Assembly: GCF_014280035.1 (NCBI RefSeq)
Contig: NZ_CP047957.1
Span: 434,001-498,000, forward strand
Direction of reading: 5' to 3'
DNA length: 64,000 nt
Source: Synechococcus sp. A18-25c
GTDB lineage: Bacteria > Cyanobacteriota > Cyanobacteriia > PCC-6307 > Cyanobiaceae
A program made the position numbers and the translations under genes. Below, one piece after another: positions 1-64,000 of this stretch. Numbering within the stretch: the stretch's first letter is position 1; each line of letters begins with the position of its first letter. The notes beneath the pieces were generated by a model that made no database searches, was not told the DNA's origin, and was given only the letters and a program-made list of their open reading frames with translations.

Positions 1-1197
1 ACCAGCAATGAGATCGCCGGCGATGGTGATATTCCGCATCCCGCCATCGGCCGCGCACGCCGGATGCAGGTGGCCAGACCCGAGCTTCAACATCAGGTGA
101 TGATCGAAGCGGTGGAAAACCACATGCCTGAGGTCATCGTCATTGATGAAATCGGCACGGAACTGGAAGCCCAAGCAGCCCGCACCATCGCTGAGCGCGG
201 CGTGATGTTGGTGGCCACAGCCCATGGCAATGCGCTCGCCAATTTGATCAAGAACCCAACGCTTTGCGATTTGATCGGGGGAATTGAGTCCGTGACGCTT
301 GGTGATGAGGAGGCCCGGCGCCGTCGGACTCAGAAGACTGTGCTTGAGCGAGCCGCAGAGCCGACCTTCCCTCTGGCGGTGGAGATGCACAGTCGTGACC
401 GCTGGGCTGTGCATGAGGACGTGGGACGCACGGTGGATTTGCTGTTGCGTGGCCAGAATCCCAGGCCTCAGCAGCGTGAACTCCTTGAGAACGGCCAAGT
501 GCGCTTGGTGGTGTCTGATCCGTCCGAGCTCCGGCCGCCGCAGCGCCGTCCAGCCCTCGCTGTGGTTCCAATGCCCGACCCCAGGCAAGGTCGCAACAGC
601 ACCGGTCGCGCAGGTGAATCGCCTGCAGTTGAAGGTGCCGCTCAGCCAACGGCCCGCGACGCTGTTGCGACTGAGCCCCCAACCAAGATGGCCGCTGACC
701 TGCAGGTGCTCTGCTGTGGGCTCAGTCGACAGCGCCTCGAGGAAGCTGTGCGCTGCCATCGATGGCCCGTGCTGGCGGTGGACGATCTGGCCGATGCAGA
801 CGTGCTCCTCAGCGTCCGACAGGGGCTCGGTCGTCAGCCCGCCCTGCGGCGTCAGGCTCGAGAGGCCGGTGTGCCGATCTTGGTGATTAAGTCGGATTCG
901 CTCGCCCAGGTGGAACGGGCTCTGGAGCGTTTGCTCAGTCGTCGGCTCAGCGCCACCTCCGATCAAGATCCTGCATCCGCAGCCGCCTCATCGGATCACG
1001 GTGATGCCTTGGCGGCGCTTGAGGAATGCCGTCTGGCGGTTGAGCAGATTGTGATGCCGGAGGGACGACCTGTGGAGTTGCTCCCACGCAGCGAAGCCGT
1101 CTTGCAGATGCAGGCAGACCTGGTGTCTCGCTACAGCTTGAGCAGTGATGTTTATGGTCCTTCGGATCAGCGCAGGCTCAGGGTTTTTCCCCCCTGA
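1..1197 (+). CDS. Ycf45/SpoIIIAA-type ATPase with degenerate C-terminal R3H domain (5' partial)
   Basis: The reading frame is open from base 1, so the N-terminus and the Walker A region lie outside the window. Visible are a Walker B-like segment ([11 protein letters not shown]) and the following sensor-like region typical of the Ycf45 family of AAA-type ATPases, which resemble SpoIIIAA and secretion ATPases and are conserved in cyanobacteria and some plastids. The last 45 residues align with an R3H nucleic-acid-binding domain (LLPRSEAV, ending RRLRVFP), but the defining Arg-x3-His pair appears replaced by Leu and Ala (LQMQA). Role unknown; nucleic-acid binding is inferred from the family only. 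The gene is followed by tRNA-Gln. Confidence 0.85.
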
Positions 1198-1302
1198 CTC
1201 TTCCGTTGTTGGCTACTGCGGATTGACGAAGGTCACTCTGCTGTGGGTAACTATTTGAACCCCGGTTTTGCGCTCCGCAGGGAGCCGCAAATCTGGAATC
1301 AA

Positions 1303-1374
1303 TGGGCCGTCGCCAAGTGGTAAGGCAGCGGGTTTTGGTCCCGCCATTCCTAGGTTCGAATCCTAGCGGCCCAG
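1303..1374 (+). tRNA. tRNA-Gln (anticodon TTG)
   Basis: A complete cloverleaf is readable. The 7-bp acceptor TGGGCCG pairs with CGGCCCA. The anticodon stem GCGGG/CCCGC encloses loop TTTTGGT with anticodon TTG. The T-arm contains GGTTCGAATCC. The 3' CCA is not encoded. A T-run follows directly and probably helps termination. Confidence 0.95.
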
Positions 1375-1390
1375 TTTTTTCTTTCTCACG

Positions 1391-2155
1391 GTGCTCTCTG
1401 CCGAACTCCTGGTCTTTGATTTTGACGGGGTGATTGTGGATGGCATGCAGGAATACTGGTGGAGTGCCAGGCGGGCGTTGTTGACGCTGCAGCCCCAAGC
1501 ATCCCTCCAGGAGAGCATTCCTGAGTCGTTCCGCCAGCTCAGGCCCTGGATCCATCAGGGCTGGGAGATGGTGCTGATGGCTGCACTGATCTCGGAAGCG
1601 GATGGGCCCCTGCAGCAACGCGGTGTGATGGCGTTCGTGGGTGATTACAACCGACAGTGCAAAGCCGCACTTGCTCGATTCGGCTGGGAGCCTTCATTGC
1701 TGCAAACAACCCTGGAAGTTGTGCGCGCCAATGCGGTTCGGGCTGATCGCGACGGCTGGCTTGCTCTGCATCAGCCGTATCCCAATGTTCCCGAGCGTTT
1801 GAAGGCCCTGGCTGAAGAGGGCATTGCTTGGTCCGTGCTCACCACGAAGGGAAAGGCGTTCACCGCGGAGCTACTGGCCGGAATGGGGCTCGTGCCTGCC
1901 CGTCTCGATGGTCATGAGTCGGGCCCGAAGCCTCAGGTGCTGTTGCGCCTGGCTGAGGAGTGGCATCTGCGCGGATTTGTGGAAGATCGTCGTCCCACCC
2001 TGGAGACCGTCCGTGCCACCGAAGGTCTGGAGGCGCTTCCGTGCTGGCTTGTCAGCTGGGGTTATCTGCAACCCACCGATTCTCAACAGCTTCCCAACGG
2101 CATTCGCCTGCTGAGCCGAGATTGCTTCGCGTCCCCCTTGGCGGAATGGCACTGA
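1391..2155 (+). CDS. HAD-superfamily hydrolase
   Basis: This 254-residue protein starts at GTG, 16 bases after tRNA-Gln. HAD motif I is VFDFDGVIVDG, with the nucleophile and acid/base Asp pair at about residues 10 and 12. A motif II Thr (SVLTTKG), a motif III Lys (SGPKP) and an acidic motif IV (VEDRR) are all present in order with a helical cap between I and II. This suits a soluble phosphatase of the phosphoglycolate-phosphatase type. The substrate cannot be told from sequence. It lies upstream of recA but is separated from it by about 150 bases with its own regulatory site. Confidence 0.85.
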   Translation: MLSAELLVFDFDGVIVDGMQEYWWSARRALLTLQPQASLQESIPESFRQLRPWIHQGWEMVLMAALISEADGPLQQRGVMAFVGDYNRQCKAALARFGWEPSLLQTTLEVVRANAVRADRDGWLALHQPYPNVPERLKALAEEGIAWSVLTTKGKAFTAELLAGMGLVPARLDGHESGPKPQVLLRLAEEWHLRGFVEDRRPTLETVRATEGLEALPCWLVSWGYLQPTDSQQLPNGIRLLSRDCFASPLAEWH

Positions 2156-2164
2156 TTCGATAAC

Positions 2165-2176
2165 GTACACCTGTAC
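2165..2176 (+). promoter_or_regulatory. Putative LexA (SOS) box upstream of recA
   Basis: The 12-bp sequence GTACACCTGTAC has perfect 5-bp inverted half-sites (GTACA/TGTAC) around CC. It matches the cyanobacterial LexA-type consensus GTAC-N3-D-GTWC described for marine cyanobacteria. It lies about 130 bases before the recA start, where an SOS operator is expected. Confidence 0.6.
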
Positions 2177-2307
2177 TACGTGAGACGGATGGCCTGATTC
2201 AGGGCACTGGATGGTTTGTCCGGTGTCTGATCTCACCGCGACGTCGGTTCCACCGCCGTCCTGATCAGCTGCTTGCGACGTCCTTCTGCTCTTTAACTGT
2301 CTAAGCC

Positions 2308-3447
2308 ATGCCTGCCGACGTGAAAACCTCCCAATCCTCCGGCGGAGATGTCCGCCCGGGTGAGCGCGATAAAGCGCTCAACCTTGTGCTCGGTCAGATC
2401 GAACGCAACTTCGGCAAGGGCTCAATCATGCGCCTTGGAGATGCCTCCAGGATGCGGGTTGAAACCATCTCCACCGGTGCCCTCACGCTTGATCTTGCCT
2501 TGGGTGGTGGGTATCCCAAAGGCCGTGTGGTCGAGGTGTATGGCCCCGAGAGCTCCGGTAAAACGACGCTCACTCTTCATGCCATCGCTGAGGTGCAGCG
2601 CAGGGGTGGTGTTGCGGCCTTCGTCGACGCCGAGCATGCGCTCGATCCGGTTTATGCAGCGTCGCTCGGCGTTGATATTGAAAATCTGCTGGTCTCGCAG
2701 CCTGACACCGGCGAGATGGCTCTGGAGATCGTTGATCAGCTCGTGCGTTCTGCTGCCGTCGACATCGTGGTGGTTGACTCCGTTGCGGCTCTCACGCCCC
2801 GGGCCGAGATTGAAGGAGAAATGGGTGATCTGGCGGTGGGCAGTCAGGCCCGCCTGATGAGCCAGGCGATGCGGAAGATCACCGGCAACATCGGTAAATC
2901 CGGTTGCACCGTGATCTTCCTCAACCAGTTGCGCCTGAAGATCGGTGTGACCTACGGCAACCCAGAGACCACCACCGGTGGCAACGCGCTCAAGTTCTAC
3001 GCCTCGGTACGTCTTGATATCCGCCGCATTCAGACGCTCAAGCGTGGAACAGAGGAATACGGCATCCGGGCCAAGGTGAAGGTGGCCAAAAACAAGGTGG
3101 CCCCGCCCTTCCGCATCGCAGAATTCGACATTCTCTTCGGCCGGGGGATCAGCACGCTTGGCTGTCTGCTCGACCTCGCTGAAGAAACCGGTGTCGTCAC
3201 CCGTAAAGGCGCCTGGTACAGCTATGAAGGCGACAACATTGGTCAGGGTCGTGACAACACGATCGGCTGGCTGGAGCAAAACCCTGAGGCCAAGGAGGCC
3301 ATTGAAGTGGTGGTGCGTCAGAAGTTGACGGAAGGCTCGGAAGTTACCTCCAACTCCATGCGACCACTGGCAGCGGCTGCGCGCTCTGCAGCATCCAAGC
3401 CTGCAGCCAAGTTAGACACTGCTCCGTCAGTCAAGGGTGCCGCCTAA
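2308..3447 (+). CDS. recA: RecA recombinase
   Basis: RecA catalyses homologous strand exchange and activates LexA cleavage. The 379-residue protein has the RecA hallmarks in order: Walker [10 protein letters not shown] (about residues 79-87), the catalytic Glu region (VDAEHALDP), Walker B ([12 protein letters not shown]), the L1/L2 loops, FLNQLR and the [10 protein letters not shown] segment. The C-terminal tail after about residue 340 is Ala/Ser/Lys-rich. Its stop codon directly abuts that of the convergent DUF1815 gene. The palindrome at 2165-2176 suggests LexA control. Confidence 0.98.
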
Positions 3448-3798
3448 TCACCCTTGAAGGGACTCAGGGGAGCTGGTGGTTCGGCGGCTTCCCTGGAGAT
3501 TGCTGGCAATGCGTTGAAGTTCCTGAATGGCTTCTGCGCCTTCGAATTTCACCAGCTCTCGTCCATTGCGTGATTCAACCCAGCTGATGCCGAAATCGGA
3601 CACCAGGAATCGCACCATGTGTTGGTCGCCGAGCTCAGCCATGAACGAGGCGCCGCTCCCATTGCGGCCCTCACCGTCGTCGCAGACGTAACACGTTGCT
3701 GTGATTCCTTCTTTCTTCAGGCTGGAAGCCAAAGCCTGCAGGCTCATCACCAAGTCTTGAACGACCGAGCGGTACTGCTCGGATAGTCGGAGAAACAC
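3448..3798 (-). CDS. DUF1815 family protein
   Basis: This is a small cyanobacterial protein of unknown function. The conserved stretches FLRLSEQ, VQDLVMSLQALA, SASFMAEL-like, MVRFLVSDFGISW and KFEGAEAIQELQ match the DUF1815 family, which is about 100 residues long. The GTG at 3798 is chosen as start because the family begins at (M/V)FLRL; a further upstream start at 3819 would add seven atypical residues. The gene is convergent with recA with no spacer. Confidence 0.85.
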   Translation of the reverse strand: MFLRLSEQYRSVVQDLVMSLQALASSLKKEGITATCYVCDDGEGRNGSGASFMAELGDQHMVRFLVSDFGISWVESRNGRELVKFEGAEAIQELQRIASNLQGSRRTTSSPESLQG

Positions 3799-3873
3799 GG
3801 ACAGCGGCCCCCAGAGCAAACAAACTCTAAAGGTTTTCTTTTGATTTTCAGCGTTCAGTGGTGTTTGTCCGCT

Positions 3874-4116
3874 TCAGGGCATGTCAGCCAAAGTCCACCA
3901 GCCTGCAGCAGGACCGATAAAGCGCACCACGATCCAAAGCACCACCAGTGCACCAATGCCGATCCAGGCGCCTCGTGTGGTGATGTCGACGAACTGAGCG
4001 CCCTGGGCGCGGGTGAGGGGTAGCCAGGCGATAAAACGTTCGGCCTCCTTTGGGTCTGGTTTGCGTTGCCGCGGGGGGAGTCCTTGGCTTGCACGACGGC
4101 GGGCTTCACCCATCAC
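3874..4116 (-). CDS. DUF2839 family small membrane protein
   Basis: This 80-residue protein begins with the family signature MGEARRRASQGLPPR, followed by a hydrophilic linker and one transmembrane segment (about residues 50-72, GIGALVVLWIVVRFIG). The DUF2839 family is restricted to cyanobacteria and its function is unknown. The start may be the second Met. A basic N-terminus before a single helix predicts an inner or thylakoid membrane protein with the N-terminus in the cytoplasm. Confidence 0.8.
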   Translation of the reverse strand: MMGEARRRASQGLPPRQRKPDPKEAERFIAWLPLTRAQGAQFVDITTRGAWIGIGALVVLWIVVRFIGPAAGWWTLADMP

Positions 4117-4152
4117 ATGAGATCCATCTCAAGAGCAGCCTAGAAGTGATGC

Positions 4153-5604
4153 TTACTCCGGTCGCAATCTCTGCAACGGCTCCCAGGGTTCCATGGCACG
4201 CAAAACCTGTTCTCCCCAGCTGCGTCCACGAACACGTCCATCGAGCATGGCCAGCCGGCCACCGCTTTGCCGGAGCGGGGCAATGGCGGGTGTGAGTTTC
4301 GTCAAGGCTTCCGGGAGCAGCAGGGTCCTGAACCAGTCCTTGCCTTGACGCTTGAGCGACTCCACGCGAGCAGCTGTTAGTGGTTCTTCCAGGCTGGCAA
4401 TCGGAAGCATCGCAGCGATCAGTTGATCCGGGGCCGGAAGTTGTTGCTGATGGTCGAGCCACCAACTCCAGCGGCAGCAGATCACCCCATTCACTTCGGG
4501 TGCGGTGCTTTCCAGAGTGACTCGACTGCCGAACTCCGCCGCAAGTTCACTGCAAAGGCGCTGGCGCATACCTGGCGGGTCGAGCAGCACAACAGTGACA
4601 CCTGTGCGACCGAGGATTAAACGTCGACTTTGTTCCAGCAGGTGGCTGGAATAAATCTCTGTGTTGGGGAGTGGCTGACGTCTCGGCAAATAGAGCGGGA
4701 TCGGTTCAGCTCGCGGGGCGTCGCGAAGATCGATGTGCAGTGCATCGTCAGACGTTTCAGTGGAGTCGCCATGGCGGCGACAGCCTCCGTCTCCATGCAG
4801 CAATGTCCAGGGATGCGTGTTGAACATCCGCTCGAGAGATTGCAGCGGTTCCAGGGGTTGAAGATGCCAGCTCCACTGCAGAGTTTTTGCATTCCAGCTG
4901 GCCCAGCTGGCGCAGGACGACTGGTCAAGTGCCATCAGGTCGCACCAGGGTGCGGGCGTGGAACCCAACAACTGCAGGAGATCCCGCACCAGCGTCAGAG
5001 CGCTCTCAGGCATGACGACATCACGGTCTGCACCTGTTCCGCAGGAGACCACCTGGCGGGTGAGACGTTCGTGCAGTTCCAATAAGCCTTCCCTTGCTGC
5101 GGGAAAGGCTGTGCGCAATTGTTCCCAGTGCATGGAGTCGATCTGCATGGCCATGGCCAGGCGAAGTCGCGACGCCAGGGTTTCTGCCGCCGGGATGACC
5201 AGATGGTCTTCGGGCCTCAGCCTGCCGGCGCCATGCAGATTGACCAGCTGCTGCGGGGTCACCAGCCAGAGCTGATCTCCTGGCGGGGGAGCATCGTCGG
5301 TCCAGCAACTCATTCGGATGCCGCTCTCCATCAGTCGAGGGCGTTCAACCTGAAGCAATCGCTGTTGTTGCAGGGTGTCCAGCACCAACACCGTGTGACG
5401 GCTTTGCAGGGCCAGGGGCACCATCAAGGCCAGCCACCAACGATCGTTGCTGCCAGCTGATAGTTGGATCCGGGTTCGATCCCCGCGGCGCAGGCTGCGT
5501 CCCACCAGGCGGCTGAGCGTCAGCTCGTGTTCCCAGTGCCCTTCGCTCCCCCTGAGGAGGTGCTTCAGCTGCTGATGGGCCTGAACTTCCAGCATGCGCG
5601 CCAC
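4153..5604 (-). CDS. DinG-like helicase-related protein with eroded motifs
   Basis: This 483-residue protein has the layout of a DinG/DnaQ-type superfamily 2 helicase. The N-terminal part corresponds to the P-loop region, and the C-terminal part (LLPEALTKLTPAIAPLRQ..GGRLAMLDGRV) corresponds to helicase motif VI and its surroundings. The Walker A lysine is absent (SAGSNDRW where GxGTGKS is expected), and no DEAH box or GRLIR arginine finger is visible. It is probably no longer an ATP-driven helicase. It is divergent from tyrA, 92 bases away. A structural or regulatory relic is possible. Confidence 0.55.
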   Translation of the reverse strand: MARMLEVQAHQQLKHLLRGSEGHWEHELTLSRLVGRSLRRGDRTRIQLSAGSNDRWWLALMVPLALQSRHTVLVLDTLQQQRLLQVERPRLMESGIRMSCWTDDAPPPGDQLWLVTPQQLVNLHGAGRLRPEDHLVIPAAETLASRLRLAMAMQIDSMHWEQLRTAFPAAREGLLELHERLTRQVVSCGTGADRDVVMPESALTLVRDLLQLLGSTPAPWCDLMALDQSSCASWASWNAKTLQWSWHLQPLEPLQSLERMFNTHPWTLLHGDGGCRRHGDSTETSDDALHIDLRDAPRAEPIPLYLPRRQPLPNTEIYSSHLLEQSRRLILGRTGVTVVLLDPPGMRQRLCSELAAEFGSRVTLESTAPEVNGVICCRWSWWLDHQQQLPAPDQLIAAMLPIASLEEPLTAARVESLKRQGKDWFRTLLLPEALTKLTPAIAPLRQSGGRLAMLDGRVRGRSWGEQVLRAMEPWEPLQRLRPE

Positions 5605-5696
5605 CCTAAGAAGCGTTTACCTGCTGGTTGGTTCACGCTGAGCTGTTCCTTCACGGTTGACGGCCAAGCAACATGGATGGCTTGTGCAGGGTGGGC

Positions 5697-6599
5697 ATGA
5701 ACGACGGGCGGGTTCGATCACTGAACATCAGCCGTGTGGGTGTGGTCGGTCTTGGTTTGATCGGCGGTTCGATCGCCCTTGATTTGCGCGCTCTTGGTGT
5801 GCCTGTGCAGGGACTCGTTCATCGCGCCAGCACCGCCGAGAGGGCAATGGCAAGGGGTCTAGTTGATGCCGTCAGTTGCGATCCCGCCTGCCTACAAGGT
5901 TGTGATGTGGTGGTACTGGCGCTTCCCATGGAGGCTCTCTTGGACCCTCCGCAGTTGCTGGTGAAGGCGCTGCCGGACGCCGCCGCCGTGACCGATGTGG
6001 GGTCTGTGAAAGGCCCGGTGCTTCATGTCTGGAGAAATCGGCATCCCCGGTTTGTGGCGTCGCATCCGATGGCTGGAACCGCGGAGTCCGGTGTGGAATC
6101 CGGTTGCGCCGGGCTGTTTCGTGGACGTCCTTGGGTTGGAACCCCCGAGGCCGGCACGGATATGGATGCTGCGCAGCACATTCAGCGGCTGGCTGAGGCC
6201 CTTGGCGCGCATTGGATTCAGGCTGATCCGCTCATCCATGACCAGGCCGTTGCTCTGATTTCGCATCTGCCCGTGATGGTGAGTGCTGCTTTGTTGCGTG
6301 CTGTCGGCGAGGAACGAGACCCGCGCGTGCGGGAGCTCGCCAAGCAGTTGGCGTCCAGCGGCTTTGCGGACACCACCCGGGTGGGTGGCGGTAATCCCGC
6401 TCTGGGAACGGCCATGGCTTCACGCAACACTGACGCTTTGCTCAAGGCACTCGCGGCTTATCGCTGGAGTCTGGAACAGTTGGAGGAAGCGATCCTCAAC
6501 GGTCACTGGGCCCAGTTGGAGCAGGAACTCCAGAACACGCGAGCATTGCGACCGCAGTTCCTGAACGGTCCGTCGCCGTCCTCTAGTGCGTCAGGCTGA
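5697..6599 (+). CDS. tyrA: Prephenate/arogenate dehydrogenase
   Basis: This enzyme makes the NAD(P)-dependent oxidative decarboxylation step of tyrosine synthesis. The Rossmann motif [16 protein letters not shown] sits near the N-terminus. Further family blocks are [24 protein letters not shown], the active-site region [12 protein letters not shown] and a C-terminal all-alpha domain with [14 protein letters not shown] 5697 is used because the nucleotide-binding strand then begins near residue 14; ATG 5673 is an alternative. Its last 17 bases overlap the convergent CrtD-like gene. Confidence 0.93.
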
Positions 6600-8097
6600 G
6601 TTCCCGTCCGCGCGCTGCCATCATCTGCCGGCAGGCCATCAGTGCGGACAGGCTCACGCCCGCGGTCCCCTCGCCAGGGTGAATGGAATCTCCGCACAGC
6701 CAGAGATTGGCCACCGGTGTTCGGCTGGCCAGGCCAAAGGGGCCGAAACGGTCAGGACTTTGCCCAAGGCCACCCACGATGCCCTGCGGTCGACCGGTCC
6801 ATCGGGCGAAGCCGCGGGGTGTGGCCAGTTCTTGATGCAGCCAGGCTTGATCGGGCAGATCAAGCGCTGCGTTGACCCCCTTTCGAATGGTGGCGAGCAG
6901 ATTCTGTTTACGGCTCTGATAGGCCTCCTCGTCCATGGTGTGCCATCCCTGCGGGGAGGTAAACACGCTGGCGATCACGGTGGCTCGACCTGCTGGGGCT
7001 CGGCCGTCACCGTCATGGCTCACGGAAAGAAACAGAGAACCAGGTGAGGCTTGATCGCGCTGCAGATGGCCTGGACAGTTTGAAGGCAGGTGTCGACGCT
7101 CCAGTGCTCCGTAAAAAACAATGGCGCCACTGGGTGCGTCGAGAGTCTCCAGGTGGCGTCGGTAGGTTTCCGGCATCAGGCCGGGGTCAGGTAAGAGAGC
7201 CGGCAGGCTCTGGGGAGGCAGGCTGCAGATCACATCGCTGGCGTGGAGGCTTGGCTTGGATCCATCCGGCAGGTCCACATGGACACTCCATCCGGGACCC
7301 TCTGGATGGCGTCGTAATCCCGTGACTCGATGGCGCAGCAGCACCTTGCCACCGTCGCGTTCGATGGCGCTTTGGAGGCTTTCGCTGAGACTCTGCATGG
7401 AACCCTGCAGGTGCCAGAGTCCCAGTGGGGCCTGACACATCTGCAGCACCGTGGCGCCGTAGAGCGCTGCCGTGCGGTCACAGGGCTGCTGGGAATAAAG
7501 GCGCAGCTGCAGGTCGAGAAAGCGGCGCAGCCGTTGGTTCTCGCCGCAACCTGTTAATCGCAAGAGGTCGCCCACCGTTAGCAGGCCGAGAGGGGCGCTG
7601 ATCAGATTCCCCAGCCGCAGCGCTGCGAGCGTTCGATTGAGATCCCAGCCGCTGCGTACGGGAAGCACAGGATCAGCGGCGGCGAACTGCCAGTTCTGCT
7701 GATGAATCCAGCTGCAAAGCTGCCAGAACCGTTCAGTGCCGGGGAACTGCGCTTCACGCTCCTGATGCCAGCGCTGAGGGTCGTGCCAGAGATGGATGGC
7801 CGCTGAGCCGTCGTTCAGGTCCACCACGCAACCTGGGTCGAGTCGCTTGGCTACTGGGGGGGTGATGTTCAGGTGGTGGAACAATCGAGCGTGGCTGCCA
7901 CCCGGTTCCAGTCCGGCCACCTGCGTGGCGCCGACATCGAAGGTGTAGGGCCCCCGTCGGAAGGTGCCCGCACATCCACCCAGCTGATGGTGGGACTCCA
8001 GCAAGGTGACTCCGATCCCCTCATGGGCAAGAAGGGCTGCGGCCGTGAGGCCGGCAATCCCCCCGCCGATCACGATCACATCCTGGCTGGCGTCCAT
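6583..8097 (-). CDS. crtD: FAD-dependent carotenoid desaturase/isomerase family protein, CrtD-like
   Basis: This 504-residue flavoprotein has an N-terminal dinucleotide-binding motif [18 protein letters not shown], then [15 protein letters not shown] and YTFDVGATQ. The C-terminal FAD signature is [25 protein letters not shown]. This is the carotenoid desaturase/isomerase family (CrtI, CrtH, CrtD, CrtO-like). Length and cyanobacterial type fit CrtD (C-3',4' desaturase), but CrtH-like isomerases are close and sequence reading alone does not settle the substrate. It probably acts at membranes. Confidence 0.75.
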
Positions 8098-8161
8098 CCG
8101 CGGCAGCCTCCGTCATTGTTTTTGATCACGTCATGCTGGCAGCAGCGACCGATCAGCGTGG

Positions 8162-9043
8162 ATGCGGGACGAGCTGGAGCAGGCCCTCATGGCGGCAGGC
8201 GATCTGCTGGCCGGTCGGCAGATCATGGATCTCAGTCCTGTGGGTGGTGGAAGTGTCGGCACCAGTTGGCGCGTGATGCTCAGTGATGGCGAGGCACTGT
8301 TCGTCAAGCTGGCGCGGCCAGACCAGCTGATTGCTGAGCAGTCGGGATTGGCGGCGTTGCGGCAATGGGCCGATCCCAAGTTGATTGAAGTTCCTCAAGT
8401 GCTTGCTTGTCTGCGCTTGGGTTCACGCTCCGCCCTCGTGATGGCCTGGTGGCCTTCAGGGCGCGGTGATCAGTTTCAGCTTGGTCGTGGCTTGGCTCGA
8501 CTGCATCGCAGATCAGCCCAATCGAATCCCCGTCGCTTCGGCTGGGCTCAGGACGGTTTCATTGGCCTTGGGCCTCAACCGGGTGGCTGGTGTGAGTCCT
8601 GGGGAGAGGCCTTCACACAATTGCGTCTGCGCCCTCAGTTGGAATTGGCGCGTGATTGGGGTCTCGTTGAAACGGATTGGGAGTCGTTGCTTTCACCTGT
8701 GATGGATTGGTTGAACCGGCATGCGCCACAACCGTGCCTAGTGCATGGAGACCTCTGGGCCGGCAATGCAGCAGTCCTTGAAGACGGCCGTGGACTCTTG
8801 ATTGATCCAGCAAGTTGGTGGGCCGACCGTGAGGTCGATCTGGCCATGACACAACTGTTTGGTGGATTCACTCGTCGGTTTTGGGAGGGATATCAGCAGG
8901 AATGGCCTCTGGATGACGGGGCTGAGCAGCGGATTGAGGTGTTGAACCTCTACCACGTGCTGAATCACGCCAATCTGTTTGGTGGCGGGTACCAACAACA
9001 AAGCCGCAACATCCTCAAGGAGTTGCGGCGTGATTGGCTCTGA
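8162..9043 (+). CDS. Fructosamine kinase family protein
   Basis: The product (293 residues) matches bacterial fructosamine/ribulosamine kinases, which phosphorylate sugars attached to amines so that the adduct decays (deglycation). Visible are the glycine-rich Lys-binding part (GGGSVGTSWRV, then LFVKLA), FGWAQDGFIG, the catalytic loop LVHGDLWAGNA and the DFG-equivalent LIDPASWWADREVDLAMTQLFGGF. It is divergent from the CrtD-like gene with a 64-base spacer that must hold both promoters. Confidence 0.9.
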   Translation: MRDELEQALMAAGDLLAGRQIMDLSPVGGGSVGTSWRVMLSDGEALFVKLARPDQLIAEQSGLAALRQWADPKLIEVPQVLACLRLGSRSALVMAWWPSGRGDQFQLGRGLARLHRRSAQSNPRRFGWAQDGFIGLGPQPGGWCESWGEAFTQLRLRPQLELARDWGLVETDWESLLSPVMDWLNRHAPQPCLVHGDLWAGNAAVLEDGRGLLIDPASWWADREVDLAMTQLFGGFTRRFWEGYQQEWPLDDGAEQRIEVLNLYHVLNHANLFGGGYQQQSRNILKELRRDWL

Positions 9044-9045
9044 GC

Positions 9046-9060
9046 GAACGCGATGCGTTC
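9046..9060. terminator. Possible bidirectional terminator
   Basis: The sequence GAACGC-GAT-GCGTTC forms a 6-bp perfect hairpin between the stop codons of the convergent fructosamine kinase and CAAD genes. There is no clear T-run, so the call rests on position and symmetry. Confidence 0.35.
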
Positions 9061-9076
9061 TCATCAGCGCAGGGAT

Positions 9077-9436
9077 TCAGCCCAGATACTCTTGACGCAG
9101 GGATTGGATCCGGGTGACCAGAGCACTGCGCTTGTCGCTTGTGGTGAGGTTTTTCCAGCTCCACTGACCGACGACCACCACGCCGAGCAGCTCGAGTAGG
9201 CCGGGCACAACCGGAAGCAAATTGATGGTGTCAAGAATGCCTTTGATCAGGATCTGAGCAACGATCACCGCGGCAAAAATCCCGACAACTTTGCCGATGC
9301 GTCCAGCTTGACTCCAGTCGACTTTGTCAAGGGTTTCATTCACCTTGCCGAGAATGTCTTTGTAGCGTTCAGCAAAATCGACGGTGTCAGTGCTACCGGT
9401 GGTCTCGGTCGCCTGAGTGGTGGTTTCGTCGCTCAT
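9077..9436 (-). CDS. CAAD domain membrane protein
   Basis: This 119-residue protein has an acidic Thr-rich N-terminus, an amphipathic helix (about 22-45), two transmembrane segments (about 47-66 and 70-92, the second containing PVVPGLLELLGVVVVGQW) and a short helical C-terminus. It matches the CAAD domain (cyanobacterial aminoacyl-tRNA synthetase appended domain), which anchors some synthetases and, as a stand-alone thylakoid protein, resembles plastid CURT1 proteins that bend membranes. A role in thylakoid shape is inferred from this relation. Confidence 0.85.
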   Translation of the reverse strand: MSDETTTQATETTGSTDTVDFAERYKDILGKVNETLDKVDWSQAGRIGKVVGIFAAVIVAQILIKGILDTINLLPVVPGLLELLGVVVVGQWSWKNLTTSDKRSALVTRIQSLRQEYLG

Positions 9437-9525
9437 GACGCCTTGGCATGGATTTAATACTCCGAGACAATATCGGCAAGCTCAGTCGAATGCCATGGCA
9501 GCTCTGCATCGATGTGGAGTGTCTG

Positions 9526-10044
9526 ATGATTCTCAGGTCTTCTCTTGAGGCCGTAGCACCCGAGGAAGGTTGCGCCCTCCTGATCGGCGAGTCGTCTTCA
9601 GAGTGGTCGGTTCGTCAGGTGTGGCCTTGTTGCAACGTGTGGATCCCTGGGCTTTTTGGCTTTTCGGAACTGGACTGCAACGGTGCTGCCGATTCCCAAG
9701 CGGTGCCATCACGATGCTCGCGATTTGCGCTCGATCCACGTGAGCAAATCGCAGCACAACGCTGGGCAAGAGCCCGTGGTTGGCAGGTGCTGGGCAGTGC
9801 GCATTCCCATCCAGGCGGTGAGCCGGTGCCCAGTGCCGTCGATCGTCGATGGGCTGCTGCCGCTGGTGTGATGCTGATCGATGCCGGCAGGGGCGGTCTC
9901 GCGGCATGGTGGCTCCAGGGACCTTCACCGGATGCTGTGCACGCACTGCCGCTGGTGACCTGCCAGACCATCCCCGCTCAGCCCAATTCCTCTTGCCTTG
10001 GTGATGACGGAACCTCAAGTCCAAGTCGATCTCAGCTCAGATGA
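9526..10044 (+). CDS. JAMM/Mov34-type metallopeptidase
   Basis: The JAMM zinc site is complete: an upstream Glu (EEGCALLIGE) and HSHPGGEPVPSAVD (HxH-x7-S-x2-D). Stand-alone bacterial JAMM enzymes such as Mec+ trim ubiquitin-like sulfur carriers to expose a C-terminal Gly-Gly. The gene overlaps the start of the MoeB-rhodanese gene by about 40 bases, which supports a role in sulfur-carrier processing. ATG 9526 is chosen because GGAG lies six bases upstream; ATG 9490 and a further upstream start are possible. Confidence 0.85.
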   Translation: MILRSSLEAVAPEEGCALLIGESSSEWSVRQVWPCCNVWIPGLFGFSELDCNGAADSQAVPSRCSRFALDPREQIAAQRWARARGWQVLGSAHSHPGGEPVPSAVDRRWAAAAGVMLIDAGRGGLAAWWLQGPSPDAVHALPLVTCQTIPAQPNSSCLGDDGTSSPSRSQLR

Positions 10045-11167
10045 GCGGGGGCGGTATGCCAGGCACCTCACCTTGCCGGAATTGGGTGTTGAGGGTCAGA
10101 AACGATTGAAAGCTGCATCGGTGCTCTGTGTCGGCGCCGGTGGACTTGGCTCTCCACTGCTTCTGTATCTCGCGGCAGCGGGCATCGGCAGGATCGCCAT
10201 CGTCGATGACGACTGTGTGGAGGTGTCCAATCTGCAACGTCAGGTGATTCATGGTGAGGGAACGGTTGGTCAGTCGAAAGCACAATCGGCCAGTCAGCGG
10301 TTGCTTGATCTCAACCCTCATTGCCGGGTGGTCGAGCATCGCTGCCGGATCACCGCCATGAATGCCCTGGATCTGATCACGGACCATGACTTGGTGGTCG
10401 ATGGTTCCGACAACTTCCCTACGCGTTACTTGATTAGCGATGCCTGCGCTCTGCTGAACAAACCATGGGTCTATGGCTCGGTGCAACGCTTCGAAGGGCA
10501 GGTGAGCGTGTTCAACCTTGGACCCGCGTCACCTGACTATCGCGATCTGGTGCCCGAACCACCTCCACCGGGTCTCGTCCCCTCTTGCGCTGATGGTGGT
10601 GTGATGGGCGTGATGCCTGGGCTGATCGGCCTGATTCAGGCCACTGAAGTGATCAAGGTTCTTGCCGAGATCGGTGACCCTTTGGATGGACGTCTTCTGT
10701 TAGTGGATGGCTTGTCGATGCGCTTCCGGGAGCTTCGGCTCCAGCGCCGACCGGCCCGGTCACCGATCACCGGCCTGGTTGACTATCAAGCGTTCTGCAA
10801 TGCCGCTGGGACCAAGCGCGGCAAGGAGTCGACAGCGGTGAACAGCATTTCCGTGCGCGAGCTCAGTGCCCTGATGGCCCAGAGTTCCGAGTGGGTTTTG
10901 ATCGATGTTCGCAATCCCGCTGAAGCCGATGTGGCGGTGATCGAAGGTGCGCACTTGGTGCCCCTCGCCAGGATTGAAAGCGGTGAAGGTGTGGAGACTG
11001 TGCGCAGCCTTGCCGGCACAAGAGCGATCTATGTGCACTGCAAATTGGGTGGCCGTTCAGCCCGTGCGGTGGAGTTGCTGGCGCAACAAGGGATTGACGC
11101 CATCAATGTGACCGGAGGCATCAATGCCTGGTCCCAGGAGGTGGATGCCAGCGTTCCGGTTTACTAA
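10004..11167 (+). CDS. moeB: MoeB/ThiF-type adenylyltransferase fused to a rhodanese domain
   Basis: This 387-residue protein activates the C-terminus of a sulfur carrier (MoaD, ThiS or similar) by adenylation. The rhodanese domain can supply persulfide sulfur. The E1-like part has VLCVGAGGLGSP, IVDDDCVEVSNLQRQ, DGSDNFPTRYLISD and the zinc-site region PSCADGGVMGVMPG. The rhodanese part (about residues 285-385) has LIDVRNPAEADV and the active-site loop HCKLGGRSARA with Cys. The same fusion occurs in eukaryotic MOCS3/Uba4. It is translationally overlapped by the JAMM gene. Confidence 0.93.
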   Translation: MTEPQVQVDLSSDERGRYARHLTLPELGVEGQKRLKAASVLCVGAGGLGSPLLLYLAAAGIGRIAIVDDDCVEVSNLQRQVIHGEGTVGQSKAQSASQRLLDLNPHCRVVEHRCRITAMNALDLITDHDLVVDGSDNFPTRYLISDACALLNKPWVYGSVQRFEGQVSVFNLGPASPDYRDLVPEPPPPGLVPSCADGGVMGVMPGLIGLIQATEVIKVLAEIGDPLDGRLLLVDGLSMRFRELRLQRRPARSPITGLVDYQAFCNAAGTKRGKESTAVNSISVRELSALMAQSSEWVLIDVRNPAEADVAVIEGAHLVPLARIESGEGVETVRSLAGTRAIYVHCKLGGRSARAVELLAQQGIDAINVTGGINAWSQEVDASVPVY

Positions 11168-11186
11168 GGGCCTTCGCAGCCTGCCG

Positions 11187-12383
11187 TCAGTAGTCCACAC
11201 CACGCTTCAGATCCACCCCCTGTTCGGCGTAGTGCTTGTGGCAGACCATTTCGGAATGGACGCTGGCTAAATCGAAATAGGCCGGGGGATGTTTGCAGCG
11301 GCCCGTGATGATTACTTCAGTTTCAGCTGGCTTGCGAACCAGGGATTGGACGATCGGCTCCACTGGTAGCAACTCCAGATCCACGGTGGGATTGAGTTCA
11401 TCGAGGATTACGGTCTTGTAGAGGCCGCTGGCGATGGCCGCCCGGGCAATCTCCCAGGCCCGTTCAGCCTCCACGTAGTCAATCGGCTCTTGCTGGCCTC
11501 TCCACACGATTGCGTCACGCCCCGAGCGCAGATGGTCGACGAGATGCGGGTAGCTCTCACGAAGGGCAGCGATTGCAGCATCCTCGGTGTAGCCGCTCCC
11601 CCCTTTCAGCCACTGCAGGATCAACACGCGGTGGCTTTTGTCCTGACTGATGCCGCGACCGATGGCTTGCAGTGCTTTGCCGAGGGCGCTGGTGGATTTG
11701 CCTTTGCCTTCTCCGGTGTAGATCTCGATTGCACCAGGAGAGGTGAAAGGAAGGAAGGTGTCGTCAGCAGGTTCAATTCTGCGATGGGCGCGCATCTCTG
11801 AGTGAAGATCGGCGATCTGAATCAAGGGCTGTGGTGCAGCCCGCCCCGTCACGATGATCTCCATGCCTTCCGGGCGCGCAGAGAGGGTCTTCACCACATC
11901 GTCAACATCCAGCAGTCCCAGATCGAGCAAGGGGTTGAGCTCGTCGAGAACCACGACCGAGTACAGCGCGCTGGCGATGGCTCCACGGGCGATATCCCAA
12001 CCGCGTTGCGCTTCTTGTTGGTCGAACCTTGTGGCTTCCTCTGCATTGAAGTAATCGGCCCGGCCCGTGCGCACCTGGTCGATCAGGTGCGGGAAGCCTT
12101 GCTGGAGCGCCTCGATGGCCGCGTCTTCGTCGTATGCGCGCCCCGGTCCTTTGAGGAACCGCAGCAGCAGCACGCGCGTACGCCGCTGCTCGCAGATGCC
12201 AAGACCGATCGTTCGCAACACCACGCCAAGTGCCGCTTGACTTTTGCCCTTGCCTTCTCCGTCGTAGACATGCAGCTGACCGAGGCTGCGCTCTCGGCTG
12301 TCGGCAGCGGTGACGATGCCAATGTCTCGCTTGCTGCGATGTCGTGATCCGCTCGAACTGCCGGATGACCGGGTTGCGTCCAT
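11187..12383 (-). CDS. Tandem-duplicated CobO/BtuR-type ATP:cob(I)alamin adenosyltransferase-like protein
   Basis: Two copies of a CobO-like domain are fused in one 398-residue chain (about 35-210 and 215-390). Each has a P-loop (YDGEGKGKSQAALG and YTGEGKGKSTSALG), then LKG, a DEDAAI or TEDAAI helix, a Walker B-like VVLDELNP or VILDELNP, and a C-terminal block EIIVTGRA or EVIITGR. CobO enzymes adenosylate corrinoids. The length is twice the usual, so an internal pseudo-dimer is likely. It ends 20 bases from the convergent moeB and is divergent from larE. Confidence 0.85.
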   Translation of the reverse strand: MDATRSSGSSSGSRHRSKRDIGIVTAADSRERSLGQLHVYDGEGKGKSQAALGVVLRTIGLGICEQRRTRVLLLRFLKGPGRAYDEDAAIEALQQGFPHLIDQVRTGRADYFNAEEATRFDQQEAQRGWDIARGAIASALYSVVVLDELNPLLDLGLLDVDDVVKTLSARPEGMEIIVTGRAAPQPLIQIADLHSEMRAHRRIEPADDTFLPFTSPGAIEIYTGEGKGKSTSALGKALQAIGRGISQDKSHRVLILQWLKGGSGYTEDAAIAALRESYPHLVDHLRSGRDAIVWRGQQEPIDYVEAERAWEIARAAIASGLYKTVILDELNPTVDLELLPVEPIVQSLVRKPAETEVIITGRCKHPPAYFDLASVHSEMVCHKHYAEQGVDLKRGVDY

Positions 12384-12443
12384 CGTCAGGACCTGGATGG
12401 CGCTTCGTACGATCGGAGCATACCCAGATTCCCGCGTTCAGCA

Positions 12444-13283
12444 GTGGCTTTACAGACTTTTCGCCTGCTGGAACGCCTGTCATCTGAGGATGCTCAGCAG
12501 CTCGGGGATTTGCGGACATGGATCCACGACTGTGACCAGGTCTGCGTGGCTTATTCCGGTGGCGTTGACAGCACCCTGGTTGCCGCCATTGCTAAGGAGC
12601 AGCTGGATGAGCGCGCTTGGGCGATCACGGGTGTTTCCCCCGCTTTGGCACCTCACCTGCTCGCTGAAGCCCGTCAGCAGGCGGATTGGTTAGAGATGCA
12701 GCATCGCGAGGTGGAAACTCGTGAATTAGAGGATCCTGCCTACAACAGCAATCCCACGGATCGCTGTTACGCCTGCAAACGGGAGTTGCACAGTCAGCTC
12801 GGGCCGATTGCGCAGGCAGCGCAGGGAGCTCAGGTCCTGGATGGGGTCAATCTGGATGATCTTAGTGACCACCGTCCTGGTATTCAGGCTGCTCGGGATG
12901 CCGGTGTGCGCTCTCCTCTTGCGGAGTTGAAGATCGACAAGGCTGGAGTGCGTCGTCTCTCAAAGGCACTCGGTTTTCCGTGGTGGGACAAGCCAGCTCA
13001 GCCTTGTCTTGCCTCGCGTTTTCCCTATGGCGAGGCGATCAGCCACAGCCGTTTGCAGCAGGTGGGCCAGGCCGAGGCCTGGTTGATTCAACAGGGTTTC
13101 CCACGGGTGAGAGTGCGCTCACAGGGACTGTCGGCCCGGATTGAAGTGCCCCAAGAGCGACTGCCAGAACTGTTGGATCCCGCTCTACGCACCGCGGTGG
13201 TTGAGGCGCTGATGCAGCTTGGTTTCACTAGCGTCAGCCTGGATCTCGAAGGATTGGTGAGCGGCAAGCTCAACAGAATTTGA
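12444..13283 (+). CDS. larE: LarE-type ATP-dependent sacrificial sulfur transferase
   Basis: This PP-loop enzyme adenylates and thiolates the nickel-pincer cofactor precursor in Lactobacillus. The PP-loop is YSGGVDST (about residues 37-44). A CxxC segment (RCYACKREL) follows, and the Cys equivalent to the sacrificial cysteine lies in PCLASRFPYGE. The start is GTG, 60 bases from the divergent CobO-like gene. Many organisms carry LarE without LarA, so the true thiolated substrate here is open. The context of sulfur-carrier and cofactor genes is suggestive. Confidence 0.9.
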   Translation: MALQTFRLLERLSSEDAQQLGDLRTWIHDCDQVCVAYSGGVDSTLVAAIAKEQLDERAWAITGVSPALAPHLLAEARQQADWLEMQHREVETRELEDPAYNSNPTDRCYACKRELHSQLGPIAQAAQGAQVLDGVNLDDLSDHRPGIQAARDAGVRSPLAELKIDKAGVRRLSKALGFPWWDKPAQPCLASRFPYGEAISHSRLQQVGQAEAWLIQQGFPRVRVRSQGLSARIEVPQERLPELLDPALRTAVVEALMQLGFTSVSLDLEGLVSGKLNRI

Positions 13284-13298
13284 GGAGCCAAGACTTGC

Positions 13299-13787
13299 TC
13301 AGCCGCGCTCTGGGCAAGGTGTGCGTTCAGCCTCCGCAATGGCTGCAGGGGTCTCCCGCAGAAAACTACGGAGCGCATGCTTGCGGGCGCCCAATTCGAT
13401 TCTCAGGTGTTCACAAGCTGATTCCGGCATGGTGTGGTCTCCGCAAGTGAAAACATCAACTGCGGCGTAGCCGTTTTCGGGCCAGGTGTGGATCGAGATG
13501 TGTGATTCCGCCAGCAAGGCCAGACCGGTGACCCCTTGGGGCTCAAAACGGTGGGTGATGAGGTTGAGAAGCGTTGCACCAGCACGTTTCGCTGCTGTTG
13601 TGATGGTGGTTCTCAAAAAAGCTTCGTCGTCGAGCTTGCTGTGATCGCATTCGTAAAGCTCGAGAATGCAGTGCTTGCCCACCATGTCGGTGGCACTGGT
13701 GTTGGCAGGGCTGGAACTGGAAACGGGATTGATCTGGGCGTCGCCCCATCCTGGGTTGGGATGCAGGCAAGGCAGGGATTGCTCCAT
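13299..13787 (-). CDS. speD: S-adenosylmethionine decarboxylase proenzyme
   Basis: SpeD supplies decarboxylated SAM for polyamine synthesis using a pyruvoyl group made by self-cleavage. The cleavage site and surroundings ([20 protein letters not shown], processed before the Ser) and the later FTCGDH motif are intact. The prokaryotic short form normally has about 120-130 residues. This one has an extra, Ser/Pro-rich N-terminus of some 30 residues, so translation could start later, near [10 protein letters not shown] at 13682. It is convergent with larE. Confidence 0.92.
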
Positions 13788-13815
13788 CAGTGGACGCTAC
13801 AAAGGGTTGCTGAAT

Positions 13816-14934
13816 TTAGCTTTTTCTCATCCCGTTCCTCAAGTGATCGGCCTTGAGAATCTGGGAGTGTTGACGCCAGCCTCCTTCGAATGCGTCCAGG
13901 TGGGTTGCACTCACAAGGCACTGATGGGTATCCCCAACGGCTTCCAGCAGGGCAAGCTGCCGGCGTGGATCCAGTTCGGCCAGCACGTCATCTAGCAGCA
14001 GCAGTGGAGGGTGTCCGCATAATTCACCCACCAGTTCCAGCTCTGCCAGCTTGAGGGCCAGCACGATCGTTCTCTGCTGACCGGCAGAACCAAAGCGGCG
14101 CGCAGCCGTGCCGTTCAGCACTAGTTCCACTTCATCGCGGTGGGGGCCCACCCTGCAGCTGCCGAGTCGTTCTTCTTCCGGGCGCTGTTGTCGTAACTGC
14201 TCTTCGATTGAGAGACGCCAGGGTTCTTCCGCCTCTTCACCGTCCAAGCGGCTGCCTGGCGCATAGCGGAGCTCCAGCTGCTCCTGCCCTTCGCTGAGGC
14301 GATCCTGCCAGGCTGCTGCCAGGGGTTCAAGCCTGGCCAATGCGCGGCGCCGGCGCCGGTGGATGCGCGTGCAGACCAACGCCATTTGGGTGTCGAAGCT
14401 GTCCAGCAAGACCTGCTGTTCCGATGAGGATCCGAGCCCACCGCGGCGCCAGAACTGACTGCGTTGACGCAGGAGCCGGTTGTAGCGACCGATCAGATCG
14501 GCATAAATCGGCTCCAGCTGCAGCACCACTCGGTCCAACCATTGCCGTCTGAGGGCGGGTTCGCCTCGTACCAGATGCAGATCGAGGGCACTGAATCCCA
14601 CACAGCGCAGCGGACCCACCAGGTCCATCTGGCGCTGCAGAACCTTGCCGTTGCGTTTGGCCTGGCGGCCGCCTTTCCGCCTGAGTTCCAGTTCCACCTG
14701 CTCATCGTCAGGACAGGTGGCCTTCAGCAGGGCACGCGAGGCATCCCAGTGGATCAGATCGGCGTCCTGACTGGAGCGATGGGAGCGAAGACTTCCGAGC
14801 AGTTCTACGGATTCGAGCAGGTTGGATTTCCCGATGCCGTTGCTACCGATCACAAGCAAACGCGGAGCATCAATCTCCAGCTGCAGTTGGCAGTGGTTGC
14901 GGAACGCCTGCAGTTCGAGCCGGAGAAGCCGAAT
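13816..14934 (-). CDS. recF: RecF recombination mediator, apparently without a standard start codon
   Basis: RecF is an SMC-like ATPase that loads RecA at gaps. Seen are Walker [14 protein letters not shown], the [16 protein letters not shown] signature region and Walker [13 protein letters not shown]. The first in-frame ATG/GTG/TTG is the GTG at 14859, inside the strand that precedes the P-loop. Homologous N-terminal sequence ([14 protein letters not shown]..) continues upstream to ATT at 14934, seven codons after an in-frame TAG. ATT 14934 would give a normal 372-residue protein, so it is used here. Confidence 0.85.
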
Positions 14935-14995
14935 GAGTCCGGTTGCGGCGTGTCGCTAAGGTAACTGTCTCGCGGTTGATCTCACAGCCAAGCGG

Positions 14996-15069
14996 GGGCA
15001 TGTAGCTCAGTTGGATAGAGCATCAGATTCCGGTTCTGAGGGTCGGGGGTTCGAGTCCCTCCATGCTCG
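14996..15069 (+). tRNA. tRNA-Arg (anticodon CCG)
   Basis: The acceptor GGGCATG pairs with CATGCTC (one G-T pair). The D-arm AGCTCAGTTGGATAGAGC is standard. The anticodon stem TCAGA/TCTGA holds loop TTCCGGT with anticodon CCG. The T-arm contains GGTTCGAGTCC. No 3' CCA is encoded. Confidence 0.95.
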
Positions 15070-15089
15070 TGTTCAGACAGGTTGTTCGC

Positions 15090-15551
15090 TCAGCGGAGCC
15101 TCAGCCCCATGGCTCTGATCCCTCCGGGATCGAGCAAAAATCCTTGTGACTTGATCGCATCCAAGGCTTGGGCTGGTGCGGCGATGGAAATGCTGCATCC
15201 CGGTAGGTCTCGACGCAGGCAGGCCAGAGAACGATGCACGAGTGCCTTGAGCAGCTTGGGTTGATCCTCGCCGGGGGCTGCGGCCAGATTCCAGAGGTTG
15301 GCATTGAGTGCCTGGTCGCTGGTGGCTCGGACGAATCCGACCAGTCGCTGCTCCTCTTGATCAAGGATGCAGAGATGCCAGAGGCTGCGTTGCAGCGCGA
15401 GAGGCCAGCGCTCGACTGGATGCGGTTGGTCGCCGCACGCCTGCAACAGGGCGTTGATACATTCGCCATCAGGAACATGCTCCATGCTGAAGCAGTAGCG
15501 CTCAGGCAGGCGTGGAATTGCAGCTTGTTGGCGAAAAGGAAGCAGTCCCAC
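15090..15551 (-). CDS. GNAT-like N-acetyltransferase
   Basis: This 153-residue protein fits a small GNAT fold: a strand with LVGFVRATSD, a further strand NANLWNLAA, helix PKLLKALVHRSLACLRR and the C-terminal strand/helix pair ISIAAPAQALDAIKSQGF that is typical of the acetyl-CoA-proximal end. The usual RxxGxG/A pyrophosphate loop is not clear. Substrate unknown. It directly follows ppc on the same strand with no spacer, so it is probably in the ppc transcript. Confidence 0.6.
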   Translation of the reverse strand: MGLLPFRQQAAIPRLPERYCFSMEHVPDGECINALLQACGDQPHPVERWPLALQRSLWHLCILDQEEQRLVGFVRATSDQALNANLWNLAAAPGEDQPKLLKALVHRSLACLRRDLPGCSISIAAPAQALDAIKSQGFLLDPGGIRAMGLRLR

Positions 15552-18500
15552 TTAGCCGGTATTACGCATGCCTGCAGCAATGCCATTGATGGTTAGCAGA
15601 GCGCCGCGAAGCAATTCGCTTCGGCTGTAAGTGCGACCGTCTCCATCACTGGATGACTCACTCATGGGCGGCTGGCGGTTCTGATCCCTGAGGCGCTTGA
15701 GCAAAGCCACCTGAAGGAAGCCGAGCGGCACGATCGTGCGGTTGCGCAGTCCAACGGAGAGCTGTAGGGCGGGATCGGCATCGAGCAGCCTTTCCTGCCG
15801 GGTGATCTCCAGCACCAGCCGCCGGGTCAGGCTGTATTCCTCAGCGATGGTGCTGTAGATGCGCTCGAAAGCCTCTCGATGTTCGGCGCTGCCGAGACTG
15901 CTCACATAGTGGCGGGCCAGGTCGAGATCCACTTTGGAGAGGGTCATCTCCACTTTGGAGATCAACATGCGGAAGAAGGGCCAGCGCTGATGAAGCGTGC
16001 GCAGCAACGACAGCTGATCCGGATCAGCCTCCAGTTCTTCGCTGAGGGCGGTGCCAACTCCGAACCAGCTGGGAAGTAGGAAGCGGCTTTGGGTCCAGCC
16101 GAACACCCAGGGAATGGCGCGGAGGCTCGAGAGGTCTCTGGCCCCTGATTTCCGTCGTGCGGGTCGACTAGAGATCTGCAACTTGCTGATCTCTTCGATT
16201 GGGGTCACTTGTTCAAAGAAGGCCACCAAATCGGGGTTGTCGTGCACCAGGGCTCTGTAGTGACGCCGGGAACATTGGGCCAACCGTGCCATCAGTTCAT
16301 TCCAACTGGGCGTGGCATCCAATTGGTTGGTCACCAGGCTGTTCTGCACCACCGCGGTGGTGACAGTTTCAAGGTTGTAGAGCGCCAGTTCTGGCAGGCT
16401 GTATTTCGAAGCCAGCACCTCTCCCTGCTCGGTGATCTTGATCCGACCCTGGAGGGTTCCACTGGGCTGAGCCAGGATCGCTTGGTAAGCCGGGCCACCG
16501 CCGCGGCCGACGGAACCGCCACGTCCGTGGAATAGTCGGAGGGCCACGCCGTTGTGGGACGCCAAATCCTGAAGCGCGATCTGGGCTTTGTGGATCTCCC
16601 AATTACTGGAGAGGAAGCCGGAGTCTTTGTTGCTGTCGGAATAGCCCAGCATCAATTCCTGCAGGGGCAGGCTTAGGCCACCCACCCGTGGCAACAGATC
16701 TCGGTAGAGCGGGGTCTGGAACAACTGCTCCATTACTTCAGGTGCCCGCTGGAGATCCTCAACGGTCTCGAAGAGGGGAACCACCAACAAATCCGCATGA
16801 CCGGCTGAGGGATCCACCAAGCCGGCCTCCTTGGCCAGTAGAAGGACTTCCAGCAGGTCAGACACGCTGTGACTCATCGAGATCACGTAAGTGCGACAGA
16901 TGCGGCTGCCGAACTCGTCCTGAAGACGATGCAGCATCCGGAACACATCCACGGTTTCGGCAGTGTTGGCGGACCAGTCCACGGAGGGGGGGATCAGTGG
17001 CCGTCTTGTCTGCAACTCCTGGAGCAACCAGGCGACCTTCTCGTCTTCGTTGAGATCTCCGTAGGCCTGATCAGGAGTCAGGTAGCGACTCAGTTCATCG
17101 AGGGCATCGCTGTGCCGGGTGCTTTCTTGACGGATGTCGAGGCCCGCAAGAGAGAACCCGTAGATATGCACCTGGGTGAGCAGGGTGTCGAGGGGTTCAC
17201 AGGTGAGATCTGTACTCACGAGGCTGGTGCGGATCAGCTCGAGTTCGCTGCGGAATTCAGCGATCGATCCGTAATGAAGGGCTTCACTGGGTTGCGCATC
17301 CGGTGGGCAGGGCGCTATGCCATCCGCAGGGGCTCGCCAGCCAGCCTCCGCCAGCTGATCGTTACGCAGTTGTGTGAGACGCAGCCGTTCCAGCATGAAG
17401 CTGAGCTTCAGTCGGTAGGGCTCCAGGCGGTAGCGGGTTGCGCGTTCTTCATAGACCTCTGGAAAGCGCAGTCGGTCCATTTCAAGGGATTCCAGCAGCG
17501 GTGCACTCACCTGGCTCCATTGCATGGAGATGCTCAGCTGGTCGCGGAGGTTTTGGACCGCGTTGATGTAGCGGTCAAGCATTAATTGACGCTGGTAACA
17601 CGCAGTGCGCCAGGTGATGTCCGTGGTCACGGAGGGGTTCCCGTCCCGATCGGATCCAACCCAGGAGCCAAAGGTGCAGAACGAAGAAGGCGGCAACTGC
17701 ACATCTGGATAGCTGCTGGACAGTGCTGTTGAGAGGCGCCGTCGCAGCTGAGGCATGGCTTCAAACAACACCTGCTGGAAGTAGTGCAAGGCGTAATCCA
17801 CCTCATCCAGCACCGAGGGTTTGAATTGGTGCAGCTCATCGGTTCTCCACCAAAGCCGGATTTCTTCTTCCAGCTGCAGACGGATGCCAGAGGCTTCGGA
17901 CGGGCTGGTGTCGGTTTTGGATTCCAGTTGCTGCAGCAGGCTGGCTACACGTCTTTGCTTGTGGCGCACCGTGTGGCGCACGATCTCGGTGGGGTGGGCT
18001 GTGAACACCAGTCGAATGTCCAGCTCCTGGAGAAGTGTCTCCAGATGCTTCGGTGGAACGTTCAGTCGGCGCAAACGTTCGAATAGCTCGCAGAACGTTG
18101 CCGGTTCGGTCTGGGTCGCGAGCGGTGGAGCAAAAGGGTCGATCTGGTCAATCAGTTCTTGGGAGCGGACGATGCTCTCCAGGTAGCTGTCTTCCTCGAT
18201 GCGTTGCTCGAGGATGTTGACCAGCTGGAAATAAAGCGAGAACGCACGGGCCGCTGCAATCGCTTCGGACAGATCCATGTCGCGGATGAGCGACGCCACG
18301 CCACCGCTGCTCTGGTCGCTGCTGTCCGCAACGCCAGGATCGCTGAGTTGCTTCATGCGCAGTAGCCGTTCGGCTTGATCCGCAGGACATTCGCTGCGCA
18401 GCACCGTCTGCCAGAGATCCTCGACCAGGGCCAGTCGCTGCTGAAGCAGCTGGCCGTTACCGCGACACTCCGAGACCTCCGCCCTGGGCTGATCGCTCGC

Positions 18501-18563
18501 AGGAATCGTTGTGGAGGAGGAGGACATGGACAGCGGGCCGGGATCGGAAGTCGTCATGATCAT
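15552..18563 (-). CDS. ppc: Phosphoenolpyruvate carboxylase
   Basis: PEP carboxylase fixes bicarbonate onto PEP to give oxaloacetate, the main anaplerotic step in cyanobacteria. The 1003-residue product contains the catalytic [17 protein letters not shown] block, [17 protein letters not shown], the glycine-rich loop [15 protein letters not shown], the [19 protein letters not shown] block and the invariant C-terminal NTG. The Ser/Thr-rich N-terminus (first 25 residues) is variable, so a later start is possible. It overlaps gshA by 4 bases and is followed directly by the GNAT gene. Confidence 0.98.
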
Positions 18564-19708
18564 CCCAAAGCGCGTTCAGCTGAGACACAAACACCACGCA
18601 TCTCTTCGTCCTGCATGGCACTAATGCTGCTTCGCAGCATGGCTTCGATTGTGTCGCCCCGATCGATGCCATCCAGCCAGCGCATGGCCTGATTGCCATG
18701 CATCAGGATGGATTGGAGGGGCTTTAGCTGCTCATGCAATCCCAGCTCATGAGCGAGTGGGACGACGGAGTCGATCAGTTGCTTGAGCCAGTCGCGGCAG
18801 GAACGCTCATGGCCGTCATGCCAGTCACAAAGCGTGGCATCGAGGCTTGACTGAGCCGCGGCTCGATCGTTGTTCATGCTCAAGATCTCCAGCTCTTCAA
18901 GGCTGAGGCTGCTGCTGTGCAGAGGGTCGTGGGACTGAGGGTCACGCAACACCTGCTGCACTCTCAGTTCAAGCAGAGCGGTCACTGCCAGCAGCATGTC
19001 TGGATCCGTGATCAGATCGCAGATGCGCAGCTCAAGCCGATTCAGTCGATGGGGGCGATCCGGTCCGTTGGCACGGACCGACGTCCACAGGTGTCGCACG
19101 TTGTGCATGGTGCCGGCATCGATCTGGGCTTCGGTCCACGTGATGAAGTGCTGGTGATCGCGGAACAACGGCACGCGTGATGGCGTCAGGGGGAATTGCA
19201 GCCATCGCTGGGAATGGGCGCCTGTGACCTTGCCGTTCAGGAATGGCGAGCTGGCACTGAGCGAGAGCAACAGTGCGGCTTCACAACGCACGAGACGCAA
19301 AGCAGCGAACAGGTCTTCTGGGTCGTCAATGCCCAGATTGACGTGGACGCTGGCCGTCACCACCGCGGTTCCATAGGTGGCTTCAATCAGGGCGTGGTAC
19401 GGATTGTTGGGGTCAGAGCGTTCGAAATGCTGCGTGTCGCCGAGACTGAGCGTGCTGCCTGGCAACAGCGTGAGGTTCTGGTCCATTAGCCAGCGACGAA
19501 GCCTGCGTCGTGGTGACAACAAGGCTTCCGACAGCCCCTCGTAATCGGCTTGGGGAGCGGTGACATACTCCAGATTGCGATGGTCCGGTTCGGTGACGAA
19601 CCCTGTCAGCTCCTGTTTGGCACGTGCCGCAACGCCGACGTTGCGCCCATCTTTACGGCCGGTAAACAGCTCCACTTCGAACCCCTTCAACAGGCGATCG
19701 CTGCTCAT
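18560..19708 (-). CDS. gshA: Glutamate-cysteine ligase, cyanobacterial type
   Basis: This enzyme makes gamma-glutamylcysteine, the first step of glutathione synthesis. The 382-residue protein starts [12 protein letters not shown] and contains [49 protein letters not shown] and a helical C-terminal half. This is the cyanobacterial GCS2-related family rather than the proteobacterial GshA. It overlaps trpE by 4 bases (ATGA) and ppc by 4 bases, so the three genes form one operon. Confidence 0.9.
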
Positions 19709-21237
19709 GCCGGGGAAGCCTCGAGGCAGGCCAGTGCTGTCAGCATTCCTCTGGCTTTGTTCAGGGTCTCTTGAAACTCCGATTCTGGTTGGGAGTCGGC
19801 AACAATTCCGGCACCAGCCTGCACATGCAGTGTCCAGCCACCACTCTGCTTAGGTTCAACCACCATGGTTCGGATCGTGATGGCGGTGTTCAGCGCACCG
19901 GCGAGGTCAACGGAGCCATACACGCCGGAATAAGGACCTCTGGCATCGGGCTCCAGCTCGTGGATCAACTGCATGGCACGGATCTTCGGAGCGCCGCTCA
20001 CGGTGCCGGCAGGGAAGGACGCCATCAGCAGATCCCAGATGTCCTTGCCTGGAGCCAAGCGTCCTTCCACTTCACTAACGATGTGCATCACATGGGAATA
20101 GCGTTCGATCACCATCAGGTCGCCGACCGAGACCGAGCCTGGTGAGCAGACTCTGCCGAGATCGTTGCGACCCAGATCCACGAGCATCACGTGTTCGGCT
20201 CGTTCTTTGGGATCGGCGAGTAAGTCGGCTTCGAACTTGCGGTCTTCCACCGGGTTGGCACCACGCGGGCGCGTGCCTGCAATCGGCCGGAGCACAGCGC
20301 GAATCCCGCCTTGATCCGGCTCTGCCTTGACCATCACTTCCGGGCTGGAGCCAATCAGCTGCCAGTCGCCGAAATCGAAAAAGGCCATATACGGCGATGG
20401 ATTGATCATCCGCAGACTGCGGTAAAGATCCAGTGGAGGGTGGCTGACATCCGCACTCAAGCGCTGGCTGATCACCAGTTGGAAGGCATCCCCTGCAGCG
20501 ATGTGTTCTTTGGCGGTGTCGACAGCCTCGTGAAAGTCCTCTCGTGTTCTGTTGCTCGACGTCGTTGGCGTGTTCCCACGATCCGGCAACCAGTTCAAGG
20601 GACGCACGGGTGGCAATGGTGCCGCCATGCGCTCACGCAGGTCGTTGATTCGCGCCATTGCACTGCTCCAGGCCAGTTCCGGACTGGATGATGCGCCCCG
20701 TTCGGCACTCAAATCGCCATAGGCAACGGCGGTGATCAAGCGTTTGACCTGATCAAAGATCAAGATGCTGTCCATCAGCATCCAGACGCCATTCGGGGGA
20801 GATCCCTGCTCCGGTTGGTGAACGGGAACGGAGGGCTCAATCCAGTGGATCAGTTCATAGCCCCACATTCCATACAGCTGGCCGAGGGGCGGCAGGCCGG
20901 ACAATGAAGTTGGGATATAGGGCTTAAGGCAAGCGCGCAGGCAGTCGAAGGGGTTGCCCGTGAAGGCCTCCTGATGACCATCTCGCCAGACACGCTGCAA
21001 GCCTTGAGACCCTGCTGAAAGGGTCCAAAGTGGATCACAGGCGACAACACTCCATCGGCCCAGCGTTTCCCCGCCTTCAACAGACTCGAGCAGAACACCT
21101 GGCGGCCGTCCATTTCCCACCTTGAGCCAGGTGGTGAGCGGGGTTTCGAGATCCGCTGGCCAGCTACAGGCAACAGGAATCAAGGTGGAACCCGATTCGG
21201 CGGATTTCAGGAAAGCTTTGCGGTCGGGGCTGAGCAT
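19705..21237 (-). CDS. trpE: Anthranilate synthase component I
   Basis: TrpE converts chorismate and ammonia to anthranilate. The N-terminal half has the feedback-site region (LETPLTTWLKV). The chorismate-binding half has FQLVISQRLSADV, GSSPEVMVKAE, RPIAGTRPRG, LVDLGRNDLGRV, SFPAGTVSGAPKIRAM and AGAGIVADSQPE. ATG 21237 (MLSPDRKAF) is chosen because cyanobacterial TrpE usually begins there; ATG 21270 would place the start codon inside a strong hairpin. It is followed by gshA with a 4-base overlap and preceded by psaD. Confidence 0.93.
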   Translation of the reverse strand: MLSPDRKAFLKSAESGSTLIPVACSWPADLETPLTTWLKVGNGRPPGVLLESVEGGETLGRWSVVACDPLWTLSAGSQGLQRVWRDGHQEAFTGNPFDCLRACLKPYIPTSLSGLPPLGQLYGMWGYELIHWIEPSVPVHQPEQGSPPNGVWMLMDSILIFDQVKRLITAVAYGDLSAERGASSSPELAWSSAMARINDLRERMAAPLPPVRPLNWLPDRGNTPTTSSNRTREDFHEAVDTAKEHIAAGDAFQLVISQRLSADVSHPPLDLYRSLRMINPSPYMAFFDFGDWQLIGSSPEVMVKAEPDQGGIRAVLRPIAGTRPRGANPVEDRKFEADLLADPKERAEHVMLVDLGRNDLGRVCSPGSVSVGDLMVIERYSHVMHIVSEVEGRLAPGKDIWDLLMASFPAGTVSGAPKIRAMQLIHELEPDARGPYSGVYGSVDLAGALNTAITIRTMVVEPKQSGGWTLHVQAGAGIVADSQPESEFQETLNKARGMLTALACLEASPA

Positions 21238-21264
21238 GTCGAAATCGTCAAACCGACCGCAGAC

Positions 21265-21294
21265 CATCATGCCGGGTGATTGCCCGGCGTGATG
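21265..21294 (-). terminator. Strong hairpin between psaD and trpE
   Basis: A 12-bp stem (CATCATGCCGGG with CCCGGCGTGATG, one G-T pair) and a 6-base loop lie just after psaD and over the most upstream ATG of trpE. There is no T-run. It may protect or end the psaD mRNA, or attenuate read-through into trpE. Confidence 0.5.
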
Positions 21295-21311
21295 GCTGGG
21301 TGATCAGGCGA

Positions 21312-21743
21312 TCAGGAGTCGAACGTGTTGCGGCCGCTGAATTTGATTTTGGCCGGGTCGGTGTTCTGACCGATGCGGCGAGCATTGTGACCCACCATGG
21401 ATCGTCCTTCGTTCACTTTTTCAGGGAAAACGCCGTCTGCAGGATGAAGGAACTCGGTGTCACCGCCAGGGAAGATCCGGTAGATCTTGTAATCCTCAAT
21501 CCGAGGCTTGAACTTGGTGCGCAGCTGGGTTCCAAGCGCCAGGCACTGCTCCTTGCGAGCGAAATACATGATGTTTTCGCCTGAATTCATCATGGCTGCG
21601 CCGCCTGTAGGGAGTTCGAACGCCTGATCGGCATTGCTGCTCCAGGTGATCGCGTACTTCTCCTCCGTTTCAGCGGAGTTGAGAAGGCCGCCGGTGCTGC
21701 CAATGAACTGTGGAAGCTGTCCTGTCAACGCCGTTGATGCCAT
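21312..21743 (-). CDS. psaD: Photosystem I reaction centre subunit II (PsaD)
   Basis: PsaD is the stromal/cytoplasmic subunit that docks ferredoxin and stabilises PsaC. The product from ATG 21743 is 143 residues, starting [17 protein letters not shown] after MAST, with [34 protein letters not shown] and [27 protein letters not shown]. An upstream in-frame start at 21842 would add 33 residues not found in PsaD, so it is rejected. It lies between the histidine kinase and trpE. Confidence 0.97.
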
Positions 21744-21835
21744 GGCTGTCCTCGAGAGATCGGAGTGCCGATATGGCTGGAAAGTAGCAAATGATTTGGG
21801 ACGAATTCCTCTTCTGGCAAGGACCTTCACACCCG

Positions 21836-23281
21836 TCAACATTGGCCTGCAATGGGAAAGAAAACAGTTAGTCCCCGATCACGGCGCTGGGTGAGGCGCC
21901 CGCCCAGTCGTTCGAGTAAATCCCGGGTGGCGTTTTGGCTGAGTTGCAGGCCTCCTGTGCTCGTGTTCCAGCTAAGAACGGGACCCAGTTGCTCTTGTGA
22001 GAGGTTGTCGCTGTCGAGGCTCTCGGGTTGGTCGGGAGTGCGATTGAGCAGCTGAAGTTTGAGCTTGGCGCCAGCAGGCTGCAGGGTGAGTGTCAAGCTG
22101 CTCCCCGTGGGCAGACCGCGGCTGCAGCGATCGATCAGGCCGCCCAGCATCGGTTCCAAGCGTCCAGGGTCACTGAGGACTGGAGACAGGTCCTGCTCAA
22201 GCCTGAGTTCCAGAGTCAGTCCGCGGCGCTGAAGTTGTTGTTCCCAGCCTGGGGCGAGTGCCTGCAGCATCGCTCCAAGGTCGGTGCGCGCTAAGGCTGA
22301 GGGGCTTTCGGGCTGGCGCTGAAGTTCGGCAGCCTGAAAGATCAGACCGAAGCGGTCGATCTGTTCGCTGCATTCGGTGTCGATCTGGGAGAGACGATCC
22401 AGCACCTGCTCTGGCAGGTCGCGTCGTCTCAACAGGGAACGAATCAAGGTGCGAATCGTGGCCAGAGGGGTGCGCACCTCATGGGTGATCGCTTCCAGCA
22501 ACGACAGTTCCGCATCAGCCTTGTCCGTGTTGGATTGAGGCTGCGGCTGCTCGTCAGAGAGATTGGTGTCGCGGACTGCCTGAAGCGTGACGGTGGGAAC
22601 CATGCTGGCCAGTCGCTCGGCAAGCTGCGGCCAGAACTGCATGGCGAGGTCACTGCTGCTCTGCAGCGGTCCCAGCAGGCGGATCGCCCTCTGTAGATCG
22701 TTGGCTTGGTCTGGGGCGTCGCGGCGAAGACGCTGCTCCACAAGAGTCAGCACTTGTCCGAGGATGTCTGGCTCACTGCGCATCAGCAGCTGACGCTGGC
22801 CTTCAGGGCCGTAGAGGGCCAGGGCAACCTGCAGCTTCCCGGTGATCACTATCAGAAGCGGGTCTTGACTGTCGGAGTTTTGAAGCGGCAAACGCTGAAA
22901 TCGGTTGCACTCGGTCGCTTCCGCATCCAAATCAGGTGTGCGTCTTCGATCGGGAGGAAGCAGCGTTGACCGCTCAGCGGCGTGCAATGCATCGAGGGCT
23001 TGCGGTGCCCAGACCCACCCCTGAAACCGTTGCAGCAGGTCCGGCGCATAGAGGGCTGGAAGTGGGGCTGCCAGCCAGAGCCCTCCACTGGCATCCTCAT
23101 CGGACCCCAGCAGATCCTGCAGAACTTCCAGGGCCGCCCACCAGAGCCGGCGAGCATGGGCATCGTTGGCGTGTCCCTCTGGAACGCCCGCGGCCATGCA
23201 GGCATGGATCGACTGCAGAAGCGGTGTGGAATCTTTCAACGGATCGAGGCTCGCCTGGATCGTCTCGCCACCGAGAGGCAC
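21836..23281 (-). CDS. Sensor histidine kinase with divergent ATP-binding domain
   Basis: This 481-residue protein has a cytoplasmic, probably GAF-like N-terminal half (to about 260), then a HisKA dimerisation domain with phospho-acceptor [20 protein letters not shown] (His near 272) and a C-terminal CA domain. The CA N-box is weak ([11 protein letters not shown] where NLLxNAxK is expected) and a G1 DxG motif is not evident, but a G2-like [19 protein letters not shown] is present. No transmembrane helix is seen. It overlaps rodA by 46 bases and lies before psaD. The cognate regulator is not in the window. Confidence 0.8.
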
Positions 23282-24561
23282 AGGCCAAGAGCAATGAAAT
23301 TGACGACCATGGCGCTACGTCCGTAGCTCATAAAGGGAAGCGGGATTCCTGTGACAGGGCCAAGTCCAATTGTCATGAAGATGTTCACCACAATCTGAAA
23401 CATCAACATCGTCGCAACTCCAATCACTGCAAGGGATTCGAAGTCGGTGCGAGCTTTCCCTGAAATCTGCAGCAAACGCCCCATCAGCAGCGCGAAGCTA
23501 ACGACGACCAAAATCGTCCCAAAAAAGCCCATTTCTTCGCCAAGTGCGCTGAAGATGAAATCAGTGTGTTGTTCGGGAATGAAGCGAAGTTTTGTGAGTT
23601 GTCCTTGCAGCAGGCCGGTCCCGAACAGCTCTCCGGAACCAATTCCCACTGTGCTTTGCAGGAGGTGATAGCCACCACCCAAAGGGTCCTTGGTCGGGTC
23701 AAGAAAGAGAACCAGTCGATCGCGCTGATAATCCTGCAAGCCGTTTTCCCAGAGCCATGGGGTCACGACCGCAGCTGCACTTTGAACCGCTAGGACCAGC
23801 GCCAGCGCTGTTTTTTTCCAGGGAAGCGATCGGTAAGCGACAGCGAGAGTGAGAGGAATCCACAGGGCCAGGCCCCAGGGAAACAGTCCAGCCAGCAGCG
23901 CTGTAATCAGGGGAGAGAGCAGCAGCACAAGCCACTCAAACGGCATCCCTGACCAATAGAGCATCGTGAGCAGCAAGGCTCCGAAAACCAAAGAGGTGCC
24001 CAGGTCGGGTTGGATGAATACCAGCATCCAGGGAATTGAGATGATTCCCAAGGGACGCAGCAGATCGATCGGTCTTTCGACAGGGTGCCGATCAAGCACA
24101 GCTGCCAGTAGAAGAATGGCTGACAACTTTGCAAATTCCGAGGGCTGAACATTGAAGGGTCCGATGCTGATCCAGCGCTGTGCGCCCAGTGCAGTGACCC
24201 CGATAAATCGAACAGCGATCAGACTGATCACTGTGAAGATGTAAATAGGAAGTAATAAAGGTTTTAAACGTTGGAGCCTTAATTTGGCGATAAAAAGAGC
24301 AATAAGGATGCCAAAAAAGGCTGTCACAAGCTGCGATAACCACAGCTGGGTGTTCATGAATCGAAGAAGGCCTGTGAAGCTAAGAGAGAACGAAGAAAGC
24401 CCTTCCAATGCTTCTTGACGCTCGATGCTGAGAATTAAAAAGCTGGAAATTGTCACCATGATGAGTGGCACGCCCCAGAGAATCCAGTCGCGCTCTCGAC
24501 CCTGCCGTTGTCCTGGCCGTCTGACCAAGGGCTGTCCGTTGAGGCCAACTCCGGACACCAT
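23236..24561 (-). CDS. rodA: RodA/FtsW-family peptidoglycan glycosyltransferase
   Basis: The product is a SEDS polytopic membrane protein of 441 residues with about ten hydrophobic segments. Diagnostic blocks are GAQRWISIGPFNVQPSEFAKL, FIQPDLGTSLVFGALL, the long loop with QDYQRDRLVLFLDPTKDPLGGGYHLLQS, FSALGEEMGFFG and IPLPFMSYGRSAM near the C-terminus. It polymerises glycan strands during cell elongation or division. It lies 2 bases after mrp and overlaps the histidine kinase gene, so mrp-rodA-kinase is probably one transcription unit. Confidence 0.93.
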   Translation of the reverse strand: MVSGVGLNGQPLVRRPGQRQGRERDWILWGVPLIMVTISSFLILSIERQEALEGLSSFSLSFTGLLRFMNTQLWLSQLVTAFFGILIALFIAKLRLQRLKPLLLPIYIFTVISLIAVRFIGVTALGAQRWISIGPFNVQPSEFAKLSAILLLAAVLDRHPVERPIDLLRPLGIISIPWMLVFIQPDLGTSLVFGALLLTMLYWSGMPFEWLVLLLSPLITALLAGLFPWGLALWIPLTLAVAYRSLPWKKTALALVLAVQSAAAVVTPWLWENGLQDYQRDRLVLFLDPTKDPLGGGYHLLQSTVGIGSGELFGTGLLQGQLTKLRFIPEQHTDFIFSALGEEMGFFGTILVVVSFALLMGRLLQISGKARTDFESLAVIGVATMLMFQIVVNIFMTIGLGPVTGIPLPFMSYGRSAMVVNFIALGLCLSVARRSRRASIR

Positions 24562-24562
24562 C

Positions 24563-25639
24563 TCAGTGTTTCTGGATGACCGTTGGTGAGAGTCGCTCAG
24601 CTAGATCGAGGAAGGTACGAGCACTCGCCGAGTCGGGATGAGCGAGGGTGATGGGCTGGCCCCGGTCGCCTCCTTGTTGCACAGGCATTTCCATCGGGAT
24701 TTGAGCGAGCAAGGGAACCTCGAAGGCGTCGGCAAGGGTTTGGCCGCCGCCGCTGCCAAACAAGGCATAGCGCTTGTCGGGCTGATCCGGGGGAATGAAG
24801 GCACTCATGTTCTCGACAACGCCCAGCACCGGAATGCTCATCTGGCGGAACATCGCCAGGCCGCGGCGCGCATCCTGAAGAGCCACTTGCTGCGGTGTGG
24901 TGACGATCACCACACCTGCCATCGGGACGGCTTGCGCCAAAGAAAGTTGGGCATCGCCTGTACCTGGCGGCAGATCCACCACCAGAACATCCCGCTCGCC
25001 CCAATTCACTTGATATAGGAATTGGCGAATGATGCCGTTGAGCATCGGACCTCTCCAGATGACGGGCTGGTTTTCTTCGATCAGCAGACCCATCGACACC
25101 ATGGCCACACCACAGGTTTCGATCGGCTGCATGGTCTGGTTTTCGCCACTGCCGCTCACTTCAGGGGTGCGATCGGCGACGCCGAGCATGGTCGGAGCGT
25201 TGGGCCCATAGATGTCCGCATCCAGCAAGCCCACGCGGAGACCTTGGGCCGCCAAAGCGCACGCCAGATTGACGGCAACGGTGCTTTTGCCAACGCCGCC
25301 CTTGCCGCTGCTCACAGCGATCACATGGCGAACGCCGGGAATGGATTGCCGCTCGGCTACCTGGCCGTGTCCGGCCTGACCAATGCCGCCCTGTGACGGC
25401 GGTTGACCGAGCTCAAACTGAACATCATCGATGCCTTCCAGCTGCAACAACCGTTGTTTGGCTGCGTTCACGATCTGATCGCGCTGGCTCTGGGCAAAAC
25501 CAGGCAGGTTCAGTCGGATCACGGCTCGAGGGGGCGCCACTCTGACCTGATCAAGCCAGCCAAGTTCCAGCAGTGAGCGCTCGCTTCCAGCATCGCGGAG
25601 GTCGCTGAGGGCCTGCGTCGCCTGTTCTGCTGTGGTCAT
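24563..25639 (-). CDS. mrp: Mrp/ApbC/NBP35-type Fe-S cluster carrier ATPase
   Basis: The N-terminal DUF59/MIP18-like domain (about 1-85) is followed by a deviant Walker A P-loop VSSGKGGVGKST, switch I LLDADIYGPNAPTMLG, and Walker B VLVVDLPPGTGD. The GTGD and FGSGGG segments are typical. The C-terminal CxxC seen in some NBP35 proteins is not found, and a Cys-independent or Cys-poor form is common in cyanobacteria. It probably carries or transfers iron-sulfur clusters. The ATG is at 25639, divergent from hemF. Confidence 0.93.
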   Translation of the reverse strand: MTTAEQATQALSDLRDAGSERSLLELGWLDQVRVAPPRAVIRLNLPGFAQSQRDQIVNAAKQRLLQLEGIDDVQFELGQPPSQGGIGQAGHGQVAERQSIPGVRHVIAVSSGKGGVGKSTVAVNLACALAAQGLRVGLLDADIYGPNAPTMLGVADRTPEVSGSGENQTMQPIETCGVAMVSMGLLIEENQPVIWRGPMLNGIIRQFLYQVNWGERDVLVVDLPPGTGDAQLSLAQAVPMAGVVIVTTPQQVALQDARRGLAMFRQMSIPVLGVVENMSAFIPPDQPDKRYALFGSGGGQTLADAFEVPLLAQIPMEMPVQQGGDRGQPITLAHPDSASARTFLDLAERLSPTVIQKH

Positions 25640-25753
25640 GTATCCCTTTCGATGGGCTGGATCCTAGGGGCGCTTCCCATGACAGTCCTTCACACCCACT
25701 TGTCGGAGGTGGGTCTGTGCTGAAAAGGTCAGAAGAATTCTGTCCTTCTCAAA

Positions 25754-26854
25754 ATGGTCCGTTCCTTGCTGAAGCGTGTGAAGGGCCGAGTGCTGAGTGG
25801 TGGTTCGTCGTCCCCTGCCGTCGCTGTTGGCGAGCGTCCGCCGGCTGGCTCGCGCGAGCGCGCTCGCGCTCTCGTGATGGGACTGCAGGACGAGATCTGT
25901 GCCGGCTTGGAACAGCTCGATGGTGTCGGCCGTTTCCAGGAGGAGAGCTGGGATCGTCCTGAAGGAGGCGGTGGCCGTTCCCGTGTGATGCGTGAAGGCC
26001 GGATCTTTGAGCAAGGCGGCGTGAACTTTTCGGAAGTTCATGGCGAGGAACTGCCTCCTTCCATTCTCAAGCAGCGCCCCGAGGCGAAGGGGCATCCATG
26101 GTTTGCCACCGGTACCTCAATGGTGCTGCATCCCAGGAATCCCTACGTCCCCACAGTGCACCTGAACTACCGCTACTTCGAGGCTGGTCCTGTGTGGTGG
26201 TTTGGAGGAGGAGCGGATCTCACGCCCTTCTATCCGTTTCTCGATGATGCACGCCATTTTCACCGCACCCACAAGCAGGCCTGTGACACGGTGGATCAGC
26301 GCCTTTATCAGGTGTTCAAGCCTTGGTGTGATGAATACTTTTTTCTGAAGCACCGCCAGGAAACCCGGGGGATCGGCGGAATTTTCTACGACTACCAGGA
26401 TGGTTCAGGGCGGCTGTATCGCGGACAGGATCCTGATGGTCCAGCAGCCACCAAGGCTGGTGACATCGGACCCGTGAGCCTGAGCTGGGAACAGCTCTTC
26501 GCTCTCGCCCAGGCCAACGGCAAAGCATTCCTGCCGGCCTACACCCCGATCGTTGAGAAGCGCAACGGCCTTGCCTATGGCGATCGTGAGAGGAACTTCC
26601 AGCTCTACCGGCGCGGACGGTATGTGGAGTTCAACTTGGTGTGGGATCGGGGAACGATCTTTGGCCTCCAGACCAATGGACGGACGGAGTCCATCCTGAT
26701 GTCGCTTCCCCCTCTGGCTCGCTGGGAGTACGGCTATCAGGCTCAGGAAGGATCCCGTGAGGCCTTGCTGACGGATCTGTTCACCCGTCCTCAGCACTGG
26801 TTTGATGACCCATCGCTGGAGGAGCGCTGCCGTCCGCATCAGGCGGTGAACTGA
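25754..26854 (+). CDS. hemF: Oxygen-dependent coproporphyrinogen III oxidase
   Basis: HemF makes the two oxidative decarboxylations from coproporphyrinogen III to protoporphyrinogen IX, a shared step of heme, chlorophyll and bilin synthesis. The 366-residue protein has [65 protein letters not shown] and the C-terminal [35 protein letters not shown]. About 35 residues at the N-terminus are variable. The gene is transcribed alone from a 114-base divergent spacer with mrp. Confidence 0.97.
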
Positions 26855-27073
26855 TGGCTAGCCGCGGTTGATCGGGTTCGACCCCAAGTTGGATCGCTTC
26901 AACAGTCCGATGCGCCAATGCTGTCACCACAGCGTCACGGCTCATCGACTCGCAGTTTTGCCTCCAAGGCTCTCTCTAGCTTCCCGATTTCCAAGATGCT
27001 GATGCCCAGCTTGGGGCGCCATGCCCGCAGCGCTGAGAGCGATGATCGGATCCCGCCGCTGCTTTCTGCATGG

Positions 27074-27628
27074 TCAGATCGGCGAGGAGAGCAGTGCCCC
27101 GTCGCTGGCTAGTTCCAGCGATTCGGCCAGGGCCAACTCAAGGGCAATCAGCTCATCGCGATGGGCGCGAAGACGCAGGGTGCTGCCGTCGTGGGGTGCG
27201 GGCTCAATCAGCCGGATCTGAATTTCTTCGGTGCGCTTTGATCGGCGGGTGTAAATCAAGCCCGCCAGCGGTCCGAGTGCAGCAAGAAGCAGGGGCCACC
27301 AGCTCAGTGCGGGATTCACTTGGCGGACGACCAGGCCGAGGCTGCTTGCGCCCACGGTTCCCAGCAGTGAAAGCAGCACCGCCAGAGGGAGGCTGCTGTC
27401 CACCTGGCCCCTGTATTCCAGGACGCAGCGTTCAGCATCGCCGCCCTGCTGGCTCCAGCCACGCTCCTTGAGCCATGCATCCAACCCCTCGAGCACCTCA
27501 ACGGGTGGACGAGGGGAGTGCACCTCCACGATGGTGGTGCGGTCTTTGCTGGCTGCTCTCAGGAAAAAGACGAGTCCGATGCCCAAAAGCACGGTGAGCA
27601 GCAGCGTGGATGTCTGAGGCGATGGCAT
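27074..27628 (-). CDS. CCB2/CCB4-like (DUF2930) membrane protein, cofactor assembly of complex C
   Basis: This 184-residue protein has an N-terminal helix (TLLLTVLLGIGLVFFLRA), the typical RAASKDRT that follows, a soluble segment ending YRGQVDSS, a hydrophobic hairpin (about 75-125) and a soluble C-terminus. This layout matches the CCB2/CCB4 family, which in algae takes part in covalent heme ci attachment to cytochrome b6. Function in cyanobacteria is inferred from the plastid proteins. Confidence 0.65.
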   Translation of the reverse strand: MPSPQTSTLLLTVLLGIGLVFFLRAASKDRTTIVEVHSPRPPVEVLEGLDAWLKERGWSQQGGDAERCVLEYRGQVDSSLPLAVLLSLLGTVGASSLGLVVRQVNPALSWWPLLLAALGPLAGLIYTRRSKRTEEIQIRLIEPAPHDGSTLRLRAHRDELIALELALAESLELASDGALLSSPI

Positions 27629-27654
27629 CCGATGCTGCTAAAGGCCTGACCGTT

Positions 27655-28056
27655 CTAGTTGGTCAGTGGGCCATGCTCGTGCAGCCAGTGTTGCCAGGGC
27701 TTCATCAGACGTTCTGCTTGGTCTCTGGCGTCTTGGTGCAAGTGCAGCATGCGCCGTGGCCGGCCTCGGCTCGGGCAGCGCTTGGTGTATGAATCGAGCA
27801 TCTCCTGGCGCTCGAGGAAATCGACCGCCTGATGCAGCACTGTCTCGGAGAGCCTCAGCTGCGGATGATCGGTCTGCAGGCGATGGAGCAGTCCAGAGGG
27901 GTAGTTGTCGTCCTGCAGGAGGCAGGCCAGCACCCAGCAGACGGCCAGCTCGAGATCCAGGAACAACGGGGGCGGCTGCTGGAAGTAGTGCTCAATGTCT
28001 GCAAGGCAGGCGCGCGCGGGTTTCCGTTGGGTGAGCATGAGGATCTGCTGTCTCAA
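27655..28056 (-). CDS. PadR-like winged-helix regulator
   Basis: This 133-residue protein has the order of a PadR winged helix: DLELAVCWVLACLLQDDNYPSGLLHRLQ (helices 1-2), LRLSETVLHQAVDFLERQEML (recognition helix) and a wing with SRGRPRRMLHLHQDA, where RGRPRR resembles the basic wing of PadR proteins. A helical C-terminus follows for dimerisation. The ligand and target are unknown. It lies head-to-tail before the CCB-like gene and is divergent from rnd. Confidence 0.65.
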   Translation of the reverse strand: MRQQILMLTQRKPARACLADIEHYFQQPPPLFLDLELAVCWVLACLLQDDNYPSGLLHRLQTDHPQLRLSETVLHQAVDFLERQEMLDSYTKRCPSRGRPRRMLHLHQDARDQAERLMKPWQHWLHEHGPLTN

Positions 28057-28167
28057 TTGTGTCTAACTCCGTCTCATTCTGATTTTCAAGCGTCCAGTTA
28101 AAACTCGTTTGCTGGGGGCTGTGGCGTCAGAGTGGGCCCTGGTTGGCCTGCTCCCTGCTTCTCTCCT

Positions 28168-28812
28168 ATGGCTGAGATTCCCAATGAACCGCGTGCCTTC
28201 GCCGTCTTTGACGGCGATCTTGATCAGGATTGGTTTGATCGGTACGCGAGGGCTCAGGCCCTCGCGGTCGACACTGAAGCGATGGGCCTGATTCATGGTC
28301 GGGATCGGCTCTGTCTGGTGCAGATCTGCGACGAGAACGATCAGGTGGCCTGCATTCGCATCGCTCGCGGTCAGGCTGATGCGCCACGGTTGAAGGCCTT
28401 GATGGAATCCAGCTCGATTGAGAAGGTGTTCCACTTCGCCCGTTTCGATGTGGCGGCCCTCGCCACCGGTCTTGGGATTCGGGTCAACCCCATTTTCTGC
28501 ACGAAGGTGGGAAGCCGCTTGGCGCGCACCTACACCCCCCGCCACGGTTTGAAAGACCTTGTTAACGAGCTCGTGGGGGTGGAGTTGGACAAACAAGCCC
28601 AAAGCAGTGACTGGGGCCGCGTCGACGAATTGAGCGATATGCAGCTGGCTTATGCCGCCAACGACGCCCGTTATCTGCTGCCAGCTCGGCAGCAGCTGGA
28701 GATGATGCTTCGGCGTGAGGGGCGCTGGGAACTGGCAGAGCGCTGTTTTGCGTGCATCCCTGTCATGTCGGATCTGGATCGCTTTCGCTTCATCAACACC
28801 TTTGAGCACTGA
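28168..28812 (+). CDS. rnd: RNase D-like 3'-5' exonuclease
   Basis: The 3'-5' exonuclease domain shows the DEDDy residues in order: VDTEAMG (Exo I), VFHFARFDVAAL (Exo II) and AYAANDARYLL (Exo III with Tyr). No HRDC domain is present, so this is the short cyanobacterial form of about 214 residues. ATG 28168 (MAEIPNEP) is preferred over the longer upstream start at 28132. It probably trims RNA 3' ends. A strong bidirectional terminator follows. Confidence 0.88.
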   Translation: MAEIPNEPRAFAVFDGDLDQDWFDRYARAQALAVDTEAMGLIHGRDRLCLVQICDENDQVACIRIARGQADAPRLKALMESSSIEKVFHFARFDVAALATGLGIRVNPIFCTKVGSRLARTYTPRHGLKDLVNELVGVELDKQAQSSDWGRVDELSDMQLAYAANDARYLLPARQQLEMMLRREGRWELAERCFACIPVMSDLDRFRFINTFEH

Positions 28813-28818
28813 GCGTGG

Positions 28819-28851
28819 CCACCGAGAGCCCAGCATGCGGGCTCTCGGTGG
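28819..28851. terminator. Bidirectional terminator
   Basis: A perfect 13-bp stem (CCACCGAGAGCCC with GGGCTCTCGGTGG) and a 7-base loop AGCATGC sit between the stop codons of rnd and the convergent small gene. The symmetry and position suit termination from both sides, although no long T-run is present. Confidence 0.75.
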
Positions 28852-28853
28852 TC

Positions 28854-29117
28854 TCAATCCTCAAGCATGAAGTGCTGGTCTTTCGGTTCTGCTTCGAGCA
28901 AGCGATCCAGATTGATACCGGCTGGGGTCTCCGCTTGATCTGCGCGGGCTTCATCCAACAGCTTTTGCGCCATGGCTCGTCGGCTTTCCACATCCCTGGC
29001 TCCGTCTCGAGCAGCTTGCTGATCCACCCGGCGTCGGGCCGAGGCCTGGCTGATGCTCAGCAGACTGGCCAGTTCCGCGCAAAGCCTCAGATAGTCGCGG
29101 TCCTGGATGGCAGCCAT
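28854..29117 (-). CDS. Small hypothetical protein, helical
   Basis: This is an 87-residue charged protein. The N-terminal part (DRDYLRLCAELASLLSISQASARRRVDQQAARDG) reads as a helix-turn-helix-like segment, followed by a charged helix and an acidic C-terminus. Codon use and GC content agree with a real gene, and the bidirectional terminator lies directly behind it. I do not recognise the family. It may be co-transcribed with the LpxB-like gene downstream of it only by its own promoter. Confidence 0.6.
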   Translation of the reverse strand: MAAIQDRDYLRLCAELASLLSISQASARRRVDQQAARDGARDVESRRAMAQKLLDEARADQAETPAGINLDRLLEAEPKDQHFMLED

Positions 29118-29159
29118 GGCGATGGGAAGATGAGGAGTCTTTGGGATCCATCTCCAGTA

Positions 29160-30377
29160 TCAGCGTTCGGGTGCGAGCTGTTGGATGACCTGCTTTGCGA
29201 TGGCATCGCTGCCACCGGCCGGGCCCATGCGTTGGCGCCCCACGCGTCCCATTTCATGCTGCAGCTGTGGGTTGTTCAAGAGTTGGTCCAGGCGGCGACC
29301 CAGCTCTTCCTCGGAGTTGCAGATGCGGACGGCGCCCCCCAGCAAGCGGCTCTGGCGTTGGGCAAATCCTTGGGTGAACTGCGGCCCGCGACCCGGTAGG
29401 GAGAGGGCGGGAATTCCCAGTCCCACCAGTTGTTCTGTGGCGGTGCCGGCGGTGGCGACGCCGGCTTCGCCCCAGCTTGCCCACTGGCCAAACCGCCCTG
29501 AGCCAAGCAGCAGCAGCAGCGGTCCACGAACCCAGCATTCCGTGGCTCCTAAATCGGCACTCGGAGGAGGACAGTGGCGAAAACCCAGCTCTTCGAGGAG
29601 CGGTCGCAGCTCGTGGTGCGCGGGTGCCGAGCCCATGGCGGCCAACACAGCCACTGGAACAGGGCTCTGCAATTGGACCAGTGCGCTCATCAGTCTGCGA
29701 AAGTTGCTCAGTGCCTCCGGCATCCGGCTTCCGCAGAGCAACAAGATGCGCCGACAGCGTTCAAGGCTCTGGGGTGCAGATGTCCGACAGAGTCCGTCCA
29801 TCATCGGGTTGCCAGGACTGTCCGCTTTCACGCCGTGGCGACGCAGCCCTCGGGCAGTGAGCCTGTCGCGGGCAGAAACCAGCCTGCAGAGACGATGCTT
29901 CATTAGGTGCCATTCCCAGGGATCCCATTCACTGCCTTTGAGCGCGTGGTAGCGATCGCTGAGCGCGCGCCCAGGCCCGCTAGTCCAGGTGTAATCACTC
30001 TTTGGGGTGCCGATGAAGCCATAGGGCAGACGTGAATTCCAGGCCATCAGCAGCGGAAGCAGATCACCCACGGCAAGAATTCCTGCGAGGTCATGGCGCG
30101 TTTTGCGCAGGCTTCGCCACTGTCGCCAGGTGAGGAGTGGAAGCCCGGCCAGTAGGTCCGAGAGCAGTGCTTTGAAGCTTTGATTACTGAATCCCCCACT
30201 CGGCAGGTGGGCGCCTGGGCCGATCCGCTGCAGCCACCCTTCCCTCTCTGCTGTTTGAAAGCAGCGCCCTTCTCCCACCAGAGGCAACACTTTGAGCCTC
30301 CAGGCGGGCTGCCGTCGATGCAGGGCCTCGAGAATTTTGAGGGCGATTAAATCCTCTCCGTGTCCGTTGCTGATCAC
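29160..30377 (-). CDS. Lipid-A-disaccharide-synthase-related glycosyltransferase-like protein
   Basis: The product (about 405 residues) begins LVISNGHGEDLIALKILEAL and has the two-domain GT-B layout seen in LpxB-like proteins, including GNPMMDGL in the middle and a glycine-rich acceptor/donor region (ATAGTATEQLVGLGIPALSLPG) near residue 310. The family is common in cyanobacteria without a known substrate. The frame stays open upstream to 30554 but then runs antisense through tRNA-Cys, so the GTG at 30377 is used. The exact start is uncertain. Confidence 0.75.
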   Translation of the reverse strand: MISNGHGEDLIALKILEALHRRQPAWRLKVLPLVGEGRCFQTAEREGWLQRIGPGAHLPSGGFSNQSFKALLSDLLAGLPLLTWRQWRSLRKTRHDLAGILAVGDLLPLLMAWNSRLPYGFIGTPKSDYTWTSGPGRALSDRYHALKGSEWDPWEWHLMKHRLCRLVSARDRLTARGLRRHGVKADSPGNPMMDGLCRTSAPQSLERCRRILLLCGSRMPEALSNFRRLMSALVQLQSPVPVAVLAAMGSAPAHHELRPLLEELGFRHCPPPSADLGATECWVRGPLLLLLGSGRFGQWASWGEAGVATAGTATEQLVGLGIPALSLPGRGPQFTQGFAQRQSRLLGGAVRICNSEEELGRRLDQLLNNPQLQHEMGRVGRQRMGPAGGSDAIAKQVIQQLAPER

Positions 30378-30437
30378 CAGCAGGGCCGGGGCGGTCTCGC
30401 TGATACGATCCGCCAGTGGGGCGTCAGCGCTCCGGAC

Positions 30438-30508
30438 GGCGGCATGGCCAAGTGGTAAGGCAGAGGATTGCAAATCCTTTATCCCCAGTTCGAATCTGGG
30501 TGCCGCCT
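30438..30508 (+). tRNA. tRNA-Cys (anticodon GCA)
   Basis: The acceptor GGCGGCA pairs with TGCCGCC. The anticodon stem AGGAT/ATCCT encloses loop TGCAA-containing anticodon GCA. The T-arm is CCCAGTTCGAATCTGGG. No 3' CCA is encoded. It is divergent from the LpxB-like gene, about 60 bases away. Confidence 0.95.
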
Positions 30509-30534
30509 TCGTCATTTTCTGATCCTTTGCGAGT

Positions 30535-31047
30535 TCAGAGGGTTGCTTCAGCAAGAATCTGCCCTCCGTTGGGTCCTACGGCCAAACAGCGGATCGTGTT
30601 GTCAGCGCGTGTGCATTGGCCCGACTTGGCCGGCCAGGCGTTTGGAACGCTGACGGCCAGGCCATCGTTGCCATAGCGAGCGATGGCAACGCTGTTCACT
30701 CGGCCAGCCCAGCTTGGAGCTTCCAGCTCACAGCGCCCGTTCTGACAGCGCAGGGGAACGCTCGGATCTGACAGGGACACCACGAAGGTCAGTGTCTCGA
30801 TGGAGCCTTGCTCCTCTCCATCGCCAAAAAACCGAATGGTGAGAACGGAGTCCGTGCGTCCATCAATCTCGACTCGCCAGCAGCGTTTGCTCACTCCTCC
30901 GAAATTCGTTTTCAGACAGTTTTGGCTCGCGATTGCGAAGCGACCCGTGAACGACTCGAGCTCGGGTTGTGCCATGGCCGGAAGCATGAGCCCTTGTCCA
31001 AGGCTTAGGGCGACGGCCATTCGCCGGAGCAGGTTGCCTAAACGCAT
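30535..31047 (-). CDS. Secreted/periplasmic hypothetical protein
   Basis: The 170-residue protein has a clear signal peptide: MRLGNLLRRM, a hydrophobic core AVALSLGQGLMLPAMA and a likely cleavage after AMA. The mature part is beta-rich and has four to six Cys (for example NCLKTNF, KRCWRVE, LRCQNGRCELE, QCTR and IRCLAV) that could form disulfides. No known family was recognised. It lies 5 bases after the small Cys-motif gene and probably shares its transcript. Confidence 0.65.
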   Translation of the reverse strand: MRLGNLLRRMAVALSLGQGLMLPAMAQPELESFTGRFAIASQNCLKTNFGGVSKRCWRVEIDGRTDSVLTIRFFGDGEEQGSIETLTFVVSLSDPSVPLRCQNGRCELEAPSWAGRVNSVAIARYGNDGLAVSVPNAWPAKSGQCTRADNTIRCLAVGPNGGQILAEATL

Positions 31048-31051
31048 GGGC

Positions 31052-31210
31052 TCAGTATTCGTTATCGGCCACGCACATGCCCATGCAGCGAATCCCGTTG
31101 TTGGCCGTTCGTTGGCAATGCGGACAGAGCACGCGATCGCCAGGGCTCAATGCATCATCGGTCTTGTCATCGACGGGAGTCGGTGCTGATTCGGCAGCGG
31201 AGACAGACAT
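31052..31210 (-). CDS. Small zinc-ribbon-like protein
   Basis: This 52-residue protein has a Ser/Ala/Pro/acidic N-terminus and ends LCPHCQRTANNGIRCMGMC, a CxxC...CxxxC set that could bind zinc. ATG 31210 (MSVSAAES) is taken as start because a longer frame (from 31297) would run antisense to the aldo/keto reductase start at 31260. The function is unknown. Confidence 0.55.
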   Translation of the reverse strand: MSVSAAESAPTPVDDKTDDALSPGDRVLCPHCQRTANNGIRCMGMCVADNEY

Positions 31211-31259
31211 CGTTTGAGCCGTTCTGCAGCGATCATGGCGTGCAGCGATCCAGGCCGGT

Positions 31260-32219
31260 GTGACAGGAATCGGATTTGGCACGTGGTCGTGGGGCAATCA
31301 ATTGCTGTGGGGATATCGCCCGGAGCGAGATGATCCAGATCTGAAGGCCACGTTTTCAGCAGCTGTTGCAGCCGGTCTTCATCTCGTGGATACGGCGGAT
31401 TCCTATGGGACAGGGCATCTGAATGGACGCAGTGAGGCCTTGCTTGGTCAGTTTCTGGCCGAGATGGAGCCATCCGCGTGCCAGCAGATGATCGTCGCCA
31501 CCAAGCTCGCGCCATTCCCCTGGCGCCTGGGACGTCGAGGTTTGTTGAAGGCATTTGAGGCCAGCCGCCAACGTCTGCAGGGCCGCCTCGACAGGGTCCA
31601 ACTGCACTGGAGTACGGCGCGCTATGCCCCTTGGCAAGAGCTGCCCCTGCTCGATGGTCTTGCCGACCTGGTGGAGCGGGGTGAGGTGCATGAACTTGGG
31701 CTTTCCAACGTGGGGCCCCGTCGTCTTGGTGTTCTGCATCGCAGGCTTGCGCAACGTGGCATCAAGCTGGCCAGCGTTCAGGTGCAGTTTTCGCTGTTGG
31801 CTCCGGAACCGTCACAACCGGGTGGCATCCTCGAAGTGTCACGGGATCTCGGCGTTGAGGTACTCGCTTACAGCCCTCTTGCACTGGGCATTCTGGCCAG
31901 GCCGCCAGGTTGGGCCCCCCAGCGCGACACGGCTTTGCGTTCAAGCCTTTACCGACGGTTGCTGCCTGGTAGCGAGGCTCTGCGTCAGGCCATGGCGGCG
32001 ATCGGAGCGGCGAGAGGAGTTACCCAGATGCAGGTAGCTCTCAACTGGTGCCGTTCCCATGGAGCCAGTCCGATTCCAGGTTTTCGCCGTCCATGCCAGG
32101 TGATTGACGCTAGTCAGGCTCTCAACTGGACGCTCACAGAGGAAGAGCGAGGTCAGTTGGATCAGCTCAGTGTCGAGTCAGCGGTGAGAATGCCCAACAA
32201 TCCCTTTCAGAGCGCCTGA
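31260..32219 (+). CDS. Aldo/keto reductase
   Basis: This 319-residue NADPH-dependent oxidoreductase starts at GTG. Family blocks are GFGTWSWG, LVDTADSYG (the catalytic Asp-Tyr), VATKLAP (catalytic Lys), LHWS (catalytic His), GLSNVGPRRL, VQVQFSLL and the cofactor region IPGFRRPCQVID. All four AKR catalytic residues are present. The substrate is unknown. Its 3' end overlaps the convergent gene at 32207 by 13 bases. Confidence 0.88.
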   Translation: MTGIGFGTWSWGNQLLWGYRPERDDPDLKATFSAAVAAGLHLVDTADSYGTGHLNGRSEALLGQFLAEMEPSACQQMIVATKLAPFPWRLGRRGLLKAFEASRQRLQGRLDRVQLHWSTARYAPWQELPLLDGLADLVERGEVHELGLSNVGPRRLGVLHRRLAQRGIKLASVQVQFSLLAPEPSQPGGILEVSRDLGVEVLAYSPLALGILARPPGWAPQRDTALRSSLYRRLLPGSEALRQAMAAIGAARGVTQMQVALNWCRSHGASPIPGFRRPCQVIDASQALNWTLTEEERGQLDQLSVESAVRMPNNPFQSA

Positions 32220-32827
32220 TCGCTGGGCTCAGGATCAGGACTCACGACCACCGGCAGGCTTGAGGCTTGCGGCTGCAGGGAAATCACTTTGAGCGGGGGC
32301 TTTTCATCCTTGATCGGCTGATCTCCGCTGTTTTCGCAGGCAGTTAGCGCTTCTTGCAGCAGGGAGTCGAAGGTGGCTCCAGGTAGACGGTGTCGCGCGA
32401 TCTCAAGAAAAGTCCGGGGCAGGGATTCGCCAGCTGCCATGCGGATGGCTGGATTGTCGCGACGCTGTTGTTGTTCATCTTCAATCGCCCTGAGAAAGCG
32501 ATGGGTGACGTCTCGTTTGGTGCAGGCTTTGATCAGGGTGTCCCGGTCACCTTGAATCTGCTCCAGTTCGCTGATGCGACGTTCCAGGCTGGTTAGCACC
32601 TCTGACGCCTCTTTGCTGATGTTGGCAAGCTGCCCATCGGCCAGAAAAGGCATATCAGCGACGAATACCTTTCCGTGGTCTTTGAGGGCTAGGAATGTTG
32701 GCCTAGGACCACTTTGTCGTTGGGATCCGTTCTTGTCGTAACCGATGGGGGTTGGACGCCGAGGAGGCGTTGGGCCCGCCGATGAACGGCGTCGAGTTGT
32801 GCGCTGCTGCGGCCTATCAAATGGCAT
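32207..32827 (-). CDS. Conserved hypothetical protein with basic disordered N-terminus and coiled coil
   Basis: This 206-residue protein has a Pro/Arg-rich N-terminus (RTTRRRSSAGPTPPRR), a central segment FVADMPFLADGQLANIS, a coiled-coil heptad region (about 75-125, TSLERRISELEQIQGDRDTLI) and a Pro/Ser/acidic C-terminal tail. I do not recognise the family. Its GC content and codon use match the surrounding housekeeping genes. It ends by overlapping the aldo/keto reductase gene by 13 bases. Confidence 0.6.
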   Translation of the reverse strand: MPFDRPQQRTTRRRSSAGPTPPRRPTPIGYDKNGSQRQSGPRPTFLALKDHGKVFVADMPFLADGQLANISKEASEVLTSLERRISELEQIQGDRDTLIKACTKRDVTHRFLRAIEDEQQQRRDNPAIRMAAGESLPRTFLEIARHRLPGATFDSLLQEALTACENSGDQPIKDEKPPLKVISLQPQASSLPVVVSPDPEPSDQAL

Positions 32828-32957
32828 GTCTCTAAGACGTATGTGACGACGCTTGGATCGACGGCATGTCGATCAGTCTGTGTCGACGATAACGAGCGCA
32901 CTCGATCCCAGGGCGTTTTCTCTCGAGGCTGTTGGAGATTGTTGGATCAAAGTTCTC

Positions 32958-33995
32958 TCAGGCTGGCAACCCGATCACAGGGGCGTGTTCAGAGCCATTT
33001 GCGTCGCTGATGCTGCCGATGGTCCAAGCCTGGAAACCCCTGCTTTCGCAGTGTTGGAGAGCGCCTGCCACGTCCGTTTCGGGGAGCACAAGGCAGTAGC
33101 CAATCCCGAGATTGAAGGTGTGCCAGAGATCTCGTTCCTGAATCTCGCCGGCGCGTTGAAGCCATTGGAACAGCTCCGGGCGGGGCCAGCACTCAGCGTC
33201 CACCGTGGCGATGAGTCCAGAAGGTAGGCACCGCGGCAGGTTTTCAGGAATCCCTCCCCCTGTGATGTGGGCCATGGCATGAATGGAGGCTCCCTTGCCC
33301 AGCAGGTCTTTCACCAGGCCTCCATAAAGATGTGTCGGACGCAGGAGGGAGTCGATCAGCAGCGTGTTGTCTGGGCCGAAGCGAGTGTCTGCGGTCGCGC
33401 CACTGGCCTCAAGAACTTTTCGCACCAAGCTGAAGCCATTGCTGTGAACGCCGCTGCTGCTGACGCCAACAATGCGATCGCCGGCTTTGACGCTTTTCCC
33501 GTTGATGACGGCGTCCTCGTCGACAACCGCAACGCAGAATCCAGCCAGGTCGTAGCGCCCTGGCGGATAAAAACCGGGCATTTCAGCGGTTTCTCCGCCG
33601 AGCAGCGCGCAACCGCTTTGGCGGCAGCCATCGGCAATCCCCTCCACCACGGTGGCCATGGCGTCCGGGCTCAGGGCGCCGGTGGCCATGTAGTCGAGGA
33701 AGAACAGCGGTTCGGCACCGCTGGTGATCACATCGTTCACACACATCGCCACCAGGTCGATGCCGACGTTGTGATGAGCCTGGTGCTCTTGAGCTAACTC
33801 CAGCTTGGTGCCCACGCCATCGGTTCCGGACACCAACAAAGGCCGTTTGATCCCTGAAGGCAACCGGATCATGCCGCCGAAGCCTCCGAGGCCTCCCACC
33901 ACTTCCGGTCGGTGGGTCGCTTCCACCCCGGCTTTAATCCGGTTCACGAAGGCACGCCCCGCTTCAACGTCAACACCGGCGGCTCGGTAGTCCAT
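32958..33995 (-). CDS. purM: Phosphoribosylformylglycinamidine cyclo-ligase
   Basis: PurM forms AIR in purine synthesis. From ATG 33995 ([14 protein letters not shown]) the protein is 345 residues, the normal length. Blocks include [65 protein letters not shown] and [16 protein letters not shown] frame extending upstream to 34184 is non-homologous and is left out. It faces the divergent rlpA. Confidence 0.96.
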
Positions 33996-34341
33996 TCGCA
34001 GCAACAGTTCACACCTGATCCTCTCCCCTCGCGGGCGCCGTGGCTTGATCCGGGGCTGTGGCGGTCGATCAGCCGGCCGTGACCTGATTAGCAGGGCTTG
34101 TTGATTGGATTGTGTTGACTGATGGTTTTGGCTTGTTCCTTCTAAGCGCGCATCCCAGTGGCAGCCAGCGCTGGGACCATGCATTTACTCCAAAGACCAA
34201 AGCACTTTGCTCATCAGGTCGCGTTTAAGAGCAGGGGTAGGCATTTTTACGGTCACATCACTTTGGTTTGTTCAGGTCTGCGGCTAGGCGACTCCAACGT
34301 GACGTCACCTCGACCCGATGATCGCCGTCCGACCGCTATTT
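33996..34341. other. Intergenic region between purM and rlpA
   Basis: About 350 bases between divergent genes. I see no conserved reading frame and no RNA gene. It should hold the promoters of purM and rlpA, but I cannot point to clear -10/-35 boxes. Confidence 0.4.
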
Positions 34342-34908
34342 ATGGCTCGACACTTTCGCTCAGCCGCTGTACTGACCGCAGTTTCACTTTCTGCTGTGGC
34401 TCTGTTCCCTGTGTTCGCACGGGACCTGGAGGGTTCTGAGTTCACAGACCCACTGGATCTGGTGCTCCCATCCGAACCTGCTGCTGCCATCGAACCCTCC
34501 GCGTCCGCCCTTGAGCCTGCCGATCAATCGGACTTGGCCATCGTCGAGCCTCGGGAGGCTTCGCCAGAGCCCGTGCTGCCACCACCGCCGCCTCTCCCGA
34601 CAGGGCCTGTTGTGATCTCGACGCATTCAGGAGAAGCCAGTTGGTATGGCCCTGGCTTCTACGGCAACCGCACTGCCAGCGGCGAGGTTTACCGGAAAGG
34701 GACCATGACAGCGGCCCACAGGACACTTCCATTTGGTACCCGCGTTCGCGTGACCAATCTCTGGAATGGTCGGATCGCTGTGGTTCGTATCAACGACCGA
34801 GGGCCGTTTGTTGGTCACAGAGTCATTGATTTAGGCCACGGCGCCGCCCATGAGCTGGGTTTGGTGAACAGCGGCATTGCCCAAGTCCGTCTTGAGGTGC
34901 TCCGCTGA
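34342..34908 (+). CDS. rlpA: RlpA-type septal-ring lytic transglycosylase family protein
   Basis: The protein is secreted. A signal peptide (RSAAVLTAVSLSAVALFPVFA) is followed by an acidic Pro/Ala-rich spacer to about residue 95. The double-psi beta-barrel then has EASWYGPGFYGNRTASGE, MTAAHRTLPFGTRVRVTN and VRINDRGPFVGHRVIDLG, including the catalytic-type Asp. This is the peptidoglycan-acting core without a SPOR domain. ATG 34342 suits the signal peptide; ATG 34318 is an alternative. It is 8 bases before panC-cmk. Confidence 0.88.
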   Translation: MARHFRSAAVLTAVSLSAVALFPVFARDLEGSEFTDPLDLVLPSEPAAAIEPSASALEPADQSDLAIVEPREASPEPVLPPPPPLPTGPVVISTHSGEASWYGPGFYGNRTASGEVYRKGTMTAAHRTLPFGTRVRVTNLWNGRIAVVRINDRGPFVGHRVIDLGHGAAHELGLVNSGIAQVRLEVLR

Positions 34909-34916
34909 GTCTTCAA

Positions 34917-36464
34917 GTGCTTCGCAACCTCGCTGAGCTTCGTGCTTGGCGGGCTTCACGGCAGGGGAAAGTGGATTTCGTGCCCACCATGGGTGGTCTC
35001 CATCATGGCCATGCCTGCTTGATTCGATCAGCACAGATCGACAGCCCAGCGGTGGGGTCAGTGCTGGTCAGCGTGTACGTGAATCCTCTTCAGTTCGGAG
35101 AGAGTGAGGATTTTGATCGCTACCCCCGCTCATTGGCGTCGGATTGTGATCTGGCCGATCGCTCTGGGGCGGATGCGATCTGGTGTCCTGATGATGGCCA
35201 GATTTATCCCGAGGGTCTCAACAATGGCTGGAGGCTGAAGGCCCCATCAGCGCTGCAATCGAGCCTCTGTGGACCTCGGCGACCGGGCCACTTCGATGGT
35301 GTTGTCACCGTCGTTTGCCGTTTGCTTGCTTTGGTACGTCCTGATCAGATTTGGCTGGGAGAAAAGGACTGGCAGCAGCTGACCATCCTGCGTCGGATGG
35401 TGGCTGATCTCGCTCTGCCAGTGCGTGTGAGGGGGTGCGCCACAGTGCGAGAGGTTGATGGTGTCGCAGCCAGTTCGCGCAATCAATATCTCTCTCCTGC
35501 GGATCGCTTGAAGGCCTGCGAACTGTCAGCAGTACTGCGGGAGACTTCGATCGACCTTCGCAATGGAGATCAAGCTCTGGATGTCGTGCTGTCAGAGCGC
35601 AAGCGGCAACTCCATCAGGTCGGTTTCAAGGTGGAGTATGTAGAGGTCGTTCATCCAGCCACGCTGAAGCCGTTGGCTTCCCCTCGGTCGCTGCGTCTCC
35701 TTGCTGCTGCGGTCCAGTGCGGTTCAACCCGACTGATTGATCACGTCTTCGTTATGACCCGTTCTCCCATCGTTGCCATTGATGGTCCTGCCGGTGCTGG
35801 CAAAAGCACGGTCACCCGCGCGTTTGCTGAACGCTTGGGTCTGCTCTATCTCGATACTGGTGCGATGTATCGGGCGGTGACTTGGTGGGTCCAGGAGCAG
35901 GGGGCTGATCCTGCCGATGAACCTGCAGTGAACGCCCTGCTCGATGGTCTGGAGGTTGATCTCTCGCCTCTAAAGAACGGTGTGCAGTCCGTTCGCGTCA
36001 ATGGCAAAGATGTGACCGATGCCATCCGAGATCCCAAGGTCACCGGGTCGGTTTCGCTGGTGGCGGCTCATCCCTGTGTTCGGCAGCTGCTGACCCAACA
36101 GCAGCAAAGGCTCGGCGAACGAGGTGGGCTTGTGGCCGAAGGCCGCGACATCGGGACGGCTGTGTTTCCTGACGCCGAGTTAAAAGTGTTTCTGACGGCA
36201 ACGCCTGAAGAACGAGCCCGCCGCCGTGCCAAGGATCTTGTGGCTCGCGGTCATGCAGTTCCCGATCTCGTTGAGCTCAAAGCGCAGATCGTCGAACGCG
36301 ACAGGCTCGATAGCACCCGCGCGGTGGCGCCACTTGTTCAAGCGAAGGATGCAACAGAAGTGATCACCGATGGCATGTCCATCGAAGCGGTGATCGATGC
36401 TCTGGAAGATCTTTTCCGGTTCCAAGTGGCTGAAGAGGTTTGGCCAACGCCGACGCGGGATTGA
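34917..36464 (+). CDS. panC-cmk: Bifunctional pantothenate synthetase / cytidylate kinase fusion
   Basis: The 515-residue chain joins two enzymes. Residues 1-280 are PanC (beta-alanine plus pantoate to pantothenate), with VPTMGGLHHGHACLI, SVYVNPLQF, FDGVVTVVCRLL and ASSRNQYLS. Residues 280-515 are cytidylate kinase, with P-loop AIDGPAGAGKSTVTR, LYLDTGAMYRAVT, GRDIGTAVFPDAELKVFLTA and DSTRAVAPL. The fusion is typical of cyanobacteria. The start is GTG, 8 bases after rlpA. Confidence 0.95.
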   Translation: MLRNLAELRAWRASRQGKVDFVPTMGGLHHGHACLIRSAQIDSPAVGSVLVSVYVNPLQFGESEDFDRYPRSLASDCDLADRSGADAIWCPDDGQIYPEGLNNGWRLKAPSALQSSLCGPRRPGHFDGVVTVVCRLLALVRPDQIWLGEKDWQQLTILRRMVADLALPVRVRGCATVREVDGVAASSRNQYLSPADRLKACELSAVLRETSIDLRNGDQALDVVLSERKRQLHQVGFKVEYVEVVHPATLKPLASPRSLRLLAAAVQCGSTRLIDHVFVMTRSPIVAIDGPAGAGKSTVTRAFAERLGLLYLDTGAMYRAVTWWVQEQGADPADEPAVNALLDGLEVDLSPLKNGVQSVRVNGKDVTDAIRDPKVTGSVSLVAAHPCVRQLLTQQQQRLGERGGLVAEGRDIGTAVFPDAELKVFLTATPEERARRRAKDLVARGHAVPDLVELKAQIVERDRLDSTRAVAPLVQAKDATEVITDGMSIEAVIDALEDLFRFQVAEEVWPTPTRD

Positions 36465-36466
36465 TC

Positions 36467-36967
36467 TCAGGGTTGAGCGTCTCTGCCTGTGCTAGTGGAC
36501 ATCAGCTCGTCAAGCAATGCTGTGCAGGCATCGTCGAGGAGGTCGAGCACATGCTCAAATCCCTCCTCTCCTCCGTAATACGGATCAGGCACTTCCGTCT
36601 CGTTGAAACGCTTGGCGTAGCTCAGCATTGGACGAATCTCTGCGCAGGCTCGAGCTCCTGCTTCCTTGGCCAGGCTGGTGACAGCAGCAAGGTTTGCATC
36701 GTCCATGGTGAGCACCAGGTCAAACTCCTCCAGATCGCTGAGCTGGATCTGGCGGGCACGGCTGGGCAAGTCGATGCCGCGCCGATGGGCTGCGGCCTGC
36801 ATCCGTCGATCGGCTGGGTTGCCGACGTGCCAGCTGCCGGTCCCGGCGGAGTCGACCACGAACCGGTCACTCAGGCCTCGTTCCCGCAGATGATGCAGAA
36901 ACACTCCCTCGGCAGCGGGAGAACGGCAAATGTTGCCGAGACACACGAACAGCAGCTTCTGAGTCAT
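36467..36967 (-). CDS. Low-molecular-weight protein tyrosine phosphatase
   Basis: The P-loop VCLGNICRSP (Cys9, Arg15) and the general acid region EVPDPYYGG define this 166-residue phosphatase. Marine Synechococcus place such a gene at one end of the phycobilisome rod locus. Its start overlaps the rpcF stop by 4 bases (ATGA), so it is co-transcribed with lyase genes. A direct role in phycobilisome control is not proven. Confidence 0.92.
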   Translation of the reverse strand: MTQKLLFVCLGNICRSPAAEGVFLHHLRERGLSDRFVVDSAGTGSWHVGNPADRRMQAAAHRRGIDLPSRARQIQLSDLEEFDLVLTMDDANLAAVTSLAKEAGARACAEIRPMLSYAKRFNETEVPDPYYGGEEGFEHVLDLLDDACTALLDELMSTSTGRDAQP

Positions 36968-37590
36968 CGCTTTGACACGCGGAGCAGAGCTAAATCAGCC
37001 CTCTGGCGCACCACCTTGACAGGCTCCTGAACCGATGCCAGTTGGCTCAGAACAGTCATCGCCTTGGTTTGAAGCGATGGTGTGAGGTCTCTGGACACCA
37101 GACGTTGTTCAAGGCCATAGGCCGCGGCATAGCGAACCACCCATTCGTCATCAACACCTGCTTGAAGCAGGCCCTCACAGCAACGGACGAGTTCATCGGT
37201 TTGATCCGGCAGGTCAAGGTCCAACTCGGCCAGGCCCCGCGCGGCGGATCGACGCACGCTGGGAGCAATGTCGGCACGCAGCGCGTGATCGAGCAGGTCA
37301 AGACCACGTGGATCTCGCAGTGCAGCCAGTGCCTTCACCACCCATGCCCGCGCTCCGTAATTGCCTGTGTTCATGCTCGACAGCAGCTCGGGCACGACCA
37401 CTCGGCCCAGAGCAATCAGTCCTTGCGTCGCAATCGCTGCCACAGCAGGGTTGTTGTAACTCAGCACCTTGATCAACGTGGGTGCAGCGTCGGCGTCGTT
37501 CAAGGCACAGATGGCCCGTGTTGCCTGAACAAGTTCGGGAGTTGATGTGGCCCGATCGAGTTCCAGCACTGCAGTGCTTAAGTCGTTCAT
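36964..37590 (-). CDS. rpcF: Phycocyanin alpha bilin lyase subunit, RpcF/CpcF
   Basis: This 208-residue HEAT/Armadillo-repeat protein (repeats such as DADAAPTLIKVLSYNNPAVAAIA, LALRDPRGL and WVVRYAAAYGLE) is the F partner of the E/F heterodimeric lyase that attaches a bilin to Cys84 of the phycocyanin alpha subunit. E and F are separate genes here, unlike the fused lyase-isomerase RpcG of some marine strains, so phycourobilin at alpha-84 is not expected. It is 5 bases after rpcE and overlaps the phosphatase gene. Confidence 0.85.
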   Translation of the reverse strand: MNDLSTAVLELDRATSTPELVQATRAICALNDADAAPTLIKVLSYNNPAVAAIATQGLIALGRVVVPELLSSMNTGNYGARAWVVKALAALRDPRGLDLLDHALRADIAPSVRRSAARGLAELDLDLPDQTDELVRCCEGLLQAGVDDEWVVRYAAAYGLEQRLVSRDLTPSLQTKAMTVLSQLASVQEPVKVVRQRADLALLRVSKR

Positions 37591-37595
37591 GTCCT

Positions 37596-38369
37596 CTAGA
37601 GCAGGGAATCCATGGCGTCCAGCACCGTGCTGTCATCACTGGATTCCGCCAGGCCACGCAGGGCCACCAGCTTGAGACTGGCTTCGACGCTGGCGTCTTG
37701 AATCGCCGGGAGTGCTCCTGTCCAGCCAGTAGCGCCCAGATCAAGCAGCGCTCCCCTCCGCACCAGTGGTTCCGGGTGCTGAAGCAGGCGGATTAGTTCC
37801 TCACCGAAGTGGGCCTCCTGGGTCAATTGCAGCAGCGCACGGCAGGCAGCTGCCCGCACCAGTGGCCTGGGGTGGTGCTGGAAGGGGTGGAGTGTGGTGG
37901 TCACCTGAGCAGTGTTCAAGCCGATGTCGCCCAGAGCCTCCAGCAAGGCTTCACAGGGTTCGCGCAGACGAGGGCTTCCGTTCTGTTCGGCTCCTGCTTG
38001 TTCGATGCCACTGCTGAGGCGATTGCAGATGGGCTGGATAGCAGCTTCGGCTCGGATCGAGCCCAGGCTGCGGGCCGCTTCTTCCCGCACGGTGTAATCA
38101 TCGGACTGCAAGAGCTGGATCAGTGCATCACTGGCTGCATCGTCCTGAAGCAATCCAAGGGCGCGAATTGCATTCAAGGCCACACCGCGCTGGTCAGCAT
38201 GCGTGCCGTTTTGCTTGAGATAAGCAAGACACTGGAGCAGCAGAGGGAGTGCGTCGGGATGCCGTGAACGCTTTTTCCCCAGCCACCATGCTGCGTAATA
38301 TTGCGCCGAACAATCCTGTTGCTGGCGAAGATTCTTGAGAATCTGTTGTTCGCTCAGAGGTTCCATCAC
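37596..38369 (-). CDS. rpcE: Phycocyanin alpha bilin lyase subunit, RpcE/CpcE
   Basis: The E partner has 257 residues. The N-terminus SEQQILKNLRQQQDCSAQYYAAWWLGK is typical of CpcE, and HEAT-like repeats follow (VREEAARSLGSIRAEAAI, LVRAAACRALLQL, LVRRGALLDLGATG). It acts with RpcF on RpcA Cys84. Whether phycoerythrobilin or phycocyanobilin is added cannot be read from sequence alone. It overlaps cpcT by 4 bases. Confidence 0.85.
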   Translation of the reverse strand: MMEPLSEQQILKNLRQQQDCSAQYYAAWWLGKKRSRHPDALPLLLQCLAYLKQNGTHADQRGVALNAIRALGLLQDDAASDALIQLLQSDDYTVREEAARSLGSIRAEAAIQPICNRLSSGIEQAGAEQNGSPRLREPCEALLEALGDIGLNTAQVTTTLHPFQHHPRPLVRAAACRALLQLTQEAHFGEELIRLLQHPEPLVRRGALLDLGATGWTGALPAIQDASVEASLKLVALRGLAESSDDSTVLDAMDSLL

Positions 38370-38956
38370 GTCCAGTTGGCTGGAATGTGGGTTGCCCAGC
38401 TCGCTGTTTTTTGGAATTTGAACTCACCGGCAATGGATCCCCAGCAGCGTTCGTTGGTTTCGGGATCATGTCCTCGATCCAGGGTCTGCAAGGAATCACC
38501 TTCCAGTCGAAAGGTGCTCACCAAGACGGTGTCTTTGCCGTTGCGGTGCACAATGCAGCGGCAGTTGGGTTCCATTGACCCCTCATACACACCACTGTGT
38601 TCAATGACCTGGTAGTGGCATTGGTCAAGACAGATGAGGTCGCCGTCTTGAATCGTGTTGCGACAGTCATCGTCAAAGATGGCAGTGCTGAACCGTGTCG
38701 GATCTCGAAACGTGTGGTTCCAGAGCTTGATCACGCCCTCCTGTTGCTCTTCGGCACGGATCACGCGCAGGCGGTAGGGATTTTTGGGATCAACGGCATA
38801 GGTCTGTTCCAGCAGGATGGAGCCCGCTGGAAGGTGCGCGATCGGCCGATAGCGGAGATGGATATGGGCGAACAGGGGGGGATTGTCGAAGGCCTGCTTT
38901 TGATTGCTGTATTCCCCGCAGAGCAGAGACAGAAAGCGCCCGACGGTCGACGTCAT
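38366..38956 (-). CDS. cpcT: CpcT-type bilin lyase (beta-phycocyanin Cys153)
   Basis: CpcT attaches a bilin to the second site of the phycocyanin beta subunit. The 196-residue product has the T-type signature set: FAHIHLRYRPI, SILLEQTYAVDPKNPYRLRV, MEPNCRCIVHRNGKDTVLVSTF and TLDRGHDPETNERCWGS. ATG 38956 (MTSTVGRFLSLL) is chosen because CpcT starts there; upstream sequence includes the rpcA terminator. It is probably transcribed by read-through or from its own promoter and leads the cpcT-rpcE-rpcF-phosphatase unit. Confidence 0.88.
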   Translation of the reverse strand: MTSTVGRFLSLLCGEYSNQKQAFDNPPLFAHIHLRYRPIAHLPAGSILLEQTYAVDPKNPYRLRVIRAEEQQEGVIKLWNHTFRDPTRFSTAIFDDDCRNTIQDGDLICLDQCHYQVIEHSGVYEGSMEPNCRCIVHRNGKDTVLVSTFRLEGDSLQTLDRGHDPETNERCWGSIAGEFKFQKTASWATHIPANWT

Positions 38957-38988
38957 CAAGAGTTCTTCCCGCGTCAGAGTCTGAACAT

Positions 38989-39013
38989 TAAAAAAGCCCT
39001 CCGGAGGAGGGCT
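38989..39013 (-). terminator. Intrinsic terminator/attenuator after rpcA
   Basis: On the minus strand AGCCCTCC-TCC-GGAGGGCT is followed by TTTTTT, a textbook intrinsic terminator 22 bases after the rpcA stop and upstream of cpcT. Partial read-through would set lyase well below phycocyanin. Confidence 0.8.
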
Positions 39014-39035
39014 GGGACTCAAGCTCGCTGATCGA

Positions 39036-39524
39036 TCAGATCAGGGCGTTGATGGCGTAATCGATGTAGCTGTTGGCTTCGGTTGCTGCGTCGCCGCTCA
39101 GACCGTGGTTGGCCTTAATGTGCTTCAGAGCTTCCACGTACCAGGAAGGGGAGAGCTCGAAGGTGCGGTTGATCTCGTCGAGACCGGCGATCAGATAGTC
39201 ATCCATGGGGCCGGTGCCGCCAGCCACCAGGCAGTAGGTGACCATGCGCAGGTAGTAGCCCACGTCACGGGAGCACTTGGCCTTGCCCTCAGCGGTGGTG
39301 GAATAGTTGGACCCCTCCATCTGAGTGGTGTAGGGGAACTTGGTGTACACAGCCTGTGCAGCACCGTTCACCAGGGAATCAGCCTTGGCGGACAGAGCTT
39401 TGGCAGCTTCGAGGCTGGCCTTGGCGCGGTTGAAGCGGCCGGATGCGGCCTGCACCTCAGTGTTGCTCAGGAAGCGGCCCTGGGAGTCGGCAGCTGCGAC
39501 GGCTTCGGTCAGGGGGGTTTTCAT
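39036..39524 (-). CDS. rpcA: R-phycocyanin alpha subunit
   Basis: The 162-residue phycobiliprotein has the bilin site [13 protein letters not shown] with Cys84, [18 protein letters not shown] and the C-terminal [10 protein letters not shown]. The single bilin is attached by RpcE/F. It follows rpcB by 42 bases and is followed by an intrinsic terminator. The coding sequence is much more GC-rich than the neighbouring peb genes, as expected for a highly expressed gene. Confidence 0.95.
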
Positions 39525-39566
39525 TGATCGTTAATGGTGAAGAGAACGACTGATCCGAGGGGTCGA

Positions 39567-40085
39567 TCAGGCGACAGCGGCTGCAGCGCGGTCGAAGTAG
39601 GTGCCGATTTCGCTGCTCAGGGAAGCGCAATCGCCGGAGGTGACGCCAGCTTTGTCATTCACGATGGCCAGGGCGGCATCCTTCATCAGGTTCACGCCAG
39701 CGGCAACGGAAGCGCCGGGGGTGCCTAGAGCCAGGTATGTCTCGCGCAGGCCGTTCAGGCAGCGGTCTTCGAGTACGGAAGCATCGCCAGCGAAGCTTGC
39801 GTAGGTGACGTAGCGGAGGATGATCTCCATATCACGCAGGCAGGCAGCCATGCGGCGGGAGGTGTAAGCGTTGCCGCCGGGGGCGATCAGCGCAGGCTGC
39901 TGAGCGAACAGCTGGCGAGCTGCTGCTGCAACAATGCTGGAAGCATTGCTGGAAATGCGATTGACAGCATCAAGGCGCTTGTTGCTATCAGCCACCATTG
40001 CGGCCAAGGCGTCGATTTCGCCGGCGCTGATGAACTGTCCCCGGGCATCGGCCTGGGCGACAACCTTGGTGAAGGCGTCGAACAT
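39567..40085 (-). CDS. rpcB: R-phycocyanin beta subunit
   Basis: The 172-residue beta subunit has two bilin cysteines: Cys82 ([16 protein letters not shown]) and Cys153 (TSGDCASLS). Asn72 of the conserved [10 protein letters not shown] is present and is usually methylated. A strong ribosome site (AAGAGGAG, seven bases before ATG) is visible, in contrast to the two phycoerythrin beta genes. Cys82 is a CpcS/U-type and Cys153 a CpcT target. Confidence 0.95.
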
Positions 40086-40224
40086 GAGTGAACTCCTCTT
40101 GCAGCGTCTAATGAAGGGGCTTCAAGACCTAAGGGGACTTGTCAAAAAGACCCTTTGGCTCGGTGCAGATTCTCGCGAAATGCTCCTTGCACATTCGAAG
40201 GCTGTTCATAATGCTTAACTCCTG

Positions 40225-40253
40225 CACCTGCCTGGAAGTATTGAATGCAGGTG
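40225..40253 (-). terminator. Hairpin after pebB, upstream of rpcB
   Basis: Inverted 7-mers CACCTGC and GCAGGTG separated by 15 bases lie 13 bases past the pebB stop. No T-run follows. It may be a weak terminator for the peb transcript or part of the rpcBA control region (40086-40266). Confidence 0.35.
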
Positions 40254-40266
40254 AGGTTTGAAAGCG

Positions 40267-42360
<2,094 letters not shown>

Positions 42361-42405
42361 AAGCAGCTCTCTTGTAATAAACGTGTTTTGGCTCCGAGCG
42401 TTAGA

Positions 42406-42642
42406 TTATTTTGCTTCTTCAGATTTTTTTTGATTCACCAATTGAATCATGATTTCGTCCAGCCGTTGAAGTTCCGGATGAGCGGCAATGGTGGCGTCGA
42501 TTTTCTTCTGGGAAAGTCGTAATTTTTTCCCAAGATTAACAACATCCTGGTACAACCTTTCCCTGTAAGTTGCTAGCTCATCAATGGACTCTTGTAATTC
42601 CTTAAGAGAGGGCTTTTCGGCAGGTTGTGGTTCGGTCATCAT
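42406..42642 (-). CDS. Small hypothetical protein of the rod locus, coiled-coil
   Basis: This 78-residue charged, helical protein (PSLKELQESIDELATYRERLYQDVVNLGKKLRLSQ, then TIAAHPELQRLDEIMIQL) lies upstream of the CpeU-type lyase on the same strand. Small coiled-coil genes occur here in other marine Synechococcus rod loci. No function is known. It is divergent from cpeBA across a structured spacer. Confidence 0.65.
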   Translation of the reverse strand: MMTEPQPAEKPSLKELQESIDELATYRERLYQDVVNLGKKLRLSQKKIDATIAAHPELQRLDEIMIQLVNQKKSEEAK

Positions 42643-43508
<866 letters not shown>

Positions 43509-43556
43509 TTGGCATCTGATTCCGACTCTTTTTTCCTTTTCAGCATCACTAATTAG

Positions 43557-44060
<504 letters not shown>

Positions 44061-44084
44061 TCTCTTGGATCATTAGAGAATTCT

Positions 44085-44108
44085 GAGGGGCGTAAGCCCC
44101 TCTTTTTT
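44085..44108 (+). terminator. Intrinsic terminator of cpeBA
   Basis: GAGGGGC-GTAA-GCCCCTC followed by six T. It lies 25 bases after the cpeA stop. Confidence 0.9.
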
Positions 44109-44184
44109 ATTGGTCGTGATAACCGTATCAAAGAATCATCACGCAATGCGGATGTTTCGTTTATGGTTTGATTTTAAAAAGAAG

Positions 44185-44619
44185 ATGACAACCTTTTTGA
44201 TTTCTCATAATCTTCAAGTTGACTCTGAGAATGTTCCTTCTTTTGATTTGACACAGTTATCAGAAGGATTGCAGCGCAAGGCTAATTCGGTTCAAAACAT
44301 CGAATTGCTTGGCCATCCGCATTGGTTGATGTCAATAACCTCTTCTCGTTCTCCCCAAGAGCTTGCAGAGGAACTCGTTGAGGCTTGGATCCAACTCAGA
44401 GTTGAATTGGGTCATCAAGCCAATCATGTTGTTTTGGCTCTTGGAGGCAGGAAAGACTCAGACGCGGCTCCTGGATCACCTTTGCAAAGGGGTTTTTGGG
44501 GAGTTGATGTTGTTGAGACTATTGACCAGGCGGCTTTTTTAAATGCCATCAACTGGGAGAGTCTCAAAGGGAATCGCCCAGTTGAAAGTGTGTTTGAAGT
44601 GTCTACTTCAAAGAGTTAG
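44185..44619 (+). CDS. Hypothetical protein of the rod locus
   Basis: This protein of about 144 residues follows cpeBA on the same strand beyond the terminator. It contains LGHPHWLMSITSSRSPQELAEELVEAWIQLR and VVLALGGRKDSD. I recognise no domain. ATG 44185 (MTTFLISH) is used; the frame stays open to TTG 44110, overlapping the terminator T-run, so a longer form is less likely. It faces the small basic gene at 44630. Confidence 0.6.
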   Translation: MTTFLISHNLQVDSENVPSFDLTQLSEGLQRKANSVQNIELLGHPHWLMSITSSRSPQELAEELVEAWIQLRVELGHQANHVVLALGGRKDSDAAPGSPLQRGFWGVDVVETIDQAAFLNAINWESLKGNRPVESVFEVSTSKS

Positions 44620-44629
44620 ACGAACGCGT

Positions 44630-44944
44630 TCATGAGGCTTTTCGCCGATTGCGACGTCGACCGCTTCGTTTGTTGTCTTTGCGCTCCTCGACCTTTTCTG
44701 TTGTCAAGGCTTTTTTGGGCGCAGAAGAGGTTTCTTTTTTTAATGGAATCAAAGGCTTGATATTACTATCTGTCGAAACTGTCAATTTTGAGACATGGAG
44801 GATTGACACACCACAACGATGTGTTGCTTGCATCCATTGATTCATGAATCTGGTGTCGATGCATATTGTTCGACTTGTTGAAGGCCTTGACCCATCCATC
44901 ACGCCGGTCGAGATACGTAGGCGCTGTCCTGAAAAGGGTCCCAT
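44630..44944 (-). CDS. Small basic hypothetical protein
   Basis: This 104-residue protein has an N-terminal part with ISTGVMDGSRPSTSRTICIDTRFMNQWMQATHR and a strongly basic C-terminal tail (SGRRRNRRKAS). It lies convergent with the gene at 44185 and divergent from cpeY. The tail suggests nucleic-acid or membrane-surface binding, or simply disorder. No family is recognised, so it could be spurious. Confidence 0.5.
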   Translation of the reverse strand: MGPFSGQRLRISTGVMDGSRPSTSRTICIDTRFMNQWMQATHRCGVSILHVSKLTVSTDSNIKPLIPLKKETSSAPKKALTTEKVEERKDNKRSGRRRNRRKAS

Positions 44945-45080
44945 CCTTAAGAGTTCATCTATTAGACATCTTGCAGGTTTACTCCTGCATTGGAAAGACC
45001 GTTAAAACGTTTCTTATCCTCTGGACGAGTCGAGCTTACGTGTGGTTGTGTAGAATTTTTGCTGAAGAGAGGGGTCAGTC

Positions 45081-46406
45081 ATGGCAGGGCTTTTTGACAA
45101 TATTCATTTGGGGCTTAAGCGCGATGACGCAATCGCAATCCTTACCAAACAAGTTGTTGATTTAGAAAGTGCAAGTGATTTTTATATGGCATGTTCTCAT
45201 CTGATTAATTTTCCTTGTGATGAAACAGAAGAGGCTCTTATCCTATTCCTGAGTCGATCTTCAGCAGATAATGCTGTGCGCTTGGCGCAACGCAAAGCGA
45301 TAGAAGTTCTCGCACGATTAAAGTCTAATCGTGCACAATTGATCATTGCAGGTTTTCTTGAAAGTTCTGATTCTTATACAGTTGAGAATGCTGCTTGGGC
45401 GTTGGGTGAGTTGAATTGTTCAGATCGCTTAATTCATGAATCCATGATTTCTTTGCTAAGTGACCCTTCACAAAATCAGAGGGTGTTAATTCAATCGTTG
45501 GCAAAGCTTTCAGTTTCTTCTGCTATTCCATCCATCGAGTGTTTGTTGGCAAGTGAAAAAACACCGATTCGAGGTGCTGCATTGGCGGCGCTCTCCCGCT
45601 TATCAGGGGAGCAACCAAACCTTGACGATTTATCTGATTACCTTTATGAAGCCAATCAGATGGATCGACAATCGGCTGTTCAGGACATTATTGACGCTGA
45701 TGCATTTCAGATACTGCCAGATCTACTGACAGCCCCAATCTCCCCTGCATTTCGCATGAGAGCGCTCCGCTCTTTAGTCAAACAATCCGATAATCTTGAA
45801 CGAAAGCAGTTTGGCCTTGAAGCCATTCAAAAGGTTCTTCTAGACGATCCAAGGGATATTGTTGTTGTCCATCGTTATGACATGTCTCCTTCAACCTCAT
45901 TGCTAGTTGAGAGCTTGTTCCATCCCGATTTCAGTCGTTGTTATCTTGCAATGCAATCTCTATTGTCTAGAGATGTAGAAGAGCTCTATCCTTTAATTGA
46001 AGATTGCTGGAATTCTCGAGCATATAATGATTACGGTGCTCATTACTTCTTAATGCGTTTGTTTGGGTTGATGGAGGGTTGGAGTGTGGAAGCGTTAAAT
46101 CTGATCAAGCCAATTCTCCGCCAAGCGATTGCAGACAAGCGTCCACAATTTAAGAAGTCTGCTCCTGCTGCTTTCCTTTCATATGCAAGGTTGTTCCCTA
46201 ATGATTGTCATGATCTCATAGAGCAATGGCTTGGTGTAGAGGGTGAACAGTCTTGGGATTACCGTTATGTGGCTCTGATGGTTATTCAATCTGATCCTAA
46301 ACGGTTCGAGATCCAACAGTTTTATGAGCCAATCAAGCAACTTTCGTGCACAGATCCTGATTGGGCTGTGCGATATAAAACTGAATCAATTCTGGGTACT
46401 GTGTGA
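45081..46406 (+). CDS. cpeY: CpeY bilin lyase (phycoerythrin I alpha Cys82)
   Basis: The 441-residue protein is built of HEAT-like repeats of the E/F lyase family (for example YTVENAAWALGELNC, IRGAALAALSRLSG, FRMRALRSLVKQ). It begins with FDNIHLGLKRDDAIAIL, similar to MpeY's [18 protein letters not shown]. CpeY with CpeZ attaches phycoerythrobilin to CpeA Cys82. cpeZ follows 75 bases downstream. The coding sequence is AT-rich. Confidence 0.9.
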   Translation: MAGLFDNIHLGLKRDDAIAILTKQVVDLESASDFYMACSHLINFPCDETEEALILFLSRSSADNAVRLAQRKAIEVLARLKSNRAQLIIAGFLESSDSYTVENAAWALGELNCSDRLIHESMISLLSDPSQNQRVLIQSLAKLSVSSAIPSIECLLASEKTPIRGAALAALSRLSGEQPNLDDLSDYLYEANQMDRQSAVQDIIDADAFQILPDLLTAPISPAFRMRALRSLVKQSDNLERKQFGLEAIQKVLLDDPRDIVVVHRYDMSPSTSLLVESLFHPDFSRCYLAMQSLLSRDVEELYPLIEDCWNSRAYNDYGAHYFLMRLFGLMEGWSVEALNLIKPILRQAIADKRPQFKKSAPAAFLSYARLFPNDCHDLIEQWLGVEGEQSWDYRYVALMVIQSDPKRFEIQQFYEPIKQLSCTDPDWAVRYKTESILGTV

Positions 46407-46481
46407 ATCTATATACAGGCCTTGGAGCAACTGAAGTCACTCCGAATGCTAAGATATTCCCTGATCTGTATGTACGGGTAA

Positions 46482-47126
46482 ATGGAAAGCAATTCTTCTT
46501 TCCCTTCGATTGATGAATTGTTTTCTGATTTTCAACATCCTAATCCGAGGATTCAGGAAGATGCCTGTGCATTGATGGTTGAACATTACCCTCAAGAAGC
46601 ACTTCCCAAATTAATTGATCTACTTACCGATAAAGATCCTAAGGTTTACCGTGCAGCGGTAAAAGGTATTGGTTTGTTTGGTAGCTCTGCATTCCTTCCT
46701 TTGTTAGATGTTTATTCATCAACTGATAACCAAACTGCAAGACGTTGTGTTCCAAAGGCTTTCGTCCAGTTGTTTAAGAATTTTCCAGATCAAGCTTTCC
46801 CTGAAGAAGTGATGACCCTTCTGGAAAAAGGAGTTGATGATGATGATATGGTCGTTGTTCAAGGTGTATTGATGTGTCTTGGGCAAATCGGAAAGCAAGA
46901 AATAAGATCTAAGGAAGCAATTAAAATCCTTTCAAACTCACTCAATAGTGAAAATATTGCTTTGGTTTTTAGTGCTTCTCAAGCACTTGCCGATATTCCT
47001 GACCCTGACTCTGAAGTTGCATTGAAGGCTCTTCTTAGCGGTGCCAGTGATCCGATGATTCGCGGAGCTGCTGAATCTTCACTGGCAAGACTTGAGAATC
47101 TTATGTCGAGGCAACAGGATCAGTAG
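46482..47126 (+). CDS. cpeZ: CpeZ, chaperone-like partner of phycoerythrin lyases
   Basis: This 214-residue HEAT-repeat protein (PRIQEDACALMVEHYPQEALPKLIDLL, KVYRAAVKGIGLFG, MIRGAAESSLARLE) is the usual partner of CpeY and assists folding of phycoerythrin subunits. It is the last gene of the plus-strand run; its stop is 5 bases from the convergent Nif11-like gene. Confidence 0.88.
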   Translation: MESNSSFPSIDELFSDFQHPNPRIQEDACALMVEHYPQEALPKLIDLLTDKDPKVYRAAVKGIGLFGSSAFLPLLDVYSSTDNQTARRCVPKAFVQLFKNFPDQAFPEEVMTLLEKGVDDDDMVVVQGVLMCLGQIGKQEIRSKEAIKILSNSLNSENIALVFSASQALADIPDPDSEVALKALLSGASDPMIRGAAESSLARLENLMSRQQDQ

Positions 47127-47130
47127 TTGC

Positions 47131-47472
47131 TCATGAAACAGTTTCTATTCCTGAATAATATCCACCAGCTCTGAAGTCGAAGCGTTCAACTTTGTCATCT
47201 TTGCTGCATGTTGTTTGAGAGTAATGCAAGAGCGTCTCATACCCCTCTGGTATCATTTTGGGGCATAGTCTTCCAACATCATTGGCAAAAGGACAGAAAT
47301 AAACACCTGCCCAGCGATTTAAGAAACGTCCTTTAATTTCGTCAGAAAAATCAAAACCATTTTGATCGGCCAACCTAAGAATCTCTTCAGGCTCGGCTTC
47401 TGCAAAGAGCTGTCTGAATGAGGCGTTTTCCTCTAAGACTCCAAGGAAACGGATAAATTCTGCGCGTGACAT
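47131..47472 (-). CDS. Nif11-like protein with Cys-containing C-terminal domain
   Basis: The first 45 residues match the Nif11 domain: SRAEFIRFLGVLEENASFRQLFAEAEPEEILRLADQNGFDFS split here as a helix pair ending in the usual GFDFS. The 65-residue C-terminal part is extended, has Cys at several places (YFCPF, RLCPK, TTCSK) and is not repetitive. Nif11 domains act as leader peptides of some lanthipeptides, but no double-Gly cleavage site or modifying enzyme is visible. Convergent with cpeZ. Function unknown. Confidence 0.65.
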   Translation of the reverse strand: MSRAEFIRFLGVLEENASFRQLFAEAEPEEILRLADQNGFDFSDEIKGRFLNRWAGVYFCPFANDVGRLCPKMIPEGYETLLHYSQTTCSKDDKVERFDFRAGGYYSGIETVS

Positions 47473-47641
47473 GAGACATCTGCTTAGAAATACACTTTAT
47501 CATTCAATGATCAAATCTGTGCGCAAGTTGCATTGTTTATTGACTCTTTATTTGGCTGGTAAATTTATTCTGATGTTTTAAAAGCACTCTCCCCTTTTGC
47601 TGACATCTATTTGGTTCGAGGACTTTTACGAGCGTAGCTTT

Positions 47642-48568
47642 CTATTCGCTTTCTTCTTGTGCATCTCTGCTCAAGATGTTGATGGCTACACTAAAGACTG
47701 CGGCAACTGATTCGTTGCTTTCGATTGATTTCGCCTCTCTTATCGCTTCAATTTTATTGATGGCTCCAAGTTTCATTAATGCCATGGCAGTGTTCTTTCT
47801 GACTTGAAGGTCTTCGTCAATCAACATTTTGGTTAATAGCTCTTCGACATCCTCGGCGTCACACGATTTTCCTATTAGTGTTACAGCTTCTGCTCTTACA
47901 TCCGGAGAAACATCTTCTAAGGCTTCAAATACTTTTCTCTGGGCTTTTGTGTCACCCAGCGATTGTATTTGGTCTCCTAATGCTGAAATTGCTGCGACTC
48001 TTACTTCCGCTGAGTCAGAATCAGCGGCACTTAACAAGGTTTCCGGTGCCTTCGCACCAATGAAGCTCAGTGCGAGGTTAATCAGTCCTACCTGGAAAGG
48101 AGTGCAGTCTGGATTTTTGAGGATTCCCAGTAATGTTTCCATCGCATCTGGTCCAATTGTTGCCATGGCACCTGCTGAGGATCCAAGCACAACTGGGTCG
48201 TCATCTTCTAAAAATGCCTCTAATAAAAATGGCAAAGCCGCTTTATCACCAATTAAATTAATTGTTTTTGCTGATGCTCTTCTTACTACAACATTCTTGT
48301 GATGACGTAGGGCATCGCATAAAACTGGTAATGCTGTATCTCCCACGGCACCAAGGCTTTTTGCAAATGTAAGTCGTAGTGCACCTCTTTTATCTCCCAA
48401 GCCTGCAACCATCTTTTGAATTGATTCAGCGTCCGAATTTGGTATTTTGCCGTCACTTAATAGACTTCCAAGCTCTTCTGCTAAATGTAGAGCCTCTTCT
48501 TCGGTGAGCTGACTATCGCTGGTTGGCGACTCTGCATTTGAATGTTCAGACACCGAACGCTTTTTCAA
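47642..48568 (-). CDS. CpeF/MpeU/MpeV-type HEAT-repeat bilin lyase or lyase-isomerase
   Basis: The 308-residue protein has a Ser/acidic N-terminus and at least six HEAT repeats (VVVRRASAKTINLIGD, PVVLGSSAGAMATIGP, EVRVAAISALGDQ, DVRAEAVTLIGKS, QVRKNTAMALMKLG). This family includes CpeF (doubly linked phycoerythrobilin on beta-PE Cys50/61) and the marine lyase-isomerases MpeU and MpeV. Length and position fit, but paralogue and bilin specificity cannot be decided by reading. It follows mpeC on the same strand. Confidence 0.8.
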   Translation of the reverse strand: MKKRSVSEHSNAESPTSDSQLTEEEALHLAEELGSLLSDGKIPNSDAESIQKMVAGLGDKRGALRLTFAKSLGAVGDTALPVLCDALRHHKNVVVRRASAKTINLIGDKAALPFLLEAFLEDDDPVVLGSSAGAMATIGPDAMETLLGILKNPDCTPFQVGLINLALSFIGAKAPETLLSAADSDSAEVRVAAISALGDQIQSLGDTKAQRKVFEALEDVSPDVRAEAVTLIGKSCDAEDVEELLTKMLIDEDLQVRKNTAMALMKLGAINKIEAIREAKSIESNESVAAVFSVAINILSRDAQEESE

Positions 48569-48635
48569 TCTTTTTCTAATCTACATGACGATCTTCTCGG
48601 TTGTGTCATTTGACTTCTGGACTGACCTTGCTATT

Positions 48636-48667
48636 AAAAAAAAGCACCCTATAGAGATAGGGTGCTT
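48636..48667 (-). terminator. Intrinsic terminator after mpeC
   Basis: Minus-strand AAGCACCCTAT-CTCT-ATAGGGTGCTT followed by about eight T. It separates mpeC from the downstream lyase gene. Confidence 0.9.
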
Positions 48668-48715
48668 GCCGGTCAACTTTTAATGAGCCAGCTGCTTTCC
48701 GTCTTTGAATTCACT

Positions 48716-49597
48716 TTAAAAGTGAACTCCAAAAGGCCGGAACGGAACATTACCAGTCTGCTTGGGAGGTTGGTGTCCCGAGTATTGCTGTTGGGGCAAA
48801 CGTGGTGCAGGTTTGGCCACTGCCTTATAAGTGAAGCGCACTGGCTGCACTGCATTTGCTGCAGCAGTTGCAAGGGGGTTAACAGTTCTGCTTCTGCTGC
48901 CTTGAGCATTGTCGCTCACGGCTACTTTTGTGCTAGCAAGCTCTCTCATCATATTGAATGATGATGTCATCATGCCTGCATAAGAGTCGCCTGTACGCCA
49001 ATAAGGAACGATATCGGAACCGAAAACTTCAGCGTATTCTGCACTGTCAGTAAGGCTGTCAATTAAAGCATCAAAGCCTGATTCGGCCTGGAGTTTGATA
49101 CTTTTTTGAATTTCTCCTTGATTCAGTGGAGGACGGCCAAGCAGGTGCTTGTAGTTCAGCTCAATTCCGCGCTGTGGAGCAACAGAGTGAAAATAGTTCT
49201 TCTTGTAAAAGGGTGATTTCGCAAGACCATTGACGAAATCACGAACTGTGATTTCACCATTCATCAAACGGGCTTCTAAGGAGCTGAGACGCTCATTTTC
49301 TGTCGGCGGTAAATTCCCCAAGACTTGTCGGTAGGCTGCAATGATTGTTCTTTCGAGAGCTGCCGAGTCCCCAGGGTGGTACTGGTCGAATACAGACCCA
49401 AAGGGACATTCGCTATGAAGTCTCGGCCCTATGCCCAAGCTCATTGTTGAGCAGGTGTTGCGTTTGAATTCTGCAATCGAACCAGCGACAGTGCGATGCG
49501 TCGTGTTCTTTCCAGCTTTACTGGTTGTGGAATAGGATGCAGGTTGTGTACGGCTTGCTGCAGCCATACCATCACGACTTGTCTGGGTACTCAGCAT
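48716..49597 (-). CDS. mpeC: Phycoerythrin II-associated rod linker MpeC (gamma subunit)
   Basis: The 293-residue linker has an N-terminal extension with Cys49 (KRNTCSTMSLGIGPRLHSECP); Cys49 is the known phycourobilin site of MpeC, which supports this start. The linker domain spans about 80-205 (AYRQVLGNLPP, ARLMNGEITVRDFVNGLAKSP, IELNYKHLLGRPP). No CpcD domain follows; the C-terminus is Gln/Pro-rich. It joins MpeA/MpeB hexamers in rods and carries an energy-donor bilin. Confidence 0.88.
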   Translation of the reverse strand: MLSTQTSRDGMAAASRTQPASYSTTSKAGKNTTHRTVAGSIAEFKRNTCSTMSLGIGPRLHSECPFGSVFDQYHPGDSAALERTIIAAYRQVLGNLPPTENERLSSLEARLMNGEITVRDFVNGLAKSPFYKKNYFHSVAPQRGIELNYKHLLGRPPLNQGEIQKSIKLQAESGFDALIDSLTDSAEYAEVFGSDIVPYWRTGDSYAGMMTSSFNMMRELASTKVAVSDNAQGSRSRTVNPLATAAANAVQPVRFTYKAVAKPAPRLPQQQYSGHQPPKQTGNVPFRPFGVHF

Positions 49598-49786
49598 GAT
49601 GCTAAAGGAGGGATGATTTGGGTTGAGTTTTCTCTTGAGTCGGCTTTTTTCTGAGCGAAAAATCGCTTGATCAGATGTGCTTTGCAGGAGAAAATTTGAT
49701 GGCTATACGTAATTAAATCTGTTGATGATTGAATTTTGTTCTTTCTTCCCTTGTCGGGTGGGGTGTGGGGGATTTGATGTCTGCCG

Positions 49787-49831
49787 ATTCCAATCCCTGA
49801 AAATTGGAGATATTATCTAAAAATTGGAATT
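49787..49831. repeat. ATTCCAAT/ATTGGA repeat array
   Basis: ATTCCAAT (49787-49794), ATTGGA (49804-49809) and ATTGGAAT (49824-49831) form one inverted and one direct repeat pair. The two direct copies lie 20 bases apart, close to two helical turns, about 200 bases upstream of mpeC. Confidence 0.5.
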
Positions 49832-49846
49832 GAAATCGACAAGGTA

Positions 49847-49872
49847 AAAAAAAGGTGGGCTTTCGCCCACCC
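49847..49872 (-). terminator. Intrinsic terminator of mpeBA
   Basis: Minus-strand GGTGGGC-GAAA-GCCCACC followed by about eight T, 42 bases after the mpeA stop. Confidence 0.9.
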
Positions 49873-49913
49873 CCTCCATCAAATCGAGAACATCAATCAG
49901 CTAAAGCTGAATA

Positions 49914-50435
<522 letters not shown>

Positions 50436-50458
50436 TTATCGAAAAATCAACCTGTTGT

Positions 50459-51052
<594 letters not shown>

Positions 51053-51170
51053 TCATGCTTTTTTCCTCTTCTCTTCCGGCAAGCCTGTCAGGAAACACAA
51101 GTTGACAAAAACTGCTTGAGTGTTGATTCAATACGCTTCAGCTCATGCCGCCCTGATCTTGCTAGCAGTT

Positions 51171-52367
51171 TTATGACATCTTTTTAAGCACTTGTAGGCA
51201 GGTCCATCTGAGAGGTATCCAGGCTGCTGTGTTAGCAAGGTCTTTAAGAAGATGCTTTTGGTCATCGAGGCCCATGGCCAGGCACCCCCAGGCTGCAGCA
51301 ATCCTGGACTTGGTGTACTGAGGGATGGTTTCTGCCAGTGCTAATCGGACGAGATGGCTACGTTCGTTGATTGCTTGTAAGCTCACGACGGCTGTTAAGT
51401 AATAATGAGTTACGTAGTCACTCCATAGTTTGTCCTTGATAGCATCTATTATTAATAACTTCTCTGTTGTAGGCAAAGCCATAAGGCTCGCTGCTCCACC
51501 GTATTGGCGGGCTTCATCGCGATGCTGCAAATTGTTTTCGATTTCGATCGGTGCGGCTGGGCAGATCCATTCGGTTCTTAATCTTAATGTCTGCGGATTG
51601 TCTTGAAGTAAGCGTGTTAATGGATCAATGAATTGATCTGGAACGATGCATTTTTTCTCCGGATCAACGAGTTGAAATGCACTTTTCGCCCGAAGCGACA
51701 TCGAAACTGGAGCATTTACAAGGGATTCCAAGCGATTGATATCTCCAGCATCACCCAGATCAATTACGGCCGACCGTCGTCTTCCCGCAATCGGATCAGT
51801 CAGTTGCGGAATTAGATCATCTAACCCTTTTGTTTCCCCATGAACTCTTGCTAGGTATGCTTTGGCAGCGCCGGCTACTAATGGGTTGCCGTCTTTTGCT
51901 TTTGTCCTGATGGTTTGCTCACCCTTGGTGACGCCCATTCTGCAAAGGGCTTGAATGACAGCTCTTTGCTGGATGGCTTCACCGGTCAGAGTCGCCAATA
52001 ATTTGTCATGATCTTCTTCTGAAAGTGGTGCATCAATTTTTGTGATGGAATCGATTGCATTGATGATCGCTGCTTCGTCATCGCCTTTGAGCGCTTTGAA
52101 TAAGTATGGCAATGCTTTGGCATTTTTTCTTCTTCCCAAGGCATCAATTGCCTTTCTCCGAGTAATTCGGTCGTATAGATTTTCAGGATCTAATTCTGAT
52201 GCTTTGAGTAGGTATTCAAGTGAAATATCTGTATCACTCGCTCCTAGCCTTGTTGCAGCCATGTATTTATCGACCGGTCTTTCCAGTGTTTCTGGCTTGG
52301 CAAGGATGACCGATAGGGCGCGTTCCTCAGATAGACCCTCTACTAAGTTGTCAAACCTTTCAGGCAT
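51171..52367 (-). CDS. mpeY: MpeY-type bilin lyase (phycoerythrin II alpha Cys83)
   Basis: The 398-residue HEAT-repeat protein ([53 protein letters not shown]) lies upstream of mpeBA on the same strand, the usual place of mpeY. MpeY adds phycoerythrobilin to MpeA Cys83. Variants MpeZ, MpeQ and MpeW are related; MpeZ and MpeQ isomerise to phycourobilin. No second paralogue is in the window, so the alpha-83 pigment should be fixed by this enzyme unless others are encoded elsewhere. Confidence 0.82.
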
Positions 52368-52589
52368 GTCATTGGATGATTGTTAACGGCAATCTTTTCG
52401 CAGAATGGGACTCCTGCTCCAAGATTGCTGTTTCTATTCAGTGACTCTACCATCGAGTTGGTTTTAGAGCCTTCTTTAAGGCTTTTGATGGTTGGAGCAT
52501 TAATTGATAGTAGGGTTTTTCCCTGCTCTCTTGTTGCAAATATTCAATGGTCTGGTCTGTTAGCATTTAATCGTCTTTGTCTTTCTGTG

Positions 52590-52910
52590 ATGCCAGTCTC
52601 TCCAGAAATTGAGCAATCTCTTCATCGCTTTGTGGATGCTGTCAAAGAAACAGTTACCGTTCAATCACAGCTGAACGAGATCACAGATCTTGAGCAGCTT
52701 AAAACTGTTGTTCGATCTATTGATCCGATCATTACTGGTTCTGCACTGATCCCGTATGAGCAAGCTACAAGTCCTCCGAAGATCACCATAGATTCGGGTA
52801 TTCTTCAAGAACAAATTCCCTGGAGACTTTTGCGTTGCCCAGGGGGACCATTGGTTTTGCAGATGATCTGTAAAAATGTGAACTTTGCATTGTGGATTGA
52901 AAGCTGTTGA
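52590..52910 (+). CDS. Divergent Nif11-like small protein 1
   Basis: The protein is about 106 residues from ATG 52590. Its first half (EIEQSLHRFVDAVKETVTVQ, LNEITDLEQLKTVVR) has the helix-loop-helix spacing of a Nif11 domain, though the usual GFdFS end is lost. The C-terminal half has IPWRLLRCPGGPLVLQMIC. The frame is open further upstream to 52380, so a longer product (176 residues) is possible. It is followed after one base by the second Nif11-like gene. Confidence 0.5.
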   Translation: MPVSPEIEQSLHRFVDAVKETVTVQSQLNEITDLEQLKTVVRSIDPIITGSALIPYEQATSPPKITIDSGILQEQIPWRLLRCPGGPLVLQMICKNVNFALWIESC

Positions 52911-52911
52911 T

Positions 52912-53193
52912 ATGTCCTCTTCTCAAATTCAGGAATTTGTCGCCAAGGTTGTTTACGACCATTCAGTTGCTACGGGATTGAAAGCCTGTCAATCTGATCA
53001 GCAAATTGTTGATTATGCTTCGCAAGTTGGTTTTAATATTTCAATTCAGGAGTGGTTAGTTTTCGTTGAGTCTGATTTCTCCAGTTTGTCTTCAACAGAA
53101 AAAGAACGTATCGCAATCGTTGAGCCTCAGCATTGGTCTTGGGCATTCCGTCGGGTTCAGCCCTGGAGATCAATGCTTATGGATGGTGCATGA
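52912..53193 (+). CDS. Nif11-like small protein 2
   Basis: The protein has 93 residues. Residues 4-50 match Nif11: IQEFVAKVVYDHSVATGLKACQ, then QIVDYASQVGFNISIQEW. The C-terminal tail is aromatic and basic (EPQHWSWAFRRVQPWRSML). No double-Gly site is seen. It starts 1 base after the preceding Nif11-like gene, so the two are translated from one mRNA. Function unknown. Confidence 0.65.
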   Translation: MSSSQIQEFVAKVVYDHSVATGLKACQSDQQIVDYASQVGFNISIQEWLVFVESDFSSLSSTEKERIAIVEPQHWSWAFRRVQPWRSMLMDGA

Positions 53194-53231
53194 GCTTGCC
53201 ATTGACGCAAGCCTAGAATAGAATAATTGAA

Positions 53232-53483
53232 ATGATTCTTAGTGCAGTCATGGATGCTTCTGTCACCAACGACCAAAAAGATGCAGTTTTAGAGTCGTTT
53301 ATAACTCTTGTGCGCAATGACTCTGATCTCCAAGCGCAGGTAAAATCTGCCTTGAATCAAGATCAAGTCATTGATATTGCAGCTTCACTTGGATATTCTT
53401 TTGATTCGACTACAATTTTAAGAAAATGGAGTAAGCATACTGATTTTTCTCAAGACACATGGATGGGCTGGTTTGGAGATTAA
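53232..53483 (+). CDS. Nif11-like small protein 3
   Basis: The protein has 83 residues. The Nif11 domain is clear: VLESFITLVRNDSDLQAQVK, then DQVIDIAASLGYSFDSTTIL. It ends in an aromatic tail (FSQDTWMGWFGD). Translation might start at ATG 53250. It is the third gene of a plus-strand run and is convergent with cpeR, with 8 bases between stops. No modifying enzyme gene is near. Confidence 0.65.
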   Translation: MILSAVMDASVTNDQKDAVLESFITLVRNDSDLQAQVKSALNQDQVIDIAASLGYSFDSTTILRKWSKHTDFSQDTWMGWFGD

Positions 53484-53491
53484 CTCAGTAT

Positions 53492-53797
53492 TTAACTATT
53501 TATATCTGAATACCTTGTTTGCTTGCTTCCTTTTTTAGCCCAATACGTTACTAGTTTCTCTCCCCCCGGCCTTGGTACTGATGCTATCGCGCGTAATATT
53601 TTGAAGGTTCTGTTAGGTCCCATTGGCCAATTTCCCACTGCTTTAACTGTTCTTATTTTGCCACCCATTCTCTTGAGACATTCTTCGAACTTATCCAGCT
53701 GAGTTTGATCAACTGTTTCAAACATGAAATCACTACCCTCGCATATTAAATGATGAGAGCGAATCCATGCTTTCATTTGTTTATCTACATCAAACAT
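53492..53797 (-). CDS. cpeR: CpeR phycoerythrin operon regulator
   Basis: The 101-residue protein matches CpeR, needed for expression of phycoerythrin genes in Fremyella: MKAWIRSHHLICEGSDFMFE, QLDKFEECLKRMGG and NWPMGPNRTFKILRA. Its biochemical mode is not settled. It overlaps cpeT by 8 bases, so translation is coupled. Confidence 0.88.
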   Translation of the reverse strand: MFDVDKQMKAWIRSHHLICEGSDFMFETVDQTQLDKFEECLKRMGGKIRTVKAVGNWPMGPNRTFKILRAIASVPRPGGEKLVTYWAKKGSKQTRYSDINS

Positions 53798-54410
53798 TAC
53801 TGCTTATGTGTTTTCTCCAATCATCGTTAATTATATCGTCAAGGTATTTGATTCGCTTGAACTTAAGTAGACCATGCTCTGACCCCCACAGTTGTTCATC
53901 CGTTTTTGGATCATATCCTCTATCTCTGCTGATCCATTTTTCTTGATTGACTTCTACTTCACTCACTAAATAGGTTAGTTTGCCGTCACGGGGAACTAGG
54001 CATTTCTTGCCAGGTTCAACTCTCCCTATATACTCACCTTTTTTAATGAGTTCGAAGTGCATTGCGCATCCGCATCTTTCATTCATTGACAACTCTTTTA
54101 ATCCTTTAAGTATTTCTGGGTTTTTCCCCCCACCTGCTAGTCTCTTTGGCTTCTCAAAACCATAATTATGCATTATAAATAAATTATCTTGATGGGTTAA
54201 TTTGTGAATGCCTTGTCGATATGGGTCCCAAGGAGCGTAGTCATAACATTGTTCTGAGTAAAAACCTGGCCCGTCAAATATCTCCCATGGTAATGGGCGA
54301 AAGTAGATGTTAATTCTCGCAAAATCTTGGGGATTGTTTTGAGATTGCTCTAAATTGTCGTAGACACCGGAGAGAGTTTTTGCAAACTCTAATAGCTTAA
54401 TGTCTTGCAT
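53790..54410 (-). CDS. cpeT: CpeT bilin lyase (beta-phycoerythrin second site)
   Basis: The 206-residue T-type lyase contains FARINIYFRPLPWEIFDGPGFYSEQCYDYAPWDPYRQGIHKL-type blocks, CAMHFELIKKGEYIGRVEPGKKC and ISRDRGYDPKTDEQLWGSEHG. CpeT attaches phycoerythrobilin to the C-terminal Cys (165 or 159) of phycoerythrin beta subunits. It lies 9 bases after cpeS and overlaps cpeR. The coding region is AT-rich. Confidence 0.88.
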   Translation of the reverse strand: MQDIKLLEFAKTLSGVYDNLEQSQNNPQDFARINIYFRPLPWEIFDGPGFYSEQCYDYAPWDPYRQGIHKLTHQDNLFIMHNYGFEKPKRLAGGGKNPEILKGLKELSMNERCGCAMHFELIKKGEYIGRVEPGKKCLVPRDGKLTYLVSEVEVNQEKWISRDRGYDPKTDEQLWGSEHGLLKFKRIKYLDDIINDDWRKHISSNV

Positions 54411-54419
54411 TACAATTAA

Positions 54420-54962
54420 TTAGGGTTGAATCCGACGAACTTCTGAGGCAAATGATGTTTGTAAAATTCCAGATCCGGCTGATGTTTTGAGTATTGATGA
54501 TCTGCACCTTACATTTTCAGTTGCGAACCAAATCCGTTCTTCAGCAATTGATTGCTCGTATTGAGTGGTTAAAATAAATGTACCGTCTTCCAAAAAGTGA
54601 TAGTCTGACTTCGCTGTTTCAGACTCTGCATATCCAACACTTCTTAGCAATTCACCTGATGAATGGCCTTTTGGAATGGGCAAGATGATGCAACTTCCTT
54701 TTGCGACTTCAGTCGGATCATCAGGTTCCCAATCACTTTCAGCAGACCACTCCATTTTAAATGGCGATATTATTGATGATATAAGTGCTTCAGAATGATT
54801 GTAAGACTCAAGCAGACTCTTAACTCTTGGGTCGTTTTTGCTTATCTTCTCTATCTTAATTTCACTTAGAACATCTTCGAAGTATTGAAAAGCAAGTGAA
54901 TGACCGGACCGCATCGATCGCCATTCGCCCTCACTTTGAGCAACGAATTGCTCAATATTCAT
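54420..54962 (-). CDS. cpeS: CpeS bilin lyase (beta-phycoerythrin Cys82)
   Basis: From ATG 54962 the 180-residue lyase begins MNIEQFVAQSEGEWRSMRSG, the usual CpeS start, with AESDWEPDDP, LLRSVGYAESETAKSDYHFLEDG, TTQYEQSIAEERIWFATENVRCRSS. It attaches phycoerythrobilin to Cys82 of CpeB and MpeB. A start at 54995 would add 11 residues. The start lies inside the end of a 61-codon ORF (11-base overlap), which suggests translational coupling. Confidence 0.9.
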   Translation of the reverse strand: MNIEQFVAQSEGEWRSMRSGHSLAFQYFEDVLSEIKIEKISKNDPRVKSLLESYNHSEALISSIISPFKMEWSAESDWEPDDPTEVAKGSCIILPIPKGHSSGELLRSVGYAESETAKSDYHFLEDGTFILTTQYEQSIAEERIWFATENVRCRSSILKTSAGSGILQTSFASEVRRIQP

Positions 54963-55137
54963 TTGAGTTGTTAATTCCGCTGATGATACGGTCATCCAAG
55001 GCAGGACGGTTATTCTGCATCATGTTAACCATAGAATCGATCATCATGGACATCGCCATGGGTTTAGACGATACAGATTGATGAAATGCTTTGTCTTGAT
55101 TAGGTTGTTCGCTTGAAGTAGGGCGAAGAATTGGCAT
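54952..55137 (-). CDS. 61-codon Met-rich small protein upstream of cpeS
   Basis: This ORF has a strong Shine-Dalgarno (AAGGGGG, seven bases before ATG) and overlaps the cpeS start by 11 bases. The peptide is polar at the N-terminus and Met-rich in the middle (SKPMAMSMMIDSMVNMMQ), with a polar C-terminus. No family is recognised. The ribosome site and overlap argue for real translation, either for the peptide itself or to drive cpeS. Confidence 0.6.
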   Translation of the reverse strand: MPILRPTSSEQPNQDKAFHQSVSSKPMAMSMMIDSMVNMMQNNRPALDDRIISGINNSNEY

Positions 55138-55196
55138 TTGTTAACCCCCTTCAGGGTTGATTCGTTTTGAAATGGCTTGGGATATGGTGATTCCCG

Positions 55197-55229
55197 TAAC
55201 CAATTATCGCCGATGGCAGTCATTGGTTA
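55197..55229. repeat. Inverted repeat between cpeE and the 61-codon ORF
   Basis: TAACCAAT and ATTGGTTA are separated by 17 bases. There is no T-run. It could be a weak terminator, a processing site or an operator ahead of the cpeS transcript. Confidence 0.4.
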
Positions 55230-55247
55230 TGGGTTTACGTCTTAGCT

Positions 55248-55982
55248 TTAAGCCTTCGTAATGGAAATGATTTTGCCACCCTGAGCAAGGATACTTCGGA
55301 TGGTCCCTGACATGGAACTTTGCATCACTACAGATTTTTGTACTGCCCTTCGGTTACCCCCAACTTGGCGTCGCGAGGTCCAATTAATTGTGAGAGCCGC
55401 AGCATTTCCCACACTCTTTCTTTCAAGTATTGTCGGGGATTGATTCGTGCAAATGCTGGTCAGAAGCGTTGACTCTTTTTTTGCTCCATCAAAGCCAGCA
55501 TACCCAGCATCACTAACGGCTGCACGTGTGTAGAAATTGGTTTGACCACCTACGATAGAATTTCTCGCTCTATTGTATGGAACAGTATCAATTCCAAATG
55601 CAGCTAGATACTCTTCGCTGTACGTGTAACTTGCCATTTCGGCTTCATACCCTTCGGTTTGGAGAAGTTTTACGTGCTCCATCACTTCTGTTTGATCTTT
55701 GGGTGGGCGTCCTAATAAATGCTTGAAATTCAGTTCTACAAATTTATACGGATTGTTTGGGGTTAGGAATAATTGCTTATATGTCTCTGATTGAGCCATT
55801 GCGGTCACCATTGCCTGTACGGTCAAGTCACCGTTCATAAACAAGGCCTCGATTGACTCATTTTTATCAAGCTCCATCATGTGCCGGTTACCGAAAACTT
55901 GGCGATAGGCTTGCTGAATTACTTCAGCGGCGTGGCTGGTATCAATGTTTGCTTTTGAAGCAAGAGTTGTTGTGGTTGTCAT
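55248..55982 (-). CDS. cpeE: Phycoerythrin I rod linker CpeE
   Basis: The 244-residue protein has a phycobilisome linker domain at about 15-145 (VIQQAYRQVFGNRHMMELDKNES, MNGDLTVQAMVTAMAQS, PYKFVELNFKHLLGRPPKDQ) and a C-terminal CpcD domain at about 195-244 ending GGKIISITKA. It joins phycoerythrin hexamers in the rod. It lies after mpeE with a strong terminator between. Confidence 0.85.
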   Translation of the reverse strand: MTTTTTLASKANIDTSHAAEVIQQAYRQVFGNRHMMELDKNESIEALFMNGDLTVQAMVTAMAQSETYKQLFLTPNNPYKFVELNFKHLLGRPPKDQTEVMEHVKLLQTEGYEAEMASYTYSEEYLAAFGIDTVPYNRARNSIVGGQTNFYTRAAVSDAGYAGFDGAKKESTLLTSICTNQSPTILERKSVGNAAALTINWTSRRQVGGNRRAVQKSVVMQSSMSGTIRSILAQGGKIISITKA

Positions 55983-55995
55983 GTGTCAGAGAAGT

Positions 55996-56031
55996 AAAAA
56001 AATAGAGGGTTTCTTTCGCTGAAACCCTCTA
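55996..56031 (-). terminator. Intrinsic terminator after mpeE
   Basis: Minus-strand TAGAGGGTTTC-AGCGAAA-GAAACCCTCTA followed by seven T. It lies about 21 bases after the mpeE stop and ahead of cpeE. Confidence 0.92.
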
Positions 56032-56051
56032 ATGAAATCGTCGGTTTTGGT

Positions 56052-57698
56052 TTACATCACTTCTGTGATGGATACAATTTTCCCGCCTCTTGCATGGATG
56101 TATTTGATTTGGCTAGACATGTCTTTGCCCGAAACGAGATAGGTGCTTCCAGATGTTCTTTGTCTAGACATCCGCGTCTGATTGGCAACAACAATTCTGA
56201 AGCGTTTTTTGGTCGGATCTGGTGCACCAGACTGTGTGCCAGTGCGATTAATCCGTGTTGTTGTACTGCTCCAACCTTTGGGAACAGTTCCTGTTGCGAC
56301 GGACCGTACAAGTGATGAACTGCTCAAAACAGTGTCACTCGCTGCAAATCCTTCGGCAAGGCTCAAGTGCCTGTTAAAGGCAACCTGTGAACGTCCGCTT
56401 TCGCTGAGAATCCTTGCATAGGGAACAGTGTCTTCGCCAAACACACTTTGGTATTCTTCCGAATCCACATAACTTGCGATTTCTGCTTCATACCCCCCTT
56501 CCGCGAGAATTTGGGTGTGTGCGCTGATTTCTGCCTGAGACTGTGGTGCCCTTCCAAGGAAGTGCTTGAAGTTCAGTTCAATGAAACGATAAGGTGCATT
56601 TGTTTCAAAGAAGCGTTTCTTGTATTCCGCGGAAAGGCCAATCGCACGAACCAATTCGCGAGTACTCAAATAACCATCGATGAACTTACTTTCGGCGGAA
56701 AGAGCTCTTTCAAACTCCATGAGATGAGGATTCCCCATCACCTGTTTGTAAGTTGCCCGAATCAGTGTGTTGAGTTGATCACTGGTGTCTCCAGGGCAAC
56801 GTTGGAATGTTTCCTGCTCGCGTTGTCCAAGACCAAAGGTCACATATGAATCACCGCGCATCGGTGCACTATCTTTCCCTGAAGTGATACCGGGCTGTTT
56901 GCTATCAAATCTTCCTTTCGCGAAGGTTTTGCTTGGAATAACTCCAACAGCTTGGCTGGGAACACTGATTCTTGGAGCTAACCCACTTGCCAGACTACGA
57001 GTAAGTGCTGGGCTTCCTCCTCTTGCACTGTCGCTACCAGCAAAACTCTTTTGCAACGCTGCAAGCATTGGGAATGCTGCGGTTGAAAGATCTGCAGGTG
57101 AGCTCCAGGAACGTGCGTAAGGAACGATATCGCTGCCAAATACTTCAAGATATTCAGCAGAATCAACAATGCTATCGATAACTGTATCGTGCCCATGTTC
57201 CGACAAGAGTGCAATTTTTGCTGAAATTTCTGCTTGAGTCTCTGGGGCTCTTCCTAAGAGATGTTTGTAATTCAGCTCAATGCCACGTTGTGGTGCGACC
57301 GAACTAAAAAATCGAGATTTGTAGAAACTTGATTTTGCGAGCCCTTTAATGAATTCTCTTACAGTCAGTCTTCCATCTCTAAGTTCAGCTTCAAGCTCAA
57401 CGGAACGCTCAAAGTCCATGACGTGAGCGTTGCCAAACACCTGACGATAAGCCGCCGCGATGACTTCGTTAAGTGAGGCAGAGTCATCGGGGCTGTAGCA
57501 CTCTGTTGTCACCCTGTGTGGGCAATCTTCGTGGCTCCTTGGGCCCACTCCAATTGCCATGTTGTCGCATGATTGCTTCAGAAACTCTCCAATTGTGAGA
57601 GCAGCTTTCGGCGCACCCTGGTTTTTCCTTTGGAAACCCACAGGGGTGTTCCATTTTGATGTTGCACCGAAGCCGAGGGAAGAAGCGTTGCTTGCCAT
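56052..57698 (-). CDS. mpeE: Two-domain rod linker MpeE
   Basis: The 548-residue protein has two linker domains (about 70-200 and 320-450) and a C-terminal CpcD domain (about 490-548, GGKIVSITEVM). The N-terminal half has the gamma-type motif SCDNMAIGVGPRSHEDCP and VAPQRGIELNYKHLLGR, as in MpeC. The second half has NAPYRFIELNFKHFLGRAP, as in CpeE. It therefore looks like a fusion of a PE-II and a PE-I linker, and might bridge unlike discs. Cys44 is a candidate bilin site. Confidence 0.78.
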   Translation of the reverse strand: MASNASSLGFGATSKWNTPVGFQRKNQGAPKAALTIGEFLKQSCDNMAIGVGPRSHEDCPHRVTTECYSPDDSASLNEVIAAAYRQVFGNAHVMDFERSVELEAELRDGRLTVREFIKGLAKSSFYKSRFFSSVAPQRGIELNYKHLLGRAPETQAEISAKIALLSEHGHDTVIDSIVDSAEYLEVFGSDIVPYARSWSSPADLSTAAFPMLAALQKSFAGSDSARGGSPALTRSLASGLAPRISVPSQAVGVIPSKTFAKGRFDSKQPGITSGKDSAPMRGDSYVTFGLGQREQETFQRCPGDTSDQLNTLIRATYKQVMGNPHLMEFERALSAESKFIDGYLSTRELVRAIGLSAEYKKRFFETNAPYRFIELNFKHFLGRAPQSQAEISAHTQILAEGGYEAEIASYVDSEEYQSVFGEDTVPYARILSESGRSQVAFNRHLSLAEGFAASDTVLSSSSLVRSVATGTVPKGWSSTTTRINRTGTQSGAPDPTKKRFRIVVANQTRMSRQRTSGSTYLVSGKDMSSQIKYIHARGGKIVSITEVM

Positions 57699-57755
57699 GA
57701 TTTGCGTCGAGTGGAGGGATTGAAGGGGTGGAGAGGGAAGTGTGCGAACTGATTC

Positions 57756-58640
57756 TTATGTCACTGGTGTAATGCTTGAAATTTTTCCGCCTTCCTTATG
57801 AATACGTTTGAATTGCTCCGATAGTTTATCGAACGGAACATAGTAAATTCGATTGCTTCTTGTGTATCTTGATATTCTCTTGAGGTTGGTCGTGCTGTAG
57901 CCGGTGACTTCGATCTTGTAGGTTTGCCCTTGATCGCTTGCCCCGGCTCCCAATCGAGTTGCTGCATCCTCGAGATTTTTCGATGGACGGAAACTCCAGC
58001 CAGTTGCTTCTGTTGAGGATGGTGGGACCACCGCAATGGGCCTGTTCTGATAAGCAGAGCCTCCAAGCTTGCTCCTAATGCCTGCCAAGTCACCCTTCAA
58101 GCTGCTGCTGCTATTTCCTCGAAGGAGTTGGAAGCTCCAAGTAAACTCCTGCATTGTTCCACAGCTTTCAGTTTTCCAACCTCGCTGATAAGGGACAATC
58201 CATTCACCAAATGTATTTTGATAATCTGCTGAATCTAAAAAACTATCGATGTCGGCTTCATAACCTTTGCTATCTAACCGATCTGCGTGGCTCCGCATCT
58301 CTTCATAGCTTTCTGGTGCGCGACCTAGGAGGTGTCTGAAGGCTAATTCGATGTACCTGTATCTTGCGCATGTGTCGAAGAACCGACTGGTGTAGAGAGA
58401 ACTCTTCGCAATTCTGCGAACCATTTCACGAACACTGATCTCTCCCAACTTGAATTGGGATTCAGTGATGACTTGTCGTTCGCTGTCCATGACATAGGCA
58501 TTCCCAAGCACTTGCTTGTAGACAGCCCTTATGATTTGCTCCTTCTTGGCGTCATCGTCGCCAGAGATCAGTTCTAGAGGTGCTTCACTCTCTTCCGAGA
58601 AGCGTTCGACCCCGAGGAGCGAAGCAGGACCGAAGGGCAT
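57756..58640 (-). CDS. cpeC: Phycoerythrin I rod linker CpeC
   Basis: The protein has 294 residues from ATG 58640 (MPFGPASLLGVERF, the usual start of CpeC-type linkers; GTG 58652 is an alternative). It has a linker domain at about 35-165 (IIRAVYKQVLGNAYVMDSER, KLGEISVREMVRRIAKSSLY, IELAFRHLLGRAPES) and a C-terminal CpcD domain (TYKIEVTGYST.., GGKISSITPVT). It lies 57 bases before mpeE on the same strand. Confidence 0.85.
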   Translation of the reverse strand: MPFGPASLLGVERFSEESEAPLELISGDDDAKKEQIIRAVYKQVLGNAYVMDSERQVITESQFKLGEISVREMVRRIAKSSLYTSRFFDTCARYRYIELAFRHLLGRAPESYEEMRSHADRLDSKGYEADIDSFLDSADYQNTFGEWIVPYQRGWKTESCGTMQEFTWSFQLLRGNSSSSLKGDLAGIRSKLGGSAYQNRPIAVVPPSSTEATGWSFRPSKNLEDAATRLGAGASDQGQTYKIEVTGYSTTNLKRISRYTRSNRIYYVPFDKLSEQFKRIHKEGGKISSITPVT

Positions 58641-58789
58641 GAAGGTTCTCACATGTCGCCTAGCAATACTCGTTCACCTCCCCTCCCTGGGGGCCGGTTC
58701 TTTATAAACCTCAATCAATCTTGTCCGAATATTGCTAATTGTTGAGAATCTGGTTTTTTCTCCTTTTTAGCGTTCTTTCGTGGTAAGGA

Positions 58790-59485
58790 TCACCTGCCAA
58801 TTAAGCTCTCTAAACTGCTTCTAGTTGTTGAGCGAGTGTACGGGTTCCAGCAATCAAGCTCTATAGCAGATCTCGCAAGCAGTGCATCTACTTTGTCTTC
58901 TAAACCCCTGCAGAATGAAAAATCTGCTCCTTTGATTGATTGAACGGTATCGAGTGCTGCGCCCTCAAGGTCTGCTCCTCTGAGGTCAACTAGATCCATT
59001 TCGCAGGTCCCAAAGCGAGTGTTTCGGCACATGGTTCCGCGCATGGTGGCTGATCTCAAGTCTGAGCCAGCTAAAGACACATTATCTAGTATCGCTCCAC
59101 TTAAGTCAGTGCCGCTGAGGTAAGCGCCAAGAAGTGCTGCTCCTCTTAGATCGATCCCTCTTAAATCAGTGTTATTCAGATAAACTCCATTCAGTTTTGC
59201 TCCTGGTCCTACGGCTCCTGAAGTTCTGATGTCAAAGCCATCTGGAGTCTTTGTTGTGTTGTCGTAAATAGCCAGTCGTAAATCAGCGTCCTTGAGGTTA
59301 CATTGACTCAGATCAGTCCCCCTCAAATCACATCGACACAGTTTTGAGCCGGATAAATCAAGCGAACCCAGATTCTTGTTACGCCAGTCTGAGCCGCGCG
59401 CGTCGTTGACCTTCTCGTCTGAGTCTGGTGAACAAAGCTCCGGTTCTGACCATGTCTTGAGGTTTAGAAAACCTTGGTTTGTCAT
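58790..59485 (-). CDS. Pentapeptide-repeat protein of the rod locus
   Basis: From ATG 59485 the protein has 231 residues. The region about 40-190 is built of A(D/N)LxX-type pentapeptide repeats (LSGSKLCRCDLRGTDLSQCN, LNNTDLRGIDLRGAALLGAY, SLAGSDLRSATMRGTM, VDLRGADLEGAAL), which fold as a right-handed beta helix. Function is unknown. A ribosome site (AAAGAG) supports this start over the longer frame to 59575. It lies between cpeC and mpeD, on the same strand. Confidence 0.75.
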   Translation of the reverse strand: MTNQGFLNLKTWSEPELCSPDSDEKVNDARGSDWRNKNLGSLDLSGSKLCRCDLRGTDLSQCNLKDADLRLAIYDNTTKTPDGFDIRTSGAVGPGAKLNGVYLNNTDLRGIDLRGAALLGAYLSGTDLSGAILDNVSLAGSDLRSATMRGTMCRNTRFGTCEMDLVDLRGADLEGAALDTVQSIKGADFSFCRGLEDKVDALLARSAIELDCWNPYTRSTTRSSLESLIGR

Positions 59486-59658
59486 TGAATTGACTCTTTC
59501 TTGTTTGCCGCCAATTCTAGAATAATGACCATAGCACCAACGCCTATATATTTTAAATTCTCTGCCAACGCTCACTCTTTGTATATTGATTCTTCAATGC
59601 TCCTTTTTTAGGTTTATGGAATACTCTCCCTATATTTGTTCTGTCAATTTATACATGC

Positions 59659-59697
59659 AAAAAACCTGTTGACCTCGGAGAAGGAGTCAACAGGTTT
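59659..59697 (-). terminator. Intrinsic terminator after mpeD
   Basis: Minus-strand AAACCTGTTGAC, a 12-base loop and GTCAACAGGTTT followed by T's. The 12-bp stem is perfect. Confidence 0.88.
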
Positions 59698-59754
59698 GTG
59701 CTATTTAAATGGCGAATAATCGTTATAAGTTCACCCGAGTTGCGTATTGATGTT

Positions 59755-60654
59755 TCAGCGCCATGTTTTTGTTGTTTTGGGTTGATACATCGATTGAAAT
59801 GCTCTGGATTTCGGGTCTGTTACTGCTGAAGAATACTTGAATCCGCTGACGTCTCCTCCTTTCGCTGAACTGAGATTCCGTGCAGCAGCAAATTCCATGA
59901 CGAGTTGGCTACGGCCTTCGATGATCGTGTCCGATGCAGCATTTCCTGTGGTGACTTTGCCAAGGTTGACAAATGTCGAGCAATAAGAACCAGCTTCTGA
60001 ATTCCATGCTCTGAGGTAGGGAACAGTGTCTGTTCCAAAAACTTCAAGGTATTCCCCAGAATGTGTGACGCTGTCAACCAAGGCATCAAATCCTTGTTCA
60101 GCGATTAGTGCAATGTATTTGCTGACTTCTGCTTGGTTGCGAGGTGGTCTTCCGAGAAGATGCTTGAGGTTTAGTTCTATGCCGCGAATGGGAGACACTT
60201 TTGAATAATATTTTTCTTTGTATAGGTCTGATTTTGCCAAGCCATTCACAAAATCTCTTACCGTGATTTCTCCGCTGCTTAACTTTGATTCAAGTTCAAT
60301 GCATCGTTGCGAATTACTGGGTCGCAGATTTCCGAAAACTTGCCTGTAAGCACCTTCAACTGCAACCTGGAGAGCTGCTTGACCTGTGCTTGCGTATTCA
60401 TCTGCAATGCTGCTATATGGGCATTCTGAATGCAATCGTGGGCCAATGCCAAGTCCCATTGCATTGCAATGATTCTCTTTGAATTGCTGATTTGTTTTCG
60501 CGGCTTTTCCGTTTCGTGGAATTAAAGAACCGCTAGAAATCTCTTGTCGATAACGATTGATTGCTGTGTTTTGGCGGGGCTTCGCAGCGTTGCTGGCCGT
60601 ATAGGACACTCGGTCTTCACTGGTGAAATCCCGTGTCGGCTTGATTACGACCAT
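59755..60654 (-). CDS. mpeD: Phycoerythrin II-associated linker MpeD (gamma type)
   Basis: The 299-residue linker has a polar N-terminal extension with HCNAMGLGIGPRLHSECP (Cys63 is the likely bilin Cys). The linker domain spans about 90-220 (AYRQVFGNLRPS, KLSSGEITVRDFVNGLAKSD, SPIRGIELNLKHLLGRPPRN). No CpcD domain is present. It resembles MpeC in architecture. MpeD is the usual name in this position, but other PE-II linkers (MpeF-H) exist, so the letter is tentative. Confidence 0.8.
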   Translation of the reverse strand: MVVIKPTRDFTSEDRVSYTASNAAKPRQNTAINRYRQEISSGSLIPRNGKAAKTNQQFKENHCNAMGLGIGPRLHSECPYSSIADEYASTGQAALQVAVEGAYRQVFGNLRPSNSQRCIELESKLSSGEITVRDFVNGLAKSDLYKEKYYSKVSPIRGIELNLKHLLGRPPRNQAEVSKYIALIAEQGFDALVDSVTHSGEYLEVFGTDTVPYLRAWNSEAGSYCSTFVNLGKVTTGNAASDTIIEGRSQLVMEFAAARNLSSAKGGDVSGFKYSSAVTDPKSRAFQSMYQPKTTKTWR

Positions 60655-61010
60655 GGCGTAGTGCTTTCAATATCGCTGCATAATTTTAAGTGCCTTGCTC
60701 GGTATAAGTTCCCCCTTGTTCGTCGCTCGCAACAAAATGTTTCGTGCGTTTTGCCTCTCTCTGATTGTTTTTAGTTAGGTCTTGCCGATTGGGGCAGTCT
60801 TGGTTGGATGTGCTGTTTGTTAAGTTTGGTGACCGTGCCCGCGTTCTGATTTTTAAGGGGTTTCGTCCTTCCGAAGAGCTTTGCTATTGCTCGTGCTCTG
60901 CGTTAATGGTTTTTTATCGTTTTGATTTTTTTGTGCGACTTTGTTTTTATTCCGTGTTCTTTGGTTGGTTTGACCTGTTTCTTTTTTCTCCTTGTCTGTT
61001 GAGGTTTTGG
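60655..61010. other. T-rich intergenic region between mpeD and cpcG
   Basis: These 356 bases follow the cpcG stop (minus strand) and precede mpeD. The + strand is strongly T-rich (for example at 60908-60990), that is A-rich in the direction of transcription. No convincing gene or terminator hairpin is seen. A possible frame at 60765-61046 looks spurious. The mpeD promoter should be at its left end. Confidence 0.4.
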
Positions 61011-61727
61011 TTACCGGGTGGTGTATATCTCTGCAATAAGAGTTAATGTAATTCTCGTTACCTCTATGCCTCCGACTGTTATGAAGGCTAGCCAGGCTCT
61101 TAGAGCCCATTCTGGCGTTTTTTGCAATTTGGGTGTATCGAGTGTGTTGTTCGTCTGGATTTTCGTTTCCCATTGCATGTCTCGCCAATCAGCGTCGTAT
61201 CGCGGTAATTGTTGGTATATCGGTTGTTCTCCAGTTGGTTTGCCTGGGATAACTCTTGTTCTTTGAGATGGTATTTCGTCGTACCCAAACGATTGCATGT
61301 ACTCATCGCTGTTTAAGATCTCGTCAACAAAAGTGTTAAAGCCTTTTTCCGCGATGCGAATTGACCAGCTGATTCTTTCACTTTGGCCATGTGTTTGTCG
61401 TCCAAGCACTCTTCCAATCACTTGGTCAACGAGTCGATAGTTTGTATTACAGTTTACATACCCTTCTTGAAACCGCCGAGACAGTAGTAATCCTCGAATG
61501 AAATCCCGCGCCGTAATGCTGCCGTTGCGAAATTGCGATTCTAGGTTGATATCCCTGTCGCATTTCATGGCATGGAAAAACACTTGCCTGTAAGCATCTT
61601 CAATTTGGATGTTTCGGTCTTCTTGACTTGGGAATGCCGCCTTCTTCGGCTGTGAGCTCAGGCCTCCTAGGTCACCGACGCGTTGGTTCTGGCTTGTCAA
61701 CGGGTACTCCAGCAGCTGAAGTGCCAT
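61011..61727 (-). CDS. cpcG: Rod-core/rod-membrane linker, CpcG or CpcL type
   Basis: The 238-residue protein starts MALQLLEYPLTSQNQRVG, close to the CpcG consensus, and has a linker domain at about 35-150 (IQIEDAYRQVFFHAMKCDRD, RNGSITARDFIRGLLLS, LVDQVIGRVLGRQTHG). The C-terminus (about 203-236) is hydrophobic (LRAWLAFITVGGIEV, ITLTLIAEIY). A hydrophobic C-terminus is a CpcL feature, so this linker may bind a rod to a membrane or photosystem I rather than to the core. Confidence 0.82.
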   Translation of the reverse strand: MALQLLEYPLTSQNQRVGDLGGLSSQPKKAAFPSQEDRNIQIEDAYRQVFFHAMKCDRDINLESQFRNGSITARDFIRGLLLSRRFQEGYVNCNTNYRLVDQVIGRVLGRQTHGQSERISWSIRIAEKGFNTFVDEILNSDEYMQSFGYDEIPSQRTRVIPGKPTGEQPIYQQLPRYDADWRDMQWETKIQTNNTLDTPKLQKTPEWALRAWLAFITVGGIEVTRITLTLIAEIYTTR

Positions 61728-61739
61728 CGGTAGAAATGC

Positions 61740-62378
61740 TTAGTTGATGCCAAAAAGTCTCGGCCTTTTTGTCTCGTCAGAGAGATTGTCTTCGTGTCTC
61801 TTCATCACGTGTCGAATCGTGTTGCTGATGTGGTTAACGGTTTCCCCTAGCGCCTTCGCTTGGCCTGCTGAGCAGAGATCTGCGTAGGCTTGCATGGAGT
61901 GTTGACGGAGGTGGGCGAGGGCTCGCAGGAGTGCCGGTACCGGCACATCAAGCAGGCTGTAGAGCTCTGCTAGAGCAACCATGCCTTCCCGATCGGTGAT
62001 TTCCGTGCGCTTTAGCGCGATGCCATACAAGCTCACGCGTAGGAAGTGAAAGCAATCTCGCCAGCAGGCATCTGCTCGCTCTTGGGGGTGGAGCTTGCCG
62101 CCAGGTTTCACCAGGTCGGGCTCGTCGCTGAGCAGTTCCCATCGTGACTGGTTCACGAGCTCAGGGACGAGGTCTTGAAGGCTGACCAACGGAGCGCAGT
62201 CCACCCCTGACCACTGACAGCAGTGCTGCAGTTCCTCAGCGGTGAGCAGACGTTGATCGCGGTTCGCTGTGGCAATCACCTGGCGCAGATTGATAGGGAT
62301 GGTGGGGTCCTCGTCGAGGCCGCAGACCTTGGCCCGTTGTGCCAAAGCTCTGATCTGATCTGCACTTGCAGCGTTCAT
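61740..62378 (-). CDS. Allophycocyanin-like phycobiliprotein, AplA-like
   Basis: The 212-residue protein (ATG 62378) is a globin-fold phycobiliprotein relative. The region RADACWRDCFHFLRVSLYGIALKRTEI aligns with the Cys82/84 bilin site of other subunits, and ALLRALAHLRQ with a helix H. The N-terminus has a longer helical pair than usual. Whether it binds a bilin is unknown. It overlaps the upstream gene by 4 bases (ATGA) and is 12 bases upstream of cpcG, so the three genes form one operon. Confidence 0.72.
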   Translation of the reverse strand: MNAASADQIRALAQRAKVCGLDEDPTIPINLRQVIATANRDQRLLTAEELQHCCQWSGVDCAPLVSLQDLVPELVNQSRWELLSDEPDLVKPGGKLHPQERADACWRDCFHFLRVSLYGIALKRTEITDREGMVALAELYSLLDVPVPALLRALAHLRQHSMQAYADLCSAGQAKALGETVNHISNTIRHVMKRHEDNLSDETKRPRLFGIN

Positions 62379-62818
62379 TGCTGCGCCGATCCCAAGGGAA
62401 TGTTGGGCAACACCGGGCAAGCGGTCAGCCAGCCGTGGCGTTCGAGGTAGAACGCCCAGACGATGTCTCCACCCACGCCTGGGCAGTGCTTTGGCATGGC
62501 CTCCGCAAGGGTGGAGCTGATGCCCAGGTGCTGCAACAGCGCTCCTGCATCCAGTGCCGATTCGACGTCGGCGGATCGAATGGCAGCTCCCACCACCCAG
62601 GTCAGTCGCGTCGACTCAAGGGCGCAGCTGTCGCTTTCGCAGGCCAAGAGGATGTTTCCTGGCTGCGGCATGGCGGCGTAGGTGTCCTGCCAGAGCTTCA
62701 GATCATCGGGTTTCAGGTTCAGCCGGAGAACGTGCTGATCGATGGTGTGCAGCTGCTCGTTCTCTTCCCCGAGATTCTCCATCAAGGACCTGAGGCTCGC
62801 CTGTGGTGATTCGTTCAT
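62375..62818 (-). CDS. Hypothetical protein in the cpcG operon
   Basis: The 147-residue protein has an acidic N-terminus (MNESPQASLRSLMENLGEENEQLHT), a central part DDLKLWQDTYAAMPQPGNILL and a Cys/Gly-containing C-terminal part (MPKHCPGVGGDIVWAFYLERHGWL). No family is recognised. The ATGA overlap with the AplA-like gene shows translational coupling. A phycobilisome role is inferred only from this. Confidence 0.6.
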   Translation of the reverse strand: MNESPQASLRSLMENLGEENEQLHTIDQHVLRLNLKPDDLKLWQDTYAAMPQPGNILLACESDSCALESTRLTWVVGAAIRSADVESALDAGALLQHLGISSTLAEAMPKHCPGVGGDIVWAFYLERHGWLTACPVLPNIPLGSAQQ

Positions 62819-62963
62819 CGCTCGACTCAGGCCAAACCAACTGTATCGGTGTTGTTTGGAGACATCTCACGCCTCTAAAGGTGTTGCCACAAATGGGTGA
62901 AAACGACGTCGCTGGACAAGTTCTGGACGATCGATACCATCAGGCCGACACGGCGCTTTCCCC

Positions 62964-63434
62964 ATGGCCGCAGCTGACTCCAGTTCCGCGATGGTTCAGC
63001 AGCTCAGTCGTCAGCTGCATGCGGTCAGTGGCATTGCTGAATCGCTGACGCTGCGCTTGCTGGCATTGGAAGAGCGCTTTGCGCAGATCGAGACTTCTCT
63101 TGATGCTGCGCCTGAGCACGCCGAACACGATGCTGACTCCCAGCAATTGTTGGTCGAAAGCAGTGATCGCCTGAAGCATCTCCAGGGCCTTCTGGAAGAC
63201 ATGCCGGCTGAGGTTGTCACCGCTCTCCAGGCCGTTGATGAGCCCGCGGTGTTAGCTGTCGTTCAAAACAACGACTCGGTTGAGAACGACCTGATGGAGT
63301 CGGAGGACGAGCTCGACGCTGATCTCACCGAGACGGTGTACGTGGATGATCCCCAGATCAGTCACCTCGACGAGCAGCAGGAGGTTGTGAGCCAGGAGAG
63401 TCACGAGGATCAGATTGATCTGCTGAGCGCCTGA
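62964..63434 (+). CDS. Acidic coiled-coil hypothetical protein
   Basis: The 156-residue protein has an N-terminal coiled coil (AMVQQLSRQLHAVSGIAES, LRLLALEERFAQIETSL), a second helical segment (LVESSDRLKHLQGLLEDMP) and a strongly acidic C-terminus (ESEDELDADLTETVYVDDPQ). No domain is recognised. It is divergent from the AplA-like operon across 145 bases. Confidence 0.6.
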   Translation: MAAADSSSAMVQQLSRQLHAVSGIAESLTLRLLALEERFAQIETSLDAAPEHAEHDADSQQLLVESSDRLKHLQGLLEDMPAEVVTALQAVDEPAVLAVVQNNDSVENDLMESEDELDADLTETVYVDDPQISHLDEQQEVVSQESHEDQIDLLSA

Positions 63435-63457
63435 GCGACCCTCTCGGTTCTCCCAAT

Positions 63458-63694
63458 TCAGCTATTCAGATCCAGAAGACGCACCCGGAAATGGGCCACC
63501 TGTCGAGCCTGTGTGGGCTCGGATTGCACAAAGGGGTGCTCACTGAGGTGTTTCAGCACGGTTTCGATCCGCTCTTCTAGTGATTGGTCGTCAAGTTCAC
63601 CTGCCTTGAGGCAGCGTTGCCAGGCTGGATCGAACACCATGGCAAAACCATCGGCGTTGTTGAACTGGCGATCGTCGTTGATCGGGACGGGGAT
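63458..63694 (-). CDS. Small hypothetical protein next to tRNA-Phe
   Basis: The protein is about 78 residues. It contains VPINDDRQFNNADGFAMVFD, SLEERIETVLKHLSEHPFVQ and QVAHFRVRLLDL, which read as real protein. A longer frame would run through tRNA-Phe, so the start must be after 63715. The TTG at 63694 (IPVPINDDRQ) is preferred on composition; ATG 63640 is the alternative. Function unknown. Confidence 0.5.
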   Translation of the reverse strand: MPVPINDDRQFNNADGFAMVFDPAWQRCLKAGELDDQSLEERIETVLKHLSEHPFVQSEPTQARQVAHFRVRLLDLNS

Positions 63695-63714
63695 CAAGGA
63701 GCGATTCAGCGAAA

Positions 63715-63787
63715 TGCCAGGACCCAGATTTGAACTGGGGACACGGCGATTTTCAGTCGCCTGCTCTACCAACTGAGCTATCCCGGC
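63715..63787 (-). tRNA. tRNA-Phe (anticodon GAA)
   Basis: Acceptor GCCGGGA pairs with TCCTGGC (one G-T). The D-arm is AGCTCAGTTGGTAGAGC. The anticodon stem GCGAC/ATCGC region holds loop TGAAAAT with anticodon GAA. The T-arm is CCCAGTTCAAATCTGGG. No 3' CCA is encoded. Confidence 0.95.
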
Positions 63788-63817
63788 TCGTGGTCTGAAC
63801 CACCCTCAAATCTTAAA

Positions 63818-64000
63818 TCACGGCGTGACGGCGAGGCGTGTTCGCGCCAGACAGATCACTCCATGGATGACGATCCCTGATGTTTGCAGAGCATCACGGG
63901 CGGCCATCACAGTCGCCCCGCTCGTGACGATGTCATCCACGAGCCACACCTGCGCAGCGTTCGAGATGAGAGTTTCCCCCTGCCCTATCGCTGGGAGGCG
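63818..64000 (-). CDS. ComF-type phosphoribosyltransferase (5' partial)
   Basis: The last 60 codons of a gene that continues beyond the window. The frame reads VWLVDDIVTSGATVMAARDAL, a phosphoribosyltransferase PRPP-binding loop (VDDIVTSGAT), followed by VICLARTR and a stop. This is the C-terminal end of ComF/GntX-type proteins, which take part in DNA uptake or are of unknown function in cyanobacteria. The Cys-rich N-terminus is out of view. Confidence 0.85.
   Translation of the reverse strand, partial: RLPAIGQGETLISNAAQVWLVDDIVTSGATVMAARDALQTSGIVIHGVICLARTRLAVTP

Follow-up and report, generated by a model that had tools for sequence, protein, structure and literature searches.

The three small genes unk9, unk8, and unk7 in the phycobilisome rod region of Synechococcus sp. 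A18-25c look like helpers for building the PEII antenna rather than precursors of natural-product peptides. PEII (phycoerythrin II) is a main light-harvesting protein of open-ocean Synechococcus. With somewhat more confidence than doubt, we favor the interpretation that the three products form a small accessory complex dedicated to PEII biogenesis, likely as adaptors or chaperones at the delivery or attachment of bilin. The genes co-occurred almost exclusively with PEII, kept their order and neighbors, were fused in some genomes, were under purifying selection, encoded predicted folded domains, and did not depend on LanM. Co-transcription, a physical complex, the partner proteins, and the step served are what we infer.

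The window is the whole 64,000-nucleotide stretch of DNA that was analyzed, bases 434001-498000 of a 2.51 Mb single-contig genome. The original prediction of three small consecutive plus-strand genes of 106, 93, and 83 amino acids was confirmed, positions included; the genes are real and are unk9, unk8, and unk7 of the marine Synechococcus rod region. The features are as follows.

unk9 (gene 1), 52590-52910, plus strand: 106 amino acids; worn-down Nif11 helices at about residues 8-49 and a conserved C-terminal domain at about residues 54-106.
unk8 (gene 2), 52912-53193, plus strand: 93 amino acids; Nif11 domain at residues 1-48 and a helical C-terminal part.
unk7 (gene 3), 53250-53483, plus strand: Nif11 domain and a conserved tail, DS...LR.WS...DF...TW.GWF.
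Intergenic region separating unk9 from the divergent mpeY, 52368-52589, no strand: 222 bases, presumed to hold both promoters.
Gap between the tail-to-tail stop codons of unk7 and cpeR, 53484-53491, no strand: 8 bases.
unk10, 47131-47472, minus strand: Nif11 gene (33.0 bits), the fourth in the rod region, outside the trio.

An alternative upstream ATG for unk7 at 53232 gives the 83-amino-acid version (53232-53483); the internal ATG at 53250 was favored as the start because many unk7 orthologues are about 77 amino acids long. No conserved promoter block upstream of unk9 was seen by eye in an alignment. Unk7 and cpeR meet tail to tail (window positions 53483-53492), and overlapping transcripts are possible. 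Unk10, which the original prediction did not include, is flanked by genes presumed to be mpeU and cpeZ. The trio is under purifying selection, with dN/dS values of 0.03-0.41 in 16 of 18 gene-by-pair comparisons; of the other 2, one was undefined (no synonymous change) and one was 1.36 with a dS of only 0.02. This selection, together with orthologues in the same order across many genomes, places the trio beyond chance.

We searched 201 genomes of the family with single proteins, at E<=1e-8 for Unk8 and E<=0.01 for Unk9. MpeA at 77% identity or more marked 36 genomes as PEII genomes; the next among the matches listed reached at most 64%. Unk8 was found in 26 genomes and Unk9 in 36. The restriction to PEII genomes described for this trio in Six et al. 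2007 held for Unk8 in 26 of 26 and for Unk9 in 34 of 36 carriers, the 2 carriers without MpeA being weak matches (E 0.0015 and 0.009). Conversely, only 2 of the 36 MpeA genomes had no Unk9 match, and these were 73% and 72% complete. Neither Unk9 nor Unk8 was found in any of 87 genomes classed as having phycoerythrin without MpeA, a class set by E-value bands (1e-60 to 1e-35) and not by a tree.

The 10 MpeA genomes without Unk8 all belonged to genus g9. In 3 of these 10, the Unk8 profile gave a weak match that fell on the Nif11 part of Unk9, and it gave no other. These results indicate that Unk8 is not strictly required for PEII. For Unk7 in genus g9, the profile search covered loci from five or six of the 10 MpeA genomes; in the A. 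feldmannii locus, the Unk8 ORF was the only one to answer the Unk7 profile. Because the marine copies lie in one cluster that could move as a block, their co-occurrence with PEII is partly linkage, and the placements in g9 and Aphanocapsa are the more independent part of the association. Carriage by phages was also considered and rejected: PHROGs matches were at chance level (best E 0.21), and PADLOC returned one chance-level match for Unk9 (E 0.064). A viral contig collection gave 6 and 16 pattern matches, none of which was confirmed as a relative of Unk9 or Unk8.

The names mpeY and cpeR were assigned from place in the published layout, with profile support in the form of a weak CpeY match for mpeY only. 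On the mpeY side, the trio is flanked by a divergent gene for a 398-amino-acid HEAT-repeat protein whose best NCBIfam match, CpeY, was far below cut-off. On the cpeR side lie a 101-amino-acid gene without a Pfam or NCBIfam match and then a CpeT-family gene. Neighbors checked by profile were HEAT-repeat lyase relatives, phycoerythrin alpha and beta subunits, bilin reductases, and the CpeT-family protein. The window thus agrees with the layout of Six et al. 2007, in which three short genes follow one another beside cpeR within the PEII sub-region. The synteny with mpeY and cpeR that had been proposed as a check proved conserved: cpeR faced the trio in 26 of 28 record-titled loci, and mpeY was directly divergent from unk9 in 25 of the 28 (in L078 by a 28% match only). 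In all 26 loci where cpeR was found, its stop codon was 1-12 bases from that of unk7. Unk9 and unk8 were nearly contiguous (gap of -7 to +3 bases in 17 split loci), and unk8 and unk7 were 17-61 bases apart (16 loci).

Two record labels in this set deserve mention. In the PEII cluster of a metagenome-assembled genome labeled Prochlorococcus marinus (bin.404; L049/L074), a lyase-like gene separated mpeY from unk9, and the fused unk8-7 was followed by unk5 instead of cpeR; as a carrier of PEII, this genome may be mislabeled. A 5 kb contig labeled Deltaproteobacteria bacterium UBA6967 (L095) held a partial PEII region from mpeA to cpeS and is probably a binning error.

A different setting was found where MpeA was most divergent (77-78%), in A. 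feldmannii 277cV and genus g9. There, unk9 was the next recognized gene after pebA-pebB, both in A. feldmannii 277cV and in all 6 examined g9 loci (from 6 of the 8 g9 genomes with an Unk9 match); in A. feldmannii 277cV, unk8 comes after unk9. The tie to PEII therefore outlasts a change of neighborhood, and the new setting is that of phycoerythrobilin synthesis.

Unk8 and Unk7 were encoded by one continuous ORF in 9 of the 25 genomes with both. Among record-titled loci with both, a set that overlaps the 25 genomes, fusion was found in 5 of 27, WH7803 included. MpeA of the nine fused genomes was 82-88% identical to that of the window, and MpeA of the 16 split genomes was at least 91% identical. 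Both states occurred within genera g1 and g5. Taken together, these data indicate that fusion follows PEII type and not genus. The fusions point to Unk8 and Unk7 acting as a joint unit.

The original prediction called the second and third genes clear Nif11 proteins and the first divergent, and the PF07862 scores agreed: Unk8 (42.6 bits) and Unk7 (39.8 bits) passed the cut-off of 23.8, and Unk9 of the window was below it (16.9 bits, E 0.0079). A Nif11 match for all three was thus borne out over cut-off for two genes. Likewise, Unk8 (37.9 bits) and Unk7 (34.0 bits) passed TIGR03798 (cut-off 32.3), for which Unk9 had no match. PF07862 matched 9 of 28 Unk9 orthologues at E<=0.1 (best 0.00055). A full-length Unk9 relative from genus g9, the one copy tested, scored 46.7 bits, which supports descent of Unk9 from Nif11 although the window copy fails the cut-off. 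Alignments of three g9 copies of Unk9 with four others spanned 88-101 residues and showed 23-36% identity. In profile comparisons, Unk7 and Unk8 were strongly matched (95.9%) and are related, whereas marine Unk9 matched Unk8 weakly (12%, E 0.0024). A sequence search of solved structures matched the Nif11 domain protein 9zn4 with Unk8 (6e-7), Unk7 (2e-4), and Unk9 (0.42); the other rows were at chance level. The source genome had 50 Nif11 places, 49 of them over cut-off; the three in the window were Unk8, Unk7, and Unk10. One place outside the window (G000:C1:1012331-1012501, L118) starts a protein of about 183 amino acids whose remainder looked cupin-like by eye.

The original prediction had described short tails. 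That description did not hold: the tail of gene 1 is half the protein, and the tails belong to the fold and are conserved. Mean column identity in Unk9 (28 sequences) was 0.73 for the C-terminal part versus 0.40 for the Nif11 part, and in Unk7 it was 0.72 for the tail versus 0.58 for the Nif11 part. The two parts of Unk8 had 0.45 (C-terminal) and 0.44 (Nif11). Its C-terminal part carries a conserved HWSWAFR..WR..LM stretch, of which HWSWAFR was nearly invariant. L079, which contains unknown residues, was left out of these counts and of alignments A6 and A7; A7 further leaves out L085, L091, L093, and L097-L099. Cys83 and Cys94 of Unk9 were invariant in the 28 sequences, A. feldmannii included. 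The g9 copies have other residues at these positions, which speaks against a covalent bilin site common to all Unk9 proteins there.

In the Unk9 model, a beta region comes after three helices (mean pLDDT 85.9, pTM 0.76); across five Unk9 models, pLDDT ranged from 73.3 to 85.9. From sequence and model, Unk9 appears to be a worn-down Nif11 protein with a conserved C-terminal domain of predicted beta structure. The model of the fused Unk8-7 protein of WH7803 was helical, with high confidence inside each domain (mean pLDDT 87.6) and no confident interface (pTM 0.55). Fold comparison gave Unk9 no clear match to a solved structure: the best Foldseek E was 0.14, and the best VIA Z was 4.5, with an rmsd of 3.1 over 73 residues (profilin), amid closely spaced rows. 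Neither the Unk9 nor the fused Unk8-7 model had a Foldseek match at E<=0.001 or a Z of at least 5, which leaves room for a known fold. By sequence, the C-terminal domain of Unk9 matched no solved structure up to E 10. Across the class, this domain matched in 14 of 291 genomes at E<=0.01; 12 matches were strong, and all 12 were in the MpeA set. Two weak partial matches (E of about 0.006) were dropped: L072, by eye a 72-amino-acid ORF without a Nif11-like start, and L073, which had internal stops.

Passing TIGR03798 is one reason to ask whether the trio encodes precursors of lanthipeptides or other RiPPs on which a LanM of the genome would act in trans, as with prochlorosins. Another is that the source genome does have a LanM-type ORF of 1128 amino acids about 1.4 Mb away (LanC_like match 8.7e-35 at G000:C1:1862413-1863486, outside the window; L106, L124). 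The original prediction that there is no LanM is accordingly true of the neighborhood and not of the genome. Outside the window, 36 of 47 Nif11 places had Gly-Gly, and 34 of those 36 had a core Cys; with the LanC_like ORF, this suggests that the strain has a prochlorosin-type system and many precursors of that type. The trio does not resemble those places. Its tails are conserved, and family similarity does not end at a Gly-Gly with a variable Cys-rich core beyond it. Unk8 and Unk7 of the window have no Gly-Gly, as predicted; Unk9 does have one, at residues 85-86, inside its conserved domain. Unk7 of the window has no Cys, and Unk8 has a single one (residue 26), which lies inside the Nif11 part and is common to 43% of 28 sequences. 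Nor does the modification enzyme accompany the genes across carriers: in a RiPP enzyme search that covered LanC_like (LanM) alone, LanC_like was found in 3 of 36 PEII genomes and was absent from 33. A precursor role is hardly credible on these data, and the original view that the genes do not have the features of lanthipeptide precursors is supported. Annotation by TIGR03798 alone would label Unk7 and Unk8 RiPP precursors, which they do not look like.

If the trio is an accessory complex for PEII, its members would most likely be non-catalytic adaptors or chaperones. In concert with the PEII lyases, they would act at the delivery of phycoerythrobilin to the PEII subunits MpeA and MpeB or at its attachment there. 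The Nif11 helices could serve as docking modules and the conserved C-terminal parts as partner-binding surfaces, with Unk8 and Unk7 presumably forming one unit. The step would be a PEII-dedicated one in biogenesis, either the supply or loading of bilin or the assembly of subunits, by what is so far a presumed mechanism. Co-occurrence and linkage cannot separate assembly from regulation or turnover. The job in phycobilisome assembly or regulation that was originally predicted fits in its tie to the phycobilisome.

Three other roles were weighed. The trio could be structural or turnover proteins of the PEII rod, such as linker-like caps or, by analogy with NblA, adaptors that would pass PEII to a protease. 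Small, mostly helical proteins with conserved aromatic stretches and a strong PEII link would suit this, but their Pfam matches included no linker or NblA, and where MpeA is divergent, the closeness of unk9 to pebAB points more toward synthesis; we regard such a role as quite unlikely. Regulation of PEII or PEI gene expression, by binding CpeR or another regulator or by transcript overlap with cpeR, seems unlikely as well. Three features would suit a regulator: the trio runs on the opposite strand to the mpe and cpe genes that flank it on either side, the stop codons of unk7 and cpeR are consistently close, and a further Nif11 protein, Unk10, shares the chromatic acclimation island with the regulators fciA/fciB (PMC3877281). 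However, no DNA-binding domain was among the Pfam matches of the trio, no cpeR was recognized near the unk9 that follows pebB in A. feldmannii and the examined g9 loci, and L074 has no cpeR beside the trio.

The genes could also be passengers linked to PEII and kept by linkage alone, with another role such as sensing of nitrogen status. Nif11 proteins are recorded in nif clusters too (PMC2246261), which would agree with such a role. The low dN/dS values in 16 of 18 comparisons, the persistence of the association after relocation to the pebAB neighborhood, and the absence of matches from the 87 genomes assigned to the class with phycoerythrin but no MpeA all speak against passengers, and we consider this very unlikely.

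These data narrow the role of the trio to one tied to PEII in nearly all searched genomes that have PEII, with a hint of the bilin supply step. The parts list for PEII assembly is incomplete. The trio also suggests that certain Nif11 domains may be simple docking modules. A tentative extension, possible although doubtful, is that Nif11 was recruited as an antenna-assembly adaptor at about the time PEII arose. Unk9, a Nif11 domain joined to a so far unmatched beta domain, would then act at the hand-over of phycoerythrobilin from PebB to the PEII lyases, with Unk8-Unk7 joining in marine lineages; Unk8-Unk7 could have been gained later or lost in genus g9. If true, Nif11 would be a general docking module and not only a peptide leader.

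Among known systems, CpeZ and similar lyase partners are non-catalytic helpers of phycoerythrin lyase. CpeZ offers an analogy in how the trio might work only; no sequence relation was seen with Pfam or NCBIfam. The prochlorosins and other TIGR03798 precursors of Haft et al. 2010 (PMC2887384), which are Nif11-derived RiPP precursors, share the leader-like Nif11 domain with the trio, and Unk7 and Unk8 pass the model. Unlike these precursors, the trio has no leader-type Gly-Gly and no hypervariable Cys core, and its similarity runs on toward the C-terminus. Clusters of Nif11 genes near photosynthesis genes are noted in a RiPP survey (PMC10783134). Unk10, named with its Nif11 domain by Humily et al. 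2013 (PMC3877281), is also present in the window and resembles the trio in having that domain, in its size of about 110 amino acids, and in its occurrence in PEII strains. It differs in its C-terminal sequence and in its linkage to the end of the PEII region or to the chromatic acclimation island, where it accompanies fciA/fciB.

The closest system is unk7-8-9 of Six et al. 2007 (PMC2246261), which are the same genes. That paper describes a row of three short genes restricted to PEII strains, PF07862 in Unk7 and Unk8, and fusion of unk7/8 in WH7803; it suggests that Unk7 and Unk8 are two subunits of one complex and proposes an unknown PEII-related function. The trio, whose job the original prediction called unassigned, have been named unknowns since 2007 and were still listed as conserved hypotheticals in Mahmoud et al. 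2017 (PMC5318389). A literature search, which missed most subscription journals, found no functional study of them. The core observation is not new. One detail differs: in the WH7803 locus (L077), the fused gene was on the same strand as unk9, whereas Six et al. 2007 gives it as reversed. Relative to that work, our analysis adds genome-wide co-occurrence with PEII, the tracing of Unk9 to Nif11 with a conserved C-terminal domain, linkage to pebB within pebAB in genomes with divergent MpeA, a fusion count (9 of 25 genomes), and the evidence against RiPP precursors.
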